Origin: Accumulibacter sp.
GTDB taxonomy: Bacteria; Pseudomonadota; Gammaproteobacteria; Burkholderiales; Rhodocyclaceae
Direction: 5' to 3'
NCBI RefSeq assembly: GCF_023806625.1
Contig: NZ_JAMTDX010000019.1
Span: 1 to 35,061 of the forward strand
Length of the DNA: 35,061 nucleotides
The notes under the pieces were generated by a model. It searched no databases. It was not told where the DNA came from and saw nothing but the letters and a program-made list of their open reading frames with translations. The number at the start of each line of letters is the position of its first letter. The first letter of the stretch is position 1. Shown in pieces: positions 1 through 35,061 of the stretch. Position numbers and translations under genes: made by a program.

Positions 1-1
1 T

Positions 2-53
2 TCACCCCGGCAGGCTCGCCACGTGAGCTTGCTGAACATTGTGGCTAATCAAG
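2..53 (+). repeat. Left copy of 52-bp terminal inverted repeat
   Basis: Positions 2-53 are identical to the reverse complement of 35010-35061. Within the repeat, GCAGGCTC and GAGCTTGC can form an 8-bp stem (one G-T pair) around a 7-nt loop. Similarity stops abruptly at position 54. In the right-hand copy the repeat contains the TTG start and first five codons of a VOC-family gene; here those codons lead into unrelated sequence, so no gene is called. Either the repeat is a genomic element, or both ends of the assembled sequence stop in the same graph node. Confidence 0.9.
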
Positions 54-135
54 ATACTGTTTGATTATCGACGACTGCGAGACGGTGTTCAAGTTCCCCT
101 GATGTTCATGCCTGGCCAGCGCTCGGTCGAAACGC

Positions 136-1641
136 TCAGACGCGGTCGCGGTGAGAGATCTCGAGCACGCGTGCTCTCTGCGACAGTTCCTCGACCAGCG
201 CGCTGGCCGTTGCACGATTCGCCGAGTCCAGGTTTGCATCCCATTCGTCGAGCAGATAGAGCGGGTAGTGGGTACGGGCGACGATCTCCCGGAGAACACG
301 CAACTGTCTTTCTCCTGACGAGTAGCCGCGCTTCTCCTCGATCTCTTCTGCAGCGCTGATCGCCGCCGGGTCATCGACCGCTTCTTCTTCACCAGCACCG
401 CCGTCCTTGCCAGGCTCTGCGCGCGCCGCTGACGCGGCGACGTTGAAGGCGAAAGCCAGCCGATCATGAGTTGGCCAGTAATAGGCCTTGCCGCGCAGGC
501 AGGCCTTGAGTGCCGAAAGCAGGGAGGATTTGCCACTGCCATTTCCGCCGCGCAGCACGATGCGCCCGGTCGGTGAGGCCAGGACATGCACCACCGCGTC
601 CCCCACCGTGGAGCAGGCGATTTCGCGGTCGCCTTCCCTGAGGATCAGGCGCGCGAACTGTATTCGCTCATCGAACGCGGGGTCCGGCTGCGGATCGAAA
701 TGCTCGCAGACGCCAGCGATACGCGTCCAGACGGCGATCAGGTCGACCAGACCCGAAGTCAGCTGATGCATGTCCAGGGTCATCTCGATCTGCCTCGGCA
801 GCGTAGCGGCCAAGGCAATCAGCACGGCCGTGTCGCCTGCATCCTGAATGGCCACCCAGGCGGTCGTCGACAGGACGACGAGCAAGGCCAGGACCCCACT
901 CACCGCGCTCCACCCCTCGCGCGCCAGGATGGCCCTGATCTGCGCCACCAGGGCTTCGCGCAAGCGCCAGCGGAAATCCCGATGCCAGACGCCAAAGTTG
1001 TAACGGTTGCCGCTGAAGATGTTGTCCCAGGCGTTGTAGGTGCGCGCCCGCATGCGGTTGGTCATCCGCTGGTTGTTCAGAAATACCGCCGCCAGCGGTC
1101 TGCGCAACAGCCACTGCAGGCTCCCCAGCAGCACGAAGGCGAAGGCAAACGAAATCGGCAGCCCGACGTCGATTTCGATGCCGAGGACCAGCGAGTTGAA
1201 GAGCAGCTGGAAGAACAGACGCAGGTAGAACTGTAGGTTGTAGACCAGGTCGAAACAGACGTCGAAGGTCTCGCTGGTCAGGAAGGGCTCGACGCGTTCG
1301 CGAGTCGCGCTCTCGGACAGCAGCGCGGTACGGAACCGGTTACGCCGCGCAAAGTGCAGCATGTAGTGCCCATAAGCGCCGAATCCGGCGCGTTCGGCAA
1401 AGATCCAGCTGACTGCCCCCGCGAGGTACGAAACGGTTTGCGCGACGACGATCCCGACGAAGCCGCTCGCCGAAACGTGCTCTTCGGTGATGTCCCGGGC
1501 AATCTGGATGACCAGCCAGGTGGTCGTCGCCCCAGCGGCTTCCTGGACGACGATCAGGAGCAGCATGCCGAACGCCGCCGGTCCGACGAAAAAGCCAAGA
1601 AAATCCCGGGGTCGGAAGGTATCGGAAATCGGCGAAGACAT
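136..1641 (-). CDS. ABC-type membrane protein with a compact C-terminal ATPase domain
   Basis: This 501-residue protein has an N-terminal half with about five or six hydrophobic segments (roughly residues 20-40, 55-80, 130-180 and 240-290) and a C-terminal nucleotide-binding domain. Visible motifs are Walker A GGNGSGKSS (about 365-373), a signature-like YSSGERQ (about 440-446), Walker B YLLDEWD with the catalytic Glu near 466, the D-loop ANLD, and an H-loop His near 497. The DEW Walker B resembles cyclic-peptide/siderophore exporters of the PvdE/SyrD type, but substrate cannot be inferred. It is odd that only about 67 residues separate Walker A from the signature and much of that is an acidic, Ala-rich stretch. 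No convincing Q-loop is seen, and the chain ends four residues after the H-loop His. It lies downstream of the 12-codon ORF, separated by a strong hairpin, so it probably has its own promoter. Confidence 0.8.
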   Translation of the reverse strand: MSSPISDTFRPRDFLGFFVGPAAFGMLLLIVVQEAAGATTTWLVIQIARDITEEHVSASGFVGIVVAQTVSYLAGAVSWIFAERAGFGAYGHYMLHFARRNRFRTALLSESATRERVEPFLTSETFDVCFDLVYNLQFYLRLFFQLLFNSLVLGIEIDVGLPISFAFAFVLLGSLQWLLRRPLAAVFLNNQRMTNRMRARTYNAWDNIFSGNRYNFGVWHRDFRWRLREALVAQIRAILAREGWSAVSGVLALLVVLSTTAWVAIQDAGDTAVLIALAATLPRQIEMTLDMHQLTSGLVDLIAVWTRIAGVCEHFDPQPDPAFDERIQFARLILREGDREIACSTVGDAVVHVLASPTGRIVLRGGNGSGKSSLLSALKACLRGKAYYWPTHDRLAFAFNVAASAARAEPGKDGGAGEEEAVDDPAAISAAEEIEEKRGYSSGERQLRVLREIVARTHYPLYLLDEWDANLDSANRATASALVEELSQRARVLEISHRDRV

Positions 1642-1978
1642 CTGCTCTCGAAGGCTACGGCACGAAGGACCAGGAAGGGGGAACGGCGATCCGCGCCACC
1701 CGGAGGCGACGACTATCGATCAGGCCGCCAGCGGATCATGGTCACCTCAGTGCCAGGATCACGCGCGACAGTGCGGGGTTGCCTCTCTGCCTGGTCACGG
1801 CCGCGCTGCCGGCAAACGGCTTCGACCGGCCGACCGGCGACAGTCTCTCATCGTTTTCCGGCAAGCAGAGGGAGCCCGGCGCGAGGAGCGACGGGTACAC
1901 CATCCGGCTCGCGTCGGTCTGCCGACAGACGGCGAGCCGACCGGAAAAGGACCGGACCGCGGAAGCATAACCCACAAA
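1642..1978. other. Intergenic region upstream of the ABC gene
   Basis: About 340 bases lie between the hairpin at 1979-2010 and the ABC gene start at 1641. I see no convincing gene: short open frames on both strands have Arg/Pro/Ser-rich, shadow-like composition. The minus-strand promoter and leader of the ABC gene should be here, but no hexamer pair stands out. The sequence just before the ATG (GAGAGCAG) is only a weak Shine-Dalgarno. Confidence 0.6.
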
Positions 1979-2010
1979 CGCGGAAGGCAGACTTGCGTCT
2001 GCCTTCCGCG
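1979..2010 (-). terminator. Strong hairpin, probable intrinsic terminator of the 12-codon unit
   Basis: The arms CGCGGAAGGCAGAC (1979-1992) and GTCTGCCTTCCGCG (1997-2010) are perfect reverse complements, giving a 14-bp stem with a 4-nt loop. Read on the minus strand it starts about 35 nt after the stop of the 12-codon ORF and is followed by TTTGTGGGTT, a weak U-tract. It would separate the small transcript from the ABC gene downstream. Confidence 0.75.
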
Positions 2011-2045
2011 CCTTGGTCAGGACAGGCACCACCTGCCATCGGGTC

Positions 2046-2084
2046 TTACTTCTTGGGTGCCTTTTTCTTTTTCTGGGTCGCCAT
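2046..2084 (-). CDS. 12-residue lysine-rich micro-ORF, MATQKKKKAPKK
   Basis: An ATG at 2084 opens 12 sense codons and a TAA at 2046. The product would be MATQKKKKAPKK, with six Lys and no hydrophobic segment. The case for expression rests on its surroundings. There is a near-ideal Shine-Dalgarno GAAGGAG (2091-2097) six nt before ATG, a promoter-like TTGCTG-N17-TAGAAT about 65-90 bp upstream, and a 14-bp-stem hairpin 35 nt after the stop. The predicted transcript is about 170 nt. Lysine-rich basic tails occur in bacterial histone-like proteins, but at 12 residues no family can be assigned. It may instead be a leader peptide, an encoded decoy within a small RNA, or a dual-function RNA. The frame, signals and hairpin are seen directly; expression is inferred. 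Confidence 0.5.
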   Translation of the reverse strand: MATQKKKKAPKK

Positions 2085-2090
2085 GATGAG

Positions 2091-2097
2091 CTCCTTC
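2091..2097 (-). promoter_or_regulatory. Strong ribosome-binding site of the micro-ORF
   Basis: GAAGGAG on the minus strand lies six nt before the ATG at 2084. It is among the best Shine-Dalgarno matches in the window and is the main reason for calling so short a frame. Confidence 0.7.
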
Positions 2098-2146
2098 AAC
2101 GAGGGTGGATGGAAGTTGCGGTCGCCGAAGCCGATTCGGCGCCGGC

Positions 2147-2175
2147 ATTCTAGTTGAGCGGATGAATGCCAGCAA
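2147..2175 (-). promoter_or_regulatory. Predicted sigma70 promoter of the micro-ORF
   Basis: On the minus strand TTGCTG (2170-2175) and TAGAAT (2147-2152) are separated by 17 bp. The -10 differs from TATAAT at one base and the -35 keeps TTG. The predicted start is near 2140. The leader contains a small hairpin, GCCGAA/TTCGGC (2124-2140). There is no other gene between this site and the ABC exporter stop at 2327. Confidence 0.55.
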
Positions 2176-2326
2176 AGGGGTCGCGCCCAGACAAATGTTT
2201 CAGAGCGGAAACGTTTGCCCGCACGGCAACAACGGCATCGGCCCGAGCGCCGGCGCTGTCGACGAACTCGCTGCGCAACCGTTCCGAGCTGCTGTCGGGA
2301 GTGACGCCAACCACCAAGGCGAGAAA

Positions 2327-4129
2327 TCAGGCGACAAACTGGAGCGCGGCGAGTCGCGCGTACAGCCCGCCGAGCTTGATCAGTTCTTCGTGCCTGCCGG
2401 CCTCGACCACTCGCCCCTGATCGAGGACAAAGATGCGGTCGGCACGTTGCACGGTAGCCAGACGGTGGGCGATGACGATCGTCGTCCGTCCGGCCATCGC
2501 CGCATCCAGTGCCTGCTGGACGATGCGCTCGCTCTCCGCGTCGAGACTGCTCGTCGCCTCGTCGAGCAGAAGGAGGGGCGCATCCTTCAGAATGGCCCGG
2601 GCGATCGCCACACGCTGCCGCTGTCCACCCGAGAGCCTGAGGCCCCGCTCACCGACGAAGGTCCGCAAACGGTCGGGCAACTGGCCTGCGAATTCATCGA
2701 CGAAAGCCGCCTGCGCAGCCTTGCGCACCTCATCCTCGTCGGCTGCCGGCCGGCCGTAGCGAATGTTGTCGGAAATGCTTCCCGAGAAGATCACCGCCTC
2801 CTGCGGCACGACCGCGACGTGCGAACGCAGATCGGAGAGCCGCAGTCGACGCAGGTCCTGGCCGTCGATCGCGAGCGAACCGCCGTCGACGTCGTAGAAG
2901 CGTTGCAGCAGCTGGAAAACGGTCGTCTTGCCCGCTCCCGAAGGCCCGACCAGGGCAACCGTCTGACCGGCCGCAATGGTCAAGCAGAGCCCGTGCAGCA
3001 CAGGTTGCGCCGGCCGCGACGGATAGGCGAAGCTGACGTCGGCAAAGCTCACCCGAAGACCGCCCGACACTCCCGGCAGGGACACCGGCTGCTCGGGATC
3101 GGCAACCGGAGAACGGGCGGCAAGCAGTTCCAGCAGGCGTTCGCTGGCTCCCGAGGCGCGCAACAGGTCGCTCCAGACCTCGGCGAGCACCCCGACGCTG
3201 CCCGCAATGACGATCACGTAGAGGGCTGTCTGGCTCAACTCGCCAGCGCTGATCTCTCCGGCGAACACCGCCTGAACACCGCCGTAGAGTCCGTAGAGAA
3301 GCGAACCGAACACGCCGACGATGACGAAGGCCGTCAATGCCGAACGCGTGCGGGCACGGTGCATCGAAGTCCGGAAGGCCTGCTCGTTGGCCTCGGCGAA
3401 GCGCGCCGTCTCTTCGACCTCGCGAGTGTAGCTCTGGACGACCGGGATGGCGTGCAGCATTTCCCCGGCGAGGCCGCTCGTGTCCGCCAGACGATCCTGT
3501 GCGGCTCGTGATAGGCGGCGCACGCGGCGACCTATCACCACTGCCGGGAAGACGAACAGCACGACGATGCCGGTGACGGTCAGCACGAGACGGGGCGTCG
3601 AGCTGAGCAGCATGGTCAGGCCGCCAACGAACAGCACGAGGTTGCGCATCCCCATGCTCAGGCTCGAACCCACCGCGTGGTGGATGACCGTGGTATCGGC
3701 AGTCAGTCGCGACAGGACTTCACCGGTCCTCAGTGTCTCGAAGAACTGAGGACTCTGACGCAGGACATGACCATAGACGGCCAGACGGAGGTCCGCGGTC
3801 ACCCGCTCGCCGATCCAGCTCATCATGTAGAAGCGGCCGGCCGTCGCCAGCCCGAGAACGGCAGCCCCTGCGAAGAGCAGCAGGAAGTGTCGGCCGACCA
3901 GGGACCGACCCGGATCGCTGCCCGCCCGAGCAACCACCAGGCCGCCATCGACGAGGCCCTTCACCGCGTACGGCAAGGCCAGTGTCGTCGCCGCAGCGAT
4001 CAGCAGCAGCAGCAACGCCAGGAAGACCTGCGCACGATAGGGCCTGACGTAGGGCAACAACCCGGACAACGCCCTGAGGCGTCTTACCGGCGTCGCGGAC
4101 GGGGCGGCATCAGCCGCGCCTGAGCGCAC
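2327..4129 (-). CDS. MsbA-related ABC exporter, fused permease and ATPase
   Basis: This 600-residue half-transporter has an N-terminal six-helix exporter domain (about residues 20-320) and a complete nucleotide-binding domain. Visible motifs are Walker A GPSGAGKTT, a Q-loop region VVPQEAVIFSGSI, signature LSGGQRQRVAIARA, Walker B LLLLDEATSSLD and an H-loop IVIAHRL. The N-terminal LLPYVRPYR followed by ALPYAVKGLVDGG fits the MsbA-related subfamily (as in TIGR02204) rather than MsbA proper. It probably works as an inner-membrane homodimer exporting a lipid or amphiphile; the substrate is unknown. Its start lies 25 bp after the MAPEG stop, so it probably ends the long minus-strand operon. Confidence 0.9.
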   Translation of the reverse strand: MRSGAADAAPSATPVRRLRALSGLLPYVRPYRAQVFLALLLLLIAAATTLALPYAVKGLVDGGLVVARAGSDPGRSLVGRHFLLLFAGAAVLGLATAGRFYMMSWIGERVTADLRLAVYGHVLRQSPQFFETLRTGEVLSRLTADTTVIHHAVGSSLSMGMRNLVLFVGGLTMLLSSTPRLVLTVTGIVVLFVFPAVVIGRRVRRLSRAAQDRLADTSGLAGEMLHAIPVVQSYTREVEETARFAEANEQAFRTSMHRARTRSALTAFVIVGVFGSLLYGLYGGVQAVFAGEISAGELSQTALYVIVIAGSVGVLAEVWSDLLRASGASERLLELLAARSPVADPEQPVSLPGVSGGLRVSFADVSFAYPSRPAQPVLHGLCLTIAAGQTVALVGPSGAGKTTVFQLLQRFYDVDGGSLAIDGQDLRRLRLSDLRSHVAVVPQEAVIFSGSISDNIRYGRPAADEDEVRKAAQAAFVDEFAGQLPDRLRTFVGERGLRLSGGQRQRVAIARAILKDAPLLLLDEATSSLDAESERIVQQALDAAMAGRTTIVIAHRLATVQRADRIFVLDQGRVVEAGRHEELIKLGGLYARLAALQFVA

Positions 4130-4154
4130 TCCCGGCCCTAGTCGAGGGAGGCGA

Positions 4155-4550
4155 TCAACTGATCAGCCCGCGCACGACGCCCCAGCCACCGCCAACCAGA
4201 AGCACGGCGAAGGCGAACATCGCGAGCATGAAGCCCGGCCCCCTCTTCCCCGGGTCCCGCGCGTAGGCCAGCGCGTACCAGGCCCGTCCAGCAAGCCAGA
4301 ATCCTCCAAGAACCGTCGCCCACTGGCTCGACACACTCAACGTAAAGATCCAGAGCGCCGGCAGAAAGGCGACGGCGTTCTCGATCGTGTTCATCTGGAT
4401 GCGGTAGGCGACTTCGAACTGCGGGTGACCGGTGGTCGCTGGTGCCTTGACCTCGAAGCGAATCCGGCAGCGCCCGACATAGGCGGCGCAGGCGAAAAGC
4501 AGCAAAGAGGTGGCGAGAGTGACCAGTGCGGGTCCAGAGTAGGCGTTCAT
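4155..4550 (-). CDS. MAPEG family membrane protein
   Basis: The 131-residue protein has four predicted membrane segments (about 5-25, 55-75, 78-95 and 108-128). It carries the MAPEG hallmark around residues 38-65: RxxVKAPATTGHPQFEVAYRIQxNTIEN, where a polar glutathione-site region precedes an RxQxNxxEN-like motif. MAPEG members include glutathione transferases and leukotriene C4 synthase, while bacterial homologues are mostly uncharacterised. The gene lies 56 bp after the RDD gene and 25 bp before the MsbA-related exporter, on the same strand. No good Shine-Dalgarno precedes the ATG, which is otherwise the natural start for the family. Confidence 0.88.
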   Translation of the reverse strand: MNAYSGPALVTLATSLLLFACAAYVGRCRIRFEVKAPATTGHPQFEVAYRIQMNTIENAVAFLPALWIFTLSVSSQWATVLGGFWLAGRAWYALAYARDPGKRGPGFMLAMFAFAVLLVGGGWGVVRGLIS

Positions 4551-4606
4551 GGCATTCGTCGTCGCAGGAAGGAGGAAGACAAGGGATCTTTCAGGTGTGC
4601 GGAGAT

Positions 4607-5311
4607 TCAGGTTGACTGACCACCAAGCAGGAAGTTGCCGATGCGCAGCAGGCGCCTCTTCGCCGCCTCGCCGTCGAGACCGGCGGTCAGCGGGCCTGCC
4701 GCCAGAGCCAGCTCTGCAGCCCGCTCGGGAGTCAGCAACGTCACCCTCCTGGTGTACTCGATGATCGCGATGTGCTCCTCCCGAGTCAAGGCAAAGGGCG
4801 GCGCCTCACTCCCGTCAGCACCGTCGGCTTCCTCCGCCGGCCGCGGTGTCCGGTGGACATGAACGACCAGAGTCCCGGCAGCGAGATCGCCGAGCCGCCT
4901 GCCCTGGCCGTCGAGCAGGGTGCTGACGAAACCTGCCGCATAGCCCAAGGGAAGGAAATCGACACCGCGCAGCGCATTGCGAATGAACGCCCCGCTCCAG
5001 CCAACCGGCCGGCCGTCGTCATGAACGACCGCGAGCCCGCAGGACCTTTTTCCGGGAGTCTGACCTTGCGCATAGACTTCGAACAGAATCGGGTAGAACC
5101 ACTCGAGCAGGAAGGCGCCAAGGAGCAGCAGCACCGCTCCGGGATCGCCGAGACGCGTCCCGGCAATCGCCAGCAAGACCCACAAGGCGAAGCGGATCAG
5201 GAAGTCGATGAACCAGGCCCGTGCCCGGGCAACTGGCCCTGCGACGTGCAGGTCGATTTCGCAGCCCTCAGGGGTGACGACGCGGTGGAGGGTATCGAGA
5301 CGACTGCCCAA
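4607..5311 (-). CDS. RDD family membrane protein
   Basis: The 234-residue protein has an RDD domain in its first 150 residues: TPEG near the N-terminus, then GPVARARAWFIDFLIR with the Arg/Asp pattern that names the family, two or three hydrophobic segments, and QTPGKRSCGLAVV. The C-terminal 90 residues are soluble and helix-like. An in-frame stop lies shortly upstream, and TTG at 5311 is the only plausible start, with GGGGA a few bases before it. RDD proteins commonly accompany the MoxR-DUF58-SpoIIM-DUF4129 set; here RDD sits at its downstream end rather than beside SpoIIM. Biochemical function is unknown. Confidence 0.88.
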   Translation of the reverse strand: MGSRLDTLHRVVTPEGCEIDLHVAGPVARARAWFIDFLIRFALWVLLAIAGTRLGDPGAVLLLLGAFLLEWFYPILFEVYAQGQTPGKRSCGLAVVHDDGRPVGWSGAFIRNALRGVDFLPLGYAAGFVSTLLDGQGRRLGDLAAGTLVVHVHRTPRPAEEADGADGSEAPPFALTREEHIAIIEYTRRVTLLTPERAAELALAAGPLTAGLDGEAAKRRLLRIGNFLLGGQST

Positions 5312-5409
5312 GCGGCGTCCCCGTCGCTTTCAGCCTTGGCCGGCCAACCATTGCGGCACGCCGGCAGCGAAAGCGGACGTCAGCCCGTCGTGCTGGCCGG
5401 CCTGAGCAC

Positions 5410-6192
5410 TCACTGCAACTCGCTGAAAAACAGGTCCCTGTAGGCGGCGTAGATCGACGCGTAGAGTACCGGCAAGAGCAACAGCCAGCCAAGCAGCAGC
5501 GGCAGGCTGGCGATCACCGAGGCGACGACGACGAGAATTCCGAACACGAGAAAGGGCGGGAAATTACGCAATGCGACGACGAGGCCCGTCCTGACTGCCT
5601 GCCAGGCGGTCAGCCCATTGAACACGACCAGCGGCGGTGCCAGCCAGACGGCCATGGCCAGAGGCGCAAAGACCAGGACCATGGCCAGGATCGAGACGAG
5701 CTCGGTCCAGGAGGCTGCCCAACCTTCAGCACCACCGCTGCCCTTGGCGGCGATCCCCGAAAGCGTTGCGACGATGCCAAAGACCACTGCAAGGATCAGC
5801 AGAGCCACGAGATAGAGCAGCCCGACAAGCAGCAGTCTTCCAGGCTGACACAAGAACCCGGCAAACAGGTGAATGAAGCGGATGCCCTGACCTTCCTCGA
5901 TCGACCGACAACCGACGCAGATCCCACCGATGAACACCGGGATCAGAAGGTTCGCCGTGACGTTCAGCAGCGGGATCATGCTGACGACGATGATCAGCAC
6001 CATGAACGCCACAGCGATACCGATCCAGGTTCCCGGCGCCACCCGAAACAGCTCCCAGCCCCGCAGGAGCCAGTGGTAGCCGCGTCCCGCGGGGACCAGA
6101 CGACCCTCCGGCAGGAAGGTGCCGAGAGCGGTCCGCTCGTCGTCTGCGACGCGCGACGCCGGTGCTCTGAATGGGTTGTCATCGAAGTCCAT
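5410..6192 (-). CDS. BPSS1780-like integral membrane protein
   Basis: This 260-residue protein has a soluble N-terminus (MDFDDNPFRAPASRV) and then six or so hydrophobic segments. Family-like features are GWELFRVAPGTWI, IRFIHLFAGF, a central WLAPPLVVFNGLTAWQA, and a C-terminal ASIYAAYRDLF. This arrangement is characteristic of the BPSS1780 family of betaproteobacterial membrane proteins, whose function is unknown. An upstream frame is open to 6273, but the ATG at 6192 has AGGAGG six nt before it and is preferred. The gene lies between DUF58 and RDD in the MoxR module. It is not a usual member of that module in other lineages, so it may be a lineage-specific addition. Confidence 0.85.
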   Translation of the reverse strand: MDFDDNPFRAPASRVADDERTALGTFLPEGRLVPAGRGYHWLLRGWELFRVAPGTWIGIAVAFMVLIIVVSMIPLLNVTANLLIPVFIGGICVGCRSIEEGQGIRFIHLFAGFLCQPGRLLLVGLLYLVALLILAVVFGIVATLSGIAAKGSGGAEGWAASWTELVSILAMVLVFAPLAMAVWLAPPLVVFNGLTAWQAVRTGLVVALRNFPPFLVFGILVVVASVIASLPLLLGWLLLLPVLYASIYAAYRDLFFSELQ

Positions 6193-6274
6193 CCCTTCCC
6201 TCCTGGCGATGATCGTCCTGACCGTACAGCGGTCGCGCACCCAATGCGCTTCGCCGACGAGAAGACGACGCATA

Positions 6275-7600
6275 CTATAGCGTGCCCGCCCGCTTCCTGG
6301 CCCAGTAATGATTGATCAGGGCGACCGGTAGCCCCTGCGCGCCGACGTCGAGGATCTGCGCGCCATCACGGCGCAACAGGGTGAGTTGCCGACGGCGGGA
6401 CTGAAGGTACTCGAGGCCTGCGGCACGAGTCAGCGCGTCGTCGAAGCCGCCGATTGGCGCGGACAGCACTTCGTCGATGATCGGCTCCCGCAGGCTGGCG
6501 ACGCTGACCGCGTGGCGAATGCGGAGGTGACGAAGCGCGGGGAGCAACGTGTCGTCATCTTCGTCACGCAGGTTGGTGACCAGCAGGATCAACGCCCGCT
6601 TGCGCAGTCGTCGATCGAGCAGTTCGGCAGCGTTCAGGTAATCCGGAACCTGCAGCGAGGGCTCGAGATCATAGACGGCATTGAGCAGTGTATTGACCGT
6701 CGCCACCGACCTGGCTGGCGCGAGCACTCTTGGCCGGGGATGGCCAAGAGTGACCAGGCCGACCGAATCCCCCTGGTGCAGGGCGACCCAGGCCAACAGG
6801 AGCAGCGCGTTGAGCGCGTGGTCGAAGTGCGACAGATCGCCATCACGCGCGCGCATGCGTGCGCTGCAATCGAGCAGGAAGACGATCTGCTGGTCTCGTT
6901 CGTCCGTATACTCGCGTGAGATCAGGCGGCCAGCGCGTGAGCTCGCTTTCCAGTCGATCTGCCGCGGCGAGTCGTCCTGTCGGTAGTCTCTCAACTGCTG
7001 GAATTCCATTCCCTCGCCGCGCCGCCGCCGGTGCAGGATGCCGATCTGGGCCAGGCGGTTGTCGGTGGCCAGCAACGTGTAGTGTGCGATGCGCGCGAAA
7101 TCGGGATAGACGCGCACTTCGTCGCGCACCGCGACACGCTCCTGGACCAGCCAGAAGCGCAGTGGTGACGACCAGCGCAAGGTCACGCCATCGAAGATCT
7201 GGCGACCTCGCTCGCCGATCCGCAAGCGATAACCCACGCGCAACGACTGTCCAGGAGCCAGGGCGAAGCGCAGCGGCAGCCCTTCGCTGACGAAGGCTGC
7301 CGGATATCCGTCCAGGAGCCAGCCGCTGGCTCCACCACCGGTCGAAGTCTGCAGCACCAGTCGCACGTTCTGCCAGGTGCCGACGGGCATCGCGTGAGCC
7401 ACCTCGCGACGCACGAGCAGGCGGCTGCACCGCTGCCTCGCCAGGTGTCCATCGCCTGCGGCGAGCAGCAGCCATACACCGGCGGCCGCCAGCCAGAGGT
7501 CGAGCAACGTGGGACAAAAGGCGACGACCACTCCAAACGCGAACCACAGCGATGCAGCAAGGAAAAGCCGGCGATCAGGAATCAGCATTGGGTCATACAC
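6275..7600 (-). CDS. DUF58 domain protein, partner of MoxR
   Basis: The 441-residue protein starts with two membrane segments (about 12-45) and continues into a soluble part. The DUF58 signature lies near residues 195-235 (GMEFQQLRDYRQDD, then IDWKASSRAGRL). It is followed by a von Willebrand A-like strand, FLLDCSARM, where a degenerate MIDAS-type DxSxx could bind a metal. DUF58 proteins are encoded next to MoxR ATPases throughout bacteria and are thought to be their VWA-type adaptors or substrates. The MoxR gene stops 27 bp upstream. GTG at 7600 is used as start, but an in-frame ATG at 7588 is equally possible. Confidence 0.9.
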   Translation of the reverse strand: MYDPMLIPDRRLFLAASLWFAFGVVVAFCPTLLDLWLAAAGVWLLLAAGDGHLARQRCSRLLVRREVAHAMPVGTWQNVRLVLQTSTGGGASGWLLDGYPAAFVSEGLPLRFALAPGQSLRVGYRLRIGERGRQIFDGVTLRWSSPLRFWLVQERVAVRDEVRVYPDFARIAHYTLLATDNRLAQIGILHRRRRGEGMEFQQLRDYRQDDSPRQIDWKASSRAGRLISREYTDERDQQIVFLLDCSARMRARDGDLSHFDHALNALLLLAWVALHQGDSVGLVTLGHPRPRVLAPARSVATVNTLLNAVYDLEPSLQVPDYLNAAELLDRRLRKRALILLVTNLRDEDDDTLLPALRHLRIRHAVSVASLREPIIDEVLSAPIGGFDDALTRAAGLEYLQSRRRQLTLLRRDGAQILDVGAQGLPVALINHYWARKRAGTL

Positions 7601-7627
7601 TCGTCCACGAACAGGGAACCGGCCGAG

Positions 7628-8626
<999 letters not shown>

Positions 8627-9760
8627 CCCGGAGATGGCGCTCGAGCACCTGCAACGTGCGCAGCACCTCGACAAACGCCTGCCGGTCGTCGGCTTCGCCT
8701 GCGAGGGCCAGGGCGATCCATGCCGGGGACAGGCGGGACAGCGCCGCCAGGGCGGACACCTGCGCACGGACCGAACACGCCGCGACTTCTGGCCGGCGCT
8801 GCGCCAGGCAATGGCGAAAGTGCTCGCGCGCAGGTTCGAGCAGCGCCGACGGCGCACGACAACGCCACAGGTAATGGCCGACCGCGGCCAGATGCTCGCG
8901 CAACTCGCGACGAACTGGTGGCGGATCGGATCGCAGCGGGCCAAAACGCGGCACGATGCGCCACAACCACAGGGCGATCAGTACGAGCGTAGCGAAGCAG
9001 GCAGCCCATGCCTGATCGATGAGCCATCCGGCGAGCGTCGGCATCTCGAAGCCCGAGAGCAGCAGCACCTGCGGCGGTGACGAGTGACCGTGAAATCTGA
9101 GCAGTGTCCAGAACATTTCGGCGTGATCGTGCCTGCCGATACGGCGGTTGCTCAACTGCTGGTCGAGTTCGCAGGCAACCGTCAGATTCCCTCGACCGAG
9201 GCGGAAGTTGACGACCTGCGCACCGCGCCGATCCTCGCCGGCCAACCAGTCCGGCTGGCGTTCGCCGACCGTGAGCACCTGGCGCGCGACGTCGACACGC
9301 AGCGCTCGTTCCGCTCCGGGCAGACTCAGCGAAATCGACCGGTCGCCTGACCCGTGCTCGGTCGAAGCCGGCTCGACGCGCGAAACGCCCATGCTGTCGA
9401 GGAGCGGGTCGGCGATCCCCGTCTCCTCGGCAACGACGATCAGGTACCCGCCACCCTCGACCCAGCCGAGCAGCCTTTGCAGTCGCTCTTCCTGAAGATG
9501 ATCGAGGCGCCGACGGTCCAGGAAGACGATGCCGCCTTCCGGCAAGCGATCGAGGACTCTGGTTTCCGGGTGCCGGGTCACCGTACCGCCCATCCGAATG
9601 ACAAAGCGCTCGAGCGCCAGGTACGGATTGCGGCGTGCCTCGGTCCTTGGTGGCTCGTGCCGCTGAACCGGTACTCGTTCGATGTTCGAGGCCAGCCAGA
9701 CGATCAGCATCGCGGTCACGCCGACAGCGAGCAGACCGGCGAGCACGAAACGCCTCGGCA

Positions 9761-11332
9761 TCACGATGCGCCCCGTCTGCCGAAATGAACTGCCCAGTCG
9801 ACGATCAGCCGGTCGACTTCGGCCATTGACGGAGCGAGAGGACCGTAGGCGGCCAGCCGCCAGCAGCTCACGAGAGCCTCGAAGAAGCGCTGCACGGCTT
9901 CCGGCAGCCGGCCTGTGACCCGGCCCAGGCAGTCGGCTTCGGTATCGCCAGCGGCAAAGTCGATCTGCCGCTCGACGATCAGCGACATCAGGGCTCCCCG
10001 GTAAAGGAGACTCACGGCTTCGACGGCCCGGCCACTCGCCAGGGCGAACCGCGCAGCCTCCGGAACGTCGGCGGGCAGCGCGTCGCCGCGATCATCAGGA
10101 CCGGTGACGGGCTCGGACGGAGTGTGCACCCGCCCGGCTCCCAGGCGTCTGCGCCGACCGTAGAGGAACCGGATGGCGAGGGCCACTCCGAGGCCCGAGG
10201 CGACCCATACGAGAACCCTCAGAAGCTCGGCGAGCGACTCGACCGCTTCGCCGATCCAGTTCAGCCAGACCGGCAGCGACTCGTCGGACGGTGTTCCGGG
10301 GTCACGCCAGCGCCAGCTCCAGCCTTGGCTCGCGCGGCCGAAGACCGGATCCTCGAGAACGCCATCGATCACCGCGCGGGCCGATCCCGGCTCCCCTCTT
10401 GCCGGCCCGACCTCGCCGGGACCATCCCTCGGCTTCCTGCTCGAGTCAGCGGCGGCTGCCGTGCAGCTGTCGGCGGGAGCGCAGGCAAGCGCCGGATCGG
10501 TCTCCGCCGCGGCGTGCAGTGACACAGACGGCCAGCCGATCAGCACGGCGCCCGACAACGCGAGCACGGCGCAGCCAGTCCAGTTGTTCGTACGCCTCGG
10601 CGCCATTCCGCGAAGGACGATCTCGATGTCCCAGCCCTCGAGTTCGCTGCGCCGGTTGAGATAGAGCGCGAAACCCGAGGCGACGTAGAGCGGCTCGACG
10701 ATCGTCTCAGCAAGCATGAACAGCAGATGTCCGAAAACGCGCTGGAGCCCGGATCGTTCCTCGGCGAACCACTCCCAGATCGAAAGCGACGACCCTTGTT
10801 CCGGCTTCAGCGCAAGCAGCGCGATCAGCAAGGCGAACATCAGAATCGTCGACATGTTCGCACAGAAGAAGGTCAACCAGACCGCATGGCCCCGACAACG
10901 TCGCGCGAGCAGCGTGAAACGCGCGCGCGCCGCTGCGCCACGCTGTTCTTCGAGTTGCCAGACCGGAAGAAGCAGAGATCGGGCCAGGCTCAGGCGGCGA
11001 AGAGTCAGTCCCGAGAGCACCCCGGGGCTGCGCAGGAGCCGAGGCAACGCGCGCAGCACATCGCGCACGCCGCACTCCTCGCCAAACACCGCGCGGCTGA
11101 AAACGTGCAGGAGTAGCCGATCGAACACCGGCTTGAGCCACCAGATGACCAGCATCGCGTACCCGGGCGAGGACCACAGGAGCAGCAGGACGGCGAGGCC
11201 GGCGGGCCAGTAGGTGACCAGCCACGCGAGGTACGCCTGCCGCGCCCAGCTGCGCAGCATGACTCTCCCGAGGTCCACTGCCTCCCAGGGGCTGCGCCGT
11301 CGCAGGACGACGGCGATAGACTCAAGGCGCAC
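9761..11332 (-). CDS. DUF4129 domain membrane protein
   Basis: The 523-residue protein has several hydrophobic segments in its first 270 residues (around 35-70, 150-170, 200-220 and 255-275) and a low-complexity linker rich in Ala, Pro and Gly (about 280-330). A further membrane segment follows at about 365-385, then a C-terminal soluble DUF4129 domain recognisable by EAVSLLYRGALMSLIVERQ and the GDTEADCL that follows. The GTG start at 11332 overlaps the end of the SpoIIM-like gene by 11 bp, and its stop overlaps the DUF4350 start as ATGA. It is a conserved but unexplained part of the MoxR module. Confidence 0.85.
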   Translation of the reverse strand: MRLESIAVVLRRRSPWEAVDLGRVMLRSWARQAYLAWLVTYWPAGLAVLLLLWSSPGYAMLVIWWLKPVFDRLLLHVFSRAVFGEECGVRDVLRALPRLLRSPGVLSGLTLRRLSLARSLLLPVWQLEEQRGAAARARFTLLARRCRGHAVWLTFFCANMSTILMFALLIALLALKPEQGSSLSIWEWFAEERSGLQRVFGHLLFMLAETIVEPLYVASGFALYLNRRSELEGWDIEIVLRGMAPRRTNNWTGCAVLALSGAVLIGWPSVSLHAAAETDPALACAPADSCTAAAADSSRKPRDGPGEVGPARGEPGSARAVIDGVLEDPVFGRASQGWSWRWRDPGTPSDESLPVWLNWIGEAVESLAELLRVLVWVASGLGVALAIRFLYGRRRRLGAGRVHTPSEPVTGPDDRGDALPADVPEAARFALASGRAVEAVSLLYRGALMSLIVERQIDFAAGDTEADCLGRVTGRLPEAVQRFFEALVSCWRLAAYGPLAPSMAEVDRLIVDWAVHFGRRGAS

Positions 11333-12308
11333 GAGGCGATCGTCCGGCGAGCAGGAAATACAGGCAGGTCAGGAGCCACAGGAGCAGGCCGACGGCGACC
11401 CTGAATTCGAAGGGAATCGCCTGCAGCGGCGACCAGAAAGCCTCGATGAAGGCCGCAAGAAAGGTCAGGATGGCTGCCCCGTAGAGGAGCCGTACGGCGA
11501 TCGAGGCGTTCTGCCTGAGCGCGGCGAGGCGCGTGCGTTGCCCAGGGGCAATCAGCGCCATGCCGAGTTTCAGGCCGGCGGCGCCCGAGAGCACGGCGCC
11601 GCTCATCTCGAAGGCACTGTGACCGGCAACGAACCCCCAGAACGTGGACCCGTAACCGATCTGCGTCAGATGGCCGGCGATCGCGCCGATGTGCAAGCCG
11701 TTGTAGAGCAGATAGAAGACGCTTCCCAGGCCGAAGGTGAGCCCTCCTGCGAAAGCCTGGAAATCGATCCGCAGGTTGTGGGCCACGTAGAAGCCCCACA
11801 TCGCCCAGTCGCTCGATGCCGCCCGCGGCCGACCAAGGTGGCGGGCAGTCGGCGAATACATTTCCTCGACTTCGCCGATCATCCCCGGGGAGAGAACGAG
11901 CTGGACGCATTCGGGCCAGGCCTGGGCAACAACGATGAAGGTCAGCAAGGGCACGAAGAGCAGCAGGAAGGCCACGAGCATCACCCGCCATTCGCTGCGC
12001 GCGAGTTCTGGAAAGCCCTCGCTCAGGAAGCGTAGCCAGCGGCTGCCATCCGGCCTGACCGAGCCATGAACACGCTGGTGGACGGCAAGGACGCGCCGAT
12101 GCAGGTCGTCGACCAGAACTGCCGAATAGTTGCGGTCCCGGGCGAGGGCGAGATCATGGCACAGCCGGCGAAAGCGGTGCGGAAAACTTGCTGCTCCCGC
12201 GGGGTCGCCTTCGGGCGAGACGCTTCCGAAGCGCTGGCCGGCGGTCAGCCACTGGTCCCACGCCTCCCACTCGGCCTGGCGGCAGAAGATGTAACGCCGT
12301 TCCTTCAC
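11322..12308 (-). CDS. SpoIIM-like (stage II sporulation protein M family) membrane protein
   Basis: The 328-residue protein has a soluble N-terminal helical region (about 1-105) and a C-terminal membrane domain of about five segments with the SpoIIM/DUF95 pattern: AHNLRIDFQAFAGG, then GSVFYLLYNGLHIGAI, HSAFEMSGAVLSGAAG and a final pair of helices. This family is widespread in non-sporulating bacteria beside MoxR, so sporulation is not implied. The frame is open further upstream, but GTG at 12308 gives the family-typical N-terminus and has GGGGAAG just before it. It is the first gene of the minus-strand module and overlaps DUF4129 by 11 bp. No convincing promoter hexamers were found upstream. 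Confidence 0.85.
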   Translation of the reverse strand: MKERRYIFCRQAEWEAWDQWLTAGQRFGSVSPEGDPAGAASFPHRFRRLCHDLALARDRNYSAVLVDDLHRRVLAVHQRVHGSVRPDGSRWLRFLSEGFPELARSEWRVMLVAFLLLFVPLLTFIVVAQAWPECVQLVLSPGMIGEVEEMYSPTARHLGRPRAASSDWAMWGFYVAHNLRIDFQAFAGGLTFGLGSVFYLLYNGLHIGAIAGHLTQIGYGSTFWGFVAGHSAFEMSGAVLSGAAGLKLGMALIAPGQRTRLAALRQNASIAVRLLYGAAILTFLAAFIEAFWSPLQAIPFEFRVAVGLLLWLLTCLYFLLAGRSPRAP

Positions 12309-12697
12309 TCTGGCTTCCCCGCCCCCCCTCGGGCAACGCGGGTGATGATGAGCGATTCCTGGACAAAGGACAAGGCCGGCGGGGTGCCCGCTCTCGCCGG
12401 TGAGGCGGCCGGCATGCCCGATCCAGCTTCGCCCGGCCGACCCTCCGGTGGCGCGACTGCAGACAGCCGCCCGAGGCCGGGTCAACCGAGTCCGCGTCGA
12501 GTTGCGTCGCGTGTCATCCAGGCGGAGCTTCAACGACCTTTCCAGAACACCTGATCTGACCCTACTCCCCCGACGTTCGAGCATTGAATCCCCGCCCCCG
12601 GGCGATCTGACCGCCCCGGCAGCGCAAGCCGCAGCTTCCGGCCAATGGGTCCGCTTCGCCCGGGTCATGCTTCAGGGCTGTTTCGGCCTGGGCACAA
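12309..12697. other. Non-coding region between the SpoIIM-like gene and tRNA-Val promoter
   Basis: About 390 bases should contain the minus-strand promoter of the MoxR module, but no clear hexamer pair is visible. GATCTGACC occurs twice in direct orientation (12553-12561 and 12604-12612), possibly the remains of a small repeat element. Open frames here have shadow-like composition and no good ribosome-binding sites. Confidence 0.5.
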
Positions 12698-12726
12698 TTG
12701 ACCGTCCCGGCGACTTGTGATGTAAT
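12698..12726 (+). promoter_or_regulatory. Sigma70 promoter of tRNA-Val
   Basis: TTGACC (12698-12703), a 17-bp spacer, and TGTAAT (12721-12726) are followed by the GC-rich run CCGGGCCCGCG. Such a GC-rich discriminator is typical of stringently controlled stable-RNA promoters. The predicted start is near 12733, about 26 nt before the mature tRNA. Confidence 0.75.
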
Positions 12727-12758
12727 CCGGGCCCGCGTTGGCTGACACCACCTGCAAC

Positions 12759-12833
12759 GGGCGATTAACTCAGCGGTAGAGTGCCACCTTCACACGGTGG
12801 AAGTCAGTGGTTCGATCCCACTATCGCCCACCA
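12759..12833 (+). tRNA. tRNA-Val (anticodon CAC), CCA encoded
   Basis: All four arms fold. The acceptor is GGGCGAT paired with ATCGCCC (12823-12829). The D-arm is ACTC/GAGT, and the anticodon stem CCACC/GGTGG encloses loop TTCACAC. The T-arm is AGTGG/CCACT with loop TTCGATC. The anticodon CAC reads GUG valine codons. The discriminator is A at 12830 and CCA is encoded at 12831-12833. I found no repeat of the tRNA 3' end elsewhere in the window that would mark an integrated element. Confidence 0.96.
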
Positions 12834-13103
12834 CCGAGGTGCCCGTCGGCCCTTGTCCGGCCCCATTCGATGCGGCGCCGGAAACACCTCTCCCAACTCC
12901 GCTCGGCAGACACCCTTCCGCGGCAATCGTGCTCCGGAGTCCGATCCCTACGGGTTATAGGCTCAAGGGCGATGCAGCGGCTCTTGCTGAATGGCCATGG
13001 CCAGAAACCCTGACTGGCTGCAGGCTTTGCCCCGCGATCGTTCCCTTGCCGAATGCTTGGCCGTTGTTGGCCAAGGCTGTGTCCGGCAAGCTCGCTGGGT
13101 TTC
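12834..13103. other. Spacer between tRNA-Val and the DUF3579 promoter
   Basis: I see no gene here. The reading frame of DUF3579 happens to be open back into the tRNA, but that part lacks a sensible start and a family-like sequence. A 7-bp perfect hairpin CTTGGCC/GGCCAAG lies at 13056-13075 with no T-tract; it could help terminate or process the tRNA transcript, but this is weak. Confidence 0.5.
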
Positions 13104-13112
13104 TGTTAGAAT
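13104..13112 (+). promoter_or_regulatory. Extended -10 promoter of the DUF3579 gene
   Basis: TGTTAGAAT contains the extended -10 TGn followed by TAGAAT (13107-13112), one base from consensus. There is no good -35 hexamer at the right distance, as is common for extended -10 promoters. The predicted leader is about 70 nt. Confidence 0.45.
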
Positions 13113-13189
13113 CGAGGCGCAACGGGCGTTTGGCGCCAACCCGAGAAAGCAACAACCCGCGGTTATCCGCGCTACGAATCCACCGGCCA

Positions 13190-13498
13190 ATGAGCACTTC
13201 GTCGCATCCCTCTTTCATCATCGTGGGTCTCACCGTGGCGGGCAAGAGGTTTCGGCCGAGCGACTGGGCCGAAAGACTCTGCGGCGTCCTCTCGGCCTTT
13301 GGCGCCGAGAAGAAGATGCGCTACTCGCCCTACGTTGGTCCGGGGACTTACAGCGGCGAGAAGGCCGTTTTCGTCAACGGGTCGCTCTACGAAGTTGAGC
13401 CGATGGCCTACCGTTTTGTTCTCCATTTCGCCCAGGACAACGATCTTCAGCTGATCCAGGACGTCGGTGACATCGCCGAGACCCGTCGACGGTCCTAG
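13190..13498 (+). CDS. DUF3579 family protein
   Basis: This 102-residue soluble protein has the family core FIIVGLTVAGKRFRPSDWAERL, followed by SALYEVEPMAY-like and FALDND-like segments (here SLYEVEPMAYRFVLHFAQDNDL). DUF3579 is largely restricted to Betaproteobacteria, often near arginine-biosynthesis genes; here it stands alone after tRNA-Val. The function is unknown. ATG at 13190 gives a normal family length, although no clear Shine-Dalgarno precedes it. The TAG stop lies in the left inverted repeat of the 13495-13661 element, so the original C-terminus may have been altered slightly. Confidence 0.88.
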   Translation: MSTSSHPSFIIVGLTVAGKRFRPSDWAERLCGVLSAFGAEKKMRYSPYVGPGTYSGEKAVFVNGSLYEVEPMAYRFVLHFAQDNDLQLIQDVGDIAETRRRS

Positions 13499-13661
13499 TG
13501 TGCCGTCTCGCAAATCCGATTGCTGGCTTTTCAGCCTGGATCGCCGCGTTGCCTGACGCCTATTTCGCAAAATCCGACTGCCCTCACCTGGATGGCCTCG
13601 CGTCCATTCCGTGCGAGCCTCCTCCCCGACCTGTCGAGGCATTTGCGAGACGGCACGCTAG
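13495..13661. mobile_element. MITE-like non-coding element with 21-bp inverted repeats
   Basis: Positions 13495-13515 and 13641-13661 are inverted copies matching at 20 of 21 bases; the shared inner part reads GTGCCGTCTCGCAAAT. Each end contains a TA dinucleotide (13496-13497 and 13659-13660), as expected for a TA target duplication of IS630/Tc1-mariner-type elements. An internal near-repeat of the end (TCGCAAAATCCGACTGC, 13565-13581) matches TCGCAAATCCGATTGC at 13508-13523. The 167-bp segment encodes nothing and lies between convergent genes. Without other copies to compare, it could instead be a large structured RNA or regulatory stem. Confidence 0.55.
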
Positions 13662-13805
13662 TCGACCGGACGGCAGCATCGCGTGCTGCGCCAGTCTGAC
13701 GGAGCATCGTCGCCAAGCCGCTGTCGGCACAGGCGTCGGCACTGCCGGCCGTCGCCCAGGGCTCAACCGCCTGCGCGACGGCGGCGCTGGATTCCTGGCA
13801 CCCGC
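13662..13805. other. Remaining spacer between the convergent DUF3579 and ketoacyl synthase genes
   Basis: About 140 bases in which I see no gene, terminator with a T-tract, or recognisable repeat. Together with the preceding element this makes a gap of about 307 bases between coding regions. Confidence 0.5.
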
Positions 13806-14942
13806 TTACGCGACCACCGAACACTTCCTGACAACCACGCTACCGATCGAGTAACCAGCGCCGAAGGAGCAGATCAGCCCGACGTCGCCCGCGGCCAGAT
13901 CGGCGCTGTGACGGTGAAAAGCGATGATCGACCCCGCCGACGCGGTGTTCGCGAATTCGTCGAGGATCACCGGCGCCTCGTCGCTGGTCGCTTCGCGGCC
14001 GAGCAGGCGGCGCCCGATCAGCTGGTTCATCGCCAGATTGGCCTGATGCAGCCAGAAGCGACGGACATCGGCCGGGCTCAGATCGAGGCTCGCAAGATGG
14101 CGGGTGATGCGATCGGCAGCCATCGGGCAGACTTCCTTGAACACCCGTCTTCCCTCCTGCACGAAGAGCTGATCGCGGTCGGCTGGGTCACGATCCTCGC
14201 ACCGCGACATGAATCCGGCGTTGTTGCGGATGTTGTTCGAAAAACTCGTCGCCAGCCGGGTGCCCAGGACCTCCCAGGCGTTGGCTGCGGTCGCCCCGTC
14301 GAGTCGTTCAACGACCAGCGCTGTGCACACGTCACCAAAAATGAAATGGCAGTCGCGGTCCTGCCACGCAAGATGCGCCGAGCAAATCTCCGGATTGACG
14401 ATCAGGACGGTTCGCGCGGTTGCGCAGCGCAGCGCATTGACTGCCAGTTCGAGCGCAAAAGTCGCCGACGAGCAGGCGACATTCATGTCGAACCCATAGC
14501 CCTGGCCAATTCCCAGCGCCTTCTGGATCTCGATGGCCATCGCCGGGTAAGGGCGCTGCATGTTGGACGCGGCGCAGATCACGGCGTCGATGTCGGCCGG
14601 TGTTCGCCCGGCAGCGGCCAGCGCCTGACTTCCGGCAGCGACGGCCATTTCGGCCTGCAGCGACACCTCGTCGTTTCCACGCCGGCTGAACTTCGGGCGC
14701 ATGCGTCGCGGGTCGAGCACCCCTGCCTTGTCGATGACGTAACGCCGGGTAATCCCCGAGGCCTTCTCGATGAAGTCGACGCTCGATTCCTCGAGCGCAA
14801 TCAACGCCTCGGCAGCGATCTCTTGGGCATGGGCCGCGTTGAACTGGGCGGCGAAACTGTTGTACGACGCCACCAGTTCCGCGTTGGTGATGACCTGCGG
14901 TGCAGTGTAGAGGCCGGTGGCACTGATCACGACACGATTCAT
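13806..14942 (-). CDS. Beta-ketoacyl-ACP synthase III-like protein
   Basis: This 378-residue thiolase-fold enzyme has the KAS III triad: Cys157 in MNVACSSATFALE, His299 in WLHQANLAMN and Asn332 in EFANTASAGS, with a glycine-rich C-terminal GAGYSIGSVV. Such enzymes condense an acyl-CoA with malonyl-ACP to start or extend acyl chains. It is about 50-60 residues longer than housekeeping FabH, with an N-terminal insertion around residues 25-60. This fits the secondary-metabolism-like or DarB-type branch better than FabH proper. Its ATG at 14942 lies 19 bp after the ubiB stop with GGAGA as ribosome-binding site, so the two are probably cotranscribed. Confidence 0.88.
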   Translation of the reverse strand: MNRVVISATGLYTAPQVITNAELVASYNSFAAQFNAAHAQEIAAEALIALEESSVDFIEKASGITRRYVIDKAGVLDPRRMRPKFSRRGNDEVSLQAEMAVAAGSQALAAAGRTPADIDAVICAASNMQRPYPAMAIEIQKALGIGQGYGFDMNVACSSATFALELAVNALRCATARTVLIVNPEICSAHLAWQDRDCHFIFGDVCTALVVERLDGATAANAWEVLGTRLATSFSNNIRNNAGFMSRCEDRDPADRDQLFVQEGRRVFKEVCPMAADRITRHLASLDLSPADVRRFWLHQANLAMNQLIGRRLLGREATSDEAPVILDEFANTASAGSIIAFHRHSADLAAGDVGLICSFGAGYSIGSVVVRKCSVVA

Positions 14943-14961
14943 GGCTATTCTCCGGAAGCAT

Positions 14962-16521
14962 TCAGAAGTACTGGCTGATCAGCAAGGCGGCCAGCAACAC
15001 GGTGATCACCGCCAGCAGGCGACTCTGCTGGCGCTGGGTTCGTTGCAGCGCGACGAGCACCGGCCCGAGATCCTGAGCTTGCGGCCGGGCCAGCACCTGG
15101 TGCACGAGGCGCGGCAGTTGCGGCAGGGTACGCGCCCAGTACGGAGCTTCCTGCTGGAGGCAGCGCTGAAATGCCCGGCCGCCAACCTGCTCGCGCATCC
15201 AGCGCTCGAGAAAAGGCTTGGCGGTCTTCCACAAGTCCAGATCCGGGTCGAGTTGCCGGCCGAGACCCTCGATGTTCAGCAGTGTTTTCTGAAGCATCAT
15301 GAGCTGCGGCTGGATTTCGACGTTGAAGCGGCGCGAGGTCTGGAACAGACGCAGCAGAACGCGGCCGAAGGAGATTTCGTGCAGTGGCCGGTCAAAGATC
15401 GGCTCACAGACGGCACGAATCGCTGCCTCGAACTCGTCGGCCCGTGTCTCGGGCGGCGCCCAGCCGGCTTCGATGTGCGCGGTCGCCACGCGCTTGTAGT
15501 CCCGCTGGAAAAAGGCGAGGAAGTTCTGCGCCAGGTAGTTCTTGTCCGTATCGGTCAGCGTGCCGACGATGCCGAAGTCGAGCGCGATGTAGCTGCCATG
15601 ATGGACAGGATCGGTGGCCACGAAAATGTTCCCGGGATGCATGTCGGCATGGAAGAAACCATCGCGAAACACCTGGGTGAAGAAGATTTCGACTCCGGCC
15701 CGCGAGAGCGCCGAGAGGTCGATTCCCGCGGCCAGCAGCGCTTCGGTCTGGCTGATCGGGATACCACGCATCCTCTCCATGACCATCACCGTCGTCGTGC
15801 ACTGATCCCAGTGAACCTCCGGCACACGCAGAAGTCTCGAGCCCAGGAAATTGCGGCGCAGTTGCGAACAGTTGGCCGCTTCGCGCATCAGGTCGAGTTC
15901 GTCGTAAAGATACTTGGCGAACTCGCTGACCACTTCCCTCGGCTTCAGGCGCTTGCCGTCTGGCCAGGCTTTTTCGAGGACCACGGCGAGCGTTTCGAGT
16001 AGTGCGAGATCGTTGGCGATCACCTCGTGCATTTGCGGACGCAGGATCTTGACCGCCACCTCGTGGCCACCGTCTTCCGGACGAAGGCGGGCGAAGTGCA
16101 CCTGCGCGATCGAGGCGCTGGCCACCGGCTGGAGATCGAATTCCGCAAACACTGCGCTCGCCGGCCGACCGTAGGCCTGCTCGATCTGCGCCAGAGCCAG
16201 CTCCGAAGAAAACGGCGGAACGCGATCCTGGAGTTTGGCGAGTTCGTCGGCGATGTCCGGGCGCAGCAGATCTCGGCGCGTGGACAGCACCTGGCCGAAC
16301 TTGACGAAGATCGGCCCCAGGGCTTCGAGAGCCTGCCGCAGGCGGACTGCCGACGGCGCGTCGAAACGTCGCCAGAAGTGTAGCGACCGGGACAGCGCAG
16401 CCAGCCGCCCGCTCGGCTCGTGCTCGAGGATCATTTCGTCGAGGCCGTAGCGGCTCGCAATGGTCAGGATTTTGGCGAGACGGAGGAGGCGCACGGCTGG
16501 CGATGGCGTTCGGATCGGCAA
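14962..16521 (-). CDS. ubiB: UbiB, ubiquinone biosynthesis atypical kinase/ATPase
   Basis: The 519-residue protein is of the ABC1/ADCK/UbiB family. It has the N-terminal KxGQ motif ([11 protein letters not shown], Lys74), an Ala-rich loop ASASIAQVH in place of the kinase glycine-rich loop, a catalytic-loop region HADMHPGN, and LDFGIVG as the metal-binding DFG equivalent. A C-terminal hydrophobic segment ([18 protein letters not shown]) anchors it to the membrane. UbiB is thought to help extract or channel ubiquinone intermediates. TTG at 16521 is the furthest start; GTG at 16494 gives the more usual family N-terminus (VRLLRLAKI), and no ribosome-binding site decides between them. It is divergent from argS. 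Confidence 0.92.
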
Positions 16522-16590
16522 GGCAGCGAGTTTACACAGAAATGCGCCCGCCCGCTCCGGCTCGTTCGCCCGGGTCTTGCCTGGGCATCG

Positions 16591-16596
16591 TATAAT
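16591..16596 (+). promoter_or_regulatory. Consensus -10 element upstream of argS
   Basis: A perfect TATAAT lies 41 bp before the argS ATG at 16638 in the divergent ubiB-argS region. No good -35 hexamer is present at 16-18 bp, so strength is uncertain. Confidence 0.5.
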
Positions 16597-16637
16597 CAGG
16601 ACCTTGAGACTCCTTGCTGATCCTGGAAACGTGATTG

Positions 16638-18413
16638 ATGAGTTCCGACCCCAAGTCCCACATCGCCGATCTGATGCGCAGCGCTCTGCTCAGCGTTGCA
16701 CCCGATCAGGCGGCCACCCCGATCCATATCGAAAGACCCAGGCAGACTGAGCACGGCGACTTTGCCTGCAACCTGGCCATGCAACTGGCGCGTTCGACGC
16801 GCCGCAGCCCGCGACAACTGGCACAGCTACTGGTCTCCGAACTGCCCTACTCGTCGCTGATCGAGTCGAGCGAGGTCGCCGGGGCCGGGTTCATCAACTT
16901 TCGTCTGTCGGCCGAGGCCAAGCTTTCCGGCCTCCTCGACGTCTTCGAACAGGGTGCCGACTATGGCCGTTCGCTCAGCGGAGGCCGGCGCAAGGTCCTC
17001 GTCGAGTTCGTATCGGCCAACCCAACCGGTCCACTGCACGTCGGTCATGGGCGTGGGGCAGCATACGGGGACAGCCTGTGCAAGCTCCTCGACTTCGCTG
17101 GCTGGAACGTGACCAGCGAGTATTACGTCAATGACGCCGGGCGACAGATGGACATCCTGGCCATCTCGACCTGGCTGCGCTACCTCGAACTGTCCCGGCG
17201 GCAGGGCCCGCTGATCGATTTTCCGCCCAACGCGTATCAGGGAGACTATGTCCGCGAGATGGCCACCCAGATGCTGGCAGCTCACGGTGACCGTTATCGG
17301 CGTCCGTTCGCCGGGATCATCGCCGATCTGCCGCGCCTGCCCGACAGCACGCGCACTGACGCCGAGGCGACCCGGCAGCGCGAGGAATACCTCGACGCAC
17401 TGATCGCCAACGGCAAGCAGCTGCTCGGCGAAGACTGGAAGTACGTGCATGATTTCGTGCTCACCGAACAGCTCGCCGACTGCCGCAAGGATCTCGAAGA
17501 ATCGGGAGTCCATTTCGACGTCTGGTTTTCGGAAGAATCGCTGTTCGAGACCGGACTCGTCGCCCGCTGCATAGAGCGGCTCGACGAGGCGGGCCATCTC
17601 TATGTGCAGGATGGCGCCCGGTGGTTCCGTTCGACGGCTTTCGGCGACGAAAAAGACCGGGTCGTGCAGCGTGACAACGGCCTGTACACGTATTTCGCAT
17701 CGGACATCGCCTATCACCTGAACAAGTATGAGCGCGGCTTCGATCGGCTGATCAACGTCTGGGGCGCTGATCATCATGGCTACATCCCCCGTGTCCGGGG
17801 CGCCATTCGCGCGCTCGGTCTGGATCCCGACACCCTCGAGGTCGCTCTCGTCCAGTTTGCCGTGCTCTACCGCTCGGGCTGGAAAGCTCAGATGTCCACA
17901 CGTTCGGGAGACTTCGTAACCCTGCGCACGCTGCGCGAGGACGTGGGGAACGATGCCTGCCGCTTCTTCTACGTCCTGCGAAAATCTGACCAGCATCTCG
18001 ATTTCGATCTCGACCTGGCCAGGAGTCAGTCGAACGACAACCCGGTGTACTACATTCAGTATGCGCACGCCCGGGTCTGCTCCGTGCTCGCGCAATGGGC
18101 GGGCGACGACGTGTCGACACTGGCTGCAGCCAAGCTGGGGAGACTGGATGGCCCGCTCGAACTGGCTCTCGCGAACCGCATCGGCGAGTTTCCGGAAGTC
18201 GTCGAGACCGCCGCCAGCGACCGCGCTCCACACCAGATCGCGTTCTATCTGAAGGACCTGGCAGGCGAATTCCACAGCTACTACAATGCCGAGCGGATAC
18301 TGGTTGACGATCCCGAACTTCGCGATGCGCGCCTCGCGCTCGTCGCCAGCGTGCGGCAGGTGATTCGGAACGGGATGAAGATTCTCGGCGTCAGCTGCCC
18401 GGAATCCATGTGA
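16638..18413 (+). CDS. argS: Arginyl-tRNA synthetase
   Basis: This 591-residue class I aminoacyl-tRNA synthetase charges tRNA-Arg. It shows the N-terminal Add-1 tRNA-binding domain, the HIGH motif as HVGHGRG (about residues 134-140) after SANPTGPL, the KMSK-equivalent QMSTRSG, and the C-terminal DALR anticodon-binding domain (QYAHAR, ending in a short helical region). The degenerate KMSK motif is normal for ArgS. An in-frame TTG lies three bases upstream, but the ATG at 16638 is preferred. The downstream SPOR gene begins about 20 bp after the stop, consistent with an argS-SPOR-dsbA-SDR operon. Confidence 0.97.
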
Positions 18414-18433
18414 GTCGCAGACAGAGGTTGGCC

Positions 18434-19234
18434 ATGAGTCGTGACGTGAAACCCCGCAGGACGCCGCCCGGCAGGAAGTCGGGGGGCGGCACGCTGCTCG
18501 GACTGTTCGTTGGGCTGGTTATCGGCGTACTCGCCGTCGCTGGTGTCGTCTGGTACATCAACAAGGCGCCGCTGCCTTTCACGACGACCGGTCAGCAGCC
18601 AAAGCTGCCCCCACCAGTGGGCAGCAAGCCGGCGACGCCTGAAGTTCCGCCCGTGGCGTCGGCGCCTGTAACCCTGCCCGGCAAGCCCGGAGACGCCGTT
18701 CCCGACAAACCGCGCTTCGACTTCTACAAGATCCTCCCGGGCAAGGCAGAAGCCATTCCCGATCCAAAGCCCGAGGAGCCACGGCAGGCCGAGACCCGAA
18801 TCTCGACACCGGGCAAGGCGACCGAGACGAAGCCGATCGAAAGCCGACCGCCAGAAACCAGAGCCCCAGAGGGGAAGACACCCGAAGGAAAGGCAGCGGA
18901 GAGCCGGACGGCGTCGGGCAAAGCGACCGAGGCCAAGGCAGCCGAGGTGGCCAAGCCGGCCGAAAGTACCCGGCCGAAGAACGACCGCGAGAACGCCTTG
19001 CGCGAGCCGATTTATCTACAGGCAGGCTCCTTCCAGAACGCGAGCGATGCTGACAACCAGAAAGCGCGTCTGGCGTTGATCGGAGCCGAGGCGCGTATTC
19101 AGCAGGTCATGCTTCAGGACAAGGTCTGGTACCGGGTTCGTCTCGGTCCCTACCACCGGATGGACGAAGTCAACAACCTGCGCGCCGACCTTGCCCGCCA
19201 GGGCATAGAGGCCAACGTCGTCAAGAAGGACTGA
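18434..19234 (+). CDS. SPOR domain protein, FtsN-like
   Basis: The 266-residue bitopic protein has a short basic cytoplasmic N-terminus and one membrane segment (about residues 20-42, LLGLFVGLVIGVLAVAGVVW). A long periplasmic linker rich in Pro, Lys, Ala and Glu (about 45-190) follows, then a C-terminal SPOR domain (about 192-265: IYLQAGSFQNASDADNQKARL, then VWYRVRLGPY). SPOR domains bind denuded peptidoglycan at the division septum, so a role at the divisome like FtsN is likely. The linker has tandem-like EGK/ESR/EAK low-complexity stretches. ATG at 18434 has AGAGG before it; an alternative GTG at 18410 would overlap the argS stop. Confidence 0.9.
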   Translation: MSRDVKPRRTPPGRKSGGGTLLGLFVGLVIGVLAVAGVVWYINKAPLPFTTTGQQPKLPPPVGSKPATPEVPPVASAPVTLPGKPGDAVPDKPRFDFYKILPGKAEAIPDPKPEEPRQAETRISTPGKATETKPIESRPPETRAPEGKTPEGKAAESRTASGKATEAKAAEVAKPAESTRPKNDRENALREPIYLQAGSFQNASDADNQKARLALIGAEARIQQVMLQDKVWYRVRLGPYHRMDEVNNLRADLARQGIEANVVKKD

Positions 19235-19250
19235 TGAAAGGGAAAAATCG

Positions 19251-19913
19251 ATGCTCCAGGCTGTTGTTCACCCATTCCGCGGCTGGCTGACCGTCGTCTT
19301 GCTGGCCGTTCTCGCGGTTCTGGCTTCGCCTGCGCGTGGCCAGCTCGTCGTCGGCCGTGATTACCAGCCGGTAGTCCCGCCCCAATTGACCGATTCGCCA
19401 GGCAAGATCGAGGTACTCGAGTTCTTCTCTTACGGCTGCCCGCACTGCAACGACTTTCATCCGCTGGTCAGCAAATGGGCTGCCAGCCTGCCTGCAGACG
19501 TCGTCTTCCGGCGAGTGCCGGTGTCATTCGGGCGCCCACAATGGATGAGTCTGGCCCGGCTCTTCTACGCGCTCGAAGCAACCGGCGATCTGGCCAGACT
19601 CGACAACGCGGTCTTCAACGCGCTGCACAACCAGGGCGGCAAACTCTACGACGACCGGACGATCAGCGAATGGGTCGGAGCGCAGGGGGCGGACGTCAAG
19701 AGGTTTACCGAGGCCTACAACTCGTTCGGCGTGATCAGCAAGGCCAAACGCGCCGATCAGATGGCCCAGTCGTACAAGATACCGGGTGTCCCGGCCATGG
19801 CAGTGGATGGCAAGTATCTGGTTACCGGAAAGGAAATCAAGGGATTGCCTGATCTTCTGGTGATCACCGACCAGGTCATTGCCAAGGTGCGCAGCGAGCG
19901 CGGCCGGAAGTAG
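19251..19913 (+). CDS. dsbA: Thiol:disulfide interchange protein DsbA
   Basis: This 220-residue periplasmic oxidase introduces disulfide bonds into exported proteins. It has a Sec signal peptide (about 1-30, hydrophobic core LTVVLLAVLAVLA, cleavage near ARG-Q). The thioredoxin fold carries the active site CPHC (Cys63, Cys66) in FFSYGCPHC, and the cis-proline loop GVPAM has Pro181. AAAGGGA lies before the ATG, and only 16 bp separate it from the SPOR gene, so cotranscription is likely. No dsbB is present in the window. Confidence 0.95.
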   Translation: MLQAVVHPFRGWLTVVLLAVLAVLASPARGQLVVGRDYQPVVPPQLTDSPGKIEVLEFFSYGCPHCNDFHPLVSKWAASLPADVVFRRVPVSFGRPQWMSLARLFYALEATGDLARLDNAVFNALHNQGGKLYDDRTISEWVGAQGADVKRFTEAYNSFGVISKAKRADQMAQSYKIPGVPAMAVDGKYLVTGKEIKGLPDLLVITDQVIAKVRSERGRK

Positions 19914-19960
19914 GCGGCGCGCGGCACGCAGCACGTTGGCCGACAACCGCTGAGCCGCCG

Positions 19961-20770
19961 TTGAGCGCCGCGCCTCCGCTGGATTCCGACCAGGACACGG
20001 CGCTCAAGGTCTTCATCACCGGGGCTTCATCGGGGATCGGGCGTGCGCTCGCCGAGCACTACGCCGGCCAGGGTGCGCGGCTTGGCCTGGTCGCCCGCCG
20101 CGAACATCTGCTCGACAGCCTCGCCAAGCGCTGGCCAGGGCAGACAGTCTGTTTCTCTGTCGATGTCACGGACGCGCCGGCCCTGGCTTCGGCTGCCGAC
20201 GCGTTCACGACCCGTTTCGGGGCTCCCGATATCGTCATTGCCAACGCTGGCGTCTCGGTCGGCACGCTGACCGAACACGCCGCCGATCTCGAAGCGATCC
20301 GCCGGGTGATCGAAGTCAATCTGTTCGGCATCGCCGCGACCTTCTCGCCGTTCATCGCCGCGATGCGCCAGGCGGGTAGCGGCCGGCTGGTCGGCATCGC
20401 CTCGGTTGCCGGAATCCGCGGCCTTCCGGGAGCTGGCGCGTACAGCGCGTCGAAAGCAGCAGCGATCAGCTATCTCGAAAGCTTGCGTATCGAGCTACGC
20501 GGGTCAGGGGTCCGGGTGGTCACGATCTGTCCCGGCTACGTGGAAACGCCGATGACCGAGGGCAACCCGTTTCCGATGCCCTTCCTGATGCCTGCAGAAG
20601 AGGCGGCGCAACGCTTTTCCCGGGCCATCGCCCGCGGCGACAGTTACCGGGTGATCCCCTGGCAGATGGCGCTCGCTGCCCGATTGTTGCGCATGCTGCC
20701 GAACGCGATCTACGATCGTTTGCTCACCCGCGCCCCGCGCAAGCCGCGAAACAGCGACACAGCACTCTGA
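19961..20770 (+). CDS. Short-chain dehydrogenase/reductase (SDR)
   Basis: The 269-residue classical SDR has the nucleotide motif TGASSGIG (about 20-27), NAG in IANAGVS, and a catalytic Ser148-Tyr161-Lys165 triad (YSASK). It is cytosolic and probably NADP-dependent; the substrate is unknown. SDR genes of this type commonly follow argS-SPOR-dsbA in Rhodocyclales-like genomes, so it is probably the last gene of that operon. The only in-frame start near the family N-terminus is TTG at 19961, 47 bp after dsbA. It is convergent with the next SDR gene, with 9 bp between the two stops. Confidence 0.88.
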   Translation: MSAAPPLDSDQDTALKVFITGASSGIGRALAEHYAGQGARLGLVARREHLLDSLAKRWPGQTVCFSVDVTDAPALASAADAFTTRFGAPDIVIANAGVSVGTLTEHAADLEAIRRVIEVNLFGIAATFSPFIAAMRQAGSGRLVGIASVAGIRGLPGAGAYSASKAAAISYLESLRIELRGSGVRVVTICPGYVETPMTEGNPFPMPFLMPAEEAAQRFSRAIARGDSYRVIPWQMALAARLLRMLPNAIYDRLLTRAPRKPRNSDTAL

Positions 20771-20779
20771 GCAGCCCGC

Positions 20780-21505
20780 TCACCAGTCGATCGGCTGCCC
20801 ATCACGGAAGAACCCGCCGGTCGGTCCATCGTCGGGCAGAAGAGCCGCCCAGACGATCCCCCGGGCTCCCTCTTCGGCACTGCGCGGCGCGCCCTCGCCA
20901 CCCATTCGCGTGCGACACCACCCGGGACACACCGAGTTGACCTTGGTCGGGTCGGCTTCGAGTTCCTTCGCCGTCAGTCTGGTCAACGCGTTGAGGGCGG
21001 CCTTGGACATCCGGTAACCCGGCCAGAGTCCGCCCATGTCCGCCAGTTGCCCCATCCCCGACGAGACATTGACCACGCGGCCCCAGCCGTTCTCGCGCAT
21101 CAGGGGCACGAGGACCTGAATCAGGCGCAGCGGGGCGAGCGCGTTGCAGGCGTGGATCTCGGCCACGAGCTCGGGCTCGACAGCGAGGACACTGGCCGCC
21201 TTGGGAAGCGCCGGGTCGTGTTTCTCGAGGAAAACCCCGGCGTTGTTGACCAGGACGTCGCAACGACCGAACTCGCGGCGCACTCGGGCAGCGAGCGCCG
21301 CGACGGCGCTCGCATCAGTCACGTCGGCGACATGAGCCAGCACGTCGAGACCGCTCTGCTGCAGCTGCCGGGCGGCCTCGCCGATCGCCTCGGCGTCGCG
21401 GCCGACGATCAGCACCTTACATCCGGCAACGGCGAGCTGTGTGGCCACCGAGTAGCCGAGGCCCCGCCCCGCACCGGTCACGACGGCGAGTTTCTGCGTT
21501 AGCAT
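20780..21505 (-). CDS. Carbonyl-reductase-like SDR
   Basis: This 241-residue SDR has TGAGRGLG (about 10-17), VNNAGV (about 87-92), catalytic Ser near 148-149, and Tyr164/Lys168 in YRMSKAA. The C-terminal VCPGWCRTRMGG and the overall layout resemble plant and animal carbonyl reductases (SDR21C type). The substrate is unknown. AGGAGG lies five nt before the ATG at 21505, which defines the start although the frame is open further upstream. It is divergent from the BtuF-like gene with only 39 bp between the starts, so their promoters must overlap. Confidence 0.88.
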   Translation of the reverse strand: MLTQKLAVVTGAGRGLGYSVATQLAVAGCKVLIVGRDAEAIGEAARQLQQSGLDVLAHVADVTDASAVAALAARVRREFGRCDVLVNNAGVFLEKHDPALPKAASVLAVEPELVAEIHACNALAPLRLIQVLVPLMRENGWGRVVNVSSGMGQLADMGGLWPGYRMSKAALNALTRLTAKELEADPTKVNSVCPGWCRTRMGGEGAPRSAEEGARGIVWAALLPDDGPTGGFFRDGQPIDW

Positions 21506-21544
21506 CCCTTCCTCCTCTCCTTTCCACTGGCCGGAAGCCCGATC

Positions 21545-22354
21545 ATGCTCTGGTCCGATGCTCTGGGCAAGATGCACCCTTGCCACCGCGGCGCACCGCG
21601 AATCGTCTCGCTGGTCCCGAGCCTGACCGAACTGGTGGTCGCGCTGGGCCTCGGCCCTTTCCTGGTTGGCCGTACCGGCTTCTGTATCCATCCTCGCGAG
21701 AGCCTGAGGCAGGTACCCAAACTGGGTGGGACACGCGGTTTCCGGATCGACAGGCTGCGCGAGTTCGAGCCAACTCACGTCCTGGTCAACATCGACGAGA
21801 ATCGGCGCGAGGAGGTCGAGCCGTTGAGCGAGTTCGTCCCGAGCGTAATCGTCACGCACCCGCTGACGGCTCGCGATAATCTGGGTCTCTTCCGCCTGAT
21901 TGGCGGAGTCTTCGGGCGCGATGCCGAAGCCGAAAGCCTCTGCGCGGCGTTCGAGCGCGAATGGTCCGAACTGGCCTCGGCAACCCGACGGCTGCCCCGT
22001 CAGGCGGTCGTTTATCTGATCTGGCGCAACCCGTGGATCAGCGTGGCCCGCCAGACCTACATTTCGGCGATGCTCGGAGCCGCTGGCTGGGACACCTTGC
22101 CGGCCCACAGCGACATTCGCTATCCCGAGGTCGATCTGCCGCAGCTCGCTCGCCATGCACAGATCGTCTTGCTGTCCAGCGAACCGTACCCTTTCCGCAC
22201 GCGGGATCTGCGGCTGATCGCCCGGAAAGTCCCGGGTACGAAGGCGTCACTGATCGACGGGGAAATGGTCAGCTGGTACGGCAGCCGGGCCATCGAGGGG
22301 CTGGCGTATCTCCGCCGGTTGCGTCTCCGGTTGAACGAATCGGCGAGCAATTGA
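21545..22354 (+). CDS. Helical-backbone metal receptor, BtuF-like cobalamin-binding protein
   Basis: The 269-residue protein belongs to the class III periplasmic-binding superfamily (Peripla_BP_2/BtuF): RIVSLVPSLTELVVALGLG near the N-terminus, a long backbone helix in the middle, and a C-terminal lobe with VILLSSEPYPF-like sequence. Such proteins bind cobalamin or siderophores for ABC importers. No signal peptide is visible and no importer permease is nearby, so this may be a cytosolic orphan member, a form often annotated simply as cobalamin-binding protein. The stop TGA lies inside the FNR-type box that precedes ubiU. Confidence 0.8.
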   Translation: MLWSDALGKMHPCHRGAPRIVSLVPSLTELVVALGLGPFLVGRTGFCIHPRESLRQVPKLGGTRGFRIDRLREFEPTHVLVNIDENRREEVEPLSEFVPSVIVTHPLTARDNLGLFRLIGGVFGRDAEAESLCAAFEREWSELASATRRLPRQAVVYLIWRNPWISVARQTYISAMLGAAGWDTLPAHSDIRYPEVDLPQLARHAQIVLLSSEPYPFRTRDLRLIARKVPGTKASLIDGEMVSWYGSRAIEGLAYLRRLRLRLNESASN

Positions 22355-22364
22355 CCCGCGTCAA
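22351..22364 (+). promoter_or_regulatory. FNR/DNR-type operator upstream of ubiUVT
   Basis: TTGACCCGCGTCAA is a perfect dyad, TTGAC-N4-GTCAA. It differs from the FNR consensus TTGAT-N4-ATCAA at one symmetric position per half-site and matches variants used by FNR/DNR-family regulators. Its centre (22357.5) is about 40-41 bp upstream of the start predicted from the TATACT box, which is the class II activator position. It overlaps the stop codon of the preceding gene. Confidence 0.6.
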
Positions 22365-22385
22365 GTAAGGATGGCTGGCTGCCGC

Positions 22386-22391
22386 TATACT
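22386..22391 (+). promoter_or_regulatory. -10 element of the ubiUVT promoter
   Basis: TATACT matches the sigma70 -10 at five of six bases. No TTGACA-like -35 is seen 16-18 bp upstream; the FNR-type box occupies that area, as in activator-dependent promoters. The predicted start is near 22398, giving a leader of about 20 nt before the ubiU ATG. Confidence 0.6.
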
Positions 22392-22417
22392 GCGGAGTCC
22401 AATTGCCAAGGTTTCCG

Positions 22418-23431
22418 ATGCCGCCCATGAAGGTTCCCCGACTCGTCTGCCCCGCTGGCAGCCTGCCGGCGCTCAAGGCTGCCGTCGACCATGGTGCGGA
22501 CGAAGTGTATTTCGGGTTCCGCAACGACACCAACGCGCGCAATTTCGCGGGACTCAACTTCGATCGCCCGGCGATGGTCGAAGGTATACGCTACGCACAC
22601 GCACGCAACCGGCGGGTACTGCTGGCGATCAACACCTTCGCCCAGCCGGGACGGGCCGTGGACTGGCAGCACGCGGTCGACGAAGCCGCGGCACTCGGCG
22701 TCGATGCGGTGATCCTCGCCGATGTCGGCCTGCTCGACTACGCCAGCAGACGCCACCCCGGGCTTCGCCTGCACCTCTCAGTCCAGGGGTCGGCCACCAG
22801 CTACGAGGCCGTCAATTTCGCGCACCGCGAGTTTGGAATCCGCCGCGCAGTGCTGCCGCGCGTATTGACCCTGGCCCAGGTCGAGACGGTCATCCGCAAC
22901 ACCCCGGTGGCCATCGAAGTCTTCGGCTTCGGTAGCCTCTGCGTGATGAACGAGGGACGGTGCTGGCTCTCCTCGTACGCTACCGGCGAGTCACCGAATA
23001 CCGTTGGCGCCTGCTCGCCAGCCCGTCATGTGCAGTGGGAGAAGTCGCCAGGGCGAATGAACACCCGTCTCAACGGAATCCTCATCGACTCCTTCGCCGA
23101 CGATGAAGCGGCAGGCTATCCGACACTGTGCAAGGGCCGCTTCGAAGTCCAGGGCGAGACGTACTACGCTCTCGAGGAGCCGACCAGCCTCAACGTGCTC
23201 GAAATCCTTCCGGATATCGCACGCATCGGCGTGGCGGCGGTCAAGGTCGAGGGACGCCAGCGCAGCCCGACTTACGTCGCGCAGGTCACGCGAACCTTGC
23301 GTGCAGCGCTCGACGAGCTTGCCGATGGCGCGCAGCGCTACCATGTCCGCCCCGCATGGCAAAAGGAGCTCGCCAGGGTGTCCGAGGGCAGTCAGGTGAC
23401 GCTCGGCGCGTATGACCGTCCGTGGCGCTAG
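22418..23431 (+). CDS. ubiU: UbiU, O2-independent ubiquinone hydroxylation (U32 family)
   Basis: The 337-residue protein belongs to the peptidase U32 family ([25 protein letters not shown] at the N-terminus). The Cys cluster that binds a 4Fe-4S centre in UbiU is visible: Cys in [20 protein letters not shown], and TLCKGRF. With UbiV it forms a heterodimer that hydroxylates ubiquinone precursors without O2. Start choice: ATG at 22418 has AAGG about six nt before it, while an ATG at 22427 and a TTG at 22403 are alternatives. ubiV follows after 13 bp, so the pair and ubiT form an operon, with an FNR-type box upstream. Confidence 0.93.
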
Positions 23432-23444
23432 GCGGAGCGCGCAG

Positions 23445-24341
23445 ATGAAGCTCGCGCTCGGACCCCTGCTCTACTTCTGGCCAAGAAGCGAGGTCTTTTC
23501 GTTTTACGCCGATATGGCCGAGAATTCGGCGCTGGACATCATCTACATCGGCGAGGTCGTCTGCTCGCGGCGGCAACAGGTCCGGGTTGGCGACTGGCTC
23601 GGGCTGGCGCGCGACCTCTGCGCGGCAGGCAAGGAAGTGGTCGTGTCGGCGCAGGCGCTACTCGAATCCGAGAGCGATCTGAAGGCGCTGCGCCGCCTGG
23701 CCGACGAGATCACCGGTATCCCGGGGTGCCGGCTCGAAGCCAACGATCTCGGCGCGGTGAACATTGCCGGGGGTCGCCCTTTCGTCGCCGGCCCCCATCT
23801 GAACATCTACAACGAGGTCACGCTGGCCACCTTCGCGCGCTACGGTATGTGCCGCTGGATTCCCCCGCTGGAAGCCGATCGCCGGCTGATCGAAACGCTT
23901 CACAGTAGTCGACCGGCTGGGGTTGAGACCGAAGTCTTCGTCTTCGGCAAGTTGCCCCTGGCTTTTTCCGCACGCTGCTTCACAGCGCGTCACTACAACC
24001 TCAACAAGGACGACTGCCAGTTCAGGTGTCTTGAACACCCCGAAGGGATCACGCTGCGCACCCGGGAAGGGCAACCCTTCCTGACCATCAACGGCATCCA
24101 GACGATGTCGGCGCAGACCTACAGCCTGCTTGCGCAGATGCCCCGAATACTCGACAGGGGTATCGAGGTCGTGCGCATCAGCCCGCAGGCTCGGGCAATG
24201 CCCGAGATCATCGGCGCCTTCGACGCTGCCCGCTGCGGCAGGGAAGTCACTGCCGACTGCACTGGTTGGGCCAGCGACGGGCTGGTCGATGGGTACTGGT
24301 TCTCGGAAGCCGGAATAGCCTGCCATCAGCCGACCGCCTGA
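23445..24341 (+). CDS. ubiV: UbiV, partner of UbiU in anaerobic ubiquinone synthesis
   Basis: The 298-residue U32-family protein starts [14 protein letters not shown]. Its expected 4Fe-4S ligands are present: Cys in VVCSRRQQ (about residue 39), Cys in SARCFTARH, and the pair in [13 protein letters not shown]. It heterodimerises with UbiU; in known systems both clusters are needed for O2-independent hydroxylation with prephenate as oxygen donor. GGAG-like sequence precedes the ATG at 23445. ubiT follows 20 bp after its stop. Confidence 0.93.
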
Positions 24342-24361
24342 TACTCCCACGGAGATCGCCA

Positions 24362-24820
24362 ATGAGCCTTGGTTTCACGATTCCCCCCTTCAGGCTGCCC
24401 GAGATCGTGTCGGTTATCGGTGTGCATCTGCCGCAGTGGCCCCACTCGCTGGTCCTGGTCGCCGCGCTCAACGCCGCGGCCAAACTCGGTCTGCTCCCCG
24501 AGGATGCTCTTGCACGCCTTGAGGACCGTACCTTCGTCGTCGAAGTGCTCGACGCCGGTGCACTGGCCTGTTTCCGCTGCCAGCGTGGCGTCTTCCGGCC
24601 CCTGCTCGCCTGCCCAACCACCGCCGACCTGCGCTTCCAGGCCAATCTCGCCGCTTTCCTGCAGCTCCTCGCCCGCCAGGAAGACCCCGACACGCTGTTC
24701 TTCAGACGCGAACTGTCGATCGTCGGCGACACCGAACTCGGCCTGGTCGTCAAGAACATGCTCGACGCGATTGAATGGCCTTCGCTGCCGACGCTGCCCG
24801 TTTTCCGCTCGCGAGCCTGA
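24362..24820 (+). CDS. ubiT: UbiT, SCP2-domain accessory factor of anaerobic ubiquinone synthesis
   Basis: This 152-residue protein carries an SCP2 lipid-binding domain (about 30-130). It has a hydrophobic lead segment (HSLVLVAALNAAAKLGLL), then LEDRTFVVEVLDAGALACFRC, and DTLFFRRELSIVGDTELGLVVKN, characteristic of UbiT. UbiT binds ubiquinone precursors and supports the O2-independent pathway, as UbiJ does aerobically. GGAG lies about eight nt before the ATG at 24362. Its 3' end overlaps the EamA-type gene by 46 bp in another frame. Confidence 0.92.
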   Translation: MSLGFTIPPFRLPEIVSVIGVHLPQWPHSLVLVAALNAAAKLGLLPEDALARLEDRTFVVEVLDAGALACFRCQRGVFRPLLACPTTADLRFQANLAAFLQLLARQEDPDTLFFRRELSIVGDTELGLVVKNMLDAIEWPSLPTLPVFRSRA

Positions 24821-25818
24821 ACCGGTCACACGCGGACAGTGACGCGGCTGCCCGAGGCCCTGCACCGCGTCCCCTGATCGGGGGAATCACCTGTGCGCTC
24901 GGCGCCGGCCTGCTCTGGGGGTTCGTCTTCATCGTACCGCTGATCCTGCCCGAATACCCACCCGCGGCGCTCTCCTTCGGGCGCTATATCGGCTTCGGGA
25001 TCATCGCCGTCTTCCTCGCCTCGGCCGACCTGCCGCGACTGCGCCAGCTCGGCTGGCGGGACTGGCGAATGGCTGCCGAGCTGGCGCTGGTCGGCAACAT
25101 CCTCTATTACCTCTTCCTCTCGGCGGCGGTCCAGCGCGCCGACGCGCCGCTGCCGACGATGATCGTCGGTACCCTGCCAGTGGTCATCGCCATCGTCGCC
25201 AATCTCGGGGCCGACGCGCTGCCCTGGCCTCGCCTGTTGCCCGCCCTGCTGGTCACCGGGAGCGGCATCGCGCTGGTCAACCAGCACGAGATCGGGCTGG
25301 CCGGAGCTCAGCGCAGCGTGCAGGATCACTTCACCGGTGCTCTGCTGGCGCTCGCCGCCGTCGGCGCCTGGACCTGGTACCCAATCCGCAACGCCAGGTG
25401 GCTGCGCGAGAACCCCGGACTCGCATCGGGAACCTGGGCCGTCGCCCAGGGTCTGGCGACCTTGCCACTGGCCGTTGTCGGCATGGCGCTGACCGGCCCT
25501 TTATGGGCCATGGGCGGCGCGTTCGATTACCCGCTCGGACCCGATCCGCTGCGCTACATCGCGCTGATGCTGGCACTCGGTCTGTGCGCCTCCTGGCTCG
25601 GCACGCTGCTCTGGAATCGCGCCTGCCGGCTCCTTCCGACCGCGCTCAGCGGGCAGTTGATCGTCTTCGAAACATTGGCCGCCTTCGCCTACGCCTTCGT
25701 CTGGCGAGGCACGATGCCGGGCGCCAGCGCGCTGCTCGGCATCACCCTGCTGATCACCGGTGTCGTGCTCGCAATCCGCGCATTCCACACTTCGCAGCAG
25801 ACCGGCGCGGGGCATTAA
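24775..25818 (+). CDS. EamA/DMT-family transporter
   Basis: The 347-residue inner-membrane protein has about ten hydrophobic segments in two five-helix EamA repeats. The first begins GGITCALGAGLLWGFVF (about residue 36) and the second near residue 185 with LLALAAVGAWTWYPI. It belongs to the drug/metabolite transporter superfamily; the substrate is unknown. The start ATG lies inside ubiT and gives a roughly 30-residue soluble extension rich in Ala and Arg. No ATG or GTG occurs between it and the first helix, so the overlap is probably real and the gene is likely coupled to ubiUVT. Confidence 0.88.
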   Translation: MAFAADAARFPLASLNRSHADSDAAARGPAPRPLIGGITCALGAGLLWGFVFIVPLILPEYPPAALSFGRYIGFGIIAVFLASADLPRLRQLGWRDWRMAAELALVGNILYYLFLSAAVQRADAPLPTMIVGTLPVVIAIVANLGADALPWPRLLPALLVTGSGIALVNQHEIGLAGAQRSVQDHFTGALLALAAVGAWTWYPIRNARWLRENPGLASGTWAVAQGLATLPLAVVGMALTGPLWAMGGAFDYPLGPDPLRYIALMLALGLCASWLGTLLWNRACRLLPTALSGQLIVFETLAAFAYAFVWRGTMPGASALLGITLLITGVVLAIRAFHTSQQTGAGH

Positions 25819-25875
25819 CGGATAGCCGCAGAGGCCTTCCTGAAACCCCCGCGGCGACCCATCGGGCCGGCCTGG

Positions 25876-26610
25876 CTAGCGACTGCGACCGACGAAGCCT
25901 GGCAGGCCGGCCGCCTCGGGAGAACTGGCCAAGTGCCGTGCGTAGGCAATCTTGTCGGCGTAGTCCTCCGGATCGGCGCTCTCGATGTCCCCGAGAGTCA
26001 GTCCCGCGGGATTCTTCCGTGTGCTGGTCAACTGCTCGTTGAAGATCACCCGGGTGCGGAAGAAGGTCCCCCACTTGAACTCGGCAAAAATCGCGTTGTT
26101 GGGGTCCTTGACGTAGCCGTAGGCTTCGCGGACCACCCACGACAGGCTCCGGTAAAGGTCGTTGTCGAGGTCCGTGACATGCTGCTTCAGGGTAACCGGA
26201 TTGAACGGGCCAGCGCCCATCGCGTCGAACGGATAGACCCAGTTGCTGCCGGCCATCGCCTTCCAGAAGCGATCGCCCTTGATCGGAGCCCAGTTGCGCA
26301 TGACCAGCACGGGAATCGCCATGTCTCCCTTGGCCATCCACAGCGACTTGGTCAGGTGATGGTGGTCGATCAGGTAGTACTGACCACCGTTGCCGATGAT
26401 CACCGGCACCGTGCGCGGCAGCAGGTAGTCGGTCAGTTGGTCGTCATTCTTCGCCTTGATCTTCTTGACCTTGGCGTTCACCTCATCCATGCCGACAGCG
26501 TTCTGCGTGGGCTTGAGCTGACTCAGCCTGAGACATCCGACGGTCCCCTGGGGGCTGTTCTCGTCGATGTCGGGAAGGAAACTGAACAACTCGTCGTTCT
26601 TCTTGGCCAT
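25876..26610 (-). CDS. ParBc_2-family (ParB/Srx-like fold) protein
   Basis: This 244-residue protein matches the ParB-like putative nuclease family: LSQLKPTQNAVGMDEVNAK (about 29-47), the core YYLIDHHHLTKSLW (about 78-91), and later GDRFWKAMAGSNWVYPFDAMG. The HHH-containing core sits where ParB-fold proteins bind nucleotide. It is not a chromosome-segregation ParB: there is no HTH domain and no parA nearby. Unlike many relatives it lacks a visible signal peptide. AAGGAG six nt before the ATG supports the start. The gene has a separate leader and is convergent with the EamA-type gene (57 bp apart). Its function is unknown. Confidence 0.82.
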   Translation of the reverse strand: MAKKNDELFSFLPDIDENSPQGTVGCLRLSQLKPTQNAVGMDEVNAKVKKIKAKNDDQLTDYLLPRTVPVIIGNGGQYYLIDHHHLTKSLWMAKGDMAIPVLVMRNWAPIKGDRFWKAMAGSNWVYPFDAMGAGPFNPVTLKQHVTDLDNDLYRSLSWVVREAYGYVKDPNNAIFAEFKWGTFFRTRVIFNEQLTSTRKNPAGLTLGDIESADPEDYADKIAYARHLASSPEAAGLPGFVGRSR

Positions 26611-26777
26611 TGATCACTCCTTTCTGGGAAACGGGTGCTTCGCTCGGGTCGGCGACTGGCAGGCCCCGCGTCCGAATGCCACCGGGGGTACCGGCGCAAC
26701 CGCCAGCGCAGATGCCAGGCCGCTAGCATACGACAAACGGCCGCTCGACGAATTCCGCGTTGCCTGCGAGAACCGTC

Positions 26778-26800
26778 CGGGCCGTTGGTGGGACGGCCCG
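26778..26800 (-). terminator. Hairpin after the DUF1289 pair, possible terminator of the liu operon
   Basis: CGGGCCGT (26778-26785) and ACGGCCCG (26793-26800) form a perfect 8-bp GC-rich stem with a 7-nt loop about 38 nt after the stop of the second DUF1289 gene. There is no good T-tract on the minus strand, so it may act by another route or only protect the mRNA end. Confidence 0.4.
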
Positions 26801-26837
26801 TCAGCAGACGGCCATCATCCCGACACTCACCGCGCGA

Positions 26838-27026
26838 TCAGCGCTGCGACGAATCCTCGTCGGCTGGCTCTCCTGGCAGATTCTGTGGCCGCAGTTCTTC
26901 GACGACTATACCGAAACTCCCTGCAGGCGCAGGTAGCGGGGGACGACCGCAACCGAGGCAGTACCCTGAATCGGGGTCCGGCATGCAGATCCCGACGCAG
27001 ATGTACTCTTCCGCCAGGTCGCTCAT
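26838..27026 (-). CDS. DUF1289-like four-cysteine small protein
   Basis: The 62-residue protein has the motif CVGICMPDPDSGYCLGCGRPP with four Cys (about residues 10-26), a shortened DUF1289 zinc-ribbon-like motif. It lacks the usual helical tail and ends in an acidic, Pro-rich stretch. It begins 9 bp after the stop of a fuller DUF1289 gene, so it looks like a diverged tandem copy. The function is unknown; metal binding is inferred from the cysteines. Confidence 0.7.
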   Translation of the reverse strand: MSDLAEEYICVGICMPDPDSGYCLGCGRPPLPAPAGSFGIVVEELRPQNLPGEPADEDSSQR

Positions 27027-27035
27027 CGTCGAGTC

Positions 27036-27296
27036 TCAACGCTCACAGTCACTGCGCAGCTCTCCTCCGGCGGCACAGCCCTGCGGGTCGTGCTCGGCGC
27101 GTCGGCGCTCGACGGCCATCAGTACGGTCAGTCTCTGCTCGTCGCTCGCCTCGCCCCAAAGGGCAATCTCGCCGATCGTCCGAAAGCAGCCTGAGCACCA
27201 GCCTGTTCCCGGGTCGATGCGGCAGATGCCGATACATGGCGAAGCGACCTCGACCTGCCGCTGCGCCTGCTTCCGCTCGCCGAGGTCCACGCTCAT
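27036..27296 (-). CDS. DUF1289 domain protein
   Basis: The 86-residue protein carries the canonical DUF1289 motif, [22 protein letters not shown] followed by IGEIALWG and a helical region ending in AVERRRAEH. Four Cys are spaced as in small zinc-ribbon-like proteins. Its ATG overlaps the liuE stop as ATGA, so it is translationally coupled to the leucine-degradation genes. DUF1289 genes have no established function. Confidence 0.85.
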
Positions 27297-28212
27297 GCCT
27301 CGAGCCTCCTGGCGCGCAGTGCACGAGCGGCCTTCGAGGCGGGCTGGCGACCGAGGTGGGCCGAGATGAACTCGCCGGAGGCCAGTAGACGGTCCATATC
27401 CACGCCAGTTTCGATATTGAGACCATCGAGCAGATAGACGACGTCTTCGGTCGCCACGTTGCCGGTTGCTCCAGCCGCATACGGACACCCGCCGAGCCCG
27501 GCAACCGAACAGTCGAAGGTGGTCATGCCGAGTTCCAGCGACGCATAGATGTTGGCAATGGCCATTCCGAAAGTGTCATGGTAGTGTCCGGCGAACCGGT
27601 CGATCGGCATGCTCGTCGCGCAGGCTTCGATCATCCGGCACACCGAGGCCGGGGTCCCGGCGCCGATCGTGTCGCCGAGTGAGACCTCGTAGCAGCCCAT
27701 CTCGACGAGACGCTGCGCAACCCGGGCGGTTTTCTCAGGCGCGACAACGCCTTCGTACGGACAGGCGACGGCACAGGACACATAGCCGCGCACCCGGATG
27801 TCGAGTGCACTCGCGGCATCGACGACGGCGGCCAAGCGCCTCAGACTGTCGGCGATGCTGCAGTTGATGTTCTTCTGCGAGAAGCTTTCCGACGCCGCAG
27901 CGAAGATCGCAACCTCTTCGGCGCCAGCTTCGACGGCAGCGTCGAAGCCCTTCAGATTGGGCGTCAGCACCGGGAACGACACGCCCACCCGCCGCCGCGG
28001 GCTGGCCAGCACGGCACGCAAGACTTCCGCGTTGTCGGCCATCTGCGGTACCCACTTCGGAGAGACGAACGAGGTAACCTCGATCGCCGGCAGTCCGGCT
28101 TCGCAGAGGCGCTCGATCAGCTCGACCTTGACGGTCGTCGGGACGATCGTCTGCTCGGCCTGCAGACCGTCCCGCGGACCAACCTCGATCAGCCTCACAC
28201 GACGCGGCAAAC

Positions 28213-28216
<4 letters not shown>
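27293..28216 (-). CDS. liuE: Hydroxymethylglutaryl-CoA lyase
   Basis: This 307-residue TIM-barrel enzyme cleaves HMG-CoA to acetyl-CoA and acetoacetate, the last step of leucine catabolism. Family features are [11 protein letters not shown] near the N-terminus (metal and catalytic Arg-Asp), [13 protein letters not shown], the metal-binding HYHDTFGMA, and the signature [19 protein letters not shown] containing the catalytic Cys. ATG at 28216 overlaps the liuD stop as ATGA; the frame is open further upstream but that part runs inside liuD. Its stop overlaps the DUF1289 start. Confidence 0.95.
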
Positions 28217-30249
<2,033 letters not shown>

Positions 30250-30324
30250 CGTTGCACAGGTTCCTGGCTTGGCTGGGCTGCAGTACGCCGCCGGCGCTGT
30301 TTGCCGGCCAGTGGTGCTGCGCCC

Positions 30325-30336
30325 TCCTGATCAGGA
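30325..30336. promoter_or_regulatory. 12-bp perfect palindrome in the liuC-liuD gap
   Basis: TCCTGATCAGGA is a perfect dyad about 76 bp upstream of the liuD ATG. It could be an operator for an internal promoter or chance. No regulator gene is in the window to connect it with. Confidence 0.25.
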
Positions 30337-30439
30337 TACACCATCCCGTCCGGCGAAGCGGCCGTCGCGACGAGGGGGCGGATGACGCGTCGGTCACCGC
30401 CAACGACTGCCTCGGCGAGTCGGGCGTGGCGCACAACCA

Positions 30440-31234
30440 TCAGTCGATGATCCAGGCTGGCGGGCGTTTCTCGAGAAAGGCGGCCAGACCTTCCCGCCCT
30501 TCTTCGCTGGCCCGGACCCGGGTGATCCGCTCGGCGGTCTCCTCGGTCGTCTGCTCGTCGATCGGCTGTCCGGTCACCACGCGAATCAGCGACTTGCATT
30601 CGGCTTGCGCGTTCGGCCCGTTGGCGAGCAGGGTTTCGACGATCTCGGCAATCGCCTCGTCCAGTTGCTCCTCGCCGGGTACGATCTCGTGCAGCAGGCC
30701 AATCCGGTAAGCTTCGGCTGCCGAAAATCGCTCGGCGGTCAGCATGTATCGGCGGCAGTAGCGCTCGCCGATCGCCGCGAGGACGTACGGGCTGATCACC
30801 GCCGGCACGATGCCGAGCTTGACCTCGCTGAGAGCGAACACGGCGTCGTAGGTTCCGACGGCGACGTCACAGGCAGCGATCAGACCCACTCCGCCACCGT
30901 ACGCCGGGCCCTGCACACGGGCGATCGTCGGTTTCGGCATCTCGTTGAGAGTGGACATCAGATCGGCGAGCTTTCGCGCATCGTTGAGGTTCTCTTCGGG
31001 TGAGTAGCCGGCGGCGCGCCTCATCCAGCCGAGATCGGCACCGGCGCAGAAGCTCCTTCCCCTGGCTGACAGGACGACAACCCTGACACGGGAGTCGGCG
31101 CGTAGCCGACGCAAGGCTTCGGTCATCGCGGCGATCAGTTCCTCGTCGAAGGCATTGTGCCGCTGCGCCCGGTTCATCGTCAGGATGCCGACACCGCCAT
31201 CCACTTCGCTGATGATCGTTTGCTGGTCGCTCAT
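30440..31234 (-). CDS. liuC: Methylglutaconyl-CoA hydratase (enoyl-CoA hydratase family)
   Basis: The 264-residue crotonase-fold enzyme has the two oxyanion-hole segments GRSFCAGADLGWM (about 60-72) and PAYGGGVGLIAACDVAVG (about 109-126). The catalytic-Glu region is LSEVKLGIVPAVISPYV. In the leucine pathway it hydrates 3-methylglutaconyl-CoA to HMG-CoA. The position between the two methylcrotonyl-CoA carboxylase subunits supports this assignment over a general enoyl-CoA hydratase. It starts 9 bp after liuB. Confidence 0.92.
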   Translation of the reverse strand: MSDQQTIISEVDGGVGILTMNRAQRHNAFDEELIAAMTEALRRLRADSRVRVVVLSARGRSFCAGADLGWMRRAAGYSPEENLNDARKLADLMSTLNEMPKPTIARVQGPAYGGGVGLIAACDVAVGTYDAVFALSEVKLGIVPAVISPYVLAAIGERYCRRYMLTAERFSAAEAYRIGLLHEIVPGEEQLDEAIAEIVETLLANGPNAQAECKSLIRVVTGQPIDEQTTEETAERITRVRASEEGREGLAAFLEKRPPAWIID

Positions 31235-31243
31235 GCCGCGCCC

Positions 31244-32863
31244 CTACATCCGGAAAATGCCGAAGCGAGTCGCTTCGGCTTCGGCGTTGAGGGCCGCCGA
31301 CAGGCCGAGTCCGACAACCCGGCGAGTATCGACCGGGTCGATCACGCCGTCATCCCAGAGGCGGGCGCTCGCATAGTACGGGTGCCCCTGACGCTCGTAC
31401 TGCTCGCGGATCCGGGCCTTGAAGGCCTCCTCCTCGCCAGTGCTCCAGGTCCCGCCAGTGGCTTCGATCCCGTCCCGCCTGACCGTCGCCAAAACGTTCG
31501 CCGCCTGCTCGCCACCCATCACCGAGATGCGCGCGTTGGGCCACATCCACAGGAAACGTGGCGAGTAGGCGCGCCCACACATCCCGTAGTTGCCGGCACC
31601 GAACGAACCGCCGATGACGACGGTGAACTTCGGCACGTTCGCACAGGCGACCGCGGTAACCATCTTCGCTCCGTCGCGGGCGATGCCCCGGTTCTCGTAG
31701 CTGCGGCCGACCATGAAGCCGGTGATGTTCTGCAGGAAAAGCAGCGGGATCCCGCGCTGTGCGCAGAGTTCGACGAAATGAGCGGCCTTCAGCGACGACT
31801 CCGAAAAGAGAATGCCGTTGTTCGCGACGATGCCTAAAGGATAACCCCAGAGCCGCGCGAAACCACAGACCAGCGTCGTCCCGTAACGGGCCTTGAACTC
31901 GTCGAAGTCCGACCCATCGACGATCCGGGCGATGACCTCGCGCACGTCGAAGGGCTTCCTGGCGTCGTTGGGAATCACACCGTAGAGTTCCTCGACGGGG
32001 TAAAGTGGCTCCTTCGGCTCGACGACGCTTGCTGGTGGTCGCTTGCGCCAGTTGAGGTGGCCGACGATTCGCCTGGCGATGGCCAGCGCGTGCGCGTCGT
32101 TCTCGGCAAAGTGATCGGCCACCCCCGAGATGCGCGTATGCACGTCGGCACCACCGAGTTCCTCCGCGGTGACCACCTCACCGGTCGCCGCCCGGACGAG
32201 CGGCGGGCCTCCAAGGAAGATCGTGCCTTGCTCCTTGACGATGATCGATTCGTCGCACATTGCCGGCACGTACGCGCCCCCAGCGGTGCATGAGCCGAGG
32301 ACCGCGGCGATCTGCGGGATTCCCGCCGCCGAGAGCCTCGCCTGATTGTAGAAGATCCGCCCGAAGTGCTCGCGATCCGGAAAGACCTCGTCCTGCATGG
32401 GCAGGAATGCGCCTCCCGAATCGACCAGGTAGAGGCACGGCAGACGATTCTCGCGGGCAATCTCCTGCGCGCGAAGGTGTTTCTTGACGCTCATCGGATA
32501 ATAGGTACCCCCCTTGACCGTCGCGTCGTTGGCGACGATCAGGCACTCGACACCGGCGACCCGGCCGATCCCGCTGATCAGCGAAGCCGCTGGGACCTCG
32601 AAAGGATGCGCGTCCCCGTACATCCCGTAGGCCGCGAGCTGGGAAAGCTCGAGAAACGGCGAGCCCGGATCGATCAGTGCATTCACCCGCTCGCGAGGCA
32701 GAAGCTTGCCCCGTGCGAGGTGCTTCTGGCGCGCCGATTCCGGCCCGCCCAGGGCAATCCGGGCGATCGTCGAGCGCAGATCGGCGACCACGCCCTGCAT
32801 CGCCGAGACGTTGCCCCGGAACTCGGCGCTTCGCGCTTCGAGGCGTGTCGTCAGGATCGGCAT
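31244..32863 (-). CDS. liuB: Methylcrotonyl-CoA carboxylase beta (carboxyltransferase) subunit
   Basis: This 539-residue carboxyltransferase has two crotonase-like domains: [19 protein letters not shown] and [17 protein letters not shown] in the first, and [30 protein letters not shown] and SVMGGEQAA in the second. These strongly match the MCC beta subunit. It moves CO2 from biotin of LiuD to 3-methylcrotonyl-CoA. The ATG at 32863 shares a base with the upstream stop (TGATG), giving translational coupling to the HCCA-isomerase-like gene. Confidence 0.96.
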
Positions 32864-33465
32864 CAGAACCCTCCGCTGGCCAGCCAGCGCTCGATTTGCG
32901 GCAGGCGATCGACACCGAAGAAAGGTTCGCCGTCGACGATGATGTACGGTGAGCCGAAGACCCCCCGGGCAAGCGCCGTGGCACATTCGGCTCGCAGACG
33001 TTCCTTTAGCTCGCCGCCACCCAGAGCAGTGACGAGTTCCTCACGGACGAACCCCTGCCTCGCGGCCAGGTCGAGCACGACGTCGATCATCGAGATGTCT
33101 CGCCCCTCGACATAGAGCGCGCGAAACACGCTATGCGCAAATTCCCTTGCCTTGGCGCAATCGCGGTCGTGCAACCAATAGTAGGCGCGCGCGGCGTGCT
33201 GGGTGGGCAGTGGAAAGGTTTCCGGATGCGTGTAGTCGATATCCAGAAAACGCGCCGAGCGCGAAAAGTCGCGCAGTGAATACTCGCCCTTTAGCGGCAC
33301 CATCGTCAGCGGTGCCGCACCGGTATGCTGGAAGATCACTCCGAGCAGGATCGGCCGCCAGTGCACCTTGCGGCCGTGGCGGGAGGCCAACTCGTCGATC
33401 TTCTCCGAAGCCAGATAGCCATATGGAGAAGAAAAGTCAAAGTAGAAGTCGATCGGCTCGCTCAT
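32863..33465 (-). CDS. 2-Hydroxychromene-2-carboxylate isomerase-like protein
   Basis: This 200-residue protein has the DsbA-like/kappa-GST fold. It shows the family N-terminus [17 protein letters not shown] (Ser12/13 as likely catalytic Ser), [14 protein letters not shown], and the cis-Pro-like region [21 protein letters not shown]. Characterised members isomerise 2-hydroxychromene-2-carboxylate in naphthalene degradation and use glutathione. No aromatic-ring pathway is nearby, so its job here is probably different and tied to leucine/acyl-CoA catabolism. The stop overlaps liuB (TGATG), and the start may overlap a 63-aa small ORF (ATGA). Confidence 0.9.
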
Positions 33466-33653
33466 CGGCGCCTGCTCCGCAGGTGTAGTGGTCCTCGAAG
33501 GGTCCGATTCTCACGCTTCCGGAGGCCTCCTGCGGCGACTCCCTCCCGTGCACTAGGCTGGCCGCCGGACAGCTCCTGGCTCGCCGTCCCGCGAAGAAGG
33601 GTATGCGATTCGCGTCCGCCGCAGCGTACTTTCGGCGAGTCCGCACCGTTCAT
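33462..33653 (-). CDS. Possible 63-residue translationally coupled small ORF
   Basis: An ATG at 33653 overlaps the stop of the deacetylase-like gene as ATGA and is preceded at ideal distance by GGAGGAG. The frame then stays open for 63 residues, and its TGA overlaps the start of the HCCA-isomerase-like gene, again as ATGA. This double coupling suggests translation. Against it, the product is Arg/Gly/Ser-rich without recognisable domain. Codon third positions look less GC-biased than the neighbouring genes, with CTA, AGT and CGA codons present. It could be a coupling peptide that carries ribosomes across the gap rather than a functional protein. Confidence 0.35.
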   Translation of the reverse strand: MNGADSPKVRCGGRESHTLLRGTASQELSGGQPSAREGVAAGGLRKRENRTLRGPLHLRSRRR

Positions 33654-34609
33654 CGATATCTCCTCCGATAGGCCTGCTCGATGATCCGTCGTCCCGTCGC
33701 CCATAGCCCGCTGGTCAGAGGTGCCGGCTGTTCGGCCGGGAGATCCGGCGTCAGGCCGCTGAACCGGCAACTGCGAAAGGAGTCGCGATTTCGGTCGAGA
33801 AACGCGCAGAGCCTCCGGAACCGCCGGACGACGATGTCGTCCGGCCGGTTCTTGGCCTGATTGAGCAACTCGAAACTGTGCGACAGGATGACGAACGCCT
33901 TGCGCTGGCGCTCGAGAGCCTGCCACAGCAGGCTCTCGAGTTCGGCAGACGAACAGGCAGCGAGCTGGACATGACGCAGGCCAGTTCCGTCGTCGAAGAC
34001 GGCCATCGGGTACTCGATGACTCCCTCACACGCGACCGGCTCGACGACTACCCGACCCGACAGCACGCCACTACCAGGCCCGAACAAGGTCGCGTTATAG
34101 CTGCTGTCGAAATCGATGCCGCTGGCGGACAGCGCGCGGAGCGTGTCAACGTTGAAGCCGAAGCTACCTGCACGAAAGGCATTGATCGCATCGGCTCCAG
34201 CAGCGCGGAGCAGGCCCAAACCGATCGTGATCAGCCGCCGCTGTTCGTCCCGGCTGAACATGAAGAGGTGCTGACGCTTGCGCCGGCAATCTTCAAGAAG
34301 GGGTTCCCGCGATTCATCCACCCATTCAGTATGCAGGTGAAGCTGCACCTCCTGGCCACCCTCCCGAACGAGATGGACGATCTCCTCGAGAGGATGAGGG
34401 CCGAAACGCGTCGAGAAGAGCGGCTCGACGAAAAAGGTCGCGCCAATTCCCTGATCGCGCAAGACATCGAGCTGGTAAGGCAAGCCGAAGCCGCCGCGCG
34501 GCGTCGGGCCGTGGATGTACCTGCGAAAGGCCTCCGGGAACTTCCGGTCGATGTCTTCCCAGCCGTCGCACCATATTTCGACATCGACGGTGAAAAATAC
34601 GTTCAGCAC
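33650..34609 (-). CDS. Polysaccharide deacetylase-like protein
   Basis: This 319-residue protein has a NodB-like fold core: FTVDVEIWCDGWED at the N-terminus (the Asp pair expected for metal/catalysis), ATFFVEPLF, a histidine motif VQLHLHTEW, FRAGSFGFNVDTLRALS, and later AFVILSHSFELL. Members remove N-acetyl groups from glycans, but this branch with DVEIW may have another substrate. GTG at 34609 with AAGGG six nt upstream is the preferred start. The frame is open to 34717, but that would overlap the VOC gene and lacks a better signal. It begins 61 bp after the VOC gene. Confidence 0.78.
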   Translation of the reverse strand: MLNVFFTVDVEIWCDGWEDIDRKFPEAFRRYIHGPTPRGGFGLPYQLDVLRDQGIGATFFVEPLFSTRFGPHPLEEIVHLVREGGQEVQLHLHTEWVDESREPLLEDCRRKRQHLFMFSRDEQRRLITIGLGLLRAAGADAINAFRAGSFGFNVDTLRALSASGIDFDSSYNATLFGPGSGVLSGRVVVEPVACEGVIEYPMAVFDDGTGLRHVQLAACSSAELESLLWQALERQRKAFVILSHSFELLNQAKNRPDDIVVRRFRRLCAFLDRNRDSFRSCRFSGLTPDLPAEQPAPLTSGLWATGRRIIEQAYRRRYR

Positions 34610-34670
34610 CGCTCGACCCTTGTCCGATACGAACCCATTGATCGCAATGTTCTTGCGGGGTGACGAAAGT

Positions 34671-35024
34671 CTAGCGCAGCGAATGCAGACCGATGAGATT
34701 TCCTTCGCTGTCGGCAATCAGCGCGATATGTCCGTATTGCCCGATGGACATCTTCTCCTTGCAGATCTGCCCGCCTGCATTCGCTGCCCTGGCGGCCTGG
34801 ACAGCGCAATCGTCGCAACTGAAATACACGACAACGCTGTTTGCGCCGACCTGGACACCCGGCATCCTGACCAGCGCGCCAGCCGCACCATATCGCTCGC
34901 CGAGCATGGGAAAGGCCCAAATCTCCATGTCCGGGGTGTCCAGCCGGACGAGTTGCACACCGAAGACGGCTTCATAGAAGGCCTTCGCGCGGACCATGTC
35001 TTCGACGTACTTGATTAGCCACAA
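34671..35024 (-). CDS. VOC family protein (glyoxalase/bleomycin-resistance fold)
   Basis: The 117-residue protein carries a single VOC domain: VEDMVRAKAFYEAVFGVQL near the N-terminus, an ALVRMPGVQVGANSVVVYFSCDD middle, and QYGHIALIADSEGNLIGLHS at the C-terminus with the metal-ligand-like Glu. It may be a small metal-dependent enzyme or binding protein; the substrate is unknown. The only start is TTG at 35024, because an in-frame TGA lies two codons upstream. The first five codons and upstream region lie inside the terminal 52-bp repeat, so the true N-terminus could differ if the window end is an assembly junction. Confidence 0.8.
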   Translation of the reverse strand: MWLIKYVEDMVRAKAFYEAVFGVQLVRLDTPDMEIWAFPMLGERYGAAGALVRMPGVQVGANSVVVYFSCDDCAVQAARAANAGGQICKEKMSIGQYGHIALIADSEGNLIGLHSLR

Positions 35025-35061
35025 TGTTCAGCAAGCTCACGTGGCGAGCCTGCCGGGGTGA
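35010..35061 (-). repeat. Right copy of 52-bp terminal inverted repeat
   Basis: This is the inverted partner of positions 2-53, identical over all 52 bases and ending exactly at the last base of the window. It covers the start codon region of the VOC gene. The equal, exact placement at both window ends is the main feature; no third copy was noticed inside the window. Confidence 0.9.

Follow-up and report, generated by a model that had tools for sequence, protein, structure and literature searches.

Lysine-rich micro-ORFs accompany the gene of an ABC-exporter-like protein in two betaproteobacterial groups

Introduction

In the microcin C cluster of Escherichia coli, a terminator lies between mccA and mccB and the cluster includes an export pump gene, so that mccA combines a micro-ORF with a Shine-Dalgarno (SD) sequence, a terminator directly after it and a pump gene nearby, a layout resembling the one analyzed here (PMC6495379). 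As described, however, MccA has 7 residues and needs an adenylating enzyme, whereas the loci treated below share no modification gene. Furthermore, MccA is not known as a lysine-rich peptide, and the microcin C pump belongs to another family than the ABC protein of our loci.

The leaderless SIP/LCP communication peptides of Firmicutes (8–9 aa, no secretion signal) are encoded divergently from their partner gene and are still secreted, and one of them has putative ABC-transporter genes downstream (PMC10518010). Leaderless short peptides encoded divergently from a partner gene also occur among our loci, but the SIP/LCP peptides are described as aliphatic or aromatic with the receptor RopB as partner, whereas ours are lysine-rich and paired with an ABC protein. 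For the leaderless peptides of EntDD14 from Enterococcus, an ABC transporter is implicated in export (PMC7332713); EntDD14 differs in being a two-peptide bacteriocin encoded in a larger gene cluster. In Bacillus subtilis, the small ORF bmrB and an intrinsic terminator are located upstream of the ABC transporter genes bmrCD, but bmrB has 53 aa, the terminator lies within the ORF and an antiterminator is predicted (PMC4191407). Among the matches listed in our open-access literature searches, none described a micropeptide–ABC pair of the kind reported here.

The DNA analyzed in this study (the window) is a stretch of 35,061 nt from Accumulibacter sp. (contig NZ_JAMTDX010000019.1), for which a self-contained gene for a 12-residue lysine-rich peptide had originally been predicted, possibly serving as a functional micropeptide, a leader or a dual-function small RNA. 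Sequence evidence from related genomes indicates that this micro-ORF is functionally tied to the neighboring gene of an ABC-exporter-like protein.

Results and discussion

Organization of the micro-gene

The promoter-like element, SD sequence, 12-codon frame and 14-bp hairpin of the original prediction were all present as described when their coordinates were re-read; the strand, which had been left unstated, is minus for these and all other features of the locus. The micro-ORF (MATQKKKKAPKK, 12 codons, stop codon TAA) extends from 2084 to 2046 and is preceded at a distance of 6 nt by the SD sequence GAAGGAG (2097-2091), with an SD-like sequence also found in most alignment rows of relatives. 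A -10-like TAGAAT (2152-2147) is located 62 nt before the ATG and, across a 17-nt spacer, is preceded by a weak -35-like TTGCTG (2175-2170) that has no clear counterpart in most relatives. With 8 of 12 consensus matches, TTGCTG-N17-TAGAAT is a plausible promoter of the micro-gene; a promoter scan that needs 9 matches reported none. A short hairpin (hairpin 1; 2021-2037) stands between the stop codon and the terminator-like hairpin (2010-1979; 14-bp stem, 4-nt loop), which in this genome is only terminator-like, as its U-tract (TTTG) is poor. Folding of positions 1970-2100 yielded -54.6 kcal/mol (z = -4.2), and 0 of 200 shuffles were equally stable. The sole match of Rfam and tRNA scans of the window was a tRNA-Val at 12759.

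The next gene, with a start codon 443 nt downstream of the micro-ORF ATG, encodes the ABC-exporter-like protein of 501 aa (136-1641) and proved to be the constant partner of the micro-ORF. On its other side, the micro-gene is flanked by an MsbA-related ABC exporter gene (2327-4129) that lies outside the system.

Which neighbor the micro-ORF follows

For systematic scans, micro-ORFs were defined by an ATG, an SD-like motif, a length of 8–21 aa, a lysine plus arginine content of at least 40% and at least three lysines. Exactly one ORF in the 35-kb window passed these criteria, the MATQKKKKAPKK micro-ORF. Its exact peptide pattern was found only in its own genome among 28 genomes of the genus, and conserved DNA around it was detected in 0 of 60 relatives (E-value 0.001).

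Among the 28 genus genomes, the MsbA-like gene was present in 27 and the 501-aa protein in seven. In a scan of 39 loci, each of the five further intact orthologues of the 501-aa protein was accompanied by a lysine/arginine-rich micro-ORF that has an SD-like motif (MATKKKKSKGKAKPAA, MAARKHRKKK, MAARKRRKSRK, MATKKKAKKPAPK and MATTKKKSKKPAPK). In the seventh genome (G008), the ABC gene is interrupted and the micro-ORF persists as a remnant that lacks a start codon. A link to the MsbA-like gene was rejected, because the cassette tracks the ABC gene and no micro-ORF of this kind was found within the 1.5-kb flanks of the 26 other MsbA-like loci; the 120 kb around these 26 orthologues contained 0 ORFs passing the criteria.

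Survey of 64 ABC-protein loci

A contig search with the 501-aa protein retrieved 64 loci, which were assigned by tree position and record label to a Rhodocyclales type (20 loci; Accumulibacter, Propionivibrio, Dechloromonas, Azonexus and unplaced records), a Comamonadaceae type including other Burkholderiales (21 loci) and an alphaproteobacterial or unplaced group (23 loci). An ORF passing the criteria was present no more than 450 nt upstream of the ABC match at 25 of the 64 loci, and the other 516 kb contained 0. A first, strict scan of the loci missed several divergent copies; a relaxed scan disregarded the SD sequence, which is weak in several of them.

All 20 Rhodocyclales-type loci, five of which are from the same genomes as the five intact genus orthologues, carried a lysine-rich micro-ORF of 8–16 aa (e.g., MAKKKKKK) on the same strand just upstream of the ABC gene, with its ATG 105–229 nt ahead of the ABC match start. 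Lysine-rich micro-ORFs of 10–21 aa were also present at 20 of the 21 Comamonadaceae-type loci, where their placement varied: two were upstream on the same strand (MAKKKGKKKK), 13 were divergent and adjacent (e.g., MNNATAKPKKSKKPAKKAPAK), four were divergent and separated from the ABC gene by another gene and about 2–3 kb, and one was on another contig (L064). By reading, the intervening gene was isocitrate dehydrogenase at three of the four distant loci. Both genes are present in the cultured isolates Dechloromonas hankyongensis XY25, Propionivibrio dicarboxylicus DSM 5885, Comamonas granuli NBRC 101663 and Variovorax sp. PCZ-1. The sole Comamonadaceae-type locus without a micro-ORF (L103) has an ABC gene split over frames with no unread bases, while the apparent stops in the ABC genes of L040 and L094 are unread bases (N) and demonstrate no interruption. 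Beside the ABC genes of the alphaproteobacterial or unplaced group, where some flanks were short, a micro-ORF was recognised in 0 of 23 loci.

Only the ABC gene was widely common to the 64 neighborhoods. No other ORF cluster spanned more than nine of them, and neither a common modification or immunity gene nor a widely shared regulator gene was found.

Two features of the nucleotide sequences were noticed during this survey. The MAKKKKKK frames of L049 and L086 are identical at the nucleotide level, although the ABC proteins are on separate branches, and codon choice may thus be constrained there. At the divergent loci among L062-L095, inspection by eye showed a recurrent TGTCAAC motif (GTTGACA when read on the strand of the ABC gene) between micro-ORF and ABC gene; it may represent the ABC gene's -35 box.

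Coding selection and RNA elements

Seven alignable Comamonadaceae copies of 21 codons showed a pN of 0.069 and a pS of 0.63 (ratio 0.11), which points to strong selection on the peptide in this one group. The ratio was 0.29 for three Propionivibrio copies, two of them identical, and reflects a handful of differences. Changes were thus mostly synonymous, as expected of a genuine peptide gene, in the single group suited to a good test, and the lysine-rich frame is kept in dozens of loci. Accordingly supported is the prediction of a functional micropeptide, and by its sequence features the 12-codon frame MATQKKKKAPKK looks like a genuine coding micro-gene.

The terminator consensus of 19 sequences has 12 pairs, six of which display at least one compensatory change. 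One terminator type is shared by the Rhodocyclales and two Comamonas-type loci, and another occurs in the divergent group. Of 23 Rhodocyclales-type same-strand cassettes (window included), 20 have a -10-like TANA[AC]T motif at a distance of 42–71 nt ahead of the ATG, and no conserved -35 box was seen in the same-strand cassettes. By eye, the 5' UTR of several Rhodocyclales cassettes contains an inverted repeat of variable sequence, seemingly between the -10-like box and the SD sequence.

Association at the genome level

For the genome draws that follow, group names were derived from the loci. The ABC profile matched 14 of 395 genomes drawn from the Rhodocyclaceae, the family of the window. Strong hits (E up to 2.8e-13) of R1, a covariance model of the cassette based on 19 sequences, were obtained for 15 genomes of what appears to be the same draw, namely all 14 ABC carriers and G008, where both genes are decayed. 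Because R1 was built partly from genomes that it later matched, the informative part of this result is the absence of strong hits in the other 380 genomes.

With the weaker R1 hits (from E 1.9e-9; counted up to 0.1), 217 of the 395 genomes had a match of some sort. The 15 weak hits that were opened (L132-L146) were rejected as micro-ORFs: 13 were the ends of lysine-rich frames of 64–192 codons and the remaining two had no lysine-rich frame.

The corresponding draw for the Comamonadaceae type (280 genomes from the family of the Variovorax locus L070) contained 11 genomes matched by the ABC profile, and lysine-rich micro-ORFs were found in all 11. Strong R2 hits recovered seven of them, and weaker R2 hits pointed to two more (G802 and G800), which reading confirmed. 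In G801 the micro-ORF was found by reading, at a distance of about 2 kb to the ABC gene, and in G795 it was found by R1. At E up to 1e-4, R2 matched 45 of the 280 genomes, nine of them ABC carriers; 15 of the 36 matched genomes without the ABC gene were opened and rejected, as all hits were the ends of frames of at least 56 codons. An order-level draw of 399 genomes yielded one further ABC carrier (G593), which runs counter to the pattern: R1 gave no hit, and the 17.5 kb surrounding its ABC gene contained no micro-ORF. No relatives of the ABC protein were found in plasmids, phages or viral contigs.

The longer frames encountered in these searches (L132-L143 and L145 in the family of the window; L182-L188, L190-L193 and L195 of the Comamonadaceae type) end in Lys/Glu- or Ala/Lys-rich tails, and several have a signal-peptide-like start (e.g., MNKLLAALVAGLFAVGAFAQ). 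They were picked up on account of a terminator-like hairpin behind the tail, and in G199 two such hits lie about 400 nt apart.

Among 16 alphaproteobacterial or unplaced ABC carriers searched, eight contained lysine-rich micro-ORFs away from the ABC gene, five of them detected by R1 (e.g., MATKKKKAKKKSK) and three added by R3 and reading. In 41 Xanthobacteraceae-type genomes, R3 revealed a lysine-rich micro-ORF or mini-protein of 11–30 residues in four of five known ABC carriers as compared to four of 36 genomes of unknown ABC status (Fisher test; p = 0.003, and 0.013 without the training genome). Since some Alphaproteobacteria of unknown ABC status carry such frames too, we make no claim for this class, and the link between the two genes there is suggestive only. 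Neighboring micro-ORF copies were observed in two ABC carriers: MAKKSKKKAKK occurs twice in G811 (L225, L234), and by reading G809 (L222) contains a MAKKMKKKAKKKK frame and the start of a second copy.

The partner protein

Pfam and NCBIfam matches of the 501-aa protein were confined to its ATPase part, where ABC_tran scored below its cut-off and SMC_N above in the window protein. The membrane part remained without a match, ABC_membrane included, even with the E-value limit raised to 10, a search in which the HMMER filters drop most weak matches, and SbmA_BacA and ABC_membrane_2, the domains of SbmA/BacA-type transporters, were absent from the 12 matches. Matches from a PDB sequence search and from PADLOC (mad3 at 47 bits and weaker ones) were likewise in the ATPase part only. 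The motifs GGNGSGKS, SSGERQ, LLDEWDANLD and SHRD, which we take to be Walker A, signature, Walker B and H-loop, are conserved in the alignment, and most of their columns are kept in a wider alignment.

A structure model based on a 44-member alignment (mean pLDDT 75, pTM 0.66) shows long helices and, after them, a compact ATPase domain. The best solved folds (MsbA, McjD, IrtAB and CydDC) matched with TM scores of about 0.5 or less, which is generic for ABC exporters; the model thus describes an exporter-like half-transporter at the level of the fold family. The protein shares with McjD- and MsbA-type exporters, of which McjD is a peptide exporter, the overall arrangement of membrane domain plus ATPase, but identity in the fold alignments is only about 15%, the membrane part has no Pfam match, and the ATPase domain here contains a disordered acidic loop. 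Residues 404-434 are disordered in the model. In the stretch before the SSGERQ signature, which a motif search could cut from 41 of 65 members, acidic residues outnumber basic ones in 40 (L093 being the exception), and the acidic stretch is also present in alphaproteobacterial members. At position 131 in the membrane domain, 94% of 31 betaproteobacterial-type rows have an acidic residue, versus 8% of 13 alphaproteobacterial or unplaced rows, a difference that is confounded with phylogeny.

In a tree of 58 members, a branch with full support set off the same-strand group, and the divergent group was placed separately. The Comamonas-type pair L061 and L081 fell inside the same-strand (Rhodocyclales) side on a long branch, and both loci have a Rhodocyclales-type terminator and a lysine-rich micro-ORF. 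This combination suggests, with the caution that a long branch demands, that micro-ORF and ABC gene moved together.

Export, regulation and other explanations

The co-occurrence of both genes in two betaproteobacterial groups suggests that the pump handles the peptides. In the reading that we favor, which we consider about equally likely to prove right or wrong, a leaderless polycationic micropeptide works with the adjoining ABC protein and is most likely its exported substrate. Coding selection in one group, the SD and terminator-like architecture, linkage in two groups and the exporter-like model are all consistent with this. The micro-gene would be transcribed and translated from its own signals, and a short transcript that mostly ends at the terminator would yield large amounts of the micropeptide; the ABC exporter would move it out of the cytoplasm, and outside the cell it might act as an extracellular signal, an antagonistic peptide or a polyanion binder. 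For a specific ligand, the large variation of the peptides in sequence and length would be odd, and the ABC carriers with no micro-ORF recognised beside the gene (the 23 alphaproteobacterial or unplaced loci and G593) speak against this reading. Export appears to be the most likely mechanism, and its main rival, a regulatory partnership, is rather unlikely in our view. Here, the micropeptide would stay inside as a regulatory subunit that tunes the activity of the ABC protein by binding the acidic disordered loop before SSGERQ or acidic residues of the membrane domain. Such a partnership fits the co-occurrence, the acidity of the loop in nearly all members, the disorder of residues 404-434 and the acidic position 131 of the betaproteobacterial-type proteins. 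However, the acidic stretch is also found in members without an adjacent micro-ORF, phylogeny alone could account for position 131, and the high output expected from a terminated transcript better suits a substrate. A bacteriocin-like pair, in which the ABC protein exports a self-toxic or antagonistic peptide or protects the producer, would be a special case of the export model. It is compatible with the decay of both genes in G008 and with the interrupted ABC gene of L103, where no micro-ORF was found, and the leaderless EntDD14 offers a precedent for export by an ABC transporter, but that transporter is reported to be ruled out of primary self-immunity (PMC7332713). As no modification or immunity gene is common to the neighborhoods and the lysine-rich sequences are very simple, we regard this variant as improbable.

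The two remaining explanations place the function in the RNA. As a cis-acting leader, the micro-ORF would determine, through translation of its lysine codons, whether transcription passes the terminator and reaches the ABC gene (attenuation), much as bmrB does for bmrCD, and the same-strand order of micro-ORF, terminator-like hairpin and ABC gene in the window and the 20 Rhodocyclales loci would allow this. Unlike bmrB, however, the micro-ORF has divergent copies, 13 adjacent and four with another gene in between, and as such copies are unable to act in cis on the ABC transcript, a general leader role is refuted. For the same-strand group, masking of 12 nt after the stop codon, which covers a single ribosome position (at the stop codon), left the terminator folded in 17 of 17 sequences. 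Hairpin 1 folds in most same-strand cassettes but is very weak in L044, L049 and L050, and arginine replaces much of the lysine in the micro-ORFs of L033 and L034. A leader function is accordingly very unlikely, although the cassette may have a secondary regulatory use in Rhodocyclales. Least probable of all, and hardly to be expected, is an incidental frame within an element that acts as a small RNA or terminator: the hairpin is strong and has compensatory changes, but the low pN/pS ratio of the Comamonadaceae copies and the persistence of the lysine-rich frame across two clades with different terminator sequences argue for the peptide. For the latter reason, the proposed dual-function RNA is not needed either, although it may still apply. 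The gene does have its own signals, as predicted, but it is self-contained only in this sense, being tied to the ABC gene.

Conclusions

Taken further, the export reading describes a two-gene system of Rhodocyclales and Comamonadaceae that may extend to Alphaproteobacteria, where the two genes would be separated. In this system, a near-poly-lysine, leaderless ribosomal peptide of 8–21 residues would be secreted by a dedicated ABC exporter family; in this full form we put it forward tentatively, as a possibility that may well fail. Frames of 8–21 codons are ignored by gene finders, and a peptide gene conserved across families can thus stay unseen. The large partner gene is readily located and provides a handle on the whole family of micro-genes. 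If the peptide is exported, a leaderless polycationic product of this kind would be unusual, and it might function in biofilms, in phosphate or nucleic-acid binding, or in competition among environmental bacteria. If the two-gene secretion reading is true, these micro-genes would represent a new class of secreted peptides that annotation has missed because of their shortness.
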